From an uncultured Desulfobacteraceae bacterium (lineage in GTDB: Bacteria; Desulfobacterota; Desulfobacteria; Desulfobacterales; Desulfobacteraceae), in NCBI GenBank assembly GCA_913041495.1, contig CAJWHT010000006.1, forward strand, positions 1 to 63,710: a stretch of DNA of 63,710 nt. Reading direction: 5' to 3'. The position numbers were made by a program, and so were the translations under genes. The notes below the pieces were generated by a model, which was not told the DNA's origin, searched no databases, and saw only the letters and a program-made list of their open reading frames with translations. Positions 1 to 63,710 of the stretch are shown here, in pieces. Each line of letters starts with the position of its first letter. Position 1 is the stretch's first letter.

Positions 1-335
1 TTCATGGCCAGGAACTCACCGTCGGGTCCAGATAGCTGATGGCAGCCGTCGATCATATCACCGAGCGAGGCAAATGCTCGGGACAGCACCGCCAGATAAT
101 CGCGCGCCGGTGTCTGCGCCTCGACGCGACCGTGAATCACATCGATGTTTTGCAGTCCCAGGGTCGAACGGGCCTGATTGAGAAAGCGGGTTTTCTTGCC
201 ATTGCTGTCCAGCAGCGTGAAATGACAGTCGGGCAAGGCGATGGCCAGCGGAATACCGGGCAGGCCCGCGCCGGTCCCCACGTCTATAAAACTCGATCCC
301 GACAGTGCGTCACCGTAGAACTGACGCAGGCAGGG
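1..335 (-). other. rsmG: rsmG (gidB) internal fragment fused in frame to the RND gene; probable assembly chimera
   Basis: In the same minus frame as the RND gene, the last ~105 codons read as the middle of the 16S rRNA (guanine-527 N7)-methyltransferase RsmG. The SAM-binding stretch [18 protein letters not shown] is followed by [17 protein letters not shown], and later by [18 protein letters not shown]. The order and spacing match RsmG of gammaproteobacteria closely. RsmG is a stand-alone cytoplasmic protein and has no reason to be joined to a membrane pump. The junction falls near LLPCL (about 326-345), a string plausible in both families, which points to joining through a short shared sequence. 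I read this as a contig-end chimera rather than a real fusion. The N-terminus of RsmG is absent and the C-terminus lies outside the window. Confidence 0.8.
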
Positions 336-3300
336 CAGCAGCACCAGGGTGAGCACGGTGGCAAAGGCCACACCGAATGCCAGGGAAATCCCCATGGGGA
401 TAAGCTGCCGGGCGTGCTGGCTGGTTTCCAGGATCAGCGGCAGAAGACCGCCCACAGTGGAGATGGAGGTGAGCATAACCGCCCGGAACCTGCGCACACC
501 GCCCTGGTAGATGGATTCAAAAAAAGACATCCCCTCTTCCAGGTTCATGTTAATCCGTTCAATGAGCACGATGGCATCGTTAACCACCACACCGGCCAGG
601 GCCACCATCCCGAAAATTGACAGCAGTGACAGCATGTGCCCCATGATGAAATGGCCCAGCACCGCTCCCACCAGCCCGAAAGGAATGGTGGTGAGGATAA
701 GAAAGGGCTGGACGTAGGAACGGAACATGGTGGCAATGATGGCGTACATGCCCATGATCGAGATGGGAATCCAGATATAAAGACTGCCGAAAGATTCCGC
801 CGACCGTTTGGCATCCCCCTCCAGGACCATACGCATCCCGGGGTAGTCCCTTTCGATCTCCTGAAAGACACTCCGGTTAAGCTCGCCGATGACTTCACCG
901 GCCACCACTTTTGCCGTATCCACTTTTGCCGATACCATGATCTGGCGGAGGCCGTCCTTGCGGGTAATGGTTGAATACCCCGGCTCCAGAGAGAGGTCGG
1001 CAACAGTTTCCAAAGGAATCCATGCACCCTCATCGGTTTTAATCAGCAATTCCCCGATGGAATCCCGGGTGGCACGTTCCGCTTCCGACAGCCGGACGTA
1101 GACCTTTACTTCATCGTTGTCCCGCTGGATTTCAAGGGCTTTAGCCCCATAGTACGCCGTGTAGATCTGGGTGGCCAAGTCGGACAGGCTAACGCCTAAA
1201 TATTCGGCTTCGGGACGGATCGTGAACTTGAGTTCGTTTTTTCCCGGGGCGTTGTCCGAATAGACCTGGGAAACCCCGTCTATGGTTTTGAGCCGGGCCA
1301 TGATCAGGTCCGCGGCATCGGACATTTGGTTGAGGCTTTGTCCCTGGAGACAGATCTCCACAGGCGCCCCCGGAGGGCCGCTGTTGGAGGCGGTATAATC
1401 CAGGGACTGGGTGCCTGGGATGGTCCCTGTGGCCGCTTCCCAGGCCGTAATAAAGTCATCCGAATGGACCCCGCTGTCACCGGGATCAATCAGGGAAACC
1501 CGGACTCCGCCTTTATAAGGAGAAGAGTTGTCAGAGCGGCCTTCGGTACCGCCCGCCCCCTGGCCCACGGTGGCAAGGGTATTTTCAATAAGCGGTTCCC
1601 CTGTGAGCGTAACAAATGATTTTGCCGCCTTCCGGGCTGCGGTTTCAAGGCGGTTCACCGCCGCTTCGGTCACGGCAAATGGGGTGCCCTCCGGAAATTC
1701 CACCGTTGCCACAATGATATCCGAGGCCTGCTTCGGAAATACGTTGAACTTGATGAACCCGCCGGACACAAGCCCCGTACAGAGCAGCAATACCGTAAAG
1801 CAGAGGCTGGCAAAAAAATACCTGTACCGGACACAAACCTTGAGCAGGGGCAGATAAACCTTTTGGGCGGCATACTCCATTCCCGCAACGCTTCGGTCAT
1901 GGAAACGACGAATCATTGCCCTGACGGGGTTCTCTTTTTTGGGGGTATCGGTCAATTCGGAAAGCGTTGACAGATGGGCCGGCAGCATCACCATACACTC
2001 CACAAGGGAAACCAGCAGGCAGGCGATAACAGCCGTGGGCAGGGCCACAATGAACTTTCCCATCATCCCGTCAATATGATACAGGGGGAAAAAAGCCACC
2101 ACCGTTGTAAATATGGCCGCCAGCACCGGCAGCCCCACTTCCGACACCCCTTTTACAACGGCATCCAGGGGGGCTTCCCCGTTTTTCCGGTGATAGTAAA
2201 TGGATTCTCCCACAACAATGGCATCATCTGCTACAATGCCCAGCACCATGATCAGACCGAAAAGGGTAATCTTATTAAGGGAGATTCCGGAAAAATGGAC
2301 GATGGCCAGCCCCCCCAAAAGAGATATAGGAATGCCCATGCCTGCCCAGAATGAAACGCGAGTATCCATAAACAGCCAGAGGAGAATAAACACCAGCACA
2401 AGCCCCATCGCAGCATTGGCATACAGGGTGGAAAGATTGGACCGGGTGCTTTCGGTGTTGTCGGACAAAATGAGGATCTGTGACCCGCCCGGCATTTTTT
2501 CATTGGTCTCCTCCTGAAATTTCCGTACCTGGTCTGCGATACGGATGGTATCTTCTTCCCCCGCAAGTACATTGAGCAGAACGGCAGGGCGGCCGTTGGC
2601 CCGGACGGACAGGTTGTCCTGGGTAAACCGGTCTTTTATTTCTGCAATATCCCGGAGATAAAGTGTGCGACCGTCCGGTTCGGAAATGATTTTTATGTTT
2701 CCCAGTTCCTGCCCCGTGTATTTTCGTCCGATGGTCCGCAGGCGAATATCCCCGGCAGACGTTCTCAAAGTACCGCCGGACTGGTTCAGGCTGTTTTCTG
2801 CGATAATATCGGCCACATCCCGGATGCTTAAGGCATACTTGTGCAGGGTATCCTGGGAGATTTCCACGGAAATCTCATAGGCCCGGGTGCCGGACAGATT
2901 CACCTGGCTGACACCGGGCAGCCGCATGATCTCTTTTTGGATTGTATCGGCCCACTCTTTGCGCCTGGCCTCGTCCATATCACTGACAAGTCCCAGGCCC
3001 ATCACCGCTTTCTGGATGGAGGGCCTCACCACGGACGGCTTTTCGGCGTCATCGGGAAAAGAGGAGATGCTGTCCACCTCGTTTCTGACCCGATCCAGGA
3101 GGCGGTCGGCATCGTAGCCGTCGGTGACGGTGATGGTTGTGGACGCAGCCCCTTCCGAAGCGGTTGACGTATATTCGTCAATGCCCTCAAGACCGTCTAT
3201 GGCATCCTCCACTTTACGGACAACCCCCTCTTCCACCTCCTCCGGGTCTGCCCCGGGGTAGGAGACACTGATCACGATGGTATCCAGTTCCATTTCCGGC

Positions 3301-3410
3301 ATGTCTTCACGCACCATGACCGAACCGGCCAAAAGACCTGCCATCAGAAAGACCACCATGGCCAGGTTGGCAAAAACCGGATTCTTCGCAAAGGCTTTAA
3401 TCAGGTTCAT
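1..3410 (-). CDS. RND multidrug/metal efflux permease (AcrB/HAE1 family), frame open at window edge
   Basis: Inner-membrane proton-driven efflux pump of a tripartite RND system. The start is ATG at 3410, overlapping the TGA of the adaptor gene (ATGA, 3407-3410), so the two are translationally coupled. The translation begins [20 protein letters not shown] (TM1), followed by a first periplasmic loop with [14 protein letters not shown], the central TM block with the paired aspartates in [11 protein letters not shown] that mark the TM4 proton relay, and the second periplasmic loop. The C-terminal TM block has [14 protein letters not shown] and ends near [12 protein letters not shown]. The RND part is about 1025 residues, close to the usual length. 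The reading frame has no stop and continues into an rsmG-like sequence below about position 335 (separate entry), so the true C-terminus, normally 10-20 more residues, is missing. Substrate cannot be told from sequence. Confidence 0.88.
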
Positions 3411-4807
3411 TTTATGATCCCTCCCGACCCAGGCTGGGTGGCGGCCAGTTTATCTCCGGGCTCATCATCAGCCCCATTGTCCGTTAAGGCCAGGCGGGCG
3501 TTTTCCATGGGATTGGTCAGGGGGGTGGTGATGATCCGGTCACCGGGAAGAAAATCGCCAGAGATCCAGACAGAATCCTTACCGGAGGTTTCCCGGACGA
3601 CTGGAAGTGTCTTTAGTTTTCCGTCCCGTGCCAGATAAACCGTATCGTCGGCGTTCAATGATCCGGCAGGTATTTTCACCACACCGGAAACCGACCGGGC
3701 GGACAGGTAAAGTTTGCAGAACATGCCTTCCAGCAGGGGCATACCCTGAACCTCTCCATTCTTCGGTCTTTCAACACGAACGGCCAGGTAGAGGGTCCGG
3801 GATGCGTCGTCGTACCGCACTGCCCGGTGAACCGTTGCCGTCATGGCAGCATAGGCCTTTCCGGTAACCGTCTCCAGACGGCATTCCACGGCGTCCAGTC
3901 CGGATATCCATCCGCCGGCACGGCTTCCCCTGTCACCTGCCCCGGCCCGCAGCCTCAGCGTGTCAAAGGCATCCCTGTCACTCAGGGGCACCTTGATTTC
4001 CAGCATTGAATCATCGGTGAGGGTCAGGGCTAAGGTCCCCGTGGACACATAGGTGCCGGCATCAACGGCCACGTCCTGAACCCTGCCGGAAAAAGGCGCA
4101 CGTATGGTGCATCTTGCAAGGTTCAGCCCGGCGGTTTTCAGATCGGCCTTGTCCCGTGCCAGATCGCTCAGGGCCTCTTTGATCTGAAGGGGATAAAGCG
4201 AAATGGTCTTGATCAGACTCTTTTCCGTATCCAGGCACAAATTGTAATCCTGCTCAGCCGCTTCCACATCAGACAGGGTGCCCACCCGGTCTGTTTCGTA
4301 CAGGGTTTTCAGTCGGGTATATTCCGTTTTGGATAGAAGGGTGCTTCGTTGCAGCGCAGCAAGCCTGTCGTTGTCCCGCTCCAGGGAGACCCGGTACTGG
4401 GCTATGGTGTTCTCCGTCAGCCTCACCTGCGCTGCGGCCTTGTCCCGCTCGATGGCATAACCGGTATCGTCTATTTTGAGAAGAATTTCCCCTTCCGGGA
4501 CGATTCCCCCCTGCTCCAGGGCCGGGTGGATGTCAACGATATTGCCGGACACCTGGGGACAGATATCCAGTACCCGGACGGCTTCGGCCTGGCCGTATCC
4601 CACTGCGGTCAGGCGGACTGTTTCTGTTTTCACCGGAAGGGTGGATACGGCAAGCCCTTTGTTTTGAAACGGTTTTTCCGCCGGCGGCCGTTTTGAAGTT
4701 GCCATCTTGTGCATACCGAAAACACCTGTGGCAATAATCAGAAAACAGACCAATCCTGTGACAATGATCGTTACCTTGGCAGGACGGGCATCAGGCGTGT
4801 GGCTCAT
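3407..4807 (-). CDS. RND efflux periplasmic adaptor (membrane fusion protein, HlyD/AcrA family)
   Basis: Links the inner-membrane RND pump to an outer-membrane channel. The 466-residue protein has an N-terminal signal/anchor at about 11-30 ([20 protein letters not shown]), a lipoyl-type half-motif ([24 protein letters not shown]), a long alpha-hairpin rich in Lys/Glu/Gln between about residues 125 and 225, the second lipoyl half ([25 protein letters not shown]), and beta-barrel/membrane-proximal domains. The start ATG at 4807 has AAGGA upstream. The gene is followed with a 4-bp overlap by the RND permease. No TolC-like gene is visible here. The Asp/Ala-rich C-terminal tail is probably unstructured. 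Confidence 0.9.
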
Positions 4808-4935
4808 GGGTATTCCTTATGGATATTCTGGTTATATGTCAGCTTTGCTTTGCCCCGAATATAGAAAACACCCCATCAACCGGATGTGAAATCAATGTCA
4901 AAAAAACGTGAATTGACAGATTTTTTCCCCCTGTC

Positions 4936-4965
4936 TTGACGATAGCGGGCAAATCCGGCTAGTAT
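4936..4965 (+). promoter_or_regulatory. Candidate sigma-70 promoter for the binding-protein/radical SAM pair
   Basis: TTGACG (4936-4941), an 18-bp spacer and TAGTAT (4960-4965) lie about 50 bp upstream of the ATG at 5013, in the divergent gap between the RND operon and the plus-strand genes. The -35 box matches 5 of 6 and the -10 box 4 of 6. This is a pattern match only. Confidence 0.4.
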
Positions 4966-5012
4966 GTGATAACCGATTTGTATTGACAATTTTTTTCCAA
5001 GGGAGGCAACGT

Positions 5013-5783
5013 ATGACCCGCCGTGTTTTTGCCGGTATACTTATAGCCCTTCTTCTGGCCCTGCCCCTATCCGCAACGGCCGCCGGCGCACCCGACGTCC
5101 AAAAGCAGATCAAAATGACCACCTGCAACTGGCAACCCTATGCCGGGGTCAACTTGACAAACCTAGGCTTTGCCTCCGAATTGCTGACGATCCTCTTCAA
5201 ACGGCTGGGATATGAGACGAAAATCGATATTCTTCCCTGGAAAAGAGCCATGATCTCAACCGCTCAGGGAAAGTATGACCTGGTCTATAACGCGTACTAC
5301 TCCAAAGAGCGGGCCGCTGAATTCGCCTTCTCAGATCCCTATATCCACAGCCGGGTCTATCTTTGCTCCAGAAAAGATGCCAATATCAGTTTTTCACGGC
5401 TGGAAGACCTGAAACCATACCGGATCGGGGTGGTGATGGGCTATGTCAATTCCCCGGAATTCGACCGGGCTGATTACCTTAAAAAAGACCAGGCCGTTAC
5501 CGATCTTCACAACCTGAAGAAACTGTTCGGCAAACGCCTGGACATGGTTGTGGTTGACAAGTACGTTGCGGTTCAGTTGATCAAAACCTCCCCCTTTCTC
5601 ATTGCCAACGTCACCGACCTTGTTTTTCACGAACCGCCCCTGATCAACATGCCCGTCCATGCCATGTTCTCCAGAAAGGTCCCGGGCTACAAAAAACGTG
5701 TGGCCCAATTCAACCGCGTGCTTTCGGAGATCATCGCCGACGGCACCTTTGATACATTATTGGAAATTCATCACTTCAAATAG
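5013..5783 (+). CDS. Periplasmic solute-binding protein, family 3 (amino-acid type)
   Basis: A 256-residue secreted protein. The start ATG at 5013 is chosen because GGGAGG lies 6 bp upstream and a classical signal peptide (MTRRVFAGILIALLLALPLS, then ATAAG) follows directly; an upstream in-frame ATG at 4983 would bury the signal. The mature part has the SBP_bac_3 layout: an opening beta-strand with CNWQPYAG, helix GFASELLTILFKRLGYETKI, then LPWKRAM and GKYDLVYNAYYSKERAAEF, and later YRIGVVMGYVNSPEF. No ABC permease or ATPase lies beside it, and it is followed 58 bp later by a radical SAM gene. It could be an orphan receptor or serve a transporter elsewhere. The ligand is unknown. Confidence 0.82.
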   Translation: MTRRVFAGILIALLLALPLSATAAGAPDVQKQIKMTTCNWQPYAGVNLTNLGFASELLTILFKRLGYETKIDILPWKRAMISTAQGKYDLVYNAYYSKERAAEFAFSDPYIHSRVYLCSRKDANISFSRLEDLKPYRIGVVMGYVNSPEFDRADYLKKDQAVTDLHNLKKLFGKRLDMVVVDKYVAVQLIKTSPFLIANVTDLVFHEPPLINMPVHAMFSRKVPGYKKRVAQFNRVLSEIIADGTFDTLLEIHHFK

Positions 5784-5841
5784 CCTCCGATATTTCAGAT
5801 TTACAGGGGCTACGGACAGCACCTATGCAAAGGAGGTCATC

Positions 5842-6789
5842 ATGCTCACCGGAATTCACTTTCTTCTGACCTACACCTGCAACTTTGCCTGTGATCATTG
5901 CTTTCTTCACTGCAGTCCAGAGGCAAGGGGCACCTTTACCTTGGATCAGGTCAAAACCACCTTAAAGGAGGCAAAAAAAACCGGTACGGTGTCATCTGTT
6001 TTCTTTGAGGGCGGCGAACCCCTTTTATACTTTCCCCTGCTGGTGGAAAGTATCAGGCTGGCAAAAAAAGCGGGGTTCTCCACCGGTATGGTGACCAATG
6101 CCTATCCCGCCCATTGCCAAGCGGATGCCGCCCTCTGGCTGAAACCGCTCAAAGACGCAGGGCTTGACTTTTTGAGTATATCCAACGACAGCTTCCATTA
6201 CGGCGACAACACTGAAAATCCGGCGGCAACGGCCCTGATGGCAGCCCGACAGCTCGAACTCAACACCTCTTCCATATGCATAGAACAGCCCATAGTGGAA
6301 CAGCCTGAATTGGAAACGCCTCCCGAGGATGCCGCAGAAGACGAAACCGGCAAAGGAGCGCCGGTGGTGGGCGGCGGTGCCAGATTCAGGGGACGGGCAG
6401 CGGAGAAACTTGTCGGCGGACTTCCCAGGCGCCCATTGGCCTGCCTTAAATCATGCCCGGACGAAGACCTGGCAGCGCCGTCCAGGGTCCATGTGGATGC
6501 CTACGGCCATGTGCACCTGTGCCAGGGCATCAGCATGGGAAATATGTGGGAAACGCCGTTGTCAAAATTGATCGCGGAATACAGGCCTGACACCCACCCC
6601 GTGGCAGGACCGCTGTTGAAAGGCGGTCCCGCAGCCCTGGCCGCTGCCCTGGACTTTTCGCCAGCCAAAGAGGACAGCGGCGGATACGTGGATGAATGCC
6701 ACCTGTGTTACGCCGTGCGAAAAGCGGCCCTGAACCTGCTGCCGGGCATCCTGGTTCCGCCCCAGGTATACGGCATAGCCAATCCATAA
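5842..6789 (+). CDS. Radical SAM protein with C-terminal Cys-rich segment
   Basis: A 315-residue putative radical SAM enzyme. The start ATG at 5842 has AAAGGAGG upstream. The 4Fe-4S/SAM motif CX3CX2C is at Cys13, Cys17 and Cys20 (TCNFACDHC), and the SAM-contact motif FFEGGEPLLY follows. The C-terminal third carries further cysteines (ACLKSCPDED; HLCQGIS; DECHLCYAV), arranged like an auxiliary-cluster or SPASM-type tail but not a textbook SPASM spacing. A low-complexity acidic insert (about residues 150-175) interrupts the barrel. The gene follows the family-3 binding protein at 58 bp, suggesting co-transcription. The substrate is unknown; no obvious precursor peptide is next to it. Confidence 0.8.
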   Translation: MLTGIHFLLTYTCNFACDHCFLHCSPEARGTFTLDQVKTTLKEAKKTGTVSSVFFEGGEPLLYFPLLVESIRLAKKAGFSTGMVTNAYPAHCQADAALWLKPLKDAGLDFLSISNDSFHYGDNTENPAATALMAARQLELNTSSICIEQPIVEQPELETPPEDAAEDETGKGAPVVGGGARFRGRAAEKLVGGLPRRPLACLKSCPDEDLAAPSRVHVDAYGHVHLCQGISMGNMWETPLSKLIAEYRPDTHPVAGPLLKGGPAALAAALDFSPAKEDSGGYVDECHLCYAVRKAALNLLPGILVPPQVYGIANP

Positions 6790-6791
6790 CC

Positions 6792-6827
6792 ACAAAGGTG
6801 CTTTCCCGGCAGGGAAAGCACCTTTGT
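6792..6827. terminator. Perfect 16-bp inverted repeat between convergent genes
   Basis: Arms acaaaggtgctttccc (6792-6807) and its exact complement (6812-6827) surround a 4-base loop, three bases after the stop of the radical SAM gene and about 75 bp past the end of the convergent lactate operon. No T-run follows on either strand, so it is either a bidirectional terminator of non-classical form or a 3'-end stabilising hairpin. Confidence 0.6.
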
Positions 6828-6901
6828 ATGTAGAGGAGAGGTCTCCTATCCGGCACACCGTTAGTTGAGGGAAGTGTACCGAAACTCTATATTTTTATGG
6901 G

Positions 6902-9058
6902 TTACTGCGGATACAGAATTTCCGCCAGATGGGCCACTTCAATATCCCGGCCCTGTTTCATGGCGCCGCCGCGAAGCTGCATCACGCAGCCCGGGCATTC
7001 CGTGACCAAAAGTTCCGCCCCGGATTTTTCCACATCGTCCAGCTTCTGGGTGAGGATCTCATTGGACACTGCAGGAAAATTGGCTGAAAAACTGCCGCCA
7101 AAGCCGCAGCAGGTTTCCTCTTCCGCCGTGGGTACGTAAGTATTGCCGGATTTGGCGATAACATCCTTTGGGGCTTCCCGTTCATCAAGGCCGCGGCACA
7201 GGTGACAGGGGGAGTGAAAGGCGATGGCTTTACCCGCCCCTGTTTTCTTATCAAGTCCCACCACGCCGGACATGAACTGGCTGTAGGACAACACCTTGTC
7301 TGCAAAAGCGGCCGCCCTGTCCGGTGCATAGTTTTTCAGAAGCTTGGGCGCCCCGTGCTTCAGATGGGAGGCACAGGAGGCGCAGAGGGTAACGATGTAG
7401 TCCACATCCTTTAACTCAAAGGCGTCCAGGTTCTGGAGGGCCACATCCCGGGCAGCGGATTTTTCCCCCATGCTGACAGCCGGCAGGCCGCAGCAGGACT
7501 GCCCCATGGGGAAGGTCACCGCTACATTTGCCTCCTGGAAGCCCCGCATGGCCGCCTCAAGCTGTTCCGGATATACAAAATCCTGAACACAGCCTGAGAA
7601 CAGGGCAATGCGATAGGCCGGGGCATGGACTTTCTTATTCAGGCCCTCGAACCGGTCCCGGAAGGGTTTTTCCGCGATGGCCGGCAGCCGCCGAAAGTTG
7701 TGCTCCGGCGAGAAAATCATGGGCAGATGCCGCAGGAAAGGTCCTTCTTTTGTCTTTTCCGTCATGGGTCCCTGGGCAAGCTTTGCCGTTCTCAACAGGG
7801 TGTGGAACAGCTTCCGGTTTTTCAGCACCTTGCCCAGCAACAGGCTCTGGAGGGGATGGCCCTCTTCGTCCTGTATTTTTGCGTGGACATCCTTGATCAA
7901 CCCCGGCAGGTCGATGCCGCCGGCACAGATGGATTTACAGGCACCGCAGTTCGTACAGTTCTGGACAAGGTTCTTGGCGTGCTCCCGGCCATGGAAAAAA
8001 TAAGTGGTGATCAGGCCGATGGCCCCGATATAGATGTAGCCGAGCTGATGGCCGCCCACCATCCGGTAGACCGGGCATACGTTGGCACAGGCCCCGCAGC
8101 GTACGCACTGGAGAATCTGGGCAAATACCGGATCTTTTGCAATTTTGCTTCGCCCGTTATCCAGGAAAACCAGGTGCATTTCCCGTTTGCCCCCTTCAAC
8201 GGTCTTGCATTCCGAAGGCCCGGTGATCCAGGTGACGTATGAGGTAATGGCCTGTCCGGTGGCATTTTTAGGCAGCACCTTGTTGACGGCCAGGGCCTCT
8301 TTTATGGTGGGTAAAAGCTTGTCGATTCCGGCCAGGGCCACATGGACCCGCGGCAGGGTGGAAACCAGGCGGGCATTGCCTTCGTTGGTGGCAATACCGA
8401 TGGTGCCGGTTTCGGCGATCACGTAATTGGCGCCGGTGATCCCCATGTCCGCCGTGACAAATTTTTCCCTCAGTTCTTTCCTGGCCACCTTGACCAGGCG
8501 CTGGATTTCAGCGTCCTGTTCTGTTCCGGTCACCGATGAAAAAAGGTCTGCCACCTGGTAGCGGGAAAGATGAATGGCCGGCATGACCATGTGGGAGGGG
8601 CCTTCCTTGCGGAGCTGGACAATCCATTCCCCCAGATCGGTTTCCGTCACTTCGAGGCCTTCGTTTTCAAGCCAGCGGTTAAGATGGGTCTCTTCCGCTG
8701 TCATGGACTTGGATTTAACGATGGATTTGCACCGGGTCTTTTTGGCGATCTCGGCAATAATCCGGTTGGCGTCTTCTGCGGTTTCCGCCAGGTGGACATG
8801 GATGCCGTTCTCTTTGGCCTTTTGTTTGAACGCCGCCAAAAGTTCCTGGTTCCGTATGACGGCATCCGCCTTCACATCGGCCACGGTCTGAATCAGTTCC
8901 GCCGTATCCATGCCAGAAAAGGCATTTTCGCGGGAGGTGCGGTAGGCCACGGCAAAATTATCCATGGCTTTGCGGAGGAATTCATTGCCCAGGGCATCGT
9001 CCAGCCGGTTTTTATACGCTTTTAGGCTTTCCGCCTTAGTTCCTTTTTCTCCGGACAT
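6902..9058 (-). CDS. L-lactate dehydrogenase Fe-S subunit, LutB-LutA (LldF-LldE) fusion
   Basis: Oxidises L-lactate to pyruvate together with LutC and passes electrons through Fe-S clusters. The 718-residue protein joins two subunits that are separate in Bacillus. Residues about 1-310 form the LUD domain of LutB (VIAETGTIGIATNEGN). Two 4Fe-4S motifs follow (Cys318/321/324/328 and Cys368/371/374/378). The C-terminal ~220 residues are LutA-like with two CCG domains (GQSCCGLPAVS and LCASCASHL; then SPCHLCRGL, CCGFGGSFS and CPGCVMQL). The same fused arrangement beside a lutC-like gene is known from the lactate-oxidising Desulfovibrio locus. The start ATG at 9058 is preceded by GAGGAA and lies 3 bp after lutC. 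Last gene of the TRAP-lut operon. Confidence 0.88.
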   Translation of the reverse strand: MSGEKGTKAESLKAYKNRLDDALGNEFLRKAMDNFAVAYRTSRENAFSGMDTAELIQTVADVKADAVIRNQELLAAFKQKAKENGIHVHLAETAEDANRIIAEIAKKTRCKSIVKSKSMTAEETHLNRWLENEGLEVTETDLGEWIVQLRKEGPSHMVMPAIHLSRYQVADLFSSVTGTEQDAEIQRLVKVARKELREKFVTADMGITGANYVIAETGTIGIATNEGNARLVSTLPRVHVALAGIDKLLPTIKEALAVNKVLPKNATGQAITSYVTWITGPSECKTVEGGKREMHLVFLDNGRSKIAKDPVFAQILQCVRCGACANVCPVYRMVGGHQLGYIYIGAIGLITTYFFHGREHAKNLVQNCTNCGACKSICAGGIDLPGLIKDVHAKIQDEEGHPLQSLLLGKVLKNRKLFHTLLRTAKLAQGPMTEKTKEGPFLRHLPMIFSPEHNFRRLPAIAEKPFRDRFEGLNKKVHAPAYRIALFSGCVQDFVYPEQLEAAMRGFQEANVAVTFPMGQSCCGLPAVSMGEKSAARDVALQNLDAFELKDVDYIVTLCASCASHLKHGAPKLLKNYAPDRAAAFADKVLSYSQFMSGVVGLDKKTGAGKAIAFHSPCHLCRGLDEREAPKDVIAKSGNTYVPTAEEETCCGFGGSFSANFPAVSNEILTQKLDDVEKSGAELLVTECPGCVMQLRGGAMKQGRDIEVAHLAEILYPQ

Positions 9059-9061
9059 GGT

Positions 9062-9706
9062 TTATTCCTCCACCAGCATGATATGCAGTTCCAGGGGGCC
9101 GTGAACCCCCATGGCCAGTACCCGCTCAATGTCAGCCGTCCGGCTGGCACCGGTGATAAACGCCATATAGGATCCGGGATCCCTGACCACCCCCTTCAAC
9201 TCTTCTGTCATGGCCAGGGCGGATTCCCGGATTTTAGACGTATAAAGCACAGCCACATGGATTTCGGACAGCATGGTGGAAAGCCGGGTTTCCTCGGCCC
9301 TGGAATCCAGGACCAACGTGCCGGTTTCCGCAATGCCGTAATCCATGAGTGAGACCCCCATGTCGATGCCGCCGGGGTATTGCCGCAGGTTTTCCCGGAT
9401 CAGGGAAATACCCCCGGCAGCGTCACAGGCGGCGGACAAGGCTGAAAAGGCATCTTCATCCAGATTGGGTGCGGCCATGATCCGGTCTGTACCGGAGGAT
9501 TTCTGGGCCGCGTCCGGTGATGCCGGTGACGCCATCTGGGGATCCAACGGCGCTTTGTTCACACAAATCTCAACCGCCTTGGCAAAAGCCTGCTCCAGGG
9601 TTTTGACGGGATAGACCTCGGCCGAAACCAGTTTGGCCTTTTCCGTGAAGGTGCCTGTAAGATCCGTCGTTGTGCCCGGGGCTTTTGTAGCATCTGCGGT
9701 TGTCAT
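9062..9706 (-). CDS. lutC: LutC/LldG-like L-lactate dehydrogenase subunit (LUD domain)
   Basis: A 214-residue protein of the LUD family, the partner of LutA/LutB in L-lactate oxidation. The diagnostic core DYGIAETGTLVLDSRAEETR is present, followed by the conserved ITGASRTADIERVLAMGVHG near the C-terminus. The N-terminal ~35 residues are Thr/Ala-rich and probably disordered. The start ATG at 9706 has AAAGGAG upstream. It follows the TRAP large permease by 79 bp and precedes the LutB-LutA fusion by 3 bp, so uptake and oxidation genes appear to form one transcript. Confidence 0.86.
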   Translation of the reverse strand: MTTADATKAPGTTTDLTGTFTEKAKLVSAEVYPVKTLEQAFAKAVEICVNKAPLDPQMASPASPDAAQKSSGTDRIMAAPNLDEDAFSALSAACDAAGGISLIRENLRQYPGGIDMGVSLMDYGIAETGTLVLDSRAEETRLSTMLSEIHVAVLYTSKIRESALAMTEELKGVVRDPGSYMAFITGASRTADIERVLAMGVHGPLELHIMLVEE

Positions 9707-9785
9707 GGATAAACTCCTTTGGCTGTGCTTAACGTGTTAACTCTCTTGCCGGATCGACCGGGTCATTAAAATCCGGACCCTAAAA

Positions 9786-11129
9786 TCAGGCCCCGAAGAA
9801 AATGCTCGGCAGCCAGGTAACAAGGCCTGGGAACAGGCAGAGCAGGGCGATACTGACCACCTGAAGCAGTACAAAGGGGATAATGCCCTTGTAGATGTGC
9901 ATCATGGTATAACCTTCCGGTGCCACGCCTTTGAAATAGAACAGGGCATAGCCGAAGGGCGGGGTCAGAAAAGAGGTCTGGAGATTCACACACATGAGCA
10001 GGGAGAACCAGAGGGGGTTGAAGTCCAGTTCCATGGCGATGGGCATGAAAACCGGTACCGTAATCAGCAGGATGGCTGCCCAGTCAATGAACATCCCCAT
10101 GATGAAAACAATGCCCATCATGAGAAAGAGGATCAGCCAGCGGTTCATGCCGGAACCGATCAGAAGGTCGGCAACCACGTCGCCGCCGCCCATGCTCAGG
10201 AAAACCGTGGAGAAAAATTTGCCGCCGATGAACAGCATCATGACCATTGAAGTGGTACGAAGCGTTGCATAGGCGGATTCCCTAAGCACTTCCAGGCTCA
10301 GTTTTTTGTTGAAAGCTGCCAGGATCAAAGCGCCAAGCGCACCTAAGCCGGCCGCTTCCGTGGGCGTTGCCACACCGGCCAAAATGGTGCCCATTACCGC
10401 CAGGATCAATGCCAGGGGCGGTACCAGGGACTTGAGGGTCATGGCCCATTTCTGAGCGGCCGTATAGGTTGATGCCTCTTCTTTTGAGATGGGGGGCCCC
10501 AGGGTCGGATTGATGTTACACCGGATAAAAATATATAGAAAGTAAAGGGACGCCAATACCAGGCCCGGAAAAATCGCGCCGGCAAAGAGGTTACCGACGG
10601 AGGTTTCCTTCATACCGGTCAGGCCGCCGTAAACAACCATCATGATGGACGGCGGAATCAGGATACCCAGGGTACCGGATGCACAGATGATACCGGAGGT
10701 CAGCTCTTTTTGGTAACCTTTACCGATCAGGGCCGGCGTCGCCAGAAGCCCCATGGCGACAACCGAGGCGCCGATAATACCTGTGGTGGCGGCAAATACC
10801 GTGCAAACCACAACAACGGCAAGGCCAAGACCGCCCTTGACGCTGCCAAGCACCACGTACAGGGATTCGAACAATGCGTCGGACACCTTGGATCGGTCCA
10901 AAAGCTGGGCCATCAGGATAAACAATGGTATGGCCACAAGGGTATAGTTGTTCATCAACCCCCAGGAGTTGTTGACAAACATTTCAAATAACATGGGTAC
11001 GGAAAATCCGTTGTCGATCAGGCCGAAAAGGGCCGCCACTGCGGCAAGGGTATATGCCAGAGGATGGCCGAGGGTAATGGCCACAATCAATGTGGCAAAC
11101 ATCGCCACTGTCATGAATTCAAGACTCAT
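9786..11129 (-). CDS. dctM: TRAP transporter large permease, DctM family
   Basis: A 447-residue integral membrane protein with about 12 hydrophobic segments and a short soluble loop after the fifth or sixth. It forms the sodium-coupled translocation channel of a TRAP system. Family signatures include the opening TVAMFATLIVAITLGHPLAY, the Gly/Pro-rich GILIPPSIMMVVYGG, GVATPTEAAGLGALGAL and the C-terminal TSFLTPPFGYALFYFKG. The start ATG at 11129 is preceded by AAGGA and lies 12 bp after dctQ. The neighbours lutC/lutBA and the 2-oxo/2-hydroxyacid-type binding protein imply lactate or a related 2-hydroxyacid as substrate; this is inference. Confidence 0.92.
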   Translation of the reverse strand: MSLEFMTVAMFATLIVAITLGHPLAYTLAAVAALFGLIDNGFSVPMLFEMFVNNSWGLMNNYTLVAIPLFILMAQLLDRSKVSDALFESLYVVLGSVKGGLGLAVVVVCTVFAATTGIIGASVVAMGLLATPALIGKGYQKELTSGIICASGTLGILIPPSIMMVVYGGLTGMKETSVGNLFAGAIFPGLVLASLYFLYIFIRCNINPTLGPPISKEEASTYTAAQKWAMTLKSLVPPLALILAVMGTILAGVATPTEAAGLGALGALILAAFNKKLSLEVLRESAYATLRTTSMVMMLFIGGKFFSTVFLSMGGGDVVADLLIGSGMNRWLILFLMMGIVFIMGMFIDWAAILLITVPVFMPIAMELDFNPLWFSLLMCVNLQTSFLTPPFGYALFYFKGVAPEGYTMMHIYKGIIPFVLLQVVSIALLCLFPGLVTWLPSIFFGA

Positions 11130-11141
11130 GGGAAAAGTTCC

Positions 11142-11636
11142 TTAATTTTTTAGTGCGTTGATATCTTTCAAAAGGTTTGCAATGCCCTGGATCAGCAGGA
11201 AGACAAAGCAAAGGGCCATGAGAATCTTAAGGGGCCAGATGGGCGGCGCCCAGGAGGTGGAATTCACCTCCATGCCCATGACGGACGTATAGGCGAACTT
11301 CACGGACCAGATACTCATACAGATGGTCACCGGCATGAAAAGGACCAGGTTGGTCAGAATTCTTAAAAGGGTCTGAATCTTTTCAGGGGCCAGGGCGGTA
11401 AAGATATCAACTTTCACATGACCGTCATACACGTCGGTATAGGCCAGGCCGAACATGTAGTGAAGGCCGTAAATAAAGGTGGTTGCCTCAAATCCCCAGG
11501 TGGTGGGGGAGTTAAACGCATACCGCATAAACACCTCATACACCACCACAAGAAGCAGGGGGTATATGAGCATGGAGGAGATGTCCCCCTCTTTTTTGAT
11601 AATACGTTCCAGGGTGTTTGACAGGTTTTCCAGCAT
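11142..11636 (-). CDS. dctQ: TRAP transporter small permease, DctQ family
   Basis: A 164-residue protein with four predicted membrane helices, the usual size and topology for DctQ. A conserved region reads YEVFMRYAFNSPTTWGFEAT, the arginine/asparagine/tryptophan pattern typical of the family. It pairs with DctM and the periplasmic binding protein. The start ATG at 11636 follows AAAGGAAA. It is separated from the binding-protein gene by 211 bp that hold a stem-loop, and from dctM by 12 bp. Confidence 0.9.
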   Translation of the reverse strand: MLENLSNTLERIIKKEGDISSMLIYPLLLVVVYEVFMRYAFNSPTTWGFEATTFIYGLHYMFGLAYTDVYDGHVKVDIFTALAPEKIQTLLRILTNLVLFMPVTICMSIWSVKFAYTSVMGMEVNSTSWAPPIWPLKILMALCFVFLLIQGIANLLKDINALKN

Positions 11637-11721
11637 GGGTGTTTCCTTTACCGGGAAATTTGTTTAATCAATTTTTGTTCTTTTTTTAAATTTTGATTTG
11701 GTCTGGTACAAATTTAAGGAA

Positions 11722-11775
11722 GGTCCGGCAGCCTTTTGTTATACCGGGATTGTTATTTTTCAAGGCTGCCGGACC
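11722..11775 (-). terminator. Stem-loop between dctP and dctQ, probable attenuator or mRNA stabiliser
   Basis: Inverted repeat with 14-bp perfect arms (ggtccggcagcctt at 11722-11735; complement at 11762-11775) and a 26-base loop, just after the binding-protein stop. No T-run follows on the minus strand, so full termination is unlikely. A hairpin here is commonly used to give more binding protein than membrane subunits. Confidence 0.55.
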
Positions 11776-11847
11776 GCTTCATTTCGGGCTGAGCATCAGC
11801 TTGGGGTCAGATCAAATGGAGAATCGGAATCTGCCCGAAATTGTCTG

Positions 11848-12999
11848 TTATTCGTAAGTTTTTCCGCCAACGTAGGTTTCGTAGGGCCAGGGGGCTACGC
11901 CGCCGCGGGCATCTCTCCAGTCCGCATAATCGTTGATGAATGCTTCCTGGGAATCCATAACCTTTTTCACGTCGGGATATTTGGCTTTAACGGAGTCAAT
12001 GTATTCTTTGGCGGTTTTCCGGAACTCAATCCGGGTCTCTTCGTCCATTTTTACGAATTCAACTTTTTCCTTGAACAGGCGGATGGCCTTTGCGTTCAGG
12101 CTGTTGATCCAGTTGTAGGACCACAGCTGGGTTTCTTTGGCGCAGATGTCGATGATCCATTTCAGGTCGTCGGGAAGCTTGTCATAGGCATCTTTGTTGA
12201 AGAAAAGACCGCACTGGATACCGGGCTGATGAACGCCGGGCTGAATAACGTACTTGGTGATTTCGTCAAACCCCATGGGGTAGTTGATGGCAGGAGAGGA
12301 GAATTCAGCCGCATCGATAACACCACGTTCGAGTGCAAGGTAAACCTCACCACCGGGGAGCGGGGAGACGGAAGCACCCAGGTTGTTCATGATGTCCATG
12401 AACCAGCCGGGAGTTCTCAGTCTCATGCCTTTGAAGTCTTCCATTTTGGTGGCACGTTTGTTGGAGAACAGACCCATTTCCTGACCGCACTGGCCGCCGG
12501 GGAGGGCAAAGAGGTTGAACTTGCCGTAAATTTCCTGCATCAGCTCGATGCCGCCTTTTTCATAGAGCCAAATGTTGTAACCTTCGGCGTCCAGGCCGAA
12601 AGGAACAGAGGCAAAGGCAACAAAGGCTTCGTTTTTACCCTTCCAGTAACCCGGCCAGTCATGGCCAACCTGGGCAGCACCGGAACTTACCGCGTCAAAA
12701 CTCTGCATGGCGGGAACCAGTTCGCCGGCGGAAAAGGGTTTGATGTCCAGACGGCCGGCAGATGCCAGACGGACGCTGTCAGCAAAATGCTGGGCAATAT
12801 CGAAGAACAGCAGGCCCTTGGACCAGGGCATGACCATTTTCCATCTGATTTTTTCATCAGAGGTTTTGAATTTTACACGTTTTGCGACTTTGTGGCGGGG
12901 GTCTTCACCGAACTTCTCACGTTTACCGGCATAGGCGTTGCCGCAGATAAAAACGAACGCCATCAGGCAGGTGACCAGAATTGTCAAACTCTTCTTCAT
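11848..12999 (-). CDS. dctP: TRAP transporter substrate-binding protein (2-oxo/2-hydroxyacid type)
   Basis: A 383-residue periplasmic receptor. I choose ATG 12999 over the in-frame ATG at 13011 because GGAGG sits just upstream and the signal peptide MKKSLTILVTCLMAFVFICG begins there. The mature protein has WKMVMPWSKGLLFFDIAQHF, VGHDWPGYWKGKNEAFVAFA and the TRAP receptor signature MRLRTPGWFMDIMNNLGASV with its ligand-binding Arg, followed by PLPGGEVYLALERGVIDAAE. The overall pattern resembles the TakP/lactate-binding branch of DctP proteins. It is first in the TRAP-lut operon, consistent with lactate uptake feeding the two oxidases nearby. Confidence 0.9.
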   Translation of the reverse strand: MKKSLTILVTCLMAFVFICGNAYAGKREKFGEDPRHKVAKRVKFKTSDEKIRWKMVMPWSKGLLFFDIAQHFADSVRLASAGRLDIKPFSAGELVPAMQSFDAVSSGAAQVGHDWPGYWKGKNEAFVAFASVPFGLDAEGYNIWLYEKGGIELMQEIYGKFNLFALPGGQCGQEMGLFSNKRATKMEDFKGMRLRTPGWFMDIMNNLGASVSPLPGGEVYLALERGVIDAAEFSSPAINYPMGFDEITKYVIQPGVHQPGIQCGLFFNKDAYDKLPDDLKWIIDICAKETQLWSYNWINSLNAKAIRLFKEKVEFVKMDEETRIEFRKTAKEYIDSVKAKYPDVKKVMDSQEAFINDYADWRDARGGVAPWPYETYVGGKTYE

Positions 13000-13183
13000 G
13001 TTTTCCTCCATCCTTAATTAACCTTTAATTTGCCTCATTAACAATTATTGCAGGATACTTCTTTCATGAACTTCGTGAATTTACGACGTGCCTAAATCGA
13101 ACCCCTCCTTTCCCGGACCTGGCTTTCAGGTTTTCCAGCAAACCAATTTTAACAAAATCGAAACAATTGCATATGCCTTCTTG

Positions 13184-13196
13184 TTGGTATGACCAA
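13184..13196. promoter_or_regulatory. FCD-GntR operator site 1, TTGGT-ATG-ACCAA
   Basis: A perfect 5-3-5 palindrome matching the PdhR/LldR/GlcC-type operator (TTGGT-N3-ACCAA). It directly abuts the -10 box of the minus-strand promoter, a position expected to repress. The likely binder is the FCD regulator at 17192-17902. Confidence 0.7.
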
Positions 13197-13225
13197 TTAT
13201 TAGGTGTCTGTTTTTTATTTGTCAA
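13197..13225 (-). promoter_or_regulatory. Sigma-70 promoter of the dctPQM-lutC-lutBA operon
   Basis: On the minus strand TTGACA (13225-13220), a 17-bp spacer and TAATAA (13202-13197): a perfect -35 box and a good -10 box at ideal spacing, about 190 bp upstream of the dctP start. The operator at 13184-13196 begins at the next base, so a bound repressor would cover the start point. Confidence 0.7.
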
Positions 13226-13327
13226 GAAAAAAATAAATTTTGTTTGTTTTTTGTTATGAGTTCTGCTATATAAAATTTTACCCAGTAAAATCAGATGGTT
13301 TTACGCCCATCCCGACCAAACCCCCTT

Positions 13328-13340
13328 TTGGTAAGACCAT
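13328..13340. promoter_or_regulatory. FCD-GntR operator site 2, TTGGT-AAG-ACCAT
   Basis: The same palindrome type with one mismatch in the outermost pair. It is 118 bp upstream of the glcD-like start codon, between the two divergent genes. Confidence 0.5.
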
Positions 13341-13383
13341 GAGATATTCACCAAAACACAACAGGGACGGGACACACAAAAAT

Positions 13384-13398
13384 ATTGGTAATACCAAT
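13384..13398. promoter_or_regulatory. FCD-GntR operator site 3, ATTGGT-AAT-ACCAAT
   Basis: A perfect 6-3-6 palindrome, the strongest of the three, 60 bp upstream of the glcD-like start. Its centre is 56-57 bp from that of site 2 and 201 bp from that of site 1, compatible with looping or co-regulation of both arms. Confidence 0.7.
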
Positions 13399-13457
13399 TG
13401 CACTTAACCCTTGCATAAACCCATAGCTTAAGATTCAGGGAGACCGGACTAAAGAAA

Positions 13458-14849
13458 ATGATCACCAAGGCGATTGTTGACAGGTTAAAAGAGATTGTGG
13501 GACCGGAAAACGTTCTGACCCAACGGGAAGACATGCTCACCTATTCATACGATGCCGCCGTGCTTGACGCGAAAATGCCTGCGGCAGCCGTCATGCCCGG
13601 CAACACGGAAGAGATCGGCGATGTGGTGACGGTCTGCCACGAAAACAGCATCCCCTTGACCGTACGGGGGGCAGGCACCAACCTATCCGGTGGCACCATC
13701 CCTGAAAATACGGGACTTGTCATGCTGACGGGACGCCTGAACAAGATTATTGAAATCAATGAGGCAGATATGTATGCTGTGGTCCAGCCCGGCGTGGTCA
13801 CGGCCACCCTGGCTGCGGCAGTTGAAGCCAAGGGCCTGTTTTATCCCCCGGACCCCGGCAGCCAGGCTGTCTCCACCCTGGGTGGAAACGTGGCGGAAAA
13901 CGCAGGGGGACTTCGGGGATTAAAGTACGGTGTTACAAAGGATTATGTCATGGGCCTGCGGTTTTTCGACGCCCGGGGCAACTACGTTAAAACAGGGTCT
14001 AGAACCGTGAAGTGCGCCACCGGTTATAATATCACCGGCCTGATGGTGGGTTCCGAGGGGACGCTCGGGGTCTTAGATGAAATCACCTTGAAACTGATTC
14101 CGGCTCCGGCCGCCCGCCATTCGCTGGTGGCGGTGTACGACACCATTGACCAGGCCTCTGAAACCGTTGCCGCCATCATTGCCGCCCGCATTGTTCCGGC
14201 CACCCTGGAAATCCTGGACAACTTCACCATCCGCGCCGTGGAAGATTTTTCCAAGGCGGGCCTTCCCGTGGAAGCGGCCGCCCTGCTTCTCATCGAAGTG
14301 GACGGCCACCCGGCCGTGGTAAAGGAAGAGGGGGAAAAGGTGGAAGCCCTGTGCAAAAAAATGGGCGCCGCCTCCATCAACGTGGCCCAGACAGACGAAG
14401 AGCGGGACAAAATCTGGGCGGCCAGACGGTCTGCCCTCTCGGCTCTGGCCAAACTCAAGCCCACCCTGGTGCTTGAAGACGCCACCGTTCCCAGAAGCAA
14501 GATTCCCGATATGGTAAAATCCCTGCAGGAAATAGCCGAAAGGTACCAAATCGATATCGGCACCTTCGGTCATGCCGGAGACGGCAACCTGCACCCCACG
14601 ATCCTTACGGACAAACGGAACACCGAGGAGTTCCACCGGGTGGAAGCGGCCATTGAAGAAATCTTTGACCGTGCCCTTGCCCTGGGCGGCACCCTGTCCG
14701 GTGAACATGGCACCGGCATTGCCAAAGCCCCGTTCCTGGAAAAGGAAGCCGGGTACTCCTCCATCCTGTTCTCCAGGCAGCTTCGCGCCGCCCTGGACCC
14801 GAAAAACATTCTCAACCCCGGAAAAATCACCGGTGTTTCAACGGATTAG
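13458..14849 (+). CDS. FAD-linked D-lactate/glycolate dehydrogenase (GlcD/Dld type)
   Basis: A 463-residue flavoprotein of the vanillyl-alcohol oxidase fold that oxidises a 2-hydroxyacid, probably D-lactate. The FAD-binding PCMH region has TVRGAGTNLSGGTIPENTG and PPDPGSQAVSTLGGNVAENA, and GLMVGSEGTLGVLDEITLKL follows. The C-terminal FAD-oxidase domain carries the conserved GTFGHAGDGNLHPTI and GTLSGEHGTGIAKAPFL. Length matches GlcD. It is followed 31 bp later by a GlcF-like Fe-S protein, the usual electron-accepting partner. The ribosome-binding site is weak. The upstream operators suggest repression by the FCD regulator. Glycolate is an alternative substrate. Confidence 0.88.
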   Translation: MITKAIVDRLKEIVGPENVLTQREDMLTYSYDAAVLDAKMPAAAVMPGNTEEIGDVVTVCHENSIPLTVRGAGTNLSGGTIPENTGLVMLTGRLNKIIEINEADMYAVVQPGVVTATLAAAVEAKGLFYPPDPGSQAVSTLGGNVAENAGGLRGLKYGVTKDYVMGLRFFDARGNYVKTGSRTVKCATGYNITGLMVGSEGTLGVLDEITLKLIPAPAARHSLVAVYDTIDQASETVAAIIAARIVPATLEILDNFTIRAVEDFSKAGLPVEAAALLLIEVDGHPAVVKEEGEKVEALCKKMGAASINVAQTDEERDKIWAARRSALSALAKLKPTLVLEDATVPRSKIPDMVKSLQEIAERYQIDIGTFGHAGDGNLHPTILTDKRNTEEFHRVEAAIEEIFDRALALGGTLSGEHGTGIAKAPFLEKEAGYSSILFSRQLRAALDPKNILNPGKITGVSTD

Positions 14850-14880
14850 CCAAAAAGATTAGGGTTAGGTATACACAACT

Positions 14881-16194
14881 ATGGCAAATATGAATGAACT
14901 GGCCAACCTGGTAAAAGAACTTGAAGAACAACTTGTGACCTGCATCCGCTGCGGTATGTGCCAGTCAGTCTGCCCCCTTTTCGAGCAGACCCGGAAAGAA
15001 GCGGATGTGGCCCGGGGAAAACTTGCCCTGCTCACCGGGTTGATGGACAATATTTTCTCGGACCCCGATGGGGTGAACGAACGGTTGAACCGCTGCCTGC
15101 TCTGCGGCTCCTGCGCTGCCAACTGCCCTTCCGGCGTAAATGTGTTAGAGATCTTCATCAAGGCCAGGGCCATTTTAGCCGAGTACAAGGGGCTGTCTCC
15201 TGCCAAACAGTTGATCTTCAAGAAAATGCTGGCCAACCCCGGCACCTTCGACACCCTGGTGGCCTGGGCGGGAAAATTCCAGGGTCTCTTTGCCAAACCG
15301 GACGACAACGCCCAGGGCACATCCTGCGCCCGGCTGGTCTCCCCGCTCCTGGCAGACCGGCACTTTCTGCCCCTGGCAAAAACCCCGTTCCACAAGGAAA
15401 TCCCCAAAGACGGTTTTAGAAAAAAGGGAAAAAAACTCAAAGCCGCCATCTTCACCGGCTGCCTTATCGACAAGGTATTTCCCAACGTGGCCCGATCCGC
15501 CATCAAGGTGCTGGACCACCACGGGGTGGGCATGAGCATCCCGGCCGGCCAGGGGTGCTGCGGTATTCCGGCACTGGCATCCGGCGACCGGGAAACCTTT
15601 ACCCGGCTGGTGGACCATAACCTGGCACTGTTCCGGCAGGAACGCTTTGACGTGCTGGTCACGGCCTGCGCCACCTGTACCTCCACCATCAAAAAACTCT
15701 GGCCTTCCGTATACAAGGACGCAAGCTCCGGGGTAAAGGAACAGCTCACCGAACTTGCCGGCAAAACCATGGACATCAACCAGTTTATCGTGGACAACGT
15801 CGCCCCGGAACTGTCTGAAGCCGGAGCCACCCCCGATCAGGCGGCCGAAGTTGTCACCTACCACGACCCCTGCCATTTGAAAAAATCCCTGGGGGTATCC
15901 GCACAGCCCCGTGCCCTTGTCCGGGCTGCCGGCTGCAATCTTAAGGAAATGAGCGGGTCGGATAAATGCTGCGGCATGGGCGGCAGCTTTAACGTCTACC
16001 ACTACGATCTTTCCGCTTCCATCGGGCAGATTAAACAGGAGAACATCGCGGCAACCTCTGCCACCACCCTTGCCACCGGATGTCCCGCCTGCATGATGCA
16101 GATATCGGACATGCTGGCCAAGGGTAAGGCAAACATCAGGGTGCGCCACCCGCTGGAGCTTTATGCGGAACACCTGGAGAACACGAACAGATAA
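14881..16194 (+). CDS. GlcF-like Fe-S/CCG oxidoreductase subunit
   Basis: A 437-residue electron-transfer partner of the flavoprotein encoded just upstream. Two N-terminal 4Fe-4S motifs are clear: Cys21/24/27/31 (CIRCGMCQSVC) and Cys72/75/78/82 (CLLCGSCAANC). Two CCG domains follow: GQGCCGIPALASGD with TACATCTSTIKKLW, and YHDPCHLKKSLG with DKCCGMGGSFN and TGCPACMMQISD. This order is that of GlcF and of the D-lactate dehydrogenase Fe-S subunits of sulfate reducers. The SDR gene follows 28 bp later. Confidence 0.88.
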   Translation: MANMNELANLVKELEEQLVTCIRCGMCQSVCPLFEQTRKEADVARGKLALLTGLMDNIFSDPDGVNERLNRCLLCGSCAANCPSGVNVLEIFIKARAILAEYKGLSPAKQLIFKKMLANPGTFDTLVAWAGKFQGLFAKPDDNAQGTSCARLVSPLLADRHFLPLAKTPFHKEIPKDGFRKKGKKLKAAIFTGCLIDKVFPNVARSAIKVLDHHGVGMSIPAGQGCCGIPALASGDRETFTRLVDHNLALFRQERFDVLVTACATCTSTIKKLWPSVYKDASSGVKEQLTELAGKTMDINQFIVDNVAPELSEAGATPDQAAEVVTYHDPCHLKKSLGVSAQPRALVRAAGCNLKEMSGSDKCCGMGGSFNVYHYDLSASIGQIKQENIAATSATTLATGCPACMMQISDMLAKGKANIRVRHPLELYAEHLENTNR

Positions 16195-16221
16195 TATATA
16201 AACAAACTGGGAGGAAACGCA

Positions 16222-17061
16222 ATGGACATCAGGGAACCTGAAATCACCAAAGACGAGATTCTGATTCTGGATGACCCGGATTTTGCCACCGGCAACGTCT
16301 GCATCGTTACGGGATGCGGCACAGGCATCGGCCGGGCAGTATCCATTGCGGCGGCGGCCAATAACCTCACCGTGCTGGGGCTGGACATCAATGCTAAAGA
16401 AGGGGAGAAAACCCGTGAAAAGGCGGCCGCTTTGGGCGGCACCATGACCTTCCGGCAGACAGACCTCACCGTTGACGAGGAGATTGAAGCCGCAGTGGCG
16501 GATGCCGCGGGACTAGGCCGCATCAAATACCTGGCCAATATAGCCGGTATCCAGCACATCGACGCGGTGGACAAGTTCCCCATGGAAACTTACGACCTGA
16601 TGCAGCGCCTCATGCTCCGGGCACCCTTCTTTTTGTCCAAACTTGCCATCCCCCATATGAAAGCGTCCGCCGACGGCTGCGGGGTCATTGCCAATATGGC
16701 CTCTGTCCATGCCCATATCTGCACCAAGAACAAACCGGTGTACAATATCACCAAGTTCGGCCTCCGGGCGTTAAGCCAGTCCATCTCCGCCGAAGGGGAA
16801 GGAAGAATCAGGTCCTTTACGGTGAGTTCAGGTTTTGTCAAAACACCGCTGGCCCTGAACCAGGTGGCGGCCCAGGCCGAACAGCGGGGCATCACCCCGG
16901 ATGAGGTGATGCGGGAGGTTATGATGGGTAAATCCAGGGTCAAGGAGATGATGTCCCCCGTGGAGGTGGCCAACCTCTTTGTGCACGGGTTCTCACGCTT
17001 TGCCAAATATCTGGTGGGCGGCGACCTCCTATTTGACGGCGGCATGGTGTTAACTTACTAA
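16222..17061 (+). CDS. Short-chain dehydrogenase/reductase, 3-hydroxybutyrate-dehydrogenase-like
   Basis: A 279-residue NAD(P)-dependent SDR. The start ATG has GGGAGG upstream. The cofactor-binding motif TGCGTGIGRA, the NIAGI motif and a catalytic Ser in NMASVHAH followed by YNITK (Tyr/Lys) are all visible. The sequence around GIQHIDAVDKFPMETYDLM and the C-terminal LVGGDLLFDGGMVLTY resemble D-3-hydroxybutyrate dehydrogenases. There is an N-terminal extension of about 20 residues before the Rossmann fold. It sits last in the glcD-glcF transcript, so it may act on another hydroxyacid or on a product of lactate metabolism. The substrate is unproven. Confidence 0.75.
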   Translation: MDIREPEITKDEILILDDPDFATGNVCIVTGCGTGIGRAVSIAAAANNLTVLGLDINAKEGEKTREKAAALGGTMTFRQTDLTVDEEIEAAVADAAGLGRIKYLANIAGIQHIDAVDKFPMETYDLMQRLMLRAPFFLSKLAIPHMKASADGCGVIANMASVHAHICTKNKPVYNITKFGLRALSQSISAEGEGRIRSFTVSSGFVKTPLALNQVAAQAEQRGITPDEVMREVMMGKSRVKEMMSPVEVANLFVHGFSRFAKYLVGGDLLFDGGMVLTY

Positions 17062-17082
17062 ATTAACGGTTAATATCACCCG

Positions 17083-17133
17083 TTGATATCAGCATCGATT
17101 TTATTAAAATTTTTTTAAAATCACTTGATATCA
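17083..17133. promoter_or_regulatory. Two TTGATATCA palindromes upstream of the GntR gene
   Basis: TTGATATCA occurs at 17083-17091 and 17125-17133; each contains the palindrome TGATATCA, with centres 42 bp apart (four helical turns). The second copy also supplies a -35-like TTGATA with TAATAC 16 bp on. They may be operators for autoregulation or for another factor. They differ from the TTGGT sites. Confidence 0.35.
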
Positions 17134-17191
17134 CTCACCGGATGGTTAATACTGTCTGGCTTAAGATTGACATGAAAGAAACAGTGAAACA

Positions 17192-17902
17192 ATGACCATA
17201 CCCATCAAGCCCATAAAGCCCAAGCGGATTTCCGATCAGGTTTTTGACCAGATCCGGGAACTGATTTACCGGGGGAAACTCAAACCCGGTGAAAAACTGA
17301 TGACGGAACGGGAACTGGCCCAGGCCATGAATGTCAGCCGGACCACCATCCGGGACGCCATCCAGCGCCTGGTGGCCATGGGTCTGATCGTCCAGAAGCA
17401 GGGCCAGGGCACCTTTGTCAAAGCCATTGACGACGCCATGGCCAACCCCCTGGCCAAAGCAATGGAAACCCAGGACGCCTCCCTTGAAGATCTTCTGGAG
17501 GTCCGCATGGGTCTGGAGTGCAATGCGGCGGCCCTGGCTGCCAAACGGGCGGATGAAACCGATATCACCGCCTTGAACCAGAGCGTCATTGAAATGGAAG
17601 CCGAGGTCAACTCAGGCCGTCTGGGTACCGAGGCAGACACCTCCTTCCACATGGCCATTGCCTATGCCGCCAAAAACCCCCTGCACATCCTGATCATGCG
17701 CAACTTCTACGACTACCTCTTCCACGGGATCGGGGAAAACCTTGCCAGCCTTTACGAAGAGCCGGAAAACATCCAGGAGATACTGCGCCAGCATAAGACG
17801 ATCCTGGAAACCATCAAAGCCAGGGATCCTTACAAGGCCTACAGGGCTATGAGCAAGCACATCGGGTTTGTGATGGAGTTTTTCAAAAACAAGGAAGATT
17901 AG
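17192..17902 (+). CDS. FCD-domain GntR-family regulator (LldR/PdhR-like)
   Basis: A 236-residue transcription factor. The N-terminal winged helix (about 10-80) has ISDQVFDQIRELIYRGKLKP, LMTERELAQAMNVSRTTIRD and the wing VQKQGQGTFVK, typical of GntR proteins. The C-terminal FCD domain is all-helical with Asp/His metal- and ligand-binding candidates (DTSFHMAIAYAAKNP; LRQHKTILETIKARDPYKA). FCD proteins of this branch sense lactate, pyruvate or glycolate and bind TTGGT-N3-ACCAA, exactly the palindromes found between the two lactate arms. The ribosome-binding site is poor. A 7-codon ORF (MKETVKQ) starting at 17172 overlaps the start codon as ATGA and could couple translation. Confidence 0.87.
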   Translation: MTIPIKPIKPKRISDQVFDQIRELIYRGKLKPGEKLMTERELAQAMNVSRTTIRDAIQRLVAMGLIVQKQGQGTFVKAIDDAMANPLAKAMETQDASLEDLLEVRMGLECNAAALAAKRADETDITALNQSVIEMEAEVNSGRLGTEADTSFHMAIAYAAKNPLHILIMRNFYDYLFHGIGENLASLYEEPENIQEILRQHKTILETIKARDPYKAYRAMSKHIGFVMEFFKNKED

Positions 17903-17912
17903 GCGTTCTTCA

Positions 17913-18605
17913 TCAGGCGGCCCGCTGTTTAATGGTTTCGATCCGCCCGTCCTTCACCCGGACGGACCGTGTGGCATGAACCTCCATGCTGGGATTGTGG
18001 GTCACCATGATCACTGTGTGCCCCTCCCGGTTCAACTGCCCCAGCAGCCCCATAATCTCAAGAGCCGTTCCTGAATCCAGGTTACCTGTGGGCTCGTCCG
18101 CCAGAATGATGGGCGGCCGGTTGACGATGGCCCGGGCGATGGCCACCCGTTCCTGTTCACCACCGGAAAGCTGGTCCGGAAGGCGGTGGGCCTTGTCTGC
18201 CAGCCCCACCCGCTCAATGACGGCCATGGCCATCCGGTTTTTCTCCTTTTTACCCCGGCCGGTCACTGCCATGGGAAGCTTCACGTTTTCCAGCACCGTG
18301 AGATAGGGGATAAGCTGGAAGGACTGGAAGATAAACCCCAGGTATTCGCTGCGGAAATCCGCCCGCTGTTCGGAGGTCAGCCCGTACAGGTCCAGGGAAT
18401 CGATCAGTACCCTTCCCCGGGAAGGACGGTTCATGGCACCCACAATGGACAGCAGCGTGGACTTGCCCGAGCCGGACTGCCCGGTAACGGTGACAAACTC
18501 ACCGTCATCGATAAAAAGATCCATGCGGTCGATGGCTAAACTCCGGGTGTCACCGGATACGTATTCCTTGTTCAGATCATGTATTTCAATCAAATGGTCT
18601 ACCAT
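17913..18605 (-). CDS. ABC transporter ATPase, LolD/MacB type
   Basis: A 230-residue cytoplasmic ATPase for the FtsX-type permease encoded just upstream. ATG 18605 is chosen for its AGAGGAAA site and because the family consensus starts there; a longer form from 18653 lacks support. Walker A is GQSGSGKST, the signature is LSGGEQERVAIARAI, Walker B is IILADEPTGNLD and the H-loop is MVTHNPSMEVH. The gene ends the five-gene putative metal-transport operon and is convergent with the FCD regulator (10-bp gap). Confidence 0.88.
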   Translation of the reverse strand: MVDHLIEIHDLNKEYVSGDTRSLAIDRMDLFIDDGEFVTVTGQSGSGKSTLLSIVGAMNRPSRGRVLIDSLDLYGLTSEQRADFRSEYLGFIFQSFQLIPYLTVLENVKLPMAVTGRGKKEKNRMAMAVIERVGLADKAHRLPDQLSGGEQERVAIARAIVNRPPIILADEPTGNLDSGTALEIMGLLGQLNREGHTVIMVTHNPSMEVHATRSVRVKDGRIETIKQRAA

Positions 18606-18633
18606 GTGTTTCCTCTGGGTTGAGTTACCTGTT

Positions 18634-19791
18634 TTACAATGCCCGCAGGGCATCGCTGGGGTCCATCCGTCCTGCCTTCATTGCAGGATATAGGCTTGCC
18701 AAAAGGCTGAGTGCCGCCGCCATCAAAAGACTCAATCCTCCGAGACGGAAATTGATACCGGCAAAGACGCCTTCTTCAATCACCAGGGGGATGACACCCC
18801 AGGCCACAAGATTCCCCAGGGCAAACCCGGCAAGACCGCCGAATATCCCCAATACCAGTGCCTCTAAGAGAATGATCTGCATCACGTGGGACTGGCGGAA
18901 ACCGATGGCCCTGAAGATACCGATCTCCCGGGTACGTTCGTTCACCGATCCCATCATGGTCACCATGACCAAAAGTGCCCCGACGCCGATCACCAGCACG
19001 GAAACCCCTAAAGAGAAGGACTTGAACATTTCAATGGACTGCATTTTTGACATCACGGCCTGTTTCATGGCTGTGACCTTGGCCCCGGGAAATTTTTCAG
19101 CGATCTGGAGGGTGAGTTCGGTGATGGGACATCCCCTGCAGAAGGCGGCGATCTCCACCATTGAAACCTTTCCCGGTTTTCCCAGAACGCTTTGGGCTGC
19201 GGCCATATCCGAAATAACGGCATTGTCCTCGGCCCCGCCTGTGGGCATGAGCACACCGGAAACACGGAAGGTGTCCCCCCCCATTTCCACAGCGTCTCCC
19301 GGAGAAAGTCCCAGGACTGACGCGGCAGTTGATCCCAGGAGCACCTCATCGGAGGCTTGGGGAAACGCCCCTTTTTTCTGCCACCAGGTTTTCAGGGCAA
19401 GCTCCTCTTCAAAGACAACGCCCATGAGCATGACCTGGGTGCCCCGGATGTCGGTTGCGCCCAGGACCTTGGGTGCCACAATACCCAGGTTCTTTGCATT
19501 TTCTATGGTTCTGATTTTCGGCATATCGGCCTGGTCGAACTCCCGGACCTTGTAGTTCACGCCGCCAACATCAATCCCCCCGTAGTTCAGGGAGAGGGTC
19601 TCGGTTTTGGGCACCATGACGATGTTTGCCCCAAACTTGTTGAGGCGCTCTTCGATTTCCACGGTCATTGTTTCGGTGATGGCCATCAGGGTCACGATGG
19701 TGGATATACCGATGATCAAGCCCAAGGCCAGAAAAATCATCTTTGCCTTGCGCCGCCGTATATTCCCGAAGGAGATGTTATGGAGTTTCAC
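18634..19791 (-). CDS. FtsX/MacB-type ABC permease with periplasmic CxxC
   Basis: A 385-residue membrane protein with one N-terminal helix (MIFLALGLIIGISTIVTLMA), a large periplasmic MacB_PCD domain and a three-helix FtsX domain (about 270-385) ending MKAGRMDPSDALRAL. A GTG start at 19791 is favoured because AGGAGG lies 7 bp upstream; it overlaps the preceding gene by 14 bp. An ATG at 19815 is the alternative. The periplasmic domain holds CRGC (within AAFCRGCPITELTL), unusual for MacB-like permeases and a candidate metal or thiol site. Related permeases accompany DUF2318 proteins in the P19 iron-uptake operon of Campylobacter. Confidence 0.8.
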   Translation of the reverse strand: MKLHNISFGNIRRRKAKMIFLALGLIIGISTIVTLMAITETMTVEIEERLNKFGANIVMVPKTETLSLNYGGIDVGGVNYKVREFDQADMPKIRTIENAKNLGIVAPKVLGATDIRGTQVMLMGVVFEEELALKTWWQKKGAFPQASDEVLLGSTAASVLGLSPGDAVEMGGDTFRVSGVLMPTGGAEDNAVISDMAAAQSVLGKPGKVSMVEIAAFCRGCPITELTLQIAEKFPGAKVTAMKQAVMSKMQSIEMFKSFSLGVSVLVIGVGALLVMVTMMGSVNERTREIGIFRAIGFRQSHVMQIILLEALVLGIFGGLAGFALGNLVAWGVIPLVIEEGVFAGINFRLGGLSLLMAAALSLLASLYPAMKAGRMDPSDALRAL

Positions 19792-20221
19792 CTTCTGCCT
19801 CCTTTTCCGCTTCAATGGTAACCATCCGCTGCCGGTGGCTCACCTGGTTCAACAGGGTGGCGGCAATGCCGTGACGGGAGAACAAGGCGTTCACCGCATC
19901 GGGACCTGTATGTCTTCGGTCAAAGGTCACCACCAGCCGGGTATTGTGGGTATCTAAAGACGTACCTGAAACCCCGTGAATTTCCCCGATCTGTGCCACC
20001 AGGGATGTGGGCCAAACCTGGTTATCCGCCATTTTAAAAATGGCGTCGTCCAGGTGACGGGTTTTCATGTAGGAAATCGCTCCGGGGGCCCCCAAAGAGA
20101 CCATGCCCAGAAGAATGACCCCTGCCACAACGACGGTCAATGTCCCAAAGGACAGGCCCCGCTTTTTCACCCCAAGTACCTTTTCCCGCTTCTCCCTGTA
20201 TTTTTCAGGATCCCAGGCCAT
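19778..20221 (-). CDS. Membrane-anchored HMA-like protein lacking the CxxC
   Basis: A 147-residue protein with one membrane helix (about 24-50) and a basic N-terminus, so the C-terminal domain should be periplasmic. Residues about 62-125 have the beta-alpha-beta pattern of a heavy-metal-associated fold (LVAQIGEIHGVSGTSLDTHN; LVVTFDRRHTGPDAVNALF), but the metal-binding CxxC of loop 1 is absent. The start ATG at 20221 follows GGGAG. It lies between DUF2318 and the FtsX permease, overlapping the latter by 14 bp. It may dock the HMA protein at the transporter. I do not know a named family. Confidence 0.6.
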   Translation of the reverse strand: MAWDPEKYREKREKVLGVKKRGLSFGTLTVVVAGVILLGMVSLGAPGAISYMKTRHLDDAIFKMADNQVWPTSLVAQIGEIHGVSGTSLDTHNTRLVVTFDRRHTGPDAVNALFSRHGIAATLLNQVSHRQRMVTIEAEKEAEGETP

Positions 20222-20233
20222 AAATAACTCCCT

Positions 20234-20707
20234 TTACTTTTTAAACTCGCAAAGCCAGGCATTGGCATTGATCTGGGCCATGGAGATCAGAAGCTTATCC
20301 CCTGCGATCTCCCGCTCAAGCGGTGCCGGATTGCAGCCGCCCTTCACTTCGTTGATGCGGTCCGTGGCAAAGCGCATACCGCAGTTGGTGCAGACCATGA
20401 CGCCGTCTTCCTGAACATAGCCTTTGCCCGAACGGTAGCAGACATCGCAGGCATCTACGGCGGCACGGATCACCCCGTCATGGCTTTTCACCACAAAGAA
20501 TTTCACGCTGATTCCCTTGTCCGATGTGGCTGTGTAGTAATGGGCCTTGCCGTCGGAAATGTCTTTCAGCGGCAGGGCCAGCACACCATTCTCCGGTTTC
20601 ACCTCGGTAAATTTTCCCATGCCGAACCATGCCCAGGCCTTACCGGCCGTGCACATCAACACCAGAACAACGAAAACACCTGTAAACCTTTTCAAAGTGG
20701 GTCTCAT
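20234..20707 (-). CDS. DUF2318 domain protein (secreted, Cys-rich)
   Basis: A 157-residue exported protein with signal peptide MRPTLKRFTGVFVVLVLMCT. The mature part matches DUF2318: ACDVCYRSGKGYVQEDGVMVCTNCGMRF, then GGCNPAP, giving five cysteines in the pattern CX2C...CX2C...C expected to bind a metal. In Campylobacter, a DUF2318 membrane protein, FtsX-like permeases and an ATPase form the P19 iron-uptake cluster; here P19 and the FTR1-type permease are missing and an HMA protein stands in their place. The start ATG at 20707 follows AAGGGG. Confidence 0.8.
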   Translation of the reverse strand: MRPTLKRFTGVFVVLVLMCTAGKAWAWFGMGKFTEVKPENGVLALPLKDISDGKAHYYTATSDKGISVKFFVVKSHDGVIRAAVDACDVCYRSGKGYVQEDGVMVCTNCGMRFATDRINEVKGGCNPAPLEREIAGDKLLISMAQINANAWLCEFKK

Positions 20708-20738
20708 TTCAATTTCCCCTTCATAATTATCTTATGGC

Positions 20739-21188
20739 TTAAATATCTTTGGCTGATCCGGATGCCTGGACACCGCATCCGCCCTGTGCACCGCCGCAGC
20801 AACCGCCACCGCCGCCGAATCCCCTGCGCTTGGACTGCATGTAGGCAAAGGTTTCTTTTTCCGTCAGGGGCTCTACCCCGTCAAGGGTGGCAGGATAGCC
20901 GATAGCTGAAATGGCATCCTTGATGGTTTCGGGGGTAAGGGGGGCGACAAAATCCACCGCCACCATTCCCCGGAACAGGTTGGCCCCCATGCCGGAAAAA
21001 CCGTCCATGGGACTGAGTGCCGAATTGATTTTTGAAAAGCAGGCCCCGCAGGTCAGGTTTTCCACCTTGAATACGGCACGCTGTGTTACGGCTGATGTCT
21101 TAACTGATGAGGTTTCCTGTGCCACCCCCAGGGCGGCGGCCAGAAGGAACATACCTCCGGCCAGAATAATCGTTGTCCATTTTTTCAT
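20739..21188 (-). CDS. Exported heavy-metal-associated (HMA) protein with Gly/Cys-rich tail
   Basis: A 149-residue protein. ATG 21188 is chosen because AAGGAGG precedes it and a signal peptide begins there (MKKWTTIILAGGMFLLAAAL). The HMA domain (about 45-110) has the canonical metal loop in VENLTCGACFSKI and ends AISAIGYPATLDG. The C-terminus is a Gly/Cys tail (GGGGGCCGGAQGGCGV) that adds three cysteines. The likely role is periplasmic binding of a soft metal such as copper, or of iron, delivered to or received from the ABC/FtsX system downstream. It is the first gene of the operon, 56 bp downstream of a sigma-54-like promoter. Confidence 0.78.
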   Translation of the reverse strand: MKKWTTIILAGGMFLLAAALGVAQETSSVKTSAVTQRAVFKVENLTCGACFSKINSALSPMDGFSGMGANLFRGMVAVDFVAPLTPETIKDAISAIGYPATLDGVEPLTEKETFAYMQSKRRGFGGGGGCCGGAQGGCGVQASGSAKDI

Positions 21189-21243
21189 GACGGCCTCCTT
21201 GGCATCTGTTGGCAAATACGCACGAATCTTCCTGCCACAGAGG

Positions 21244-21260
21244 TTCAATACCCGTGCCAA
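21244..21260 (-). promoter_or_regulatory. Candidate sigma-54 promoter of the HMA/DUF2318/ABC operon
   Basis: The minus strand reads TTGGCACGGGTATTGAA: a perfect -24 element TTGGCACGG, correct spacing, and -12 TTGA instead of TTGC. It is 56 bp upstream of the HMA start codon, right after a gene for an NtrC-type activator with an intact GAFTGA loop. Confidence 0.5.
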
Positions 21261-21387
21261 TGTAGGCCAGAAATCGATATAAAAGATAACCGCCTATAAA
21301 AACATAAGAATATAGTGGGCGGATGATAATTTGAATGCCGGAGGCAATCCGGGGGATGGCTGAGCCTAAAGACTATTCCACAACCCG

Positions 21388-21403
21388 TGTAGAATATTCT
21401 ACA
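21388..21403. promoter_or_regulatory. Perfect 16-bp palindrome, candidate enhancer for the NtrC-type regulator
   Basis: TGTAGAATATTCTACA is fully self-complementary. It lies 12 bp after the activator's stop codon and about 130-160 bp upstream of the sigma-54-like promoter, the usual position of an upstream activator site. Confidence 0.5.
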
Positions 21404-21415
21404 GGCAGAGCCGAA

Positions 21416-22759
21416 TTAGTGAAGTCCGTATTTTTCCAGGCGATAGAGAAGAACATGCCTGGGTATTTTCAGCAAACGGGCCGCTTCGGATCGGTTTTGC
21501 CCTGCCTTTTCAAGGGCCTTGGTCACATAGGCCTTTTCCACCTCTTCCAGGGAGATACCCTCGTCAGGAATCACAGGATTCAGGGGGCTGCTTTGGGCCT
21601 GCTGGCCCGGCAGGTTCAGATCCCCTGCCTCGATTTTCCGGCCGGATCTAAGGATGATGCACCGCTCAACGATATTCTGCATTTCCCGTATGTTTCCGGG
21701 CCAGTGATAGGCACTCAGGGCATCCAACGCATCTTTGGAGAACCTGACATCTGCCGGGGCATGGTATTTTTTTAGAAAATGGGTGACCAGGGCGGGAATA
21801 TCCTCCGGCCGCTCCCGAAGGGGTGGGATAAACAGCGGTATCACCGACAACCGGTAGTAGAGATCCTCCCTGAAATCCCCTGAGGCTATGCGGTCCTGGA
21901 GATCCAGGTTGGTGGCGGCAATGATCCGGATATCCACACTTCTGGACTGCTCCGCCCCCACGGGCTGGACCTGTCTCTCCTGCACCGCCCGGAGCAGCTT
22001 CACCTGGACATCCACGGCCAGTTCCCCGATCTCATCCAGAAAAAGGGTCCCCCCGGAAGCAGTTGTAAAATGCCCTTTCCTGTCTTTCACCGCCCCGGTA
22101 AAGGCCCCTTTGACATGGCCGAAAAGTTCGGACTCGATAAGGGTGGTGGGAATGGCGGCGCAGTTCACCGCCACCATGGGGCCGTCTTTTCTCGGGGAAT
22201 TGTTGTGGATCAGCCGGGCCAGGACCTCCTTGCCCGTTCCCGATTCTCCTGAAATCAGGACGGTGGCCTCGGAACCGGCTGCTCTGGAAGCCGTTTCTAA
22301 AAGCTCCTTCATGGCAGAACTTGCCGATACAATACCCCGGGTGCCGGTGAGGCGGTCCACCTCATGGGCCAGCATCCGGCTTCGTGACCGAAGCCCTTTA
22401 AGTTCCAGTGCTTTTTCACAGGAAAGGATAAGGGTGTCCCGGTCAAAGGGCTTGGTGATAAAGTTAAAGGCCCCCTTGTGCATGGCCTTCACCGCCATTT
22501 CAATGGAGCCGAATGCCGTGATGATGATCACCGGGATATCCGGCGCATCAGCTTTTATCGTTTCCATGAGGTCCAGGCCGTTGATGTCCCCAAGCTTTAC
22601 ATCGGAGACCAAAAGGTCCGGGCTGTGATCTGCAAAAAGGGCCAGCCCCTCTTTGCCGGAAGATGCAGCAATCACGGAAAACCCGTGTGAACTCAGGTTG
22701 TACTCGGTGACCCGGCGCAGGCTGTCATCATCATCAATCAACAAAACGGTATGCTTCAT
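21416..22759 (-). CDS. Sigma-54-dependent response regulator, NtrC family
   Basis: A 447-residue protein with three domains. The receiver (1-~120) has phosphoacceptor Asp53 (LLVSDVKLGD) and the conserved Lys in ITKPFDRD. The AAA+ domain (~135-380) has Walker A GESGTGKE at 171-178 and the sigma-54 contact loop GAFTGA at 218-223. The C-terminal Fis-type HTH reads NRSEAARLLKIPRHVLLYRL. The kinase gene overlaps its start by 4 bp (ATGA). It is followed by the HMA/DUF2318 operon with a sigma-54-like promoter, so that operon is the most likely target. Confidence 0.92.
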   Translation of the reverse strand: MKHTVLLIDDDDSLRRVTEYNLSSHGFSVIAASSGKEGLALFADHSPDLLVSDVKLGDINGLDLMETIKADAPDIPVIIITAFGSIEMAVKAMHKGAFNFITKPFDRDTLILSCEKALELKGLRSRSRMLAHEVDRLTGTRGIVSASSAMKELLETASRAAGSEATVLISGESGTGKEVLARLIHNNSPRKDGPMVAVNCAAIPTTLIESELFGHVKGAFTGAVKDRKGHFTTASGGTLFLDEIGELAVDVQVKLLRAVQERQVQPVGAEQSRSVDIRIIAATNLDLQDRIASGDFREDLYYRLSVIPLFIPPLRERPEDIPALVTHFLKKYHAPADVRFSKDALDALSAYHWPGNIREMQNIVERCIILRSGRKIEAGDLNLPGQQAQSSPLNPVIPDEGISLEEVEKAYVTKALEKAGQNRSEAARLLKIPRHVLLYRLEKYGLH

Positions 22760-23883
22760 CCCACTTCTCCCCTTTCCATATAGGGCAGTTTAACCGTAAA
22801 ACAGGCACCGCCGTATTCCCTGGAACTGCCGGCGGTTATCTCTCCGCCGAGCCTTGTCACAATCTTCTCGGAAATGGACAATCCTAACCCTGTTCCCCCT
22901 TCTTTGAAGGTCACAAAGGATTTGAACACGGTATCATATTTTTCAGGCGCAAGTCCTGGTCCATTGTCTTCCACGGCAATGGACCAGTTTTTTTCACCCG
23001 GTTCAAGGCGGATCCGGATCACCCCCTCTTTTTCCGGAATTTCATCCAAAGCATTGAGGATCAGGTTCATAAGCACCTGGGTCAGGGCTGCCGAAGGCAC
23101 CCAAACCATCGCGTCATCCGGCCGGAAATCCGGCAAGACAACCCTAGCCCCCTTCCCCTTTATTTTAGGCGCCCCCACCTGAGTCACCTGCGTCAACACC
23201 TGGTCCAGCGGCACCATTTCATCGGCATCCTCGACTCTTTGCCCCCGGCAGTAGGACAGCACTTCCTCCACCGAATTGTTCAGCCGGGATATTTCAGACC
23301 GCATGATCTCCACAAACTCATGCTTGGGGTGCGCAGGTGTCACCTCTTCGGCCAGTATTTCCGCCGCCCCTTTGATGGAGGCCAGCGGATTCTTTATTTC
23401 ATGGGCCAGGGAGGCCGACACATGCCCCAGAAGAGAGAGTTTTGACGCCTGCCCCAATTCCTTTTCCGCCTGGACCAGGCGTGCGGCCTGGTCGTGGAGG
23501 CGCTGGTAGGAGGCGGCAAGCTGCTCGGAAAGCTCTTTATACTTTTCCCTGAGCAGGGTTTCACGGCTGGATATCATTCCCACCACCAGGCCTGCTGCCA
23601 GGTAAAAGATAATCTCTGACAATTCGGAATAATAGGTCTCGGGCCCCTGGTACCAGAAGGTGAGCAGATGGGGCACAAAGGAAAGGCAGGAAAGCACGGC
23701 CATCAAAAGCCCGCCCCGGACGCCGTAGATAATGGCACCGATGGCTATGGGAAAATAGGAGAGCCTGCGGAAAGTATCGTGAAAAAGCATCAAATGGCCG
23801 GGGGTGATATAGTGCAATACCCCGATACTGACAACCATCACCAGAAGGCAGCAGAACAGTATTTTCTTCATCCTGGAGGTCAT
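22756..23883 (-). CDS. Membrane histidine kinase paired with the NtrC-type regulator
   Basis: A 375-residue sensor. ATG 23883 has AAAGGAAA upstream and is preferred over an ATG 12 codons earlier. The N-terminal ~100 residues form four or five membrane helices with almost no periplasmic domain, so the signal is probably sensed within the membrane. A coiled coil precedes the H-box (HVSASLAHEIKNPLASIKG), then N-box NLILNALDEIPEK, G1 DNGPGLAPEKY and G2 GGTGLGLSISEKIVTRLGG. It is of the AtoS/ZraS-like family. The ATGA overlap with the regulator ensures coupled synthesis. Confidence 0.88.
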   Translation of the reverse strand: MTSRMKKILFCCLLVMVVSIGVLHYITPGHLMLFHDTFRRLSYFPIAIGAIIYGVRGGLLMAVLSCLSFVPHLLTFWYQGPETYYSELSEIIFYLAAGLVVGMISSRETLLREKYKELSEQLAASYQRLHDQAARLVQAEKELGQASKLSLLGHVSASLAHEIKNPLASIKGAAEILAEEVTPAHPKHEFVEIMRSEISRLNNSVEEVLSYCRGQRVEDADEMVPLDQVLTQVTQVGAPKIKGKGARVVLPDFRPDDAMVWVPSAALTQVLMNLILNALDEIPEKEGVIRIRLEPGEKNWSIAVEDNGPGLAPEKYDTVFKSFVTFKEGGTGLGLSISEKIVTRLGGEITAGSSREYGGACFTVKLPYMERGEVG

Positions 23884-24024
23884 ACGTTTCCTTTGGATTT
23901 TCTGTAATTTCCAAAACAATCCGGCATGCTCCCATTATAAAGATGAAATCCCGATTGTCATGGACTTTTATGGGAATTATGATATCGGTAATCATCACCA
24001 ATTTCAAATGTTGGAGCACCCCCG

Positions 24025-24090
24025 ATGAAAACATACAGAGTTTACCAGGCGGATGCCTTCGTTGCCTTTAACACGGAATTTAAAATATAA
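24025..24090 (+). pseudogene. Possible N-terminal remnant of a PhzF-family gene
   Basis: A 21-codon ORF whose first dozen residues (MKTYRVYQADAF) resemble the start of PhzF-like epimerases (typically M-x-x-Y-x-V-x-Q-V-D-A-F). It then leaves the family pattern and stops 5 bp before the GNAT gene. This may be a truncated gene displaced by the GNAT or a chance match. It is too short to decide. Confidence 0.25.
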
Positions 24091-24095
24091 GCCGA

Positions 24096-24563
24096 ATGGA
24101 AATCACTATCACAAAAGCGATTATTGATGACGCACCGGAAATCCTTGCGTTGCAAAAATCAGCCTACCAGAGTGAGGCCCTTATCTACCGGGATATGACA
24201 CTGCCGCCGCTGGTACAGACCCTGGAGGAGCTCCAGTCGGAATTTTCAACGGCCCATGTGCTCAAGGCAACCTTTCAGGGCAGGATTGTCGGCTCTGTCA
24301 GGGCATCACTCGATGGGGACATCTGCCGTATCGGAAGGCTCATTGTCAGTCCGGACTGCCAGGGTATGGGGATCGGTACAAGGCTGATGGCCGCCATTGA
24401 AAACGCGTTTTGCCAAGCAAAAAAATATTCTCTCTTCACTGGGGACAAAAGCCACAGGAACATTGCCCTTTACCAACGGCTGGGGTATGACCGCTCAGAC
24501 ACGCAACGGATATCAAATTCCCTGACATTGGTCTTTATGGAGAAACACACCGATGGAATATGA
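24096..24563 (+). CDS. GNAT-family N-acetyltransferase
   Basis: A 155-residue cytoplasmic acetyl-CoA-dependent acyltransferase. The acetyl-CoA-binding motif A is IGRLIVSPDCQGMGIGTRLM (R/Q-x-x-G-x-G/A form), followed by motif B (FTGDKSHRNIALYQRLGYDR), both typical of GNATs. The substrate cannot be told. No clear Shine-Dalgarno site precedes ATG 24096; the short ORF ending at 24090 may supply translational coupling. Confidence 0.85.
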   Translation: MEITITKAIIDDAPEILALQKSAYQSEALIYRDMTLPPLVQTLEELQSEFSTAHVLKATFQGRIVGSVRASLDGDICRIGRLIVSPDCQGMGIGTRLMAAIENAFCQAKKYSLFTGDKSHRNIALYQRLGYDRSDTQRISNSLTLVFMEKHTDGI

Positions 24564-24621
24564 TGTCAGCCGCAAGCAGGTCCGGGACAGGCTCAATAGT
24601 TTTGTTCTCAGAAAGCCGTAA
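24553..24621 (+). CDS. Short ORF overlapping the GNAT stop, uncertain
   Basis: A 22-residue ORF (MEYDVSRKQVRDRLNSFVLR and two more) overlaps the end of the GNAT gene and ends 8 bp before the next gene. It is basic and could be a helix, but it may serve only to couple translation. I do not recognise it. Confidence 0.2.
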   Translation: MEYDVSRKQVRDRLNSFVLRKP

Positions 24622-24629
24622 CGATCCGG

Positions 24630-25076
24630 GTGATGATGACAGCAGACTGCTCTAAATCCCAATTGAAATTTTTGGCCGGCCTGGTGTGGTACGCGGGCGG
24701 CATCTTTCTTCCAGCAAAGGCGTTCAGCCTTCTTATGTCTGCCCAGGCATTGGAACCCGGAAGTATCTATACCTGGATTGCCCCTTTTCTGGGCGGGGGG
24801 ATCGGCATTCTCAAAACCGTCCTGATCTTTGACAAAAGCTGCCGGAAAAACCTGGAACGGATAGAGGCGCTGTCGCAGCCGAAAATCTGGGAGTTCTACA
24901 GGCCGGTCTTTTTCTTTTTTCTGGCACTGATGATTACCGCAGGGGCAGGGATGTCCCGGGGGGCCCAGGGGCATTACACAGCCCTAATCGCCGTGGCTGT
25001 GCTTGATTTGAGTATCGGCACCGCCCTTCTTTTAAGCGGGCGGCAGTTCTGGAGGAATCAGGCGAATTCGGCATGA
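24630..25076 (+). CDS. Small four-helix membrane protein of unknown function
   Basis: A 148-residue hydrophobic protein with about four transmembrane segments (LKFLAGLVWYAGGIFLPAKA; TWIAPFLGGGIGILKTVLIF; PVFFFFLALMITAGAGMSRG; ALIAVAVLDLSIGTALLLSG). No catalytic motif is visible. It lies 66 bp after the GNAT gene and probably shares its transcript. ATG is repeated three times at the start, so the exact first codon is uncertain by two residues. Confidence 0.6.
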   Translation: MMMTADCSKSQLKFLAGLVWYAGGIFLPAKAFSLLMSAQALEPGSIYTWIAPFLGGGIGILKTVLIFDKSCRKNLERIEALSQPKIWEFYRPVFFFFLALMITAGAGMSRGAQGHYTALIAVAVLDLSIGTALLLSGRQFWRNQANSA

Positions 25077-25098
25077 CTGCCGGATTCATTTTCCGGTT

Positions 25099-27279
25099 TT
25101 ACTTGGTGAGCATATGCCAGACCCCGTTCCAGTCCTTTGGCGGTTCCCGGGTAAACCGCCGACATGCATCTGCGTATGCTGCGGCGGCAGGATCTTCCTT
25201 TGCAATTTTTGAAAACACTTCAGCGGCCTCTTTGAAACGGCCCTCGTCGTAAAGCGTCAGCCCCGTTTCAAAGGCAGATATCACGGTCTGCCTTGATACG
25301 TAAGTCTCTTTGCCCATGGGCTCAAAAATAGGGACCGCCTTTCCCTTACCTTTAACCCGGATTTTTCCTAAGGGTCTGTAAACCGCCGTATTCCCTGCAG
25401 CCCTGCGGGTATCGCCGGAAATCATGGTATAGGTGCCGAACTGCTTATTGGCGGATTCAAGGCGGGCCGCCAGATTCACCGCATCCCCGATCATCGTATA
25501 GTCAAAGCGCGTGTCGGAACCAAGATTCCCCACCACGGCCACCCCCGTATTCAGGCCGATGCGCATCCGAACGGCATGACCGGTCTGTTCTTGAAATGCA
25601 GGCCGCATCTTTGCCAGCGTCTCCTGGCAGTCCAGGGCGGCCCGGACCGCTCTTTCGGCGTGGTCCGGGGTATCTAAGGGGGCGTTCCAGAAGGCGATGA
25701 TGGCATCCCCCTCGTACTTGTCTATGGTGCCGCCGTGGCTGTGGATAATATCGGTCATGGCGGTGAGGTAGCGATTGAGGAACCGGGTCAGAGCTTCGGG
25801 ATCCATACTCTCGGACACGGTGGTAAAGGATTCAAGATCCGAAAAGAATATGGAAAGGGTTCTGCGTTCCCCGCCTAAACGCAGGCGGTCCGGGTCCATT
25901 AAAATCTGATCAATCACGTGGGGGCTCAAATAGTGGTGGAATGCATTTTTAATAAACCTGCGCTGCCGCCCCTCTGTGGCATAATTGACGATAAGAGCCA
26001 GGGCAATGGTAATCACCACGGCGGTCAAAGGCAGGGCCACCGGCAGCCAGATACCTGCGGCGTAGGCCGCAAACCCGGCCCCCACCGGCAGGAAAAGAAA
26101 AAGGGTAATCAGGGAAAACATGGGCAGGGCGCGGGTGTAAAAGGCGGTAAATACCCCGCAGCACACCACGAGGACACCCGAAAAAAGAAGGGCCGCCCAA
26201 AGCGGGGTTTCACGGATAAAATCACCGGACAGAAGATTTTCCAGCAGGGTGGCGTGGATTTCCACCCCGGGAAACTGGCTGTCCACCGGAGTGGAATGAA
26301 TATCAAACAGCCCGGGGGCGGAAAATCCGAATAATACGTATTTATCCCGGAAAATCCTAAGTGTTTCCTTGGGCAGCGCAACACCCTCTCTTGCCTGAAG
26401 TTCGGACTGAATCACCCAGGCAGCGGAATAGATGGCATGGGACCCTGAAGGCCCCCTGTAATTCAGGGCGGCACGGCCCCGGTCATCAATGGGAACAATC
26501 ATGCCGTTAACAGCCATCCTAAGTTGCCCCCTTTCCATGAAAAGCCCGGCTTTCGCCCCGGGGTGGGCCGCAAGGTAAACGCCAAGCCCAAGGCTTGGCA
26601 GGGCCTGCGACCTGAACCGGGAGAACAGGGGAACCTTGCGGTATATGCCGTCAGGATCAGAGGCGATGTTGACGTTGCAAAGGACGGCGGAGGATTTGGC
26701 CACTTCAGGTACCGGCAGTGTGATGCCGGTGAACGCACCTGTTTTTCCGGGTTCTATGGCGGGAATTAGATCCATGCCTTCCAGCGGGAACCGCTGGCGG
26801 TCCAGGTGGGAAGGCCATGATCTCCCCTGTCCGGATTTTGTTCCCAGGACAACCGCATTCGCCGTGCGGCCAAACCTGGCCAGTTCATTGCCGAAAAACG
26901 TATCATCGGCCACACCATAGGCCGAAGACTCGGAGTAGATAACGTCAAATCCCAGGCTGCGGGCGCCGGTACGCCGGCAGAACGATGCCACAGCCCCGTA
27001 GATTTCCCTGGGCCAGGGCCAGCTGAGCCCCAGTGTATCGGCTGCCCAGTCCAGGCTGTTCTGGTCCAGGAGGATCAGGACAATCTCATCCGAAGCTTTT
27101 CCCGGATCCATTCCGGTTTTTACCCGCAGATCCCAGGACTTGTTTTCCAAAGTCGTCAGCCAGCCAAAGCCATGAAAGCCAAAGGCCACACAGAGGGCGA
27201 AAAGGCCCAGCAAAACGCCTCTAAGGACTTTGCCGGGTCTTTGACCGGATTTCCGGCTCTCTTTTTTCCCTTCCGTCAT
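25099..27279 (-). CDS. CHASE2-domain class III adenylate cyclase
   Basis: A 726-residue membrane sensor that makes cAMP. A basic N-terminus and one helix (~22-42) lead to a periplasmic CHASE2 domain (~45-345; IVLILLDQNSLDW, GFDVIYSE, YVLFGFSAPGLFDIHSTPVD). Three transmembrane helices follow (~350-430), then the cyclase homology domain (~460-640). Metal-binding aspartates are in IFFSDLESFTTVSE and GDAIIAFWNAP. The adenine-specifying Lys is in TIDKYEGD and the Asp in YTMIGDAVNLAARLES, which favours ATP over GTP. A short TPR-like tail ends the protein. It lies 17 bp after an M48 protease gene on the same strand. Confidence 0.9.
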   Translation of the reverse strand: MTEGKKESRKSGQRPGKVLRGVLLGLFALCVAFGFHGFGWLTTLENKSWDLRVKTGMDPGKASDEIVLILLDQNSLDWAADTLGLSWPWPREIYGAVASFCRRTGARSLGFDVIYSESSAYGVADDTFFGNELARFGRTANAVVLGTKSGQGRSWPSHLDRQRFPLEGMDLIPAIEPGKTGAFTGITLPVPEVAKSSAVLCNVNIASDPDGIYRKVPLFSRFRSQALPSLGLGVYLAAHPGAKAGLFMERGQLRMAVNGMIVPIDDRGRAALNYRGPSGSHAIYSAAWVIQSELQAREGVALPKETLRIFRDKYVLFGFSAPGLFDIHSTPVDSQFPGVEIHATLLENLLSGDFIRETPLWAALLFSGVLVVCCGVFTAFYTRALPMFSLITLFLFLPVGAGFAAYAAGIWLPVALPLTAVVITIALALIVNYATEGRQRRFIKNAFHHYLSPHVIDQILMDPDRLRLGGERRTLSIFFSDLESFTTVSESMDPEALTRFLNRYLTAMTDIIHSHGGTIDKYEGDAIIAFWNAPLDTPDHAERAVRAALDCQETLAKMRPAFQEQTGHAVRMRIGLNTGVAVVGNLGSDTRFDYTMIGDAVNLAARLESANKQFGTYTMISGDTRRAAGNTAVYRPLGKIRVKGKGKAVPIFEPMGKETYVSRQTVISAFETGLTLYDEGRFKEAAEVFSKIAKEDPAAAAYADACRRFTREPPKDWNGVWHMLTK

Positions 27280-27296
27280 TTAATCGCCAGAGCCCA

Positions 27297-28214
27297 TTAC
27301 ACCCAGGCGATCTGCGCCACAAACCTTTCGATCCGGGGTTCCGGCAGGGTATAGGGGGTATAGGCGCCCAGTGTCGGTTCGAGGGTGGCAATCCTGTCTT
27401 CAGGCGACGGATGGGTTTTGGCAAAATCCGGCGCATCCGGATTGATCCGTCCTTCCATCTGTTGGAGCATGTGCAGCAATCCTTGGGGATTGTACCCCAC
27501 CCTGGACAGCAGGGCGGCGGCGGCCATGTCGGCCTCTCTTTCCTGCCCCCTTGAATAACCGCTTACAATCAGGGTGTTGGTGACGTCCTGGATGGACTTG
27601 GAAAACGTTTCGGTAAGCAGGTTGAGTTCCTGGGGGGTGAATTGCTTTGCCCCTTCCATCCCGATGGTTGTCAGGGCATCCGTAATCCTGGACTGCTTGA
27701 TGGCCCGCAGGCCGTGCATCTTTTCCACATGGCCGATTTCGTGGGCCAGAACGCCTGCAAGGGCGTCCTCATCCTTGCAGCAGCGCAGCAGCCCCCTTGT
27801 CACAAAGATGAATCCCCCCGGTGCGGCAAAGGCGTTGATTTCGTTGGAATCCTGGATTTGGAAGCGATATCCGCCAAAGGTGTCCGGCCGGTCGGATGCC
27901 GCGGCCAGTGTCTGCCCCACCAGATTTACGTAGTCGTTGGCAGGCCCGTTGTCAAAGGCAGGGTACTTGTCCAGAACCGTGGCGGAAATGGTGCGGCCCA
28001 GATAATACTCCTGCTCCGGGGTAAAGCTCTCAAAGGTTTTCATCACCGCCTGCCCCACTTCGACCAGGGATTCCGCCTGGCCGCTTGAAACGGGAAGGTT
28101 TGCCCCGGCCACCTGGATAACCGTATCCGCGGCCTGGCAGCCCGCCATGAAAAAACCGGCAGCCCCCAGTGTCAGTGCCGCATTTAGAAATTCCCTGCGC
28201 GTTTCGATTTTCAT
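27297..28214 (-). CDS. M48-family zinc metalloprotease, lipoprotein
   Basis: A 305-residue exported protease. The N-terminus MKIETRREFLNAALTLGAAG has a twin-arginine-like RR, and FFMAGC ends in a lipobox Cys26, so it should be a membrane-anchored lipoprotein. The catalytic HEIGH is at 158-162 within LAGVLAHEIGHVEKMHG, and the third zinc ligand Glu is in RGQEREADMAAAALL. This is the LoiP/YcaL or BepA-like architecture without TPRs. It overlaps the SH3 gene by 4 bp (ATGA) and precedes the CHASE2 cyclase by 17 bp, so the three probably form one unit. Confidence 0.88.
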   Translation of the reverse strand: MKIETRREFLNAALTLGAAGFFMAGCQAADTVIQVAGANLPVSSGQAESLVEVGQAVMKTFESFTPEQEYYLGRTISATVLDKYPAFDNGPANDYVNLVGQTLAAASDRPDTFGGYRFQIQDSNEINAFAAPGGFIFVTRGLLRCCKDEDALAGVLAHEIGHVEKMHGLRAIKQSRITDALTTIGMEGAKQFTPQELNLLTETFSKSIQDVTNTLIVSGYSRGQEREADMAAAALLSRVGYNPQGLLHMLQQMEGRINPDAPDFAKTHPSPEDRIATLEPTLGAYTPYTLPEPRIERFVAQIAWV

Positions 28215-28633
28215 GCCGCACCTCCTCTGGGAACAATCCGTCCCCTGGCCATGAATTCCTGCATCTGCACGAGGCTGATCTGCCTTGTTTCCATCCGGTC
28301 CACAGCGGCAAAGTTCAGGTGGGGATTTTCTTCACGGAATTTTCCCTCCACCTCTTCGTTAAATCCTTTGCCCGCCAGGGCGTACTCTTCGGATGATGCG
28401 GCTTTTTCAACATCCTTTGCCCCCGGATTCAGAACAACTTTTTTGGTGGTCAGGGCAGATTCGTGGACAAACCCGGTCACACGGCCGGATTTGACCCGGA
28501 TCCAGCCGGAAGATGTGTCATCAACCACCGCGACCCTGTCGCCGTAGGCCAGAAGCCCTAATATCGGCGAAAGGAACGACGCGCCTTTCCGGATATGGCT
28601 CTGCTTGACCTGAACGCTCATCAAATTTTCCAT
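28211..28633 (-). CDS. SH3-domain protein upstream of the M48 protease
   Basis: A 140-residue protein. ATG 28633 is chosen because AAAGGAG lies 9 bp upstream. Residues about 5-62 form a bacterial SH3 domain (VKQSHIRKGASFLSPILGLL; YGDRVAVVDDTSSGWIRVKS; GRVTGFVHESAL). The rest is charged and helical. There is no clear signal peptide, although its partner protease is exported, so location is uncertain. A 4-bp overlap couples it to the protease. Confidence 0.68.
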   Translation of the reverse strand: MENLMSVQVKQSHIRKGASFLSPILGLLAYGDRVAVVDDTSSGWIRVKSGRVTGFVHESALTTKKVVLNPGAKDVEKAASSEEYALAGKGFNEEVEGKFREENPHLNFAAVDRMETRQISLVQMQEFMARGRIVPRGGAA

Positions 28634-28765
28634 GATTACGAAACTCCTTTGAAAGACCGTTGAAACACTGCCCCCTGCGGTGCAAATAAAATTGGGGAGG
28701 AACCTGATTTGGCTTTCAGTATATTGGGGGGGACTATAGAAATCAAGGAGTTGGGGCAATTTATA

Positions 28766-28793
28766 CGGGCTGCAGACACCGGGCTACAGACAC
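28766..28793. repeat. 14-bp tandem duplication spanning the stop of the NifB-like gene
   Basis: cgggctgcagacac (28766-28779) is followed directly by cgggctacagacac (28780-28793). The single difference (g/a) falls in the TAG stop of the minus-strand gene: the downstream copy reads CAG. Confidence 0.7.
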
Positions 28794-29593
28794 CCCAGGG
28801 CATCCGACCGGCATCGTTTACAATGGTGCATCTGGGGGATATAATTGCCGGCGGCTTTCCTCAGATTCACCATCTGTCGCCGGGTGGGCGGCGTCACATC
28901 TTCCATTTCAGTTCCGGGAACCGGAATCAGGGGAATCAGGTTCATCAGATTCACCCCCATGGCACCGAACCGCTTTGCGATAAACAGGCTGTGATCGTCG
29001 TTGATGCCGGGGATAACCACCGTGTTTATCTTTACTGTGAAACCAAGCGTCAGCAAGGCTTCAACTGCATCCATCTGCCTTTGGATCAGCAGCCTTGCAC
29101 CGGCCTCCCCATGAACGGTTTTCCCGTTTAAGGTAACCGCTTTCACCAGCCTGGCACCGATGCGGGCATCAATGGCATTAATGGTTATGGTGACAAAATT
29201 TACCCCGAGATCATGGAGTGCCGCGGCATGGGCAGCCAGATTCAGGCCGTTGGTGGACACACAGAGGGACAGGTCAGGAAAGTGCTTTTGTATCAACTCA
29301 AAGGTCTTCAATGTCAGTTCTGGGCGGCTGAAGGCATCCCCGGGGCCTGCAATCCCGGCCACGCAGATATGGGGCTGATCTTCCAGTGCCCCTGCCAGGC
29401 GGTCCAGGGCAGCCTCCGGGGATATCACACAGCTTGTCACACCGGGCCTGTTTTCATGGGCGCAGTCATGGTCCCGCCGGCAGTATGCGCAACTGATATT
29501 GCAGGAGGATGCCACCGGCAGGTGGATACGGCCGAAAGCCGCCTTGTCTTTTGCAAAGAAACAGGGGTGGTGGGGCCGCATCTTAGGTATCAC
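28784..29593 (-). CDS. NifB-like radical SAM protein
   Basis: A 269-residue protein with the key features of the nitrogenase cofactor enzyme NifB. From a GTG start at 29593 (GGAGG 5 bp upstream, overlapping the previous stop as GTGA) it has the HPC motif at residues 9-11, the radical SAM CX3CX2C at Cys31/35/38 within LPVASSCNISCAYC, then ENRPGVTS and AGIAGPGDAFSRPEL. It ends with CKRCRSDALG (Cys258/261), the counterpart of NifB's C-terminal CX2CRxDAxG. No NifX-like domain is present. No nif structural gene lies in the window. The neighbours are a NapH-like polyferredoxin and a ModA-like binding protein. A longer ATG start at 29632 is possible. Confidence 0.85.
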   Translation of the reverse strand: MIPKMRPHHPCFFAKDKAAFGRIHLPVASSCNISCAYCRRDHDCAHENRPGVTSCVISPEAALDRLAGALEDQPHICVAGIAGPGDAFSRPELTLKTFELIQKHFPDLSLCVSTNGLNLAAHAAALHDLGVNFVTITINAIDARIGARLVKAVTLNGKTVHGEAGARLLIQRQMDAVEALLTLGFTVKINTVVIPGINDDHSLFIAKRFGAMGVNLMNLIPLIPVPGTEMEDVTPPTRRQMVNLRKAAGNYIPQMHHCKRCRSDALGCL

Positions 29594-30372
29594 GACTTCC
29601 TCCGGCCGAATTTTATGGCGTCTTCGGGACAAGCCTCAATGCAGTCCCCGCAGTTGGTGCAATTGGTTTCCTCAGGCCGGGTTCCCATACCGCAGACCTT
29701 TAAGCATTTGTTGCAGCCGTTGCAGTCACGGGTTTTATAGAATCTGAACAAGGGAAATCTGCCCAGCAGTTCCAGTACACCTCCGGTTGGACAGAAGAAT
29801 CGGCACCAAAGGTTGGCGAAAAACAGACCGGCAGCGGCGCAAGCCAAAACAAACACTGTCCGTGTCAGCCAAAATTGCGAGGCGTGTTCAAAGGTCAGAA
29901 GGGTTGAAGAAAAAAAGCCGCCGGTCCGGATGGGGATCGCCATCCTCGGCTGTCCCATGTACAGCCAGATATAAAGCACCAGGGCCAGGCCAATATATTT
30001 TCCGTAGGGCGCAGCCTTCAGCAGAAAAGAACGGGTCCGCATCCTAAAGGGGGCAATCTTGGCCCCCAGCCGGTTCACCAGACCTCCGGGGCAGGCCCAG
30101 CCGCAAAAGGCCCGGCCGAAAAGCAGCGCAGATAAAGGAAGCAGCAGCCAGAATCCCCAGAACATTGAAAAGAGCCTGCCATGACAGGTAATCACCGGGC
30201 AGTTCTGGCAACTTACATAGGGCACCACGAAGGGGCAACGAAAAATACCGTAGTAAGACCATTGCCCGAGGACCAGCAGCCCTGATACCTGTGTCAGCCG
30301 TCGCCACAGGCGGATACCGGTTGAAGAGACCGAGGCGGAAACGGAGGACGCACCGCTTGTGTTATCAGACAT
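29590..30372 (-). CDS. NapH-like membrane ferredoxin (polyferredoxin)
   Basis: A 260-residue integral membrane electron carrier with four or five helices. It has the motif CPFVVPYVSCQNCPVITCHG, two CX3CP motifs (FCGWACPGG; CRFFCPTGG) as in NapH/NosR/RnfE-type proteins, and two C-terminal 4Fe-4S ferredoxin motifs (CNGCNKCLKVC; CTNCGDCIEAC). It probably passes electrons from a quinone or periplasmic donor to cytoplasmic clusters. It overlaps the binding-protein gene by 8 bp and the NifB-like gene by 4 bp, so the three are translationally linked. An obvious role would be reducing power for the radical SAM enzyme; this is inference. Confidence 0.85.
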   Translation of the reverse strand: MSDNTSGASSVSASVSSTGIRLWRRLTQVSGLLVLGQWSYYGIFRCPFVVPYVSCQNCPVITCHGRLFSMFWGFWLLLPLSALLFGRAFCGWACPGGLVNRLGAKIAPFRMRTRSFLLKAAPYGKYIGLALVLYIWLYMGQPRMAIPIRTGGFFSSTLLTFEHASQFWLTRTVFVLACAAAGLFFANLWCRFFCPTGGVLELLGRFPLFRFYKTRDCNGCNKCLKVCGMGTRPEETNCTNCGDCIEACPEDAIKFGRRKS

Positions 30373-31243
30373 CTTTCACCCCCAGTCGTTCTGTCATTTC
30401 CTGTCCCTTATCGGATAGTGCCGGAATAAACCCGGCTGTTTCAAAAAAGGCCTGGCCTTCCGCCGAACAGATGAAATCCACGTAATGATCTGCCAGATCG
30501 GTATCGGCCGCAGCGTCCAGCACACCGATGGTAAAGGTTAAGGGCGGTGGCGGAAAATATTTTTCCGGGATGGGAATCACCTCGGCCATATCCTTGAATG
30601 CCGGCAGCTTCGTCACTCTTTTTTCCACCACCGAAACATCGCCGTCTCCTGAAATAAGTTGCTCCATGGTCCGCTGGACGCAGGATCCTTTAACCACGGC
30701 ATTGGCCATGGCCTTTTCCAGCACCCCCGCTTTTTTCAGGAGGCCGGACACCGCCTTGCCCCCCGGGGGCGAGGCCTGGGGAGCCAGAATCACCCGGACA
30801 CCATGCCTGCCAAGGTCATGGATTCCCTGGATACCACCAGGATTGCCCCGGGGTGTCACCAGCACATAGGAGGTAAAGCACAGCGGCTTGAAATAACGCA
30901 TCTTTCCGGCCTTGCGAAGCTTTTTGGCAAGATCCAGCACCCGTCCCCCAAACACTTCCGTTGTTGCAGAGCCCAAAAGGGATTTGCCAAGGGCGGCGGC
31001 AAAGGCCCCCGTATAGGCGATATCAACACCTGACATTTCCGAGAACCTTTTGTTCGCCGGTATAAAGGCCTCTGCCAGTCCGCCACAGGACCATACCTGC
31101 AGACGGGACTGTTTAAAAACACGCTCCGCCCGGCCCGTTCCCGGCATCATTGACGCCCCGGCAGCGGCACTGGCAGCGGCACCGGCAGAGGCCTTCAAAA
31201 ATCCCCGGCGGCTTAAACCGGAGGGGTTCAACTGCTCATCCAT
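30365..31243 (-). CDS. Tat-exported ModA-like substrate-binding protein
   Basis: A 292-residue periplasmic protein. ATG 31243 (AAAGGAAA upstream) starts a protein with the twin-arginine signal LSRRGFLKASAGAAASAAAG. The mature part has the layout of oxyanion/molybdate-type binding proteins: LQVWSCGGLAEAFIP, a Ser/Thr-rich ligand loop near LLGSATTEVFGG, FTSYVLVTPRGNPGG, and the C-terminal DHYVDFICSAEGQAFFETAG. No ABC permease or ATPase is adjacent. Instead it is translationally coupled to a membrane polyferredoxin and a NifB-like enzyme. Tat export suggests folding or cofactor loading before secretion. The ligand could be molybdate, tungstate or another metal species; unproven. Confidence 0.78.
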   Translation of the reverse strand: MDEQLNPSGLSRRGFLKASAGAAASAAAGASMMPGTGRAERVFKQSRLQVWSCGGLAEAFIPANKRFSEMSGVDIAYTGAFAAALGKSLLGSATTEVFGGRVLDLAKKLRKAGKMRYFKPLCFTSYVLVTPRGNPGGIQGIHDLGRHGVRVILAPQASPPGGKAVSGLLKKAGVLEKAMANAVVKGSCVQRTMEQLISGDGDVSVVEKRVTKLPAFKDMAEVIPIPEKYFPPPPLTFTIGVLDAAADTDLADHYVDFICSAEGQAFFETAGFIPALSDKGQEMTERLGVKDV

Positions 31244-31521
31244 ACTTTTTTTCCTTTCGTATCCGAACCTGTGCACTGTGTAATTTGGTTGTCTTTTTTA
31301 GTGGAATCTTCCCATGTGAACCAATTGTTTGTTCTGATGGAGAACCTGCAACCGAATTGAAAATATCGATACAACATACTGGGATTACCTCACAGGTTCC
31401 GGCAGGTGAATGCCATTTTCCTTTTCCCCACCGTTTAAATTTCTTTTTTTATGATTACCTTCTGTGGTAAATTTTGGATTGTGCACCTAATCTATTCCTA
31501 CGAAAACTTGAGGATGATTCC
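31244..31521. other. Divergent intergenic region, no feature defended
   Basis: 278 bp between the ModA-like and pepA genes, AT-rich. I see a small inverted repeat TTACC-ttctgt-GGTAA (31455-31470) and a Gly/Pro-codon-free stretch around 31370-31425 with several short complementary segments, but no convincing promoter pair and no riboswitch I can name. Confidence 0.4.
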
Positions 31522-33078
31522 ATGAAGAAAGACCGCATTACCACGACGAATAAAGCCGCTGATACATTCAAAACAGATCTTCTGGTTTATCTTGCAGTTG
31601 AGGCAGGCAAAAAGATGCCGCTGTGTCCCGACGCAGTAAAGTCCCAGGTAAAAAAAGCCTTTGAGCTGAAAGATTTCCAGGGAAAAGCCTCTGAACAGCT
31701 GTCCTTCTACCCCCCGGCCAAGGCATCCGCCAAGCGGGTCATGGTCCTGGGGCTCGGCGATCTGAAAGGGGAAAAGGATCTGCCACTGGCCCTGGACGCC
31801 CTGAGAGAATCCGGCGGACACCTGGCCAAGGCTGCAGAAAAAGCCAATGCAAAGGAAATGGTTGTTGTCCTGCCGGATGCAAAACATCTGTCACCGGGGG
31901 TGCCCGATCTTCCTTCGGCTGCCGAAGCCATTGCAGAGGGCGTGATCCTCGGGGATTACCGATTTACAAAGTATAAGGAAAAAACCAGGAAAAAAACCGA
32001 CTATCCCGGATTGTCCGGGGTGAGGTTCGTCTGTGACGGGGAACTTAACGCCGTTCGGGCCGGTGTGACCCGGGGTAAAAATGCAGCCTTTGCCGCCTGT
32101 TCAGCCAGGGATATGGCCAACGAACCGGGCAACGGCTGGACCTCGGCAGACTTTGCCACCTGGGCCAAAATACTTGCCAAGGATACCGGCCTTGCCTACC
32201 GGTGCATTGAAAAAAAAGAAATGGAAACCCTCGGCATGGGCGGCATTCTCGCCGTGAACCAGGGATCCGCAGTGCCCCCCCGGCTGGTGGTTCTGGAATA
32301 CCGGCCCGAATCCGCAACCGAAACCATCCTTTTGGTTGGAAAAGGCCTGACCTTTGACTCCGGCGGCATCAGCATAAAACCTGCGGCAAGTATGGAGGAT
32401 ATGAAGTACGATATGTGCGGCGGTGCCGCAGTGCTCTCTGCCATGCAGGCCGTGGCCGAGGAAAAGCCGGATGTGGCGGTTGTGGCCGTTGTTCCGGCCA
32501 CGGACAACATGTCGGGCAGCAATGCCGTCCACCCCGGGGACATCATCCGCCATTACAACGGTGTAACCTCTGAAATCATCAACACAGATGCAGAAGGGCG
32601 GCTGATCCTGGCAGATGCCTTATCCTGGGGCATCGAAACCTACAAGCCCACCTGCGTGGTTGATGCGGCCACCCTCACAGGCGCCGTGATCATCGGCCTG
32701 GGCCATCACTACACCGGGCTTATTTCCAACAACGACGCATTGTCCGAACAGGTGATTGAGGCCGGCCGTATGTCAGGGGAGCCTTTATGGCGTCTGCCCC
32801 TGGACAAACATTTCAAAAAACAGATCGAGTCCAAGGTGGCGGACATCAAGAACACGGGCGGCCGGCCCGGCGGTACGATTACGGCAGGGGCCTACCTGTC
32901 CAACTTTGTGGACGACACGCCCTGGATTCACCTGGACATTGCCGGCACCGCCTGGGATTTCACGGAAAAAGCCTATATCCCCAAAGGCCCTTCCGGCACA
33001 GCCACCCGGACCTTCATTAACCTGATACGGCACTGGAAAACCGGCAAAGTACGCCCGGCAAAAGACGCAAAGAATTAG
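31522..33078 (+). CDS. pepA: Leucyl aminopeptidase, M17 family
   Basis: A 518-residue cytoplasmic metallopeptidase releasing N-terminal residues from peptides. ATG 31522 (GAGG upstream) is preferred over an ATG 16 codons earlier. The N-terminal macro-like domain (~1-180) is followed by the M17 catalytic domain: LVGKGLTFDSGGISIKPA with metal-binding Lys and Asp, then MKYDMCGGAAV and the family signature NTDAEGRLILADAL. A normal length and all catalytic residues suggest an active enzyme. It precedes a moxR gene by 11 bp. Confidence 0.95.
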   Translation: MKKDRITTTNKAADTFKTDLLVYLAVEAGKKMPLCPDAVKSQVKKAFELKDFQGKASEQLSFYPPAKASAKRVMVLGLGDLKGEKDLPLALDALRESGGHLAKAAEKANAKEMVVVLPDAKHLSPGVPDLPSAAEAIAEGVILGDYRFTKYKEKTRKKTDYPGLSGVRFVCDGELNAVRAGVTRGKNAAFAACSARDMANEPGNGWTSADFATWAKILAKDTGLAYRCIEKKEMETLGMGGILAVNQGSAVPPRLVVLEYRPESATETILLVGKGLTFDSGGISIKPAASMEDMKYDMCGGAAVLSAMQAVAEEKPDVAVVAVVPATDNMSGSNAVHPGDIIRHYNGVTSEIINTDAEGRLILADALSWGIETYKPTCVVDAATLTGAVIIGLGHHYTGLISNNDALSEQVIEAGRMSGEPLWRLPLDKHFKKQIESKVADIKNTGGRPGGTITAGAYLSNFVDDTPWIHLDIAGTAWDFTEKAYIPKGPSGTATRTFINLIRHWKTGKVRPAKDAKN

Positions 33079-33089
33079 GGGGGAGCTTC

Positions 33090-34007
33090 ATGTCCCAGGC
33101 AGTAGAGACCATGGTGGACCAGGTGTCCAGGGTGATATTGGGCAAGCGCTACGAAATCCGGCTGGCCCTGGCCTGTTTTTTTGCCCGGGGGCATCTTCTC
33201 ATTGAAGATTTCCCCGGCATCGGCAAAACCACCCTGGCCAAAACCCTGGCCCGGTGCATGGGCCTCAAATTCCAGCGGATGCAGTTCACCTCGGACCTGC
33301 TTCCCGGGGATATTCTGGGCATGTCTGTGTTCGATCAGAATACCGCCAGCTTTGCCTTTCATCCCGGCCCGGTGTTCACCCAGGTTTTTCTTGTGGATGA
33401 GATCAACCGGGCCACACCCAAAAGTCAAAGCGCCCTGCTGGAAGCCATGGAGGAGGGCCAGGTCACCATTGAAGGGGAGACTCGCCCCCTGGAAACGCCC
33501 TTTTTCGTCATCGCCACCCAAAACCCCCTGGAGCAGGCCGGCACCTTTCCCCTGCCCGAATCCCAGATGGACCGGTTTCTTATGCGCATATCCCTGGGAT
33601 ACCCGGACCGGGAGGCGGAACGGCGCATTCTCACCGGGGAGGGCAGCAACGGCATCATGGAAACCATCGACAACTGCATGGCCCTGAACGATGTAGTAAA
33701 CATCCAGAATGAGGTGGCCAATGTCCATGCCTCCGACCATTTTCTGACCTATCTTCAGGATATCCTTGAATTTACGCGGACATCCCCGGAGTTCCAGATC
33801 GGCCTGTCCCCCAGAGCAGGCCTTGCCCTGCTCAGTGCATCCCGGGCCTGGGCCTATATCCTGGGCAGGGACTACACCCTGCCGGAAGATCTCCAGGAGA
33901 TTCTTCCCTGGACCGCCGGCCACCGCCTGAAACTGAACCGGGATCTTGGCCACCTGCAACGGGAAAAACTCATGGAGATCTTCAGCAAGGTTCCCGTACC
34001 TGTGTGA
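33090..34007 (+). CDS. MoxR-family AAA+ ATPase
   Basis: A 305-residue AAA+ chaperone. Walker A is in EDFPGIGKTTLAKTLA, Walker B in VFLVDEINRATPKSQSALLE, the sensor-1 region is FFVIATQNPLEQAGTFPLPE with the MoxR-typical DRFLMRISLGYP, and the lid domain ends with TAGHRLKLN. MoxR proteins act with DUF58 and VWA or transglutaminase partners. Here the DUF58 and transglutaminase genes follow directly, forming the standard trio. Confidence 0.93.
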   Translation: MSQAVETMVDQVSRVILGKRYEIRLALACFFARGHLLIEDFPGIGKTTLAKTLARCMGLKFQRMQFTSDLLPGDILGMSVFDQNTASFAFHPGPVFTQVFLVDEINRATPKSQSALLEAMEEGQVTIEGETRPLETPFFVIATQNPLEQAGTFPLPESQMDRFLMRISLGYPDREAERRILTGEGSNGIMETIDNCMALNDVVNIQNEVANVHASDHFLTYLQDILEFTRTSPEFQIGLSPRAGLALLSASRAWAYILGRDYTLPEDLQEILPWTAGHRLKLNRDLGHLQREKLMEIFSKVPVPV

Positions 34008-34034
34008 CGGATCAGGCCCAGTTGGTGGCATAAA

Positions 34035-34937
34035 ATGACGGGTATACAAAAAAAAGACCTCACCATCCGGCCCACCCAGCACGGCTATCTGTTCCTGGGT
34101 ATCCTGGTGGCAATGCTCCTGGGTTCCATCAACTACAACAACAATGCAGGGTTTATTCTTGTTTTCCTCCTGGGGGGGATGGCTGTCATCTCCCTATTCC
34201 ACTCGTTCAAAAACCTTACTGGACTTGTTTTCATTCCACATCCGGTACATCCTGTGTTTAAAGGGGAATCCATCATATTCCCGGTGGAAATAAAAGGAAA
34301 CCAGGGCCAGGCCCAGTCCCTGTTCTTAAGTATTAAAAATGCAGATCCGGTTCATTTTTCCCTGTCCGGATCAAATGCCCGGACCGCAGATCTAAAACTG
34401 CCGGCATCACGGCGGGGGGTCATTCACATTAAGAACATTCTTTTGACCTCGGTGTACCCTTTCGGGCTGTTCCGGCTTAAGGCGGTCATCCCCTTTAGTG
34501 CCGAAGGCATTGTCTACCCGGCCCCGGAACCCGGCACATTTCCTTTGGGATTTGCAGGAGAGGATGATGACGGGGAAGAAACCAGCCGCCACATGGGCCC
34601 CGACGATTTCCAGGGCCTGAAACCCTATATTCCGGGCAACCCGATAGGCCATATCGCCTGGAAAACCCTGTCCCGGGGCCAGGGGCTCTTTGTCAAAGAT
34701 TTCACGGCGGATGCGGGAAGGGATATACTCATTGACATCAATCTGATGGGGCAGGGGGATATCGAGACCAAACTGTCCATGATCTGTCACAAACTGCTTT
34801 CGTCAGAGACCCTGGGGGTACAATACGGACTGCGGCTGGGGTCATCTTTTTCCACCCTTCCTGCCGGGGGAAAACCACATCTTCACCGGTGCCTGGAAGC
34901 CCTGGCCCTTTACAATCCGCCGGGAGATGACACATGA
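34035..34937 (+). CDS. DUF58 domain membrane protein
   Basis: A 300-residue protein with two close membrane helices (about 17-60; LFLGILVAMLLGSINYNNNA and IVLVFLLGGMAV-like segment) and a C-terminal DUF58 segment, seen as MGPDDFQGLKPYIPGNPIGH followed by IAWKTLSRGQGLFVKDF. It is the usual partner of MoxR ATPases. The biochemical function is unknown. Its stop overlaps the following transglutaminase gene by 4 bp (ATGA). Confidence 0.85.
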   Translation: MTGIQKKDLTIRPTQHGYLFLGILVAMLLGSINYNNNAGFILVFLLGGMAVISLFHSFKNLTGLVFIPHPVHPVFKGESIIFPVEIKGNQGQAQSLFLSIKNADPVHFSLSGSNARTADLKLPASRRGVIHIKNILLTSVYPFGLFRLKAVIPFSAEGIVYPAPEPGTFPLGFAGEDDDGEETSRHMGPDDFQGLKPYIPGNPIGHIAWKTLSRGQGLFVKDFTADAGRDILIDINLMGQGDIETKLSMICHKLLSSETLGVQYGLRLGSSFSTLPAGGKPHLHRCLEALALYNPPGDDT

Positions 34938-37024
34938 GACACATCTTCCCGCGATTATCCTTGCGCCTAAGCCCCCCTCAAGATCCGCCCGAAGACCGGC
35001 TGACGCTCCCCGGCCTTTCGGCGTCTGACCGAGAACGCCGGGATACGGTGCCCATCATCATAGCCCTGGTGGTGGCCATTGCCCCCCATGTTCCAGGCCT
35101 TCCGCTCTGGATCACCGCCTGGTGCATTTTGATGTGGGGATACACCCTGATCCGGCTGAAAACCGGGTGGCCGCTGCCAAGGCCTCTGTTCTGTTACCTG
35201 CTCACCTTTTTTGCCATCATCGGGCTGCTGGCCAACTACCGGCTGGCCATCGGTGCGGATGCATTTGTGGGGCTGATGTCGCTCATGGCAGCCATCAAGC
35301 CCTTTGAAATGCCCACCCACCGCCACAAGATGATCACTATCCTGCTGACCTATTTTATCATCATCACCTCCCTGTTCCGGTCGGATTCCATTTTCATCGT
35401 TCTTTACATGCTGTTCAGCGTCTTTGTCACCACCCTGGCCATGATCCGGATCAACGCCCCGGACCGGGATTTTTCCCACAGCCGCAACCTTTCCGCAAAG
35501 ATACTGGCCCAGGCCGTCCCCCTTGTCATGGTGCTGTTTCTGGTCTTCCCAAGACTGCCGGAAAGCCTTGTGGGGGTCCAGGATCCCAGCCAGGGGAAAT
35601 CGGGGTTCTCCGAAAGCCTGAAGCCCGGACAGATTTCCAACATGGCCCTGGACCAGACACCGGCATTCCGGGTGGAGTTTCAATCCGGCATCCCGCGGCC
35701 GGATCAATTGTACTGGCGGGGCGTGGTGTTTCAGGACTTTGACGGCCTGACCTGGCGTCCCCTTGCCGGCAGCAGATTTTTACCCCTGGGCAAAAACCCT
35801 GATACTTCGGACAGCGGGATAACGGCCTATACCATTCTCATGGCCCCCCACAACAGCCACTGGCTGATGGCCTTGGACCGCCCGGTGAAGGGCCCGAGAT
35901 GGGCTGTGGTGGGCCGGGACCGAAGTCTGCGGGCCAGGATTAAAATCACAAAGAAAACCCAGTACCAGGCCTTCTCGCGTTTGCCCGGCAGCCGTCAACG
36001 ATCCTTGGAGCCCCCCAGGATCGGAAAAGACGAACGGAACGCGGCATATAAGCTTCGATCCACCATTGACAGGTTTAAGCACCTTAACCCCAAAACACGG
36101 AGCCTTTCCCGGGAAATCACGGCAAAAACGGCAACACCTTCCGAAAAGGCTGCGGCCCTGCTCTCATTTTTCAAGGAAAACAATTTTGTATACTCCCTGA
36201 GCCCGGGCCGGTCAGGTCCCCATCCCATTGATGATTTCATCTTTAACAGCCGCAGAGGGTACTGCGAACACTACGCCTCGGCCTTTGCGTTCATGATGAA
36301 TGCCGCGGGCGTACCTGCCAGGGTGGTGGGGGGATACCTGGGCGGGGAATTTAACCCCTACGGCGGGGATCTCATCGTCCGGCAGTCTTATGCCCATGCC
36401 TGGACCGAATACTTTGACGACACCCGGGGATGGATCAGGGTGGATCCCACCGGGACGGTTGCGCCTGAACGACTGACCGTCAACCCGGACGGCTCCTCCC
36501 CCCGGGCATTGACAGGAGATGTCTCCGGCATTTCATTTATCACAAAGACAAGGTTTGCCCTGGACGCCGTGAACCTTCGGTGGGAGTCCTGGTTCACCGG
36601 CTACTCCTATTTTGACCAGCAGGCCTGGCTCAATACCCTGGGCCTTTTCAAGGGGAACAGGGCCACCACCGCCGCCCTCATCCTGCTGACCATTACCGGC
36701 CTGTGTATCTTTTCAGCCGTTCTGGCCTGGCAGTTCCGCAGAAAAAAGCCGCAGCAGGACCCGGTGGCTGACGCCTATGAAACACTCAGGAAAAAATTAT
36801 CCGGGGCGAACCTTGTCCCGGAGGCGGGCCAGGGGCATGTGGCCTTCCTGAAAGGGAGTATGGCCAAACGCCCCGATCTGGCGCCGGAAATCTCAAAGAT
36901 CATGGATCTCTACGTGAGTCTCCGGTATAAAAGACAAGCCCCGGCATCGGCACTGGCCGAGTTCAGGCAGCGGATAAAACGGTTCCGGCCGAAACTATTC
37001 CCCAAAACAAAGGAAAGAGATTGA
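34934..37024 (+). CDS. TgpA-type membrane transglutaminase-like protein
   Basis: A 696-residue protein with an N-terminal bundle of six or so membrane helices (~35-210), a periplasmic DUF3488-like segment, the transglutaminase core and a last helix (~585-605) followed by a cytoplasmic DUF4129-like tail. The catalytic triad is visible: Cys in RRGYCEHYASAFAFMM, His in QSYAHAWTEYFD and Asp in RVDPTGTVAPE. The MoxR-DUF58-TgpA order is conserved in many bacteria. It may process or cross-link periplasmic proteins. The substrate is unknown. Confidence 0.9.
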   Translation: MRHIFPRLSLRLSPPQDPPEDRLTLPGLSASDRERRDTVPIIIALVVAIAPHVPGLPLWITAWCILMWGYTLIRLKTGWPLPRPLFCYLLTFFAIIGLLANYRLAIGADAFVGLMSLMAAIKPFEMPTHRHKMITILLTYFIIITSLFRSDSIFIVLYMLFSVFVTTLAMIRINAPDRDFSHSRNLSAKILAQAVPLVMVLFLVFPRLPESLVGVQDPSQGKSGFSESLKPGQISNMALDQTPAFRVEFQSGIPRPDQLYWRGVVFQDFDGLTWRPLAGSRFLPLGKNPDTSDSGITAYTILMAPHNSHWLMALDRPVKGPRWAVVGRDRSLRARIKITKKTQYQAFSRLPGSRQRSLEPPRIGKDERNAAYKLRSTIDRFKHLNPKTRSLSREITAKTATPSEKAAALLSFFKENNFVYSLSPGRSGPHPIDDFIFNSRRGYCEHYASAFAFMMNAAGVPARVVGGYLGGEFNPYGGDLIVRQSYAHAWTEYFDDTRGWIRVDPTGTVAPERLTVNPDGSSPRALTGDVSGISFITKTRFALDAVNLRWESWFTGYSYFDQQAWLNTLGLFKGNRATTAALILLTITGLCIFSAVLAWQFRRKKPQQDPVADAYETLRKKLSGANLVPEAGQGHVAFLKGSMAKRPDLAPEISKIMDLYVSLRYKRQAPASALAEFRQRIKRFRPKLFPKTKERD

Positions 37025-38097
37025 GCCCAAAGGACATAACCCGAATTCAGCGGTTGCTGATGGACTGGTATCAGGAAAATAAACGCACCCTGCCCTGGCG
37101 GGAAAAGGTCTCCCCATACGGGGTATGGGTTTCCGAAGTGATGTTGCAGCAGACCCAGGTGAAAACCGTTATCCCCTACTACCTGAGATTCATGGAAAAG
37201 TATCCTCATGTGGAGGACCTGGCAAAAGCCCCGCTGGAGACGATTCTCAAATCCTGGGAAGGCCTGGGCTACTATGCCCGGGCACGGAATCTTCATCGGG
37301 CTGCCGGAATTGTCACAGGAGAAATGGGGGGCATCCTGCCGGATGATTTCAACACCTTCCTGTCACTGCCCGGTGTGGGGGATTATATTGCCTCAGCCGT
37401 GCAGAGCATTGCATTCGGCCGGGACCATGCCGTGGTGGACGGGAATGTGAAACGGGTACTCTCCCGCCTTTTTCTGATGGAGACACCGGTGAATCACGCC
37501 AGCGCCCATAACGCATATAAAAAAACGGCTGAAACCCTGCTTTTCAGGGAAGACCCGGGCAGCTTCAACCAGGCGGTCATGGAACTGGGAGCCCTGATCT
37601 GTACACCGAAAAACCCGGACTGTCAGGGCTGTCCGTTGTCCGGCCACTGCCTGGCACACCGGGAGGGCAGCATCGATCTTTTCCCGGTCCGCATCAGCCG
37701 CGCCAAAGTACCCACCCACCACATCGCCATCGGTGTAGTGCGCAAGGCAGACCGGGTATTGATCACCCGGCGAAAGCTTGACGGTCTTCTGGGCGGCCTC
37801 TGGGAGTTTCCCGGCGGAAAGGTTGAAAAGGGAGAAACACCGGAGGCCGCATGCATTCGTGAAATAAAGGAAGAAACAGGGATTGATGCCAAACTTTCAA
37901 GCTTTATTACCCGGGTAAACCATGCCTATACCCATTTTAAAATTGAAATGGACGTCTATTATTGCAATTATACCTCAGGCAGGGTCAGGCTGAAGGGCCC
38001 CATCGACCATAAGTGGATCCGGATAAAAGAGATCGATAATTATCCGTTTCCAAGGGCCAACCTGAAGTTCATTCCCCTGCTGGCAGACCGGAATTAA
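37021..38097 (+). CDS. mutY: A/G-specific adenine glycosylase MutY with NUDIX-like C-terminus
   Basis: A 358-residue DNA repair enzyme that removes adenine opposite 8-oxoguanine. A TTG start at 37021 overlaps the previous stop (TTGA) and has AAAGGAAA upstream. The catalytic Glu is in SEVMLQQTQVKT, the helix-hairpin-helix in LPGVGDYIASAV with Asp in VVDGNVKRVLSR, and the 4Fe-4S cluster CX6CX2CX5C in CTPKNPDCQGCPLSGHC. The C-terminal third is the MutT-like 8-oxoG-recognition domain (FPGGKVEKGETPEAACIREI). Complete and of normal length. Confidence 0.93.
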   Translation: MSPKDITRIQRLLMDWYQENKRTLPWREKVSPYGVWVSEVMLQQTQVKTVIPYYLRFMEKYPHVEDLAKAPLETILKSWEGLGYYARARNLHRAAGIVTGEMGGILPDDFNTFLSLPGVGDYIASAVQSIAFGRDHAVVDGNVKRVLSRLFLMETPVNHASAHNAYKKTAETLLFREDPGSFNQAVMELGALICTPKNPDCQGCPLSGHCLAHREGSIDLFPVRISRAKVPTHHIAIGVVRKADRVLITRRKLDGLLGGLWEFPGGKVEKGETPEAACIREIKEETGIDAKLSSFITRVNHAYTHFKIEMDVYYCNYTSGRVRLKGPIDHKWIRIKEIDNYPFPRANLKFIPLLADRN

Positions 38098-38126
38098 TCG
38101 AATCAGCCCAGACCATCGGAGATCCC

Positions 38127-39038
38127 ATGACCGAGGATAAAAAGAGGCAAACCAATGAATCCAGGATACGGAAGGTCACCCTGGCAGGGCTTTTTGCCAA
38201 TGTGATTCTTTCCGTTGTGAAACTTGTTATCGGCCTTGCCGGCAACAGCCAGGCGGTTGTGGCCGATGCCCTGCACAGTTTTTCAGATACCTCTTCGGAT
38301 GTCGTCATCCTCTTCGGGGTTAAATACTGGTCCGCCCCGGCCGACGAATGCCATCCCTTCGGCCACCAGAAGATAGAATCCTTCGTCACCATCGGTATCG
38401 GCCTGATATTGATCGGTGTGGCCGCTGGCATCGGCTATAATGCCATCATCGCCCTTATGGTGCAGGATCAACAGCCCGCCATTTCCTGGATCACCTTTAC
38501 AGCCCCCCTGCTGTCCCTTGTGGTCAAGGAAGTGCTTTTCAAAATCACATACCGGGTAGGGGTGGAAACCCACTCCTCCTCCGTCAAGGCCAATGCCTGG
38601 CATCACAGGACCGATGCCCTGTCATCCCTGCCCGTACTCGTTGCGGTCACGGCCTCCCTCATCAATCCCGGCCTTGCCTTCCTGGACCAGGTGGGCGCCA
38701 TCATCGTTTCCGTATTTATTATTAAAGTGGGGCTGGATATCCTTATCTCCAGCATCGGGGAACTGCTCGACACCTCCATGTCCAGAAGGGATATTGAAAC
38801 GGTGAAACAGACCATCACCAACACTCCTGGAGTCTTAGGTGTCCACAAGATACGGACCCGCAAGCTTGCCGGATCCTTTTACATGGATCTCCACCTGGAG
38901 GTGGACGGGGCACTCACCGTTGCAAAGGGACATGATATCTCGGAAAAGGTCAAAGATGTGCTTATCCGCAAAAATGACCGGATTATCGATGTGATGGTTC
39001 ACCTGGAGCCCTACCCCCAGCACGTAGCCATGGAATAA
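38127..39038 (+). CDS. Cation diffusion facilitator (CDF) metal exporter
   Basis: A 303-residue membrane protein with six helices that exports a divalent cation in exchange for protons. Transport-site motifs are VVADALHSFSDTSSD in TM2 (HSxxD) and WHHRTDALSSLPV in TM5 (HxxxD), with HPFGHQK after TM2. A His-bearing cytoplasmic domain (~215-300) follows. The HxxxD form is more common in zinc/cadmium and iron transporters than in manganese ones. It lies 29 bp after mutY. Confidence 0.92.
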   Translation: MTEDKKRQTNESRIRKVTLAGLFANVILSVVKLVIGLAGNSQAVVADALHSFSDTSSDVVILFGVKYWSAPADECHPFGHQKIESFVTIGIGLILIGVAAGIGYNAIIALMVQDQQPAISWITFTAPLLSLVVKEVLFKITYRVGVETHSSSVKANAWHHRTDALSSLPVLVAVTASLINPGLAFLDQVGAIIVSVFIIKVGLDILISSIGELLDTSMSRRDIETVKQTITNTPGVLGVHKIRTRKLAGSFYMDLHLEVDGALTVAKGHDISEKVKDVLIRKNDRIIDVMVHLEPYPQHVAME

Positions 39039-39259
39039 AACCGGCCGTTTTCCCCTCTTAAAATAAAGTCAACAGAGAATACAGGGCCAGATTATACCCA
39101 AAAAGACTTTACCGGACCCAATTTTACAGAACATTTTTTTATTGAACATAGGCAAACGCGTTCCCGGCAGCCGTATTTTACTATTTGCACTGTGCTGTTT
39201 GCAAAGGCTTCGATCCTGATTACCTTAGAATTTAGGAGGCAAAGCCGGGAAATGAGTCC

Positions 39260-39847
39260 ATGAGAATAAAAAAAGAAGGTTCAAAACAGAAGTTCAAGCA
39301 ACTGACCTATCCCCACATGAAACTTCTGTACAATGTTGCCCTGAAGTACACCGGCAACGTGTTTGATGCCGAGGATATTGTCCAGGAAACCTACCTGATG
39401 GCTTACAACAAGTTCCATCAGCTCAAGGATCCCGACAGGTGCAAGCCCTGGCTGCTGAGAATTCTGCGCAACAACTTCCTGAAAAGCTGTCACAAGGAAA
39501 AGGCCAGGCAGCGGCTTCAGGAGGCTGATTATATAGAGTTCCTCAAACAGCATATCCGGCAGAAGGATGCCGAAGAAATGCTGGCAAAGGACTCAAGCAA
39601 CAAGCTGCTCAAGGAGGCCATTGACAAACTCCCCGTGAAGTACAGGGAGGTGCTGATGCTCTACTATATGGATGAGATGCTTTACAAGGACATTGCAAAA
39701 ACGCTGGAAATTCCCATCGGAACGGTGATGTCCAGGCTCACCCGCGCCAGGGAAGGATTGAAAAGCGGGTTGATCAAATGCCAGAATAACTCAAGGGAAA
39801 ACGTTTTGGACATTGATTTCAGAGAACTTAAAAAGACAATCAAATAG
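39260..39847 (+). CDS. ECF-family RNA polymerase sigma factor
   Basis: A 195-residue alternative sigma factor. Region 2 is DAEDIVQETYLMAYNKFHQL followed by KPWLLRILRNNFL, and region 4 is LPVKYREVLMLYYMDEMLYK with the HTH DIAKTLEIPIGTVMSRLTRA. It lies 4 bp upstream of a membrane anti-sigma factor. The AGGAGG site (39234-39239) is 20 bp from ATG 39260 but ideal for ATG 39252, which opens a 3-codon ORF whose TGA overlaps the sigma start codon. Translation is therefore probably coupled to that mini-ORF. Confidence 0.9.
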   Translation: MRIKKEGSKQKFKQLTYPHMKLLYNVALKYTGNVFDAEDIVQETYLMAYNKFHQLKDPDRCKPWLLRILRNNFLKSCHKEKARQRLQEADYIEFLKQHIRQKDAEEMLAKDSSNKLLKEAIDKLPVKYREVLMLYYMDEMLYKDIAKTLEIPIGTVMSRLTRAREGLKSGLIKCQNNSRENVLDIDFRELKKTIK

Positions 39848-39851
39848 AGTG

Positions 39852-40571
39852 ATGGATTGTAAAAATTTCCATCATTGGCTGACTGCCAGGGATATCCATG
39901 ACTGCGTCCTTCCCCGGGATGCGGTCAGCCATATGGCGGGTTGCCATGAGTGTGAGCAACTTTTCAAAAAGGATTCAGACCTTGAACTTGAGATTGCCCG
40001 GGCATTTACCTTAGAAGAGATGCCCCAGGGGCTTTCTGACCTGGTGGATGTTTCTCTCGACCATGAATCAAAAAACCAATTTCTTCCCGTTTATCTAAAG
40101 AAAACCGGGATTGCCCTGGCTTCCACTTCGATTTTAGCCGGAATACTCATCCTGGTTTTTACGTTTACCCAGTATTTTTCCCCCCCGCCCCCTTTGTTCA
40201 ACGATCTGAATCAGATCAGCCACCAGGCCGTATCCGACCATCTGCAGGGGAACCGCCATATGACCTTCAATGCCCGGGAAACTGAAAATGCACTGGCCCG
40301 GATCACCCGGGAACTGGGCTTTAAAGTCCTGCTTCCGGATTTTAACGCCCTGGGCTGTGTTCTTTTAGGGGGCCGTCTGTGTGTATTAGGAGACTGCAGG
40401 GCGGCTTATTTTGTTGTGGAAAAAGAAGGTAAAACAGGTTCCTTGTTCATTATGAACACCGATCATCTGGCCTTTGAGATGACGGATGGCAGCCGCTTTT
40501 TAACCAGCATCAAAGGCTGCGATACCCAGATTTGGAAAGATCACGGTCAGATCTACGCCATGGTTTTCTAA
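39852..40571 (+). CDS. Membrane anti-sigma factor with zinc-binding motif
   Basis: A 239-residue cognate inhibitor of the ECF sigma encoded 4 bp upstream. The N-terminal ZAS domain has HMAGCHECEQLF (HX3CX2C), a single membrane helix follows (~90-112; GIALASTSILAGILILVFTF), and the periplasmic part (~113-239) contains NALGCVLLGGRLCVLGDCRA with three cysteines that could be redox- or metal-sensitive. ATG 39852 is chosen because translation upstream would overlap the sigma gene without a better site. The signal is unknown; periplasmic cysteines hint at thiol or metal stress. Confidence 0.8.
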   Translation: MDCKNFHHWLTARDIHDCVLPRDAVSHMAGCHECEQLFKKDSDLELEIARAFTLEEMPQGLSDLVDVSLDHESKNQFLPVYLKKTGIALASTSILAGILILVFTFTQYFSPPPPLFNDLNQISHQAVSDHLQGNRHMTFNARETENALARITRELGFKVLLPDFNALGCVLLGGRLCVLGDCRAAYFVVEKEGKTGSLFIMNTDHLAFEMTDGSRFLTSIKGCDTQIWKDHGQIYAMVF

Positions 40572-40718
40572 CTATTTTAGGGGCTTAACCCTTTTTGTGA
40601 CGTGCCGGTTTCCGGTTTCCCTTACAGGGCAGCCCCGCTAAAAAGGCCCGATGCTCTGTCTGCCTATTGCCACATCCTTTGCGACACGCCTACTCAGAAA
40701 AACGCCTTATGAAGCCGG

Positions 40719-40746
40719 TTGACATTAATTTGGAGTCTAATATAAT
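40719..40746 (+). promoter_or_regulatory. Consensus sigma-70 promoter of the PAS-STAS gene
   Basis: TTGACA (40719-40724), 16-bp spacer, TATAAT (40741-40746): both boxes perfect. The predicted leader is about 100 nt before ATG 40856. The preceding 145 bp after the anti-sigma gene hold only a weak hairpin with T-run (AGGG...CCCTTTTT near 40580-40600) and nothing else I can name. Confidence 0.8.
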
Positions 40747-40855
40747 TTCAAAGAACTGCAAATCTTGGTTTCCACAATAATTAGTTTTTTAAAAATAACT
40801 TGGCGCAGAAGGTCCGGTGCTGTTCATTTTTTTCACAAAAGGAGAATAATTGATC

Positions 40856-41683
40856 ATGTCAAAAGAAAAACTGACCGCCGAAGAAAGGGAGTTGCTTTTT
40901 GTTGATTATTCAGGCCAGGTCGAAGCCATTGGCAAGTCACAGGCGGTGATTGCTTTTAACATGGATGGCACCATCATCAGTGCCAATGATAAGTTTCTGA
41001 GCGCAATGGGCTACCGCCTTGAAGAAATACAGGGAAAGCACCACAGTATGTTTATCGCCCCCGAAGACCGGGACAGCCCGGATTACAAGGCGTTCTGGGT
41101 ATCTCTCAACAATGGGGAGTACAACGCTGCGGAGTTCAGGCGTATCGGCAAAAACGGCAGGGATGTATGGATTCAGGCCACCTACAATCCCATCCTCGAT
41201 CTCAACGGCAAGCCGTTCAAGGTGGTTAAATACGCCACGGACATCACCCAACGCATCCGTGATCATAAAAGAATTCAGGAACAAAGCCGCACGATCCGGG
41301 AAATATCCACTCCCGCCATCAAACTGTGGGACCGGATCATTGTACTGCCGGTCGTGGGTGTCGTTGATTCCGCAAGGGCCCATCAGATGATGAATACCAT
41401 ACTAACCAAAATCAAGGAAACGTCTGCCAGGATTATCATCATGGATATTCAAGGGGTGGCAGCCGTGGATACCGCTGTGGCCAACCATCTGATCAAAATT
41501 ACAAAGGCCACCAAACTCATGGGGTGTCGCTGCATCATTTCCGGCATTTCCCCGGCTGTTGCAGAAACCATTGTGCAGCTTGGAATAGACCTCGGTGATA
41601 TTGCCACAAATACAACACTTGAGGACGCACTGTCCGACTCCTTTGAAGCCCTGAATTATAAAGTGACACAGCATATGAGGTGA
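40856..41683 (+). CDS. PAS-STAS protein, RsbR/stressosome-like
   Basis: A 275-residue cytoplasmic protein. ATG 40856 with GGAG 11 bp upstream is favoured over TTG 40850. A PAS domain (~28-135; VIAFNMDGTIISANDKFLSA; FKVVKYATDITQRI) is followed by a coiled linker and a STAS domain (~150-270; LPVVGVVDSARAHQMMNTIL; VDTAVANHLIKITKATKLMG). This is the RsbR-type architecture with PAS in place of globin, as in YtvA. At the position where RsbR proteins usually carry a phosphorylatable Thr (DITGV) this protein has Gln (DIQGV). No rsbS/rsbT genes are adjacent. Confidence 0.82.
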   Translation: MSKEKLTAEERELLFVDYSGQVEAIGKSQAVIAFNMDGTIISANDKFLSAMGYRLEEIQGKHHSMFIAPEDRDSPDYKAFWVSLNNGEYNAAEFRRIGKNGRDVWIQATYNPILDLNGKPFKVVKYATDITQRIRDHKRIQEQSRTIREISTPAIKLWDRIIVLPVVGVVDSARAHQMMNTILTKIKETSARIIIMDIQGVAAVDTAVANHLIKITKATKLMGCRCIISGISPAVAETIVQLGIDLGDIATNTTLEDALSDSFEALNYKVTQHMR

Positions 41684-41802
41684 TGTGTTATCCCGAAAAG
41701 CACGGTGGATTGTTCTGTACTCACATACCACATTGTGATATATTAACGCGCTTAGACCTATAAAACAGGACACTTGGACAAAAAAAGAACCGGGACAGGA
41801 CA

Positions 41803-42237
41803 ATGAAAATCGTATCCATTGCTGTTAGCAAAAAAAAAGGGACCACCAAAACCTGCGTGGACCGTGTGCAACTCATTGAAAATCATGGTATAGAAGGTGA
41901 CGCCCATGCCGGTGACTGGCACCGGCAGCTCAGCTTTCTGGCGGCGGAAAGCATCCGGAAGGCTGAAACCGATGATTTTAAGCTCAACTTCGGAGATTTT
42001 GCCGAAAACATTGCCACCACGGGAGTGGACTGGAAATCACTTCCCATCGGCCAGCAGGTCAGGCTGGGGGATGACGCCCTGGTGGAGATTACACAGATCG
42101 GCAAGGAATGCCATAAGAAGTGCGCCATTTTTTACCGGACAGGAGACTGCATCATGCCCAAAGAAGGGGTGTTTGCAAAAATCCTTGTGGGCGGCACCAT
42201 AAAGACCGGAGATTCCATCGAACTTCTGGAAAAATAA
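41803..42237 (+). CDS. MOSC-domain protein
   Basis: A 144-residue stand-alone MOSC domain (molybdenum cofactor sulfurase C-terminal). Signatures are NHGIEGDAHAGDWHRQLSFL at the start, NFGDFAENIATTGVDWKSLP in the middle, and the conserved Cys in IGKECHKKCAIF that would bind molybdopterin or carry sulfur. Many sulfate reducers encode such small MOSC proteins beside molybdenum-cofactor or sulfur genes. It lies 51 bp upstream of the YcaO-TPR gene. Confidence 0.88.
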   Translation: MKIVSIAVSKKKGTTKTCVDRVQLIENHGIEGDAHAGDWHRQLSFLAAESIRKAETDDFKLNFGDFAENIATTGVDWKSLPIGQQVRLGDDALVEITQIGKECHKKCAIFYRTGDCIMPKEGVFAKILVGGTIKTGDSIELLEK

Positions 42238-42288
42238 AGTATATCAACCTTAGAGTATCCCTAAATTTAGAAAGGCAGCAGCAAAGCC

Positions 42289-44019
42289 ATGGGTTATGAA
42301 ATAAAATTACAAGACGCCAAAAAAGGCTATACCTACGATCAGGATAAAATCATGTCTCCCGAAGAAACCGTCCGGCGGTTCAAGGAGAAGACAGCCGGAC
42401 TGGACCTGGACATTTTGAGCCGGACCCGGAGGATCGACAACGGAAGGCTGGACATCCCGGTATTCTTTTCAGAATGCGGGGTGGATGCCAAGAAGGTCAC
42501 CGGTACCAACAAACAGATGGGAAAAGGCGGGACACCGGAACAATCCGAAGCCAGTGCGGTGATGGAACTTGCGGAACGTTTCTCCTTTTTCTCCTTTGTA
42601 AACAAGGAAGAAAACTTCTTTTTTGCCACCCCTGCGGAACTGGGGGACGAGGCCTTTGATTACGGCCAGATCATCAAATCCGTTCACGACAACGAAGAAG
42701 ATGCCCTGAAGGTAAAGCCCGTATTTGACCGTCTGCCCCTGCAGTGGACCAAGGGGTATAACCTCACCCGGAAAAAAGTGGTGAATATCCCCTTTAACTG
42801 GTTTTACATGATCAACGAGTTCAACGGCCCCAGTGCAGGAAATTGCCAGGAAGAGGCCCTGAGCCAGGGTATCTGCGAGCTTGTGGAACGCCACACCTCC
42901 TCCCTTGTCAGCCACGGCTGCCTGGATGTCCCGGGCATCCGCCTGGAATCCTTTACCGATCCCCTGGTAAAAGAGATGCTGGGCAAATACAAGGCACAGG
43001 GCATAGAGGTATTTGCCACGGATTTCTCCCTGGATACCGGGATTCCCACCATCGGTGTTATGGCCTGGGATCCGGCGACCTTTCCGGATCTCAGTGAAAT
43101 CGTCTGGACCGCAGGCACCTCCCCGGACCCGGAAAAAGCCATGAGCCGCGCCCTCACCGAAGTGGCCCAGTTGGCAGGGGATTTCAACTCCGGCTCCAAC
43201 TACGTGGCATCCGGTCTGCCCAAGTTCACCGATATCAAAGATGCGGCCTTTATCACCCATCCCAAAACCATGGTGGATGCCAAGGATCTGCCAGATCTGT
43301 CTTCGGACAACATCCGCACAGAGGTGGAAAATCTGGTGAAGACCCTTGAAGAGCGGGGCTTTGAGCTGCTTGTGATCAACACCATGCACCAAGGTCTTCA
43401 AATCCCGGCGTTCTATACCATCATGCCCGGTGCCCACTTCAGGGAAAGAGCGGCGGCGGCCAGCGTCGGCATGTTCTCAGCCCGCCTGATTACCGAAAAC
43501 TTTGATCCCCTCCAGGCACTGGTCCGCCTGGACAACCTGGAAGAGGCCCTGCCCGGCCAATACTACACCAGTTTCTACAAAGGCCTGATGCTGGCAGCCA
43601 TCTACGACCAGGAAGAGGCACTCAAGGAATTTGAAACCGCCCTGGAAAGGAACCCTGCCCCGCTGAACCTGCCGGATATTTACTCTCATATGGCGGCCTG
43701 CCTCAAGGACCTGGAGCAGTACGACAGGGCCATTGACACCTGCCACAAGGGACTTGCCATTGATCCCCAGCGGCCGGATATGTTCAACACCGCCGGCGCC
43801 TGTCACTTCATGAGCAAATCCTTTGAGCCCGCCATTGAAAACTTTGAAAAGGCCCTTGAAGTGGACCCGTCCCTGGCCATCAACTACGCCAATATCGGTT
43901 CCTGCTACAGGGAGTTGGGCGAGCCCAAGCTTGCCATCCAATACTATGAGATGGCCCTGAAAATTGACCCCTCCATCGAATTTGCCAGAGATAATATCGA
44001 AACGCTGAAAAACAAATAA
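42289..44019 (+). CDS. YcaO-domain protein with C-terminal TPR repeats
   Basis: A 576-residue protein. Residues ~55-390 are a YcaO ATP-dependent cyclodehydratase/kinase-like domain: the ATP-binding glutamates are in EQSEASAVMELAERFSFF and SQGICELVERHTSSL, with DPEKAMSRALTEVAQLAGDF nearer the end. Residues ~420-576 carry four or so TPRs (KGLMLAAIYDQEEALKEFE; YDRAIDTCHKGLAIDPQRP; FEPAIENFEKALEVDPSLA; EPKLAIQYYEMALKIDPSIE). No azole-peptide precursor or dehydrogenase lies nearby, so it is not an obvious thiazole/oxazole peptide cluster. A MOSC gene upstream points to sulfur or cofactor chemistry. The function of YcaO-TPR proteins is, to my knowledge, not established. Confidence 0.85.
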   Translation: MGYEIKLQDAKKGYTYDQDKIMSPEETVRRFKEKTAGLDLDILSRTRRIDNGRLDIPVFFSECGVDAKKVTGTNKQMGKGGTPEQSEASAVMELAERFSFFSFVNKEENFFFATPAELGDEAFDYGQIIKSVHDNEEDALKVKPVFDRLPLQWTKGYNLTRKKVVNIPFNWFYMINEFNGPSAGNCQEEALSQGICELVERHTSSLVSHGCLDVPGIRLESFTDPLVKEMLGKYKAQGIEVFATDFSLDTGIPTIGVMAWDPATFPDLSEIVWTAGTSPDPEKAMSRALTEVAQLAGDFNSGSNYVASGLPKFTDIKDAAFITHPKTMVDAKDLPDLSSDNIRTEVENLVKTLEERGFELLVINTMHQGLQIPAFYTIMPGAHFRERAAAASVGMFSARLITENFDPLQALVRLDNLEEALPGQYYTSFYKGLMLAAIYDQEEALKEFETALERNPAPLNLPDIYSHMAACLKDLEQYDRAIDTCHKGLAIDPQRPDMFNTAGACHFMSKSFEPAIENFEKALEVDPSLAINYANIGSCYRELGEPKLAIQYYEMALKIDPSIEFARDNIETLKNK

Positions 44020-44025
44020 AACCGG

Positions 44026-44067
44026 ACAGGCCCCTGGAAATCATCTTCCGGGGGCCTTGTCTTTTTT
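44026..44067 (+). terminator. Rho-independent terminator after the YcaO gene
   Basis: A GC-rich stem formed by acaggcccctggaa (44026-44039) and ttccgggggccttgt (44046-44060, one bulged G), with a 6-base loop and then cttttttg. It starts 7 bp after the YcaO stop codon. Confidence 0.85.
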
Positions 44068-44088
44068 GCGGGTAAAGGTTAGGACCCC

Positions 44089-45957
44089 ATGTTTAAGAAA
44101 AAAGCGCCGTCCTGGAAAAAACTCACCGTTTCCACGGACGAGGTATTAAAAAAAATAGAACCGGGCATGCACATCTTCATCGGGACCGGATCGGCTGAAC
44201 CCAGAACCCTGGTCAACGCCCTGATGAGCGCTGAAGGCCACCGCCTGGAGGATCTGACACTGATCCAGCTTTTGAGCTTTGGAGATGCGATCTCGTACAA
44301 GGCACTTGAAACCCGGCGGTACCGGCTGAGAACCTTTTTCTCTGGCTGGGTGTCTGCCCAGGCTATCACTGCCGGCCGCGTGGACATGATCCCGTCCAGA
44401 TTCTCCTCGGTTCCCGCCCTGCTGAAAGAGGGACTGGTCCCCGTTGATGCGGCATTTATCCAGATTTCCCCCCCCAACGAAACGGGGTATTGCAGCCTGG
44501 GCCTGGGCGTGGATATCTCCCGGCGGGCCATGAAACATGCCGATATTGCGGTGGGGGAAATCAACGAGGATATCCCTTTCACCCTGGGTGACACCTTTGT
44601 CCACATCGACGAGTTCGATATGCTGGTGGAATCCACGGCTCCGCCATTATACTTTCCCAGGTATCCCGTGGAACCGGTGTTCGACAAAATAGCTGAGAAT
44701 GCCGCTTCCGTCATTGAGGACGGCACCTGCCTGGCCTTTACCTACGGCCCCATTTTCGAGGCATTGCCGAAATACTTATCCAAAAAAAGGGAACTGGGCA
44801 TTCACACCCCCTTCTTTACCGATGCCCTGATGGAACTTGTGGAAAGCGGCGCCGTCACCAACCGCCAGAAGGGCATGTTCAGGGGACGTTCCCTGACCAC
44901 CTATGCCCTGGGCTCCAAACAGTTGATGGAATGGCTGAACAAAAATCCCATGGTGGAATTCCAGGCCCTTGAAAAGGTATTCAACCCCATGGAGATCGGG
45001 CGCAACCGCAGGTTTGTCATGGTCCTGCCCGCCCGCCGGGTGGATTTGTCGGGCAGGGTGGCCCTCCACGAAAGTTCCTCCGCTGTTTCCGCAGGCCCCG
45101 GACAGATCGCCGATATTCTCAACGGGGCGGAAATCTCCCAGGGCGGGTATACCATTGTGGCCCTGCCCAGCCGAAACCGGGACGGGGTGGCCAACATACG
45201 GCTTTTCCTGGACGAAAGCCCGGAGCTGCTCAGCCTGCCCGAATCCGTAGACCTGGTGGTCACCGAATTCGGGGTGGCCCATTTGAGGGGGCGGACACTT
45301 CGGGAACGGGCCCAGGCCCTTATCGAAATCGCCCACCCCGAAGACCGGCCAGGACTCGTGGACGGTGGCAAGATGGAAAATCTCCTCTATCCCGACCAGA
45401 TGTTCATAGAAGATTCCGCCCACTTTTACCCCAAGGAGATCGAAACCCGCCATACATTTAAAAACGATCTCCAGGTACGGTTCCGGGCCATCAAGCCCTC
45501 GGATGAGGAACAGATGCGCAGGCTCTTTTACAGGTTCTCGGACAAGGCGATCTACTACCGGTACTTCAGCCCCATAAAATCCATGCCCCACGCCAAGATG
45601 CAGGCCTATGTAAATGTGGACTACCGGGACGTGATTTCCGTGGTGGGCCTGGTGGGAGACCCGGAGAACCAGACCCTGATCGCTGAAGCAAGGATCGCCA
45701 GATACCCGGACAAACCCGTGGTGGATATCGCCTTTGTCGTTGATGAAAACTATCAGGGATACGGCATCGCCACCTTCCTCTACCAGATGCTGGCAAGGCT
45801 GGCCAAGGAACGGGGGAACGTCAAGATGACAGCCGATGTACTTTCGTCCAACCGGGCCATGCTCAAGGTATTTGAAAAAGGCGTATACCCTGTCACAGCC
45901 AAGCTGGAAGGCGGGGCCTACGCCCTGAGTATCGACCTGACCAAAACCACAAGATAA
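44089..45957 (+). CDS. Acetyl-CoA hydrolase/CoA-transferase fused to a GNAT domain
   Basis: A 622-residue two-domain protein. Residues ~1-440 are an acetate/4-hydroxybutyrate CoA-transferase: IQISPPNETGYCSLGLGVDI; TFVHIDEFDMLVEST; LVVTEFGVAHLRGRTLRERA; LIEIAHPEDRPGLV. Residues ~460-622 form a GNAT acetyltransferase (RFRAIKPSDEEQMRRLFYRF; the CoA-binding VDENYQGYGIATFLYQMLAR; SSNRAMLKVFEKGVYPVT). The fusion suggests that the CoA-transferase is joined to, or regulated by, protein or small-molecule acetylation. Fused forms occur in several Desulfobacterota by my recollection. The substrate is uncertain. Confidence 0.88.
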   Translation: MFKKKAPSWKKLTVSTDEVLKKIEPGMHIFIGTGSAEPRTLVNALMSAEGHRLEDLTLIQLLSFGDAISYKALETRRYRLRTFFSGWVSAQAITAGRVDMIPSRFSSVPALLKEGLVPVDAAFIQISPPNETGYCSLGLGVDISRRAMKHADIAVGEINEDIPFTLGDTFVHIDEFDMLVESTAPPLYFPRYPVEPVFDKIAENAASVIEDGTCLAFTYGPIFEALPKYLSKKRELGIHTPFFTDALMELVESGAVTNRQKGMFRGRSLTTYALGSKQLMEWLNKNPMVEFQALEKVFNPMEIGRNRRFVMVLPARRVDLSGRVALHESSSAVSAGPGQIADILNGAEISQGGYTIVALPSRNRDGVANIRLFLDESPELLSLPESVDLVVTEFGVAHLRGRTLRERAQALIEIAHPEDRPGLVDGGKMENLLYPDQMFIEDSAHFYPKEIETRHTFKNDLQVRFRAIKPSDEEQMRRLFYRFSDKAIYYRYFSPIKSMPHAKMQAYVNVDYRDVISVVGLVGDPENQTLIAEARIARYPDKPVVDIAFVVDENYQGYGIATFLYQMLARLAKERGNVKMTADVLSSNRAMLKVFEKGVYPVTAKLEGGAYALSIDLTKTTR

Positions 45958-46028
45958 CACCGGGACGCCGTCAGCAGCGCAGCAGCGAAGCAGCGAAGCG
46001 TCGGACCGATAACCCGAAGGGAGGCCGA

Positions 46029-46373
46029 ATGAGCGAAAAAAATCACCTGTATCTTCTCTGGACCAATGCGGACAAACTGACGGCGGAAAAAATGGTGTTC
46101 ATGTATACGGTGAACAGCCTGATCCACGGCTGGTGGGAGTATGTCACCCTCATCGTCTGGGGCGCCACGGCAAAACTGGCTGCCGAAGACCAGGAGATCC
46201 GGGCCATGATCCGGGACGCCCTGGAAAAAGGGGTTCATGTGACGGCCTGCAAAGCCTGTACGGATCAGCTCGGTGTAACTGCCGAGGTTGAGGCCTTAGG
46301 CGTTGAGGTAAAATACTGGGGCGCACCGCTTACAGAGATTCTCAAATCAAACGAAAAACTGCTGACCGTCTAA
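46029..46373 (+). CDS. DsrE-like small protein
   Basis: A 114-residue protein of the DsrE/DsrF-like fold. The N-terminal strand YLLWTNADKLTAEKMVFMYT is followed by TLIVWGATAKLAAED, and the C-terminal half has HVTACKACTDQLGVTAEVEA with two cysteines, one at the position used for sulfur transfer in DsrE relatives. The start ATG follows GGGAGG. It is 71 bp after the CoA-transferase gene and 18 bp before a dehydrogenase gene. The 60 bp upstream holds short GCAGCGAAG direct repeats. Confidence 0.72.
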   Translation: MSEKNHLYLLWTNADKLTAEKMVFMYTVNSLIHGWWEYVTLIVWGATAKLAAEDQEIRAMIRDALEKGVHVTACKACTDQLGVTAEVEALGVEVKYWGAPLTEILKSNEKLLTV

Positions 46374-46391
46374 GTCCGTCAGGGAGTTGCC

Positions 46392-47336
46392 ATGGCAGTA
46401 ACCATCATCAGTCCCAACCGGGACCTTGCCCCGTGGATATCGGTGCTAAATGACCAGGCCCGAAACTTAGGTATCAGGGATCTGGATCTGAGGGTGTGGC
46501 CGGACGACGGTCCAAAGGCAGACATTGAAATGGCCCTGACCTGGGCCCATCCGCCGGGGGTACTTAACGACTATCCGAATCTTAAGTGTATTTCCTCCAT
46601 GGGCGCGGGGGTTGACCACCTGGTCTCGGATCCGGATCTGCCCAGGGGGGTGCCTGTGGTTCGCCTTGTGGATGCTCATCTGATCCGAGATATGACCGAA
46701 TACATACTGCTGGCAGTACTGTCCCATTTCCGGCGGTTCGACGTCTACCAGGCCAATCAATGGGCAAAGCGATGGCAACCGCAGACGCCCATGGAAAAAA
46801 AGGAATGCCCTGTGGGCATCATGGGGCTTGGACAGCTGGGAACGGCGGCGGCGCTGCGGTTGATCCGGGAAGGCTTCCCTGTGTCCGGCTGGCGGAATAT
46901 GAACGGCGGCCTGCCCGGTGTCACGGCCTTTCACGGCCAAGACCAACTGCCCGAATTTCTAGGCCGAAGCCGTATTTTAATCTGCCTGCTGCCCCTGACG
47001 CCTGCCACCCGGCATATCCTGAACCTGACCCAATTCGCCCATCTGCCTTCAGGGGCATATCTCATCAATGTCGGCAGGGGCGGGCATCTGAAGGAGGAAG
47101 ACCTGATTCCGGCCATTGACAAAGGGCTTTTGTCAGGGGCCTGTCTGGATGTGTTTGAAGCCGAACCCCTGCCCGGGAATCATCCGTTCTGGGCGCACCC
47201 AAGGATCCGGGTAACCCCCCATGTGTCCAGCCAGACCGACCCGGAATCCGTTGCCCCCCAAATCCTGGAAAACCTGGAAAGGCTCAGGAGCGGAAAACCA
47301 CTTTTAAACCCTGTCAACAAAGCAAGGGGGTATTGA
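46392..47336 (+). CDS. ghrA: D-2-hydroxyacid dehydrogenase, glyoxylate/hydroxypyruvate reductase A-like
   Basis: A 314-residue NAD(P)H-dependent reductase of 2-oxoacids such as glyoxylate or hydroxypyruvate. The N-terminal substrate domain has LKCISSMGAGVDHL, the Rossmann domain PVGIMGLGQLGTAAALRLIR, and catalytic Arg, Glu and His are in INVGRGGHLKEEDL, ACLDVFEAEPLPGNHPFW and VTPHVSSQT. The absence of a tail domain and the sequence MTEYILLAVLSHFRRFD fit the GhrA subgroup. It lies 18 bp after the DsrE-like gene and ends 1 bp before the exporter gene. Confidence 0.85.
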   Translation: MAVTIISPNRDLAPWISVLNDQARNLGIRDLDLRVWPDDGPKADIEMALTWAHPPGVLNDYPNLKCISSMGAGVDHLVSDPDLPRGVPVVRLVDAHLIRDMTEYILLAVLSHFRRFDVYQANQWAKRWQPQTPMEKKECPVGIMGLGQLGTAAALRLIREGFPVSGWRNMNGGLPGVTAFHGQDQLPEFLGRSRILICLLPLTPATRHILNLTQFAHLPSGAYLINVGRGGHLKEEDLIPAIDKGLLSGACLDVFEAEPLPGNHPFWAHPRIRVTPHVSSQTDPESVAPQILENLERLRSGKPLLNPVNKARGY

Positions 47337-47337
47337 T

Positions 47338-47967
47338 ATGACCGCCCACACCTGGTTACTCTACCTGTCGCTTGTATTTGTGGCCACGGCGACGCCGGGG
47401 CCGGCGGTATTTTTCATCATGAACAAGTCCGGGCTCTACGGCTGGAGAAAGGCCGTTTTCTCCGCCCTTGGAAACATCACCGGACTCTTTGTGCTCGGCC
47501 TTGTCGCCGTTACCGGCCTGGGTGCCATTCTCGAAGCCTCCGAAACCCTGTTTGCCCTGGTAAGATACGCAGGCGCCGCCTATCTTATTTACCTGGGCCT
47601 GGTCCAGATTTTTGGCCGGCCGGGCGTGATGCCTCAAGACTTTCAAAAAGGACGGGCAGGAGAACCGGGCAGCCGGATCTTTTTCCAGGCCTTTATCGTA
47701 GCGGTCTCCAATCCCAAGGCCATTGTATTTCTGACGGCGCTTTTCCCGCAGTTCATCCGCATCGACCGCGCCCTCGTCCCCCAATTTTCCGCGCTGATCC
47801 TCACCTTGATGGGCTTTTCATTCTTCTTTCTCATGTCCTACGCCCTCCTGGCACACCAGGCCAAAAACTGGCTGGCCCAGCCCTCACGGCGAAAATGGAT
47901 GAACCGGGCCAGCGGCTCATTGTTCGTGGGGTTCGGCCTGTTGATGGCCGCCTCTTCCAGGCGATGA
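47338..47967 (+). CDS. RhtB/LysE-family amino acid or metabolite exporter
   Basis: A 209-residue membrane protein with about six helices. The N-terminal family signature is FVATATPGPAVFFIMNKSGLYGWRKA, then GNITGLFVLGLVAVTGLGAI, AYLIYLGLVQIF and AFIVAVSNPKAIVFLTALFP. It is coupled to the upstream ghrA-like gene (1-bp gap). Export of a homoserine- or threonine-like compound is possible; the substrate is not known. Confidence 0.9.
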   Translation: MTAHTWLLYLSLVFVATATPGPAVFFIMNKSGLYGWRKAVFSALGNITGLFVLGLVAVTGLGAILEASETLFALVRYAGAAYLIYLGLVQIFGRPGVMPQDFQKGRAGEPGSRIFFQAFIVAVSNPKAIVFLTALFPQFIRIDRALVPQFSALILTLMGFSFFFLMSYALLAHQAKNWLAQPSRRKWMNRASGSLFVGFGLLMAASSRR

Positions 47968-47983
47968 TCCCAATATTTTTGTT

Positions 47984-49294
47984 TTAAGAAAGTGCTTTGG
48001 GGGGTCTGCTGAACCGGATATTAAAAGCTGTGCCTTTATCCCGGCTGATGGTAAGTTCCCCGGCCAACTGGTGGGATACCAGGTTTTGAACCAGCTTGAT
48101 GCCCAGGGTCGGTGTTGTGGCAGGGTCCACATCCCCGGGCAGGCCTGTGCCGTTGTCTTCAATATCTAAAAAAACCATATCATCTTCCGTATGCATGGCA
48201 ATCCGCAGCGTCCCGGGGGCCTCCCCGGGAAAGGCATACTTAAATGCGTTGGACACCAGTTCATTGATGATCAAACCGCATGGAATCGCAAGGTCGATAT
48301 CAATGAACACATCCCGGATATCGATACGGATGTCCATGTTCGGATTGGACCGGTCAAACGTGGTGCGCAGATTTCTGACCAGCTTCTTGACATATCCCTT
48401 AAAATCGATGGACGACAGGTTTTTGGACTGGTAAAGCTGCTCGTGCACCAGGGCCATGGAAAAAATCCGGTCCTGGCTGTCCTTGAATGATTTACCCAGG
48501 CTTTCATCACGGCCCTTCGCCGACAGGTTCTGGCGTGCCTGCATCTTCAGCAGGCTCAGGATGATCTGCATGTTGTTTTTCACCCGGTGATGAATCTCCT
48601 TTAACAGGATCTCCTTGCTCTTCTCCGCCGCCTTGCGCTCCTCCACCTCTTTTTGGAGCTTGAGATTGGCTTCGGTAAGTGCGGCCGTTCTCTCCCGGAC
48701 ACGCATTTCCAGATCATCGTGGGCCTTTTTCAGCAATAATCCCTGTTTATCCAGAAGGCTGTAATACTCGATGCTCTCCAGGGCGTTTGCGGCATTCCGC
48801 AAAACGATGGAGGTAAGATCATAAGAAATATCCTGAATCTTTTTTTGGGGCTGTGAAAAGATACCCACAAACATACCCCTGATCCTGGAATAGGTGGCGA
48901 TGACATGGAGGAAAATCGTGTATTTGTGGTCTTCGGAATGCATGGATACCCCGCGGGGTTCCCGGATGGCCCAGGCCATGAACCCCTTGTCGATCAAAAA
49001 TGCCACCTGGTCCTCCACAAATCCGGTCTGATCCCGGGGGGCACAGCGGGAAAGGACCAGATCCGCCGTCTCCTGGTCCACCAGATAAAAGGCGGTGATA
49101 TCAAAGGGAATCAATTTGCAGATCCGATTCTGGATCTCTTCAAACACCTGCTCCTGGGTGGCCTGTTTATGGATCTGTTTTTGAAAATCCCCCAGGGAAA
49201 GGGCAATTTCCATGGCGTTCCGGGTGAACCGCTTGTTCTCCTCCAGATACTCTATCCGGGCGGCCTGGTTCTCTGATATGGTGTTTTCATTCAT
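47984..49294 (-). CDS. GAF-type sensor histidine kinase (HisKA_2/HWE-like)
   Basis: A 436-residue soluble kinase. ATG 49294, 7 bp after the HDOD stop, is chosen; ATG 49324 would overlap. The N-terminal GAF-like domain (~45-195) leads to a coiled coil (~200-240), then the H-box ILLKEIHHRVKNNMQIILSL with the HHRVKNN form of HisKA_2 kinases, the N-box IINELVSNAFKYAFPGEAPG and G-box DIEDNGTGLPG. It has no membrane segment, so it senses a cytoplasmic signal. It is third in a response regulator-HDOD-kinase cluster. Confidence 0.88.
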   Translation of the reverse strand: MNENTISENQAARIEYLEENKRFTRNAMEIALSLGDFQKQIHKQATQEQVFEEIQNRICKLIPFDITAFYLVDQETADLVLSRCAPRDQTGFVEDQVAFLIDKGFMAWAIREPRGVSMHSEDHKYTIFLHVIATYSRIRGMFVGIFSQPQKKIQDISYDLTSIVLRNAANALESIEYYSLLDKQGLLLKKAHDDLEMRVRERTAALTEANLKLQKEVEERKAAEKSKEILLKEIHHRVKNNMQIILSLLKMQARQNLSAKGRDESLGKSFKDSQDRIFSMALVHEQLYQSKNLSSIDFKGYVKKLVRNLRTTFDRSNPNMDIRIDIRDVFIDIDLAIPCGLIINELVSNAFKYAFPGEAPGTLRIAMHTEDDMVFLDIEDNGTGLPGDVDPATTPTLGIKLVQNLVSHQLAGELTISRDKGTAFNIRFSRPPKALS

Positions 49295-49301
49295 CCGAAG
49301 G

Positions 49302-50516
49302 TCACCCCTGATTGAAAATCCCAAGAAACTTCAACTGATGCAACGCCTGCTTGACTGCCGTGTCAAACAGGCCCGGGGAAACACAAAGCGTATCCCAGGC
49401 CACCTTGTCAAATGAGGGGACGAAACGTTCCCCGCTGTTCCCGATACCCAGCCCCGTGGTGATGATATCGGCCATGTGGATAATACCCGGTTTCAGGGGA
49501 TTGATCCCCTGGCTAGGGCAATGGTGGTGAAAAATATTGTCCACCAGTTCATGGGGCAGGTGCCATTTTTTCATAAGGTAGTAGCCCACATGGGTGTGCC
49601 GGATGCCCCCCATTTCCTTCTCTATGCGGTAAAGGGGTCTGCCCTGTTGATCCGCCAGGGCCAGCAATGCCATGGACTCTTTTGGATAATACTTGTAGAT
49701 TACCAGCCGGCCGATGTCGTGAAGCAGTCCTGCCACAAAGAGCTGCTCTGTGTGTACCAGGTTTTTATTGGCACCCAGAATCCTGGAAAGGATGCCGCAG
49801 AAAAGACTGTGCCGGATAAACGACTGGACATCTATGATCTCCTTGGGAATGTCGGTAAAGACCTCCATGACACTGATCCCAAAGGCCAGGTTAACGATTT
49901 CCTTTGTGCCGATCAGGGTGACGGCCCAGGATATGCTGTCAATCTTTTCTGGAAAATTATAAAAAGCGGAGTTGACGATCCTGAGCAGGAGGGCGGACAG
50001 GCTGGTGCTTTTATTCACCACCCTGGCAATATCCGATGCCGAGGCGTAGGGGTTGTCGATCATCTCCCTGAGTTCGGATATGATCAACGGCGTTTCGGGC
50101 AGTTTCAGGTTGTTGGCCCGGATTTTCATGGGGATCTGGCTGTTGAAGCGCCTGGCCTCCACAGGGTCTCCCTGTCTTTTGATCAGATGGCGGAAATGGC
50201 CTTCCTTTGACCGGTACCTGATGGAAAGCCTGCATATTTCCTTTATTGCGGGATGGTTAATATCCACAAACCGAAAGATCTGGCCAACCGTTTCCCTGGC
50301 TTCTTCTATGGTGTCCTGAGAGATTCCGGATGTTTTATCGGGAAGGGATTCCTCGGCCCCCAGGATATCCACCTCCTGGACCCCCCATATTTTCAGAATC
50401 CGTATGTGATGGGGCTGAACCGTCTCCCCCTGGGGGATCAACAGCCGGTAATTGATGTCAAACACATCACTGGCGAATATCATTCCCTCTTTAATTTGAT
50501 TCGGTGAAACCTTCAT
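49302..50516 (-). CDS. HDOD-domain signalling protein
   Basis: A 404-residue protein. The N-terminal segment MKVSPNQIKEGMIFASDVFD resembles the leader found before HD-type domains. The HDOD domain (~135-340) has the helical pattern SASDIARVVNKSTSLSALLLRIVNSA and the degenerate HD motif VAGLLHDIGRLVIYK followed by HHHCPSQGINP. HDOD proteins are mostly non-catalytic scaffolds in two-component and c-di-GMP signalling. It sits between the response regulator and the kinase genes. Confidence 0.87.
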   Translation of the reverse strand: MKVSPNQIKEGMIFASDVFDINYRLLIPQGETVQPHHIRILKIWGVQEVDILGAEESLPDKTSGISQDTIEEARETVGQIFRFVDINHPAIKEICRLSIRYRSKEGHFRHLIKRQGDPVEARRFNSQIPMKIRANNLKLPETPLIISELREMIDNPYASASDIARVVNKSTSLSALLLRIVNSAFYNFPEKIDSISWAVTLIGTKEIVNLAFGISVMEVFTDIPKEIIDVQSFIRHSLFCGILSRILGANKNLVHTEQLFVAGLLHDIGRLVIYKYYPKESMALLALADQQGRPLYRIEKEMGGIRHTHVGYYLMKKWHLPHELVDNIFHHHCPSQGINPLKPGIIHMADIITTGLGIGNSGERFVPSFDKVAWDTLCVSPGLFDTAVKQALHQLKFLGIFNQG

Positions 50517-50560
50517 TGGGGGTGCTCCCGGGGCATCTTTGATTGCTTTGCGCCCTGCGG

Positions 50561-51181
50561 TCAGGAGGATTTATGATTTTTGAACCACTTGTCCTTTCCA
50601 TAAAGCTCTTCGGCGCAGGTAGGACAGATGCTGTGGGAGAAAAGGGCATCCGTATGTTCTGCAATATAGCTTTCTATCTGATTCCAATACCCGGCATCAT
50701 CCCTGATTTTCTTGCAGCTTGCACAGATGGGAAGCAGGCCGCTCAACTGTTTCACATTGGCCAGCGCCTCTTTTAGCTCACCGATGTTTTTCTCTTTTTC
50801 CTGCTCCATATTGTGTTTGAAAATCGCCATTTCAATGGCAGCCCGAAGCTCTCTGTCCGTAAAGGGCTTGATCAGGTAGCCGAAGGGTCCCGTGACTTTG
50901 GCCCGTTCAAGGATTGCGTCATTGGCGTAGGCCGTCAAGTATACCACGGGAATATTAAAGAGAGATCGGACCCTATCCGCTGTGGAGATCCCGTCCATAT
51001 CGCCTTTCAGAAAGATATCCATGAGTACCAGGTCCGGTCGTTTCTTTCCGACTTTTTCAACGGCATCTTCCCCAAAGGAGGCCAGACCGCATACGGAATA
51101 TCCCATATCCGTTAGACTTTCCTGAATGTCCTCGGCGATGATAAACTCATCCTCAACCACAAAAATCCGAGCGGCGTCCAT
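50561..51181 (-). CDS. Response regulator with C-terminal CxxC zinc-ribbon-like segment
   Basis: A 206-residue protein. The receiver (1-~125) has the acidic pair in VVEDEFIIAED, phosphoacceptor Asp in LVLMDIFLKGD, Thr in YLTAYAND and Lys in GYLIKPFTDRE. After a coiled linker, the C-terminus carries LLPICASCKKIRDDAGYWNQ and SHSICPTCAEELY, giving two CX2C pairs, a segment I associate with many response regulators of anaerobic deltaproteobacteria. It lacks a DNA-binding domain, so output is probably through protein contact with the HDOD protein or kinase. Confidence 0.88.
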   Translation of the reverse strand: MDAARIFVVEDEFIIAEDIQESLTDMGYSVCGLASFGEDAVEKVGKKRPDLVLMDIFLKGDMDGISTADRVRSLFNIPVVYLTAYANDAILERAKVTGPFGYLIKPFTDRELRAAIEMAIFKHNMEQEKEKNIGELKEALANVKQLSGLLPICASCKKIRDDAGYWNQIESYIAEHTDALFSHSICPTCAEELYGKDKWFKNHKSS

Positions 51182-51363
51182 ACATACCTCCAGTAATGGG
51201 TGATTCCATTGGTCATATCATTGTTCATTTCCCCTGTAAATAAGTATAAACACCGTATAAATGAATGCGAACGATGATGTGGGAAGCAAAAATTTGGATG
51301 GAAAGGGCTTTAAAAAAAGCGGAAAATTAGGCGGGTGGGATGTGGAATACGCAAGCGTGGGGT

Positions 51364-52398
51364 CTAATTGGCCAGAGCCGGCTGAACAACCACCTGGTTC
51401 CGCCCTTTGTGTTTGGCCTGGTAAAGCGCTCTGTCCGCCCTTTCAATAACACCTGCGTCGGTTTCTTTCATGTCGTAAAGGGCAATGCCCATGGAGGCGG
51501 TGACCCTGCCGATGCGTTTGCCGGATTCCCTGATGGACCACTCTTTTTTGGCCAGGGCGCGCCGAATTTTTTCCGCCACCGCATAGGCCCCGTCCATATC
51601 GGTCTCAGGCAGGAGCACCAGAAATTCTTCTCCCCCGAACCTGGCCACCATATCATTTTTCCGGACCTGGTTCATGAGAATGCGGGCAACACCTTTAAGC
51701 AGGCTGTCCCCCACCAGGTGACCGTGGGTATCGTTCACCTTTTTGAAATAGTCGATATCCATGAGAATCACCGAAAAGGCCGCATTGTTCTGACGGGCGC
51801 GGATCCGCTCCAGTTCCATGCGCTTTTCAAGCCCCCGCCGGTTGGCCAGGCCTGTCAGGGAATCTGTTCTGGCTTCCTGCTGGGAGATTTCCAGTTCACG
51901 GTGAAGCTGGGAGAGATCCTTGGAAGAGACCTCCATTTTATTCTGGAGTTCGGAACCCGACCGGATAATGGCCTTGGTGGTATCCATCATCTGGTCGATG
52001 ATATCTTTTACCCCTTCAAAATCATCCACCTCCTTGAGCTGTCCGGCCAGTTCATCCAGGGCCTGGCCATGCCCTGCCAGATCCCCTTCGGTTTCCGCCA
52101 CATGGCGGGTAATTTCCCGGAGCATGAGGTTGACTTTGGTAAGCAGTCTGGAAATGACAATCCGGTCACCATCCGTGACAAAGGCCTGGTAAACCGTCTC
52201 GATTTTTTTGTTGGTCAAAGGAAGGCTTTCCCGGATAAGACGGTCCACAGCATTTTTCAGCTTGATATTCTTACCGGAGACATACTCGTACCAGACCGTA
52301 TAATTCACGGGGTTGGCTGAAAGATTATGCTTGGCAAGCAGGGCCAGGGTCAATCTTAAATACTCGCCAGCCCTGGGGGTGTCTTCTGTATAATTCAT
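51364..52398 (-). CDS. GGDEF diguanylate cyclase
   Basis: A 344-residue cytoplasmic enzyme that makes c-di-GMP from two GTP. The N-terminal ~170 residues are helical with a coiled coil (ELAGQLKEVDDFEGVKDIID) and no recognised sensor. The GGDEF domain has LTGLANRRGLEKRMELE, the active-site ARFGGEEFLVLLPETD and VTASMGIALYD. An inhibitory RxxD site (RKND) lies five residues before GGEEF, so product feedback is expected. No EAL domain is present. The 182 bp upstream of the stop, to 51182, holds no gene. Confidence 0.92.
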   Translation of the reverse strand: MNYTEDTPRAGEYLRLTLALLAKHNLSANPVNYTVWYEYVSGKNIKLKNAVDRLIRESLPLTNKKIETVYQAFVTDGDRIVISRLLTKVNLMLREITRHVAETEGDLAGHGQALDELAGQLKEVDDFEGVKDIIDQMMDTTKAIIRSGSELQNKMEVSSKDLSQLHRELEISQQEARTDSLTGLANRRGLEKRMELERIRARQNNAAFSVILMDIDYFKKVNDTHGHLVGDSLLKGVARILMNQVRKNDMVARFGGEEFLVLLPETDMDGAYAVAEKIRRALAKKEWSIRESGKRIGRVTASMGIALYDMKETDAGVIERADRALYQAKHKGRNQVVVQPALAN

Positions 52399-52484
52399 AT
52401 CCGGGGTTCCGTCTTAATTCTAAATAATTTCGGCATGTCTTGCATAAATCTTAAGTCCTGTCAAGAAAAGGTCAACACTCAGAA

Positions 52485-53513
52485 TTATGTCACATCCTTT
52501 CCTAACTGACCGCAGCCGGCACAGACAGACCGCCCCTTGCTCCATCGTTTGATAACAAAGACACCGTCCCTGGTCAACCAGTCGGCAAATGCATGCATAT
52601 CCTCGTCACATGGACTTTCATGGGCAAAGGACTGGATGGGGTTGTAAGGAATGAGATTGAGGCGCACCGGCAGGGGGTGGATGAATTCGGCCAGTTGCCG
52701 GGCATGTGCAAGGGAATCGTTCACACCTTTGATCAGGATGTATTCGAATAAAAAGACGCCCCGTTTGCCAAGGGGGTAGTCCGCAAGGCTTTTTTTAAGC
52801 GCCGCCATATCCCAGCGGTTGTTCACAGGCATCAGCCGGGAACGGATACCATCCTCCGGCGCATTTACGGAGACGGCAAGACGGATGCCCGTCATATTCA
52901 TCGCGGCCAGGCGGTCGATACCGGTGGTCAGGCCGGCCGTTGACACCGTGATGTGGCGCAGGGCAACATCAAACCCTTTTTGTGCGTTCATCACCTCTAT
53001 TGCCGTCATTACGGCATCGAAATTATCAAAGGGCTCTCCCATCCCCATGAACACCACGTTCTTGATATCAGCCCCCAGCACATGGCGGGCGTTGTGGAGC
53101 TGTCCCGTAATCTCCGATGGGGTCAGGTTTCTTTTAAACCCCAGTTTGGCGGTTTCACAGAAGGCGCATCCCATCCGGCAGCCCACCTGGCTGGAGACAC
53201 AGAGGGTATTGTGCCGGGTCATGGGGATAATTACCGATTCGATTTTTAGCCCGTCGGATAAACGGGTGATAAATTTGGTCAATTCATCTTCTTGAAACCT
53301 CTTTTCCACCTGCCCCGGATCAAATCTCAGCGTGCCTGTAAGCGCTTGGGACAGCTTTGGGGAGGCCTGAAATTCGGGAGCTAAAAAAACATTAGAATTT
53401 CCCTTTTTGAACACTTCCCTGTATATGGCTTCGGCATGGAACAACCCTTTGCCATAATCATCTTCCAGAATGCGGACCAGCTGGTCCAGAGGGGTTGCAA
53501 GTAAATCTATCAT
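52485..53513 (-). CDS. rlmN: RlmN-family 23S rRNA adenine-C2 methyltransferase
   Basis: A 342-residue radical SAM methyltransferase. ATG 53513 lies 13 bp after the shikimate kinase stop; a longer start at 53585 would overlap that gene. The cluster motif CX3CX2C is in GCRMGCAFCETAK, followed by VVFMGMGEPFDNFDAV and RHITVSTAGLTTGI. The C-terminal Cys of the two-cysteine mechanism is in RSVCAGCGQLG. RlmN normally has A-A-C-G-Q-L here; the additional Cys three residues earlier is unusual. The distant methyl-accepting Cys in TLCVSSQVGC is plausible. An RlmN relative with other specificity (Cfr-like) cannot be excluded. Confidence 0.85.
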   Translation of the reverse strand: MIDLLATPLDQLVRILEDDYGKGLFHAEAIYREVFKKGNSNVFLAPEFQASPKLSQALTGTLRFDPGQVEKRFQEDELTKFITRLSDGLKIESVIIPMTRHNTLCVSSQVGCRMGCAFCETAKLGFKRNLTPSEITGQLHNARHVLGADIKNVVFMGMGEPFDNFDAVMTAIEVMNAQKGFDVALRHITVSTAGLTTGIDRLAAMNMTGIRLAVSVNAPEDGIRSRLMPVNNRWDMAALKKSLADYPLGKRGVFLFEYILIKGVNDSLAHARQLAEFIHPLPVRLNLIPYNPIQSFAHESPCDEDMHAFADWLTRDGVFVIKRWSKGRSVCAGCGQLGKDVT

Positions 53514-53526
53514 ATCGGCGTTCTCT

Positions 53527-54039
53527 CTATAGACCGGAAAGATCAATGATCTGTTCGGCCACCTCCCGGATTTTTCTTCCTTCAACTACAACTTCATGGT
53601 CAGCGGCCTGCCGGTAGAGGGGCAAACGCTTTTCATACAGTTCTTTTGCCTTGTCCAGATCCTGGAGCAAGGGACGCTTTTTTATCTTTTTTTCTGCTTT
53701 CGGATGGTTCTTTATGGCGGAAATGATGCTCTCCACCGTGGAGTGAAGATAGATGACACGTCCGGTTCTTTGGATATTGTTCACCATGAAAAAGCCCCCG
53801 CCGGTGGAAACCACGGTACCGGACACAGAAGCTTCAAGCCAGTCGGCGGTACGCTGCTCCAACTGCCGGAAAGCGGATTCTCCATGTTTGGCGAAAATCT
53901 TTCTGATCTTCATTTTCACCATGGACTCAATCATATCGTCAGTATCTATGGCAAACCGATCGGTCAATTCGGCAAGCGTTCTTGCCGTGCGTCCTTTTCC
54001 CACCCCCATAAATCCTATCAACACTATATTATCCGGCAC
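53527..54039 (-). CDS. aroK: Shikimate kinase
   Basis: A 170-residue kinase of the chorismate pathway. The shikimate-binding Asp pair is in AIDTDDMIESM, the conserved STGGGFF loop and the lid Arg in KKRPLLQ are present, and length is normal. The P-loop is GFMGVGKGRT (residues 9-18): the Ser/Thr that normally follows GK is Gly16, with Thr two residues on. It may still bind ATP, but it is an atypical Walker A. It precedes the rlmN-like gene by 13 bp, with no other aro gene near. Confidence 0.83.
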   Translation of the reverse strand: MPDNIVLIGFMGVGKGRTARTLAELTDRFAIDTDDMIESMVKMKIRKIFAKHGESAFRQLEQRTADWLEASVSGTVVSTGGGFFMVNNIQRTGRVIYLHSTVESIISAIKNHPKAEKKIKKRPLLQDLDKAKELYEKRLPLYRQAADHEVVVEGRKIREVAEQIIDLSGL

Positions 54040-54232
54040 TTTCCGCTCCCTCTTTGGTTCAATCCGGCTCGATTCCAGTTATAAACAATACAGTATATCA
54101 CACTATCCCGGCTGTTGGTGGAATGAACACAAAAAAGCAGAAAGACCATCTGTTTTTCATTGACTTGCAGGCCTCAAGCGGGCAGGCTGAATATTATTTT
54201 CCACCCCAGGTTCCCGGCAACACCCAGGAGAA

Positions 54233-56599
54233 ATGATGATCAAGCGCACCTTAAATTCCATTGTGCTCATCCCTTTTGCTTTTCTACTTGGCTTATTCCT
54301 TATGAATCCTTCAATCTGCGGTGCGTCCCGCGGTTCCGGCTGCACCACAAAAGACTGCCACGCAGGAATTATGGATATTGTTCCCGGTAAGCTTCCCATG
54401 ATGGCCCTGATCCAGCAAAACGGTCTGCGGCACGGGGATATGGACGGCTGCGTGGTCTGTCACGGGGGCAATCCCAGCACCCGGAAAAAAGAAAAGGCCC
54501 ATCAAGGCATCCCGGAAAGCCTCCAAAGCGCCCCCGGTCCCAAGAACTTTTACCCTGATCCCGGCGATATCTGGATTGCGAAGAACACCTGCGGGATCTG
54601 CCACGCAGGTTATGTGGAACGCGCACAAAAATCCCTGATGAATACCGAGGCGGGAAAAATCCAGGGGAACCTGAATACCTGGGGAACCGAACAGGGATAC
54701 AGGGTGCACCTGGGAAATCATGAGATGGGCGATGATGACGGCCCTGTTCCCTCCGGGATGAGCCTTGCCTATGAGACCTATATGACAGAGATGAAAAAGG
54801 GCTTTCCGGATCAGTTTCCGGATCACCTCAACCGGCTTCCTTCTCCGTCAATTGAGGAAGTTGAAGCAAATCCATCCCTGGCCGCCCTGGTTTATCAGCG
54901 CCGGGAATGCCAGCGCTGCCACATCGGGGTAAGGGGGCGGAATGCAAGGGGAGACTTTAGGGGGAAAGGATGTTCAGCCTGCCACATGCCCTACGGCAAC
55001 GAAGGTCTTTACCAGGGAAAGGACAAAAGCATTCCCAAAGATGAACCCGGGCATATCCTGAGGCACCGGATCGCCGGTAACCGGAAAACCGGGGGCATTC
55101 CGGTTGCCACCTGCAACACCTGCCATAACAGGGGCAAGCGGATCGGGGTATCCTTTTCAGGCCTCATGGAATCCCCCTTCGCCGGCCCGTTTGACGATAA
55201 AGGCGCCCCCCAGCCGAAACTCCACGGAAAAACCTATACACAGGTTTCCGAAGACCTCCACCACCGGCGGCAAAGCCGGGACGGAAACCCGGAGGGCGGC
55301 CTGCTCTGCCAGGACTGCCATACCAGTCTTGACGTCCACGGGGACGGGAACTTCCAGGGCACCACCCTGGCCCAGGTGGAAATTGAATGTACGGACTGCC
55401 ACGGCACCCCCACCGCCTACCCCTGGGATCTTCCCCTGGGCCACGGGGATGAGTTCGGCCGAAAGCCTTCCGTCACAGCCAGGGGAACGGCAGATACCCG
55501 GCTCATGTCAAGCCAGCAGTTCGGGTTTGACTATGCCCCAGGGGACGGCTACATCCTGTCTGCACGGGGCAATCCGCTGGGCAATGTAGTGAAAATCGGC
55601 AACGGGATCATCGTCCATTCCGCCACCGGCAGGGATTACCGGGTACCGGTGTTAAAAAACCAGTCTGCTGTCTGGAAGACCGAAGAGACACCTGCGAATA
55701 CAGCGGCAACCGTAGCCATGGCAGGGGTCAGCCGGCATATGGAGCGCATGGAGTGCTATGCCTGCCACGGATCATGGGCCCCCCAATGTTACGGCTGCCA
55801 CGTCAGCCTGGACTATACAGACCCCAAGGCGACCGGCACTGACTGGGTGGCGGTCTCAAACCGGGAAAAGGAATTGGCAGAATCCTCGAATGATCATCCG
55901 GTAAGGGAAGTCGATGCAAAAACCCCAGGGGATATCCGTGAGATGAACGGGTATATGCGATGGGAAACCCCCGTTCTCGGCATCAACGGGGAAGGACGGG
56001 TATCCCCTCTCATCCCGGGGTGCCAGGTGGTGTATACCCTCATCGGCAGCAACGGAACCCCAAGGGCGCACAACATGGTGCCGGAAAACCCTGTGGAAGC
56101 ATCGGCAGCCGGGCAATCACACATCCCTTTGGCCATGGATATGGCACCGGTCCAACCCCATACGGCAAGCCCCAAGGCAAGGTCCTGCGAGAGTTGCCAC
56201 AACACCCCCAAAACCCTTGGGCTCGGCATCAACGGCGGACAGTTTAAAACCACCGGCACCCGGGACCTGGTTGTTGATCTTCACTCCCCGGACACCCTTA
56301 CGCCTCTGCCCAAAACCGTCAGGGTTCAGATCCCCGGCATACCGGCAATGCCCTTTGACTGGTCCGCGGTATCGGCGCCGGACGGCACCCAACTTGCCAC
56401 GGTGGGCACCCACTGGCCCCTGAGCCGCGCCTTTAATCGGGAGGAGCAACAACGGATCAGCCGGACAGGATTGTGTATCGGATGCCATAGATACCAGGGC
56501 AGCCGGGCCTGGGAAAAACTTGACAAAGAGGGGACCCTTGACAATGCCGCCCACTCCCGCCTGATGGGGGAACTGCTAAAAAAATCCGCACACCCTTGA
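54233..56599 (+). CDS. Twelve-haem c-type cytochrome, secreted
   Basis: A 788-residue exported electron-transfer protein. A signal peptide (residues 1-~31, RTLNSIVLIPFAFLLGLFLM) starts at ATG 54233 with CAGGAG upstream. There are eleven CXXCH haem sites (CVVCH, CGICH, CQRCH, CSACH, CNTCH, CQDCH, CTDCH, CYACH, CYGCH, CESCH, CIGCH) plus one CX4CH site (CTTKDCH, residues 37-43) of the kind seen in some multihaem cytochromes. Haems fall in an N-terminal group, a central group and a last pair, with a beta-rich haem-free stretch about 415-500. No membrane anchor or partner gene is adjacent. It is likely periplasmic or exposed outside the cell. Confidence 0.88.
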   Translation: MMIKRTLNSIVLIPFAFLLGLFLMNPSICGASRGSGCTTKDCHAGIMDIVPGKLPMMALIQQNGLRHGDMDGCVVCHGGNPSTRKKEKAHQGIPESLQSAPGPKNFYPDPGDIWIAKNTCGICHAGYVERAQKSLMNTEAGKIQGNLNTWGTEQGYRVHLGNHEMGDDDGPVPSGMSLAYETYMTEMKKGFPDQFPDHLNRLPSPSIEEVEANPSLAALVYQRRECQRCHIGVRGRNARGDFRGKGCSACHMPYGNEGLYQGKDKSIPKDEPGHILRHRIAGNRKTGGIPVATCNTCHNRGKRIGVSFSGLMESPFAGPFDDKGAPQPKLHGKTYTQVSEDLHHRRQSRDGNPEGGLLCQDCHTSLDVHGDGNFQGTTLAQVEIECTDCHGTPTAYPWDLPLGHGDEFGRKPSVTARGTADTRLMSSQQFGFDYAPGDGYILSARGNPLGNVVKIGNGIIVHSATGRDYRVPVLKNQSAVWKTEETPANTAATVAMAGVSRHMERMECYACHGSWAPQCYGCHVSLDYTDPKATGTDWVAVSNREKELAESSNDHPVREVDAKTPGDIREMNGYMRWETPVLGINGEGRVSPLIPGCQVVYTLIGSNGTPRAHNMVPENPVEASAAGQSHIPLAMDMAPVQPHTASPKARSCESCHNTPKTLGLGINGGQFKTTGTRDLVVDLHSPDTLTPLPKTVRVQIPGIPAMPFDWSAVSAPDGTQLATVGTHWPLSRAFNREEQQRISRTGLCIGCHRYQGSRAWEKLDKEGTLDNAAHSRLMGELLKKSAHP

Positions 56600-56722
56600 T
56601 TTAACCCCATCTAGACGCTCGATCAAATCGAAATTCCGGCATTGATGTTCCATCCGGAACCTGGTAGACTTCCGCCGGACAATTTATTAACACTTGCTTA
56701 TAAATAAATTAAGGAACGCATT

Positions 56723-57544
56723 ATGGCTGAACTTGAATTCTACCGCGTTGAAAAGAAGGGACACGTTGCCTGGGTATACCTGAACCGCCCGGATAAGAAG
56801 AATGCAATGAACCCACCGGCCTGGGAAGAGCCCCTACAGATATTCGAAGACCTCAACAACGATGAGGAAATCCGGGCCGTTGTCATTGCCGGGGAAGGCC
56901 CCTGTTTCTCTGCCGGCATCGATCTTGTGGGCATGATGCCCGAGCTGCCCGAACTCATGGAACAAGAGCAGAAGGGCGCCGTAAAATGGAAGCTTCTGCC
57001 CAAAGTCAAAAAGCTCCAGGACGGCATTTCCTGCATTGAATGGTGCAAAAAACCCGTTATTGCAGCCATCCACGGCCATTGTATCGGCGCCGGCCTCGAC
57101 ATGGCAACCGCCTGTGATATCCGGCTGTGTTCTGCTGATGCCGGCTTTTGCCTCAAAGAGTCCGCCGTGGGGTTTGTGGCCGACGTCGGGGTGCTCCAGA
57201 GAATCCCCTTGATCGTGGGGCAGGGACATGCCAGGGAACTGGCTTATTCCGCAAAAACAATATCTGCTCAACGGGCCAGGGAAATTCTTTTGGTTAATGA
57301 TGTTTTCGATACCAAAGAGGCGCTGTTTGAAGGCGCCCAGGCCCTGGCCGAAGAGATCGCAGCCAACTCCCCCCTGGCGGTTCAGGCCTCAAAGGATGTC
57401 CTGAACTACGGCGTCGGCAAAGGCATAGACGACGGGTTGAACTATGTGGCCTCCATCAGTGCCAATATCATTCCGTCCAACGATCTTATGGAGGCGGTTA
57501 CCGCATTCATGGAAAAACGGGCACCCAAGTTCACGGGTAAATAA
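56723..57544 (+). CDS. Enoyl-CoA hydratase/isomerase, dienoyl-CoA isomerase-like
   Basis: A 273-residue crotonase-fold enzyme. Oxyanion-hole regions are CFSAGIDLVGMM and HGHCIGAGLDMATACDIRLC. The segment KESAVGFVADVGVLQRIPLI matches the active-site region of delta3,5-delta2,4-dienoyl-CoA isomerases (Asp in ADVG) rather than ordinary hydratases. It ends MEKRAPKFTGK. This would serve beta-oxidation of unsaturated or aromatic-derived acyl-CoAs. It stands alone, with 123 bp upstream containing small GTTCC/GGAAC hairpins. It is convergent with the chemoreceptor gene. Confidence 0.85.
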   Translation: MAELEFYRVEKKGHVAWVYLNRPDKKNAMNPPAWEEPLQIFEDLNNDEEIRAVVIAGEGPCFSAGIDLVGMMPELPELMEQEQKGAVKWKLLPKVKKLQDGISCIEWCKKPVIAAIHGHCIGAGLDMATACDIRLCSADAGFCLKESAVGFVADVGVLQRIPLIVGQGHARELAYSAKTISAQRAREILLVNDVFDTKEALFEGAQALAEEIAANSPLAVQASKDVLNYGVGKGIDDGLNYVASISANIIPSNDLMEAVTAFMEKRAPKFTGK

Positions 57545-57571
57545 AAGGGCACTGTCGGCAGTTTATCAGCC

Positions 57572-59281
57572 TTATACCTTGAATTTACGCACCATCTCCT
57601 GAAGGCTTTGACCGAAGTCGTTGAGATGGCCGACACTGTCGCTGACCTGTGCTGCGCTTTCATTGACAGCCCGGGCGTTGGCATCCACACCGGCAATGTC
57701 CTCTGCAATTCCCAGGGCAGCTTCGGCTGAGGCGGAAATATTCTCATGGGTTTCCCGGATACCGACGGCCGCCTGGGAGATATTTTTTGACATTTCTCCT
57801 GATGTGATGGACTGCTCTTCTATGGCCGTGGCAATGGAGGAGACAAGGCCGTCCACCTCGGAAACCACCGAGGAAATCTGGCCGATCTCCTCCACGGTTC
57901 CGCCGGAGGATTGCTGCACTTTTGAGATGCGCCGGCTGATGTCTTCAGCGGCCCGGGCGGTCTGCTCCGCCAGGTCCTTGATTTCATTGGCCACCACGGC
58001 AAATCCCTTTCCGGCCTCACCGGCCCTGGCAGCCTCTATGGTGGCATTCAGCGCCAGCAGGTTGGTCTGACCGGAAATTTCCGAAATCACGGCCGTCACC
58101 TCACCGATCTCCCTGGCATCGGCCCCCAGTTCATCCACTTTGGCCGATGCATGCCTGGCCGTGGAAACAGCATCAGCCGTGATGGACTTGGCCTCCCCCG
58201 TACTCTTAGCAATTTCATTCACCGTGGCGTTCATCTGTTCCATGGCCGCAGAAACCATGTCCAGATTGGCAGAGGATTGCTCTGACCCTTGGGCCACAGC
58301 GTTCAGCCGTTCACTCATATCCCGGGCCGCACCGGATACAGCCCCGGAGCGTTCCGACATTTCCCCGGCACCGGACTCAAGGTCTCCCGCCACCTTGGAA
58401 AGCCCGGTGGATGTCTTGTTCAATGTGGCCACCCCCGATGCGATTCTGCGGAACATCTGGGCCAGTTCTCCCACCATCTCATTGATGGCTCCCACCATCA
58501 CCCCGATCTCGTCTTTCTGGGCAATCTTAAGGGAATGGGTGAGATCGCCCTTGGCCACGGCATGAATGAAAGCATCCGCCCGCTTGATGGGTCCGGCAAT
58601 CTTTCCGGAAACGATAATTCCTAAGCCAGCTGCCACGGCAAGGCCTGCCAGGGTTGCCGTCCAGATCAGGGTGCCGGCTTTGTCTTTTTCCGATTTAACC
58701 TCTGCCTCTGCCGCAGAAATCAACTTCTGGGTGATATCAACCACCTCGTCAAGCCGGGCATTGAGCAGGTTGCCCTTTTCAATGGTGATGTCGTCTATGG
58801 TATCCAGCAGATCATAGTCGTAGGGTTCCGCCGACAATTGTTTTTTCATCTGGTCATAGGCAATTTCAAAGTTGGGCAGGATATTCTTTTCATAGTCCGT
58901 TCCCGAGGCCTGGACGATATTGCGCAAATCCTCGTCTTTTGCTGGGAAAATGGTTTTTGAATCATGAACCGCCCCGGATAGAATGGCATTCCTGTAGAAG
59001 TTAAAGGCCTTTATATTTGCCTCATGATCTTTCCAGATCGTATCCAGCTGCTCCGTATCCAAGGCGGCCATAAGCTTCATCACCACCATAATATCCTGGC
59101 TGAGGACCAACTTCATGTTGGTGGCCGCATCAATGAGGGGAGCCGACTCAATCACGGTATTGAACTTCATCTCCAGATTTTTCATTCCCCTGTAGCTGAT
59201 CAGGCTTACCACCGCCGTTATCGAGGCAATAACAAGAAATCCTGTCATCAGTTTTCCGCGAAGTGTTTTAAGTATCCCCAT
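57572..59281 (-). CDS. Methyl-accepting chemotaxis protein
   Basis: A 569-residue chemoreceptor. TM1 (~11-33) and TM2 (~190-212) flank a ~155-residue periplasmic four-helix-bundle sensor (4HB_MCP-like). A HAMP domain follows (~213-265; [20 protein letters not shown]), then the coiled-coil signalling domain with the conserved hairpin [20 protein letters not shown]. There is no CheR-docking pentapeptide at the end (EMVRKFKV). The ligand is unknown and no che gene is nearby. Confidence 0.93.
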
Positions 59282-59329
59282 CCTCTCCTCCAGACAATGA
59301 ATCAGATTTAGTTTTTACAAACGACCCCA

Positions 59330-59358
59330 TTCATACGAAGGGATAATGGGAAAGTCAA
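59330..59358 (-). promoter_or_regulatory. Candidate sigma-70 promoter of the chemoreceptor gene
   Basis: Minus strand TTGACT (59358-59353), 17-bp spacer, TATGAA (59335-59330), about 50 bp upstream of ATG 59281. The rest of the 205-bp gap holds nothing I recognise. Confidence 0.45.
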
Positions 59359-59486
59359 GAAATTGTAATTGAACCCCGAATATGAGTAGGCGATAATCTT
59401 TAGAGCCCTTTCACCAAGTGGTTTGCCCTGGGTTATACACATACCGGACAAATACGGTGCCCGAAACCAAACCTTTGCCCGGGACT

Positions 59487-62324
59487 TTATTTCAGCATTT
59501 TATGATACTCCAGCGCGCTTCGGATCGCAGCGGACAACTCTCTGAGTCTGACAGGCTTCATCAGCAGGTCTCTGAATCCCAGCGCCAAAGCCTTTTCCCT
59601 GCCGATGGATTCGCTGTATCCGGTGAGCAGAATCATCGGCAGATTCGGCCGGATATCAAAAAGCTTACCAGCCAGCACATCCCCTGTCATTTCCGGCATA
59701 TTCATATCCGTCACCACAAGATCGAAACGATCGGGGGAGGCGGCAAAGGTTTCCACCGCCTCTGTCGCGGACAGCCGGCTGGTCACCCGGTAGCCCAGGA
59801 GTTCGAGTATCTGGCGTTCCACATTGATGACGGATTTCTGATCATCCACCAGAAGAATGCTCTCACTTCCCTTTCTCACCCTGGCAGGGCCCGAGGACCC
59901 AGTCTTGGGCTGTGATCCGTTTTCAGCCGCGGGGATCAGCACCTCAAAGCAGCTTCCCTGGCCGGGACGGCTCTCCACATGAATCCCCCCGCCGTGATTC
60001 TGGACAATCCCCTTGATCACGGCAAGTCCTAAACCGGTCCCCTTCCCTTCCGGTTTTGTGGTGAAGTAGGGGTCGAATATCCTGTCCATGGCATCCGGAG
60101 AAATCCCCACACCGGTGTCCGTCACCGCGTAGCTAACGTAGTGCCCCGGTGTAAGGTCCATCTTTTCTAAAAGACCATCTGCCACAATTTCCCTGTGTCC
60201 CAGACGAACCGTCAGGGTTCCCCCGCTGTCTTCCATGGCGTGAAAGGCGTTGGTCATGAGGTTCAGGGCCACCTGGTGGATCTGGGTGGAATCCGCGGAC
60301 ACCGGCGGGCAGGAGGAATCGATTTCCCGGACGATTGAAATGGACTTGGGCAGGGACGACGCCATGAGGTTGCAGGCTTCCTCAATGATCCCGGGCAGGC
60401 TGACCAGGGCCAGTTTATGATTTTCCTGGAAGCTGAATGCCAGAATCTGCCGCACCAAATCCCTTGCCCGTTCCCCTGCGGAAATGATGCCTTCGGCGTG
60501 AATATCGGCCGCCTCGTTCCCATCCAATTCGGTCTGGAGCAACTCGGCATGGCCAATAATGCCGGACAGGATATTGTTGAAGTCATGGGCGATACCGCCG
60601 GCAAGCGTGCCGATGGCTTCGATCTTCTGGGCCTGCTGAAGCTGCTGCCAGATGGCCAGTTTTTCTTTTTCGCTGCGGCGGCGCACGGAAATGTCCCGGA
60701 TGACAGCAATGGCGTACTGCCTGTCCTCAAGAGAGATCTCCACCATGGAGACTTCCGCCGGCACCTCCTTACCGCTCCGGGTCCGGATCATGAGTTCAAC
60801 GGTTTTCAGGGGGACAAAAGGACAGGTATCCTTGAACAGGGTATACAGGGTGACATCGGCATCGTCAAACTGGCGCTGGAAAGGGGCAAGTTCCCTGATA
60901 TGGCTGCCCACGGCTTCCCGGGCACCAAATCCGAACATATCCCCGGCAGCCGAATTCCAGAACGCCACCCGCCCGTTGCCGTCCACCATTACGATGGCTT
61001 CGTTGGCCGTTTCCGTTATGGCCCTGTGAATGGCCTCCTTTTCCTTAAGTTCCCTCTCAGAGGCCATCACCGCATTTTTCATTTCGTAAAAGCTGTTTGC
61101 GGTGCGCTGAATCTCCTTGAATACTGAAATAATCCTGGGACGGCTGGACCAGTCGTTCTTCCGTATTCTACGGGCCTGCCTGTCCAATGCCGAGATGGGG
61201 CGGATAATCTTTGCGGCCACGTAAAGACCGAATATCGTGGCCAGTACCGACGCCGCCAGGGTCAACAGAAGTGTCCGGCGCTGGTTGGCCAGGATGGCCC
61301 CCAGGTAATCTTCCTCAGGAATGTACACCCCCACCATCCAGGAAATCTTATCCGCCTGCACCCGTGTGAACATGGTGTAGTAGGTTTTCTCACCCGCCTT
61401 GAACGAGGCAAAGGCACGGGTGCTCGGATCTGATGAACTCCCCTCCTTAAGGCGGTCTTTTACGGCACCATAGGCCAGGGCGCAGACCGCATTCTCCAGT
61501 TCATCCAGTTTGGGAAGGCGTACGGAATTTTTATCCGCCTGCTCCCTGTACCTTAGACGGGTCACATCAGGAAATGCGATGACATCCTCATTCTGGTTGA
61601 TGATGAAAGAAAGGCCTGTTTTTCCCACCCGCAGCTTGCCCACAAACGCTGAAAGCACGTCAAGCTCAATGTCCACCCCCACAACGCCCTGCAGCTTGCC
61701 CTCACTGTCATAAAGGGGGCCCGCACTGGTGATGCCGGGTTTCTGGGAGGAAAAAAAGATGTAAGGATCCGTCCAGATGATGCTCTTTTCCCTGGTGGCT
61801 TTAATGTACCAGGGGCGTTTTCTGGGATCGTAGGAGTCTTTAAAATCTGTTTTCTCGGCCAGGACATCCTTGTTCCTGTCCCGCCAGATCAACCGGGTGA
61901 TCTTTCGCCCCGTGCCGTCGTATTCAATCTGTTTATAACGGAACGCCCCCTTTTCAGGATCGGTCTCACGGTTGACATAGAAAAAGTGCCCGGACGGGGT
62001 GGCAAAGTATATGCCTGCAAATTGGGCGTAGATCTCCAGCTGATCGTAAAAATACCGTTCCAGCTTTTCAATCCTGTTTGCGTCCGTGCTGACAATATCC
62101 GATCTGATCAGGCGTTCCGTGAGATGGGCGGCCCCCCGGGCCACACCGAAATAATTCCGGGTTTCTTCAAGGGTAAGATCGATGATGTTTTCCATGATGT
62201 CCCGGGTATGCCCCAGCATGACCCGCTTGGAAGACACGATGGAAAACGGCATGATAAACATTTGGGTGCCCCAGATCAAAAGGATGCACCCCAGAATAAC
62301 TGCCCAGCGTATGGATAGTTTCAA
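59487..62324 (-). CDS. Hybrid sensor histidine kinase (dCache-HAMP-PAS-HisKA-HATPase-REC)
   Basis: A 945-residue membrane sensor. A TTG start at 62324 is chosen since AAAGGAGG lies 4-5 bp upstream and the first helix (IRWAVILGCILLIWGTQMFI) follows at once; an ATG 22 codons earlier has no such site. The periplasmic dCache domain (~35-340; FAGIYFATPSGHFFYVNRET; GVVGVDIELDVLSAFVGKLR) is followed by TM2, HAMP, a PAS domain (~430-555), the H-box LAGGIAHDFNNILSGIIGHA, the ATPase G-boxes (DTGVGISPDAMDRIFDPYFT; GKGTGLGLAVIKGIVQNHGG) and a C-terminal receiver with Asp in LVVTDMNMPEMTGD. dCache sensors often bind amino acids or organic acids. No partner regulator is adjacent. Confidence 0.92.
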   Translation of the reverse strand: MKLSIRWAVILGCILLIWGTQMFIMPFSIVSSKRVMLGHTRDIMENIIDLTLEETRNYFGVARGAAHLTERLIRSDIVSTDANRIEKLERYFYDQLEIYAQFAGIYFATPSGHFFYVNRETDPEKGAFRYKQIEYDGTGRKITRLIWRDRNKDVLAEKTDFKDSYDPRKRPWYIKATREKSIIWTDPYIFFSSQKPGITSAGPLYDSEGKLQGVVGVDIELDVLSAFVGKLRVGKTGLSFIINQNEDVIAFPDVTRLRYREQADKNSVRLPKLDELENAVCALAYGAVKDRLKEGSSSDPSTRAFASFKAGEKTYYTMFTRVQADKISWMVGVYIPEEDYLGAILANQRRTLLLTLAASVLATIFGLYVAAKIIRPISALDRQARRIRKNDWSSRPRIISVFKEIQRTANSFYEMKNAVMASERELKEKEAIHRAITETANEAIVMVDGNGRVAFWNSAAGDMFGFGAREAVGSHIRELAPFQRQFDDADVTLYTLFKDTCPFVPLKTVELMIRTRSGKEVPAEVSMVEISLEDRQYAIAVIRDISVRRRSEKEKLAIWQQLQQAQKIEAIGTLAGGIAHDFNNILSGIIGHAELLQTELDGNEAADIHAEGIISAGERARDLVRQILAFSFQENHKLALVSLPGIIEEACNLMASSLPKSISIVREIDSSCPPVSADSTQIHQVALNLMTNAFHAMEDSGGTLTVRLGHREIVADGLLEKMDLTPGHYVSYAVTDTGVGISPDAMDRIFDPYFTTKPEGKGTGLGLAVIKGIVQNHGGGIHVESRPGQGSCFEVLIPAAENGSQPKTGSSGPARVRKGSESILLVDDQKSVINVERQILELLGYRVTSRLSATEAVETFAASPDRFDLVVTDMNMPEMTGDVLAGKLFDIRPNLPMILLTGYSESIGREKALALGFRDLLMKPVRLRELSAAIRSALEYHKMLK

Positions 62325-62506
62325 GCGGCCTCCTTTGCAGGATATCAGGGCAATTCGTAAATTGAGGACCTGCACAGAATACATGGGCACCCTATAGCTT
62401 GTAAACCCCCAACCCGCCCTAATTTGTCATTTGTCTAAAAATGACTTTGGATTCGGCGGAATCTCTGCTAAATTCTTTGTTTTTGATTGGAATACACAAT
62501 TGTTTA

Positions 62507-62535
62507 TTGACAAACAAACACCACAATGTGATATT
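62507..62535 (+). promoter_or_regulatory. Promoter of the O-acetylhomoserine sulfhydrylase gene
   Basis: TTGACA (62507-62512), 17-bp spacer, GATATT (62530-62535): a perfect -35 and a 4/6 -10 box, 30 bp before the ATG at 62565. Confidence 0.6.
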
Positions 62536-62548
62536 TGAAGTTTGTTTG
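62511..62548. promoter_or_regulatory. Inverted repeat CAAACAAAC...GTTTGTTTG across the promoter
   Basis: Perfect 9-bp arms (62511-62519 and 62540-62548) separated by 20 bp bracket the spacer and -10 box of the promoter. It could be an operator for a dimeric or paired repressor. No T-run follows, so it is not a terminator. Confidence 0.45.
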
Positions 62549-62564
62549 AAAAACAGAGGGTATC

Positions 62565-63710
62565 ATGAGCCAAAACAATGCCTTAGACAAGGGCCAACAG
62601 ATGAAGCAAACGCCGGAATCACCGAATCCTTACCATTTCGATACCCGGGCCATCCACAATGGAATGGCGGCAGACGGGACAACAGCCGAATCATGGGAAG
62701 GGGCCACCCTGCCCCCCATATACCAGACTGCCGCACACATCCACGATACGGCGGACTCCCTGAGCCGGACCTTTGCCGGACAGACCCAGGATCATATTTA
62801 TATGCGCCTGTCCAATCCCACCAACCGGCACCTTGAAAAGAAGCTGGCCGATCTGGAATCCGGAAAGACAGCCGTGGTCACCTCCTCGGGAATGGCCGCC
62901 ATCAACAACGCCTGCCTGACCCTGCTGCGGGCCGGCGATGAATTTGTGGCCAGTTCCGCCCTATTCATGTCCACCTTCGGGCTGTTTACCAATATATTTA
63001 AAAAGTACGGGATAACGGTGAGATTCGCCCATCCCCTGAAACCTGAAGAGGTTGCGGCCGCCATCACTGAAAAAACCCGGTTCGTGTATATGGAAACCAT
63101 CACCAACCCGGGTATGGAAGTGCCTGATATCCGGCGGATCGCCGATATTGCCCATGAAAACGGCATCCCCCTGCTCATGGACAACACCCTGGCCTCTCCC
63201 TGGCTCTGCCGCCCCCTGGAGCTGGGTGCGGATATCGTCATGCATTCCACCACCAAATACTTCAGCGGCCACGGTGCCGCCCTGGGGGGTGTTGTGGTGG
63301 ATGGCGGCCGTTTCAACTGGGAAACCGAAAAGTTCAGCGATTTTTCCCCCTTTTACGGTGAAGACCCGTTCCAGGCCTTCATCACCCGGATGTGGAAGGA
63401 GTACCAGGTCAACTTCGGTACCACACCGGCCCCCTTCCACTCTTTTCTGACCGCCATCGGCCTGTCCACCCTCGGGGTGCGTATGGAAAAACACATGGCC
63501 AACGCCATGGCCGTTGCAAAATTCCTGCGGAATCACCCCAAGGTGAACTGGGTGAATTATCCGGGATTTGAAGATCATCCCAGCCATGACATTGCCAAAG
63601 CCCAGTTCGGGGAAAAAGGCTTCGGCACCATGCTCACCTTTGGATTACGGGACCAGGAGGCCTGTTTCACCCTGATCGACAACCTGAAAATGATACTGAA
63701 CCTGGCCAAC
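62565..63710 (+). CDS. O-acetylhomoserine sulfhydrylase / Cys-Met metabolism PLP enzyme (partial at right edge)
   Basis: The first 382 residues of a PLP-dependent enzyme that makes homocysteine from O-acetylhomoserine and sulfide, or a close relative. The start ATG follows GAGGG. Visible are YHFDTRAIHNG, TLPPIYQTAAHIHD, the phosphate-binding YMRLSNPTNRHLEKKLADLE, the cofactor-contact ETITNPGMEVPDI with DNTLASPW, and the PLP lysine in MHSTTKYFSGHGAALGG. The family is usually about 425-430 residues, so roughly 45 are missing beyond the window. Direct sulfhydrylation suits an organism with abundant sulfide. Confidence 0.9.
   Translation, partial: MSQNNALDKGQQMKQTPESPNPYHFDTRAIHNGMAADGTTAESWEGATLPPIYQTAAHIHDTADSLSRTFAGQTQDHIYMRLSNPTNRHLEKKLADLESGKTAVVTSSGMAAINNACLTLLRAGDEFVASSALFMSTFGLFTNIFKKYGITVRFAHPLKPEEVAAAITEKTRFVYMETITNPGMEVPDIRRIADIAHENGIPLLMDNTLASPWLCRPLELGADIVMHSTTKYFSGHGAALGGVVVDGGRFNWETEKFSDFSPFYGEDPFQAFITRMWKEYQVNFGTTPAPFHSFLTAIGLSTLGVRMEKHMANAMAVAKFLRNHPKVNWVNYPGFEDHPSHDIAKAQFGEKGFGTMLTFGLRDQEACFTLIDNLKMILNLAN

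Follow-up and report, generated by a model that had tools for sequence, protein, structure and literature searches.

NifB is counted as a core nitrogen-fixation gene. In M. acetivorans NifB, ligands of the K1 and K2 clusters have been assigned (PMC6053413); a second source describes NifE as holding NifB-co by two cysteines (PMC13128457), and a third describes reduction of N2 without ATP by L-cluster-bound NifB and NifEN (PMC13245594). Outside the Nif family, an account of the MCR activation complex of methanogens (PMC12176620) describes L-cluster-like clusters, ligated by Cys or His and serving as electron carriers on non-Nif proteins (McrC, Mmp7), and NifB in organisms without nitrogenase. 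The operon analysed here would share these two features with the MCR activation complex, and it differs in the others: the MCR activation complex is archaeal, is ATP-driven and has MCR as partner, whereas the operon is bacterial and encodes a Tat-exported SBP-fold protein (SBP) and a NapH-type membrane protein. Literature searches returned no description of an SBP/NapH/NifB set.

The operon lies in a window of 63,710 nucleotides (the whole stretch of DNA analysed, from an uncultured Desulfobacteraceae bacterium). An earlier note on the window had described three minus-strand genes with overlaps of 8 and 4 bp, and all three are in place (Table 1). The SBP and NapH genes share the 8 bp ATGTCTGA, and the NapH and radical SAM genes share the 4 bp GTGA, the latter gene starting with GTG. 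The 8-bp SBP/NapH overlap occurs again in 43 of 53 loci measured (starts picked by script) and is therefore not a product of chance. NapH is the next gene after SBP in 54 of 57 loci, which bears out the proposed coupling to a membrane electron carrier; for the remaining three, the sequence stops at SBP or within about 200 bases of it. Neighbour genes were identified by six-frame search, and clustering of the neighbours, whose groups were for the most part shadow frames, gave, among the matches listed, no ABC partner at a constant place, as the description of a receptor lacking an ABC partner had it; a single group of ABC ATPases among those matches is represented at 6 loci, in no fixed position. 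The position that ModB and ModC take as operon partners of ModA is thus taken here by NapH. Rfam returned nothing on the window at the gathering threshold. In one locus (L089), an upstream-type NifB and SBP occupy one open frame without a stop, consistent with a fusion or an internal start. We conclude that the gene link among SBP, NapH and NifB is well supported.

Table 1. Features of the operon, with positions in the window
Feature	Position	Strand	Evidence
SBP-fold protein (ModA-like, Tat signal), first gene of the operon, 292 aa	30365..31243	-	profile matches; AF2 model pLDDT 87.7, ModA fold
Twin arginine R12-R13 of Tat signal (SRRGFLK)	31205..31210	-	TIGR01409 24.6 bits vs cut-off 16.7; RR in 57/57 aligned relatives and 8/8 further carriers
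SBP invariant Cys53	31085..31087	-	57/57 aligned, 8/8 more by motif; Cys here in 0/11 ModA paralogues examined
SBP invariant Cys122	30878..30880	-	57/57 aligned, 8/8 more by motif; Cys here in 0/11 ModA paralogues examined
SBP invariant Cys188	30680..30682	-	57/57 aligned, 8/8 more by motif; Cys here in 0/11 ModA paralogues examined
NapH-like membrane ferredoxin, 260 aa	29590..30372	-	Fer4/profile matches; directly after SBP in 54/57 loci
NapH C46-X8-C-X2-C-X4-C motif, predicted periplasmic	30184..30237	-	54/54 rows; side inferred from hydropathy and positive-inside count
NapH C-terminal two [4Fe-4S] motifs (C217-C248)	29629..29724	-	53/53 rows; Fer4 matches
NifB-family radical SAM enzyme without NifX domain, 269 aa, GTG start	28784..29593	-	profile match; groups with other trio NifBs
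H9-P-C11 of radical SAM enzyme; Cys11 aligns with K1 ligand Cys30 of M. acetivorans NifB, His9 likely His ligand	29561..29569	-	invariant
CX3CX2C radical SAM motif C31-C38	29480..29503	-	invariant
C258-X2-C261, matching K2 ligands Cys274/Cys277	28811..28822	-	invariant

The radical SAM enzyme resembles standalone archaeal-type NifB (TIGR01290; 6y1x, 7bi7, 7jma): it has the radical SAM core, HPC, CX3CX2C, AGPGD (AGPGD/E in the archaeal type) and CX2CRxDAxG and no NifX domain, in agreement with the earlier description, and it matches archaeal NifB 6y1x at 226 bits. It differs in its operon, which has SBP and NapH in place of nif genes, and in scoring 274.7 bits on TIGR01290 (model positions 11-276 of 441), under the equivalog cut-off of 343.65; a single other trio member, that of C. 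concisus, exceeds the cut-off, at 351.5 bits. With NifB ligand positions carried onto the trio enzyme by our own residue mapping, H9, C11, C31, C35, C38, C44, C111, C258 and C261 are kept in 25 of 25 full-length trio NifBs, including that of the window (an alignment count that leaves out three partial NifBs and places L129, the C. concisus trio copy, with the trio). The upstream-type NifBs lack Cys44 (4 of 4), and their product could thus differ.

Clustering inside true NifB would have told against a separate pathway; the trio NifBs instead appear to form a group beside the nif NifBs, with moderate support (96/71, and SH-aLRT 80 in a second tree). These trees contain two archaeal rows only and leave out the partial NifBs L061, L074 and L081; in the second, L129 is relabelled from nif to C. 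concisus trio copy, and L056, a long branch, is omitted. A second, distant NifB clade lies upstream of SBP in other lineages, and two distant NifB clades have joined the SBP+NapH pair. NifB is adjacent in 11 of 12 loci without nitrogenase versus 20 of 38 others (p 0.014, with no tree control and with six contig-end loci left out); with tree control (SBP tree leaving out L067, L105 and L109), 1.1 pairs are for the association, 0 against and 4.9 without difference, and nothing below is built on it.

The window SBP matches SBP_bac_11 at 141 bits, carries a Tat signal over the cut-off and, according to an AF2 model and structure comparison, has the fold of ModA (4kd5 and others; Z 25.5, rmsd 2.1 over 225 residues). 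It differs from ModA in sequence (21% identity; 30.7 bits on modA TIGR01256, below the curated cut-off of 62.5), in the gene that follows it, in its Tat signal and in its three invariant cysteines, for which the comparison comprised 11 ModA paralogues from 10 loci, weaker matches being left out. Read from DSSP and the alignment to ModA, Cys53, Cys122 and Cys188 would sit at the inter-lobe cleft. Beyond residue 35, a count of exactly three Cys holds for just 23 of 53 SBPs; the window SBP has a fourth, so a disulfide is conceivable. Tat export taken alone does not prove a cofactor on SBP. Taken together, the conserved Tat motif and the three invariant cysteines, none of which the examined ModA paralogues have, fit a carrier of a NifB-made cofactor better than a feeder of NifB, and conservation thus points away from the metal/oxyanion receptor handing over its ligand that the earlier note had envisaged. 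One genome of the Campylobacterales (G691) has an SBP frame that is interrupted after the Tat signal, and NifB is nevertheless present.

The NapH-like protein has the two CX3CP sites and two C-terminal [4Fe-4S] motifs of the NapH/MauN ferredoxin (TIGR02163), on which it scores 64.3 bits, short of the curated cut-off of 213.05; it differs from that ferredoxin in its N-terminal CX8CX2CX4C motif and its SBP-fold partner. The topology call that puts this motif in the periplasm is one in which the first membrane segment stayed under the hydropathy threshold. Among solved structures, the search for relatives gave only two weak ferredoxin-like matches.

Relatives were collected via the SBP alignment; a scan of genome contigs with the single NifB-like protein gave no relatives, and a search for SBP on plasmids gave no match. 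SBP and NapH make up a sharply delimited family, which occurs in Thermodesulfobacteriota, Bacillota, Campylobacterota and others, so that conservation extends well beyond the strain. In a phylum sample of 395 genomes, SBP is present in 16 and NifB in 110; NifB accompanies SBP in 16 of 16 carriers versus 94 of 379 others (Fisher p 5.7e-10, kinship uncorrected). By coordinates, 9 of the 16 have NifB downstream at a distance that leaves space for NapH, and 2 have it directly upstream; in the remaining 5, NifB is encoded elsewhere and NifDKEN-family genes are present. Among 298 Campylobacterales, five carry SBP, with NifB behind NapH in four; the fifth has a stop that divides SBP and just a stub of NapH, and the search for NifB gave no match there. 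In a second, SBP-selected set of 57 genomes (overlapping the phylum sample by the window and at least seven other carriers; L109 dropped for want of a full match, and L105, of the same species as L103, kept out of genome searches under a limit of 50 loci), NifB is present in 54. The three carriers in which none was found (G107, G110, G141) are all MAGs; the contig ends at SBP in G107 and G110, and PF00148 genes are present in G141.

The host genome carries a nifH-like gene, four PF00148 (NifDKEN-family) genes and, on another contig (C26), a full-length nifB; the absence of nif structural genes from 63 kb, from which the earlier note had argued, therefore proves nothing. Occurrence without nitrogenase is instead seen among the relatives. 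PF00148 is absent from 14 of the 57 SBP-selected genomes, 12 of which have NifB, one locus each, and NifB there is thus without a known consumer; the other 43 have PF00148 matches, weak or few in three. Among NifB-positive genomes of the phylum sample (80 tested of 110), PF00148 is absent from 4, all of them SBP carriers with the trio (4 of the 16 carriers), and is present in 64 of 64 non-carriers tested (carrier versus non-carrier, p 0.0012). We conclude that the comparative tests support a non-nitrogenase role for the trio: conservation, nitrogenase-free carriers and the membrane electron link uphold that part of the earlier reading, and the 63-kb argument and the oxyanion hand-over are not borne out.

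We consider it somewhat probable that the operon is a nitrogenase-independent NifB system in which SBP binds a NifB cluster, is exported by Tat and is linked to redox partners by NapH. The NifB-family enzyme would fuse [4Fe-4S] clusters in the cytoplasm by radical SAM chemistry, and, because it keeps the ligand set of NifB, its product would most likely be [8Fe-9S-C], as for nif NifB, or a similar Fe-S cofactor. SBP would take the cluster in its inter-lobe cleft by Cys53, Cys122 and Cys188, and the loaded protein would fold and then be exported by Tat. Through its Cys motif and ferredoxin sites, NapH would exchange electrons in the periplasm between the quinone pool and the SBP-bound cluster, in a direction and for a reaction that we infer; with such exchange, we propose, the three proteins would form a small membrane-linked redox enzyme. 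In genomes without an adjacent NifB, a NifB coded elsewhere would serve. In its most specific form, the reading is of an exported bacterial redox enzyme with carbide-centred [8Fe-9S-C] in an SBP fold, which a NifB of its own would load in the cytoplasm before Tat export and which NapH would link to quinones; this form is more tentative, and we regard it as possible.

An inward rather than outward role, in which SBP and NapH are NifB accessories that bring metal, oxyanion or electrons for the nitrogenase cofactor, lies close to the earlier hand-over idea. The ModA fold, the NifB in all 16 phylum-sample carriers, the NifDKEN-family genes in most SBP-selected carriers and a nif-type NifB 6-7 kb from SBP in two Solidesulfovibrio loci all agree with it. 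We nonetheless think it unlikely, given the 14 carriers without a NifDKEN-family match, the absence of SBP from 94 of 110 NifB genomes, the lack of a constant-place ABC partner among the neighbour matches listed, and the fact that uptake needs neither Tat export nor three cysteines.

Quite unlikely, in our judgement, is that the radical SAM enzyme modifies SBP, with the cysteines as one candidate site, or yields a non-[8Fe-9S-C] product, SBP then being a modified sensor or redox protein: the radical SAM gene does accompany the cysteines of SBP, and one K1 cysteine is absent in upstream-type enzymes, but none of the conserved NifB cluster ligands is missing from downstream-type enzymes, and where the adjacent gene is lacking, the genome holds a NifB elsewhere as a possible stand-in. 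The trio NifB might also serve another client coded elsewhere, such as a double-cubane protein, with a separate role for SBP and NapH. An NF040772 double-cubane reductase (456-496 bits versus 350) adjoins the trio in L255, L257 and L258 (L257 sharing a genome with L108, and L258 with L072), candidate further copies, matched to these proteins by phmmer, lie about 7 kb or less from SBP in L067, L078 and L079, and PF00148 is absent in 5 of these 6 genomes, the sixth (that of L079) having two matches. Most trio loci, however, have no double-cubane gene in the stretch around the locus, and SBP and NapH are the constant partners, which makes such a client very unlikely.

The preferred reading, of a NifB cluster carried by SBP, bears on the scope of NifB itself. 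A conserved bacterial system accompanies NifB where no nitrogenase-family protein was found, and the nitrogenase precursor cluster may thus have a second job outside nitrogen fixation. With a cluster on the exported protein, an Fe-S cofactor that ranks among the most complex in biology would work in a minimal setting, free of ATP and linked to quinones; this would add to the uses that the precursor cluster of nitrogenase has beyond the Nif family, would be the first such use outside the cytoplasm, and would offer a small, separable NifB-client pair for studying carbide insertion and the origin of nitrogenase. Named cultured genera with the system include Sporomusa, Anaerospora and Megasphaera.

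The three proteins of the window belong to known families at the level of fold and superfamily, and all three fall below the curated NCBIfam cut-off of the nearest named enzyme or carrier family. The first, a substrate-binding protein (SBP) of 292 residues, combines a consensus Tat signal (SRRGFLK; TIGR01409 above cut-off) with a substrate-binding fold of the ModA type (SBP_bac_11, 141 bits), and its AF2 model (pLDDT 87.7, pTM 0.81) has 4kd5 as best structural match (Z 25.5, rmsd 2.1 over 225 residues, 21% identity). The second, a NapH-like membrane protein of 260 residues (NapH), carries a pair of CX3CP sites and, at its C-terminus, two [4Fe-4S] motifs. The third is a NifB-family radical SAM enzyme of 269 residues (226 bits to NifB structure 6y1x), confirming the earlier note's reading of a NifB-like enzyme without a NifX domain. 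That note had also argued from the lack of nif genes in 63 kb; the argument carries no weight, because the host's nif genes sit on another contig, C26, which holds a nifH-like gene, four genes of the NifDKEN family (PF00148) and a full-length nifB. Judged by gene content, the host is probably a nitrogen fixer.

An alignment of seven SBPs, used as query of a scan, yielded 52 loci, one of them a mere fragment, and the SBP-carrying loci number 57, including the window and five loci from its genus. Their record titles place them in Thermodesulfobacteriota, Bacillota (Sporomusa, Anaerospora, Megasphaera), Campylobacter concisus, Acidobacteriota and Phycisphaerae. The SBP family is sharply delimited, because in 20 carrier genomes members score at least 415 bits and the next paralogue 97.5. 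NapH directly follows the SBP in 54 of the 57 loci; in the other three (L067, L070, L104) the sequence stops at the SBP or at most about 200 bases past it. A NifB homologue lies immediately downstream of NapH in 28 loci (downstream-type), immediately upstream of the SBP in four (upstream-type; L079, L089, L095, L099), and 6-7 kb from the SBP on the opposite strand in two (L064, L085). Within the stretches covered, no NifB was seen near the SBP in 23 loci, six of which end at or near a contig edge on the expected NifB side. L089 has no stop codon between NifB and SBP. Three Solidesulfovibrio/Desulfovibrio loci (L064, L075, L085) have SBP and NapH without an adjoining trio NifB; the L085 genome has a ModA-like paralogue roughly 2 kb from the SBP and a NifB of nif type some 6 kb from it.

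Across a phylum sample of 395 genomes, picked independently of all three genes, the SBP is present in 16 genomes, spanning 11 families, and NifB in 110 (E 1e-40 or better). All 16 SBP carriers have NifB (Fisher p 5.7e-10, kinship ignored), adjacent to SBP and NapH in 11 (nine downstream, two upstream) and elsewhere in the genome in five. Among the 57 genomes selected through the SBP, NifB is present in 54 (E 1e-15 or better), or in 53 of 56 SBP carriers once G007 is set aside, in which a NapH fragment lies near a contig start and no SBP was found. The genomes in which this search found no NifB (G107, G110, G141) are all MAGs, and in G107 and G110 the contig terminates at the SBP. Among 298 Campylobacterales genomes, five have the SBP and 74 have NifB. 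NifB lies right after NapH in four of the five: three copies of the C. concisus type that are almost identical (G143, G804, G834) and G691, with the three genes in order and the SBP frame disrupted past its Tat signal. In the fifth, G772, a stop splits the SBP, NapH is reduced to a 39-residue stub and the genome search found no NifB; the locus looks like an operon decaying as one unit. We conclude that the genetic association of SBP and NapH with NifB is well supported.

With PF00148, which covers NifDKEN and relatives, as nitrogenase-family marker, 14 of the 57 SBP-selected genomes gave no match (E 1e-5). Twelve of these have NifB, at one locus apiece, and in 11 that single NifB adjoins the SBP; in the twelfth (G124), NifB reaches the end of one contig and the SBP begins at base 4 of another. 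In the phylum sample, PF00148 was sought in 80 of the 110 NifB-positive genomes, comprising all 38 below the NifB equivalog cut-off (TIGR01290, 343.65 bits), all 16 SBP carriers (six within the 38) and 32 others, the remaining thirty all being above the cut-off. No match (E 1e-10) was found in four (G345, G352, G354, G398; 93-99% complete), each of which carries the SBP and has the three genes of the trio in order, and PF00148 is present in all 64 tested non-carriers (Fisher p 0.0012). Among the genomes tested, a NifB that lacks a NifDKEN-family partner always accompanies SBP and NapH. We conclude that SBP, NapH and NifB do not need a nitrogenase in the genome.

The downstream-type NifBs, counting the C. 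concisus trio copy L129, cluster together in a tree built from 89 NifB domains, next to the nif NifBs of Thermodesulfobacteriota (support 96/71); the window's NifB, which has a long branch, falls in a 12-row subgroup (97/95). A second, quick tree, with L129 labelled as trio and one long row left out, keeps all 25 downstream-type NifBs together on the same side of one branch (SH-aLRT 80). Far from them in the 89-domain tree, the four upstream-type NifBs make up a clade of their own (100/99). Two distant NifB lineages have thus joined the same SBP and NapH pair, which argues for functional need. In the SBP tree, neighbouring carriers differ in having an adjacent NifB or not, and a paired test of nitrogenase absence against NifB adjacency gave 1.1 pairs for, 0 against and 4.9 without difference.

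According to published assignments, M. acetivorans NifB uses Cys50/54/57 for the SAM cluster, Cys30/63/129 and a His for cluster site K1, and Cys264/274/277 for cluster site K2 (PMC6053413). In the alignment, all 25 trio NifBs keep H9, C11, C31, C35, C38, C44, C111, C258 and C261, and our mapping makes these nine the likely counterparts of M. acetivorans ligands; no counterpart of Cys264 was seen in the window's NifB or in the aligned 6y1x or 7bi7. C44 is missing from all four upstream-type NifBs (L079, L089, L095, L099), a clade without one K1 cysteine. All 57 aligned SBP sequences share R12, R13, C53, C122 and C188, and a motif search recovers these residues in each of the 8 phylum-sample carriers that are not among the 57, always with NapH next. 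Exactly three cysteines lie past residue 35 in 23 of 53 SBPs and four or five in the others (four in the window's). Cysteine is absent from the C53, C122 and C188 columns in 11 of 11 ModA paralogues of carrier genomes, some gapped nearby. By DSSP on the model, strand 1 ends with C53, a later strand has C122 close to its end, and C188 directly precedes a helix; from the ModA alignment and general knowledge of the fold, we take all three to face the ligand cleft. In NapH, CX8CX2CX4C is invariant in 54 of 54 ahead of the second hydrophobic segment, and the positive-inside rule weakly predicts it to be periplasmic.

The Tat route takes proteins that have already folded, in many cases with their cofactors inserted, and where NifB has no NifDKEN-family client the SBP is its sole constant, cysteine-bearing, non-membrane partner. 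The MCR activation complex has L-cluster-like clusters outside the Nif family, whose ligands are either a pair of His, a pair of Cys or one His and one Cys, and NifB is reported to be essential in methanogens, including those that have no nitrogenase genes (PMC12176620); NifE binds NifB-co through two cysteines in positively charged surroundings (PMC13128457), to which the invariant K87, R101 and R209 of the SBP may be compared; and NifB and NifEN, when they carry the L-cluster, reduce N2 with no need of ATP (PMC13245594). From the Tat habit, the constancy of the SBP and the MCR, NifE and NifEN precedents, we infer that the SBP may carry the NifB product and that NapH would link the SBP-borne cluster to quinones. 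With its putative SBP-bound cluster, the system would be new in kind provided that it is indeed a client of NifB from outside the Nif family; full-text literature searches, in which subscription journals were mostly absent, gave no listing that describes a set of NifB, NapH and substrate-binding protein.

Coordinates of the trio, its surroundings in the window, and neighbouring genes in other loci
Feature	Sequence	Positions	Strand	Remark
Three overlapping genes (SBP, NapH, NifB)	window	28784-31243	minus	
Divergent gene, then three more genes	window	31474-37024		beyond trio; by eye, presumably leucyl-aminopeptidase-like, then MoxR-, DUF58- and transglutaminase-like
Double-cubane-cluster reductase (NF040772)	L255 (G354)	2998-4278 and 6831-7973		close to trio
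Double-cubane-cluster reductase (NF040772)	L257 (same genome as L108)	3407-4699		close to trio
Double-cubane-cluster reductase (NF040772)	L258 (same genome as L072)	4423-5697		close to trio
YedF gene	L255	7999-8613		TIGR03527, 202 bits

The genes neighbouring the trio, each in a minority of loci, encode YedE-like/YedF-like, rhodanese, MauE/DoxX, molybdopterin oxidoreductase and double-cubane reductase proteins, and offer weak hints to function. The genomes of the three loci with a double-cubane-cluster reductase gave no NifDKEN-family match. A YedE-type putative selenium transporter lies near seven loci, downstream of the trio in L082, L088, L092 and L073 and nearby in L065, L066 and L083; the TIGR04112 assignment (438 bits, from a scan of L088 alone) and the TIGR03527 assignment were checked in one protein each. 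In four genomes of the window's genus (G010, G015, G018, G004), a second copy of the NifB and PF00148 genes lies far from the first on the chromosome, and the copies score the same or almost the same, as would follow from a duplication of the nif cluster.
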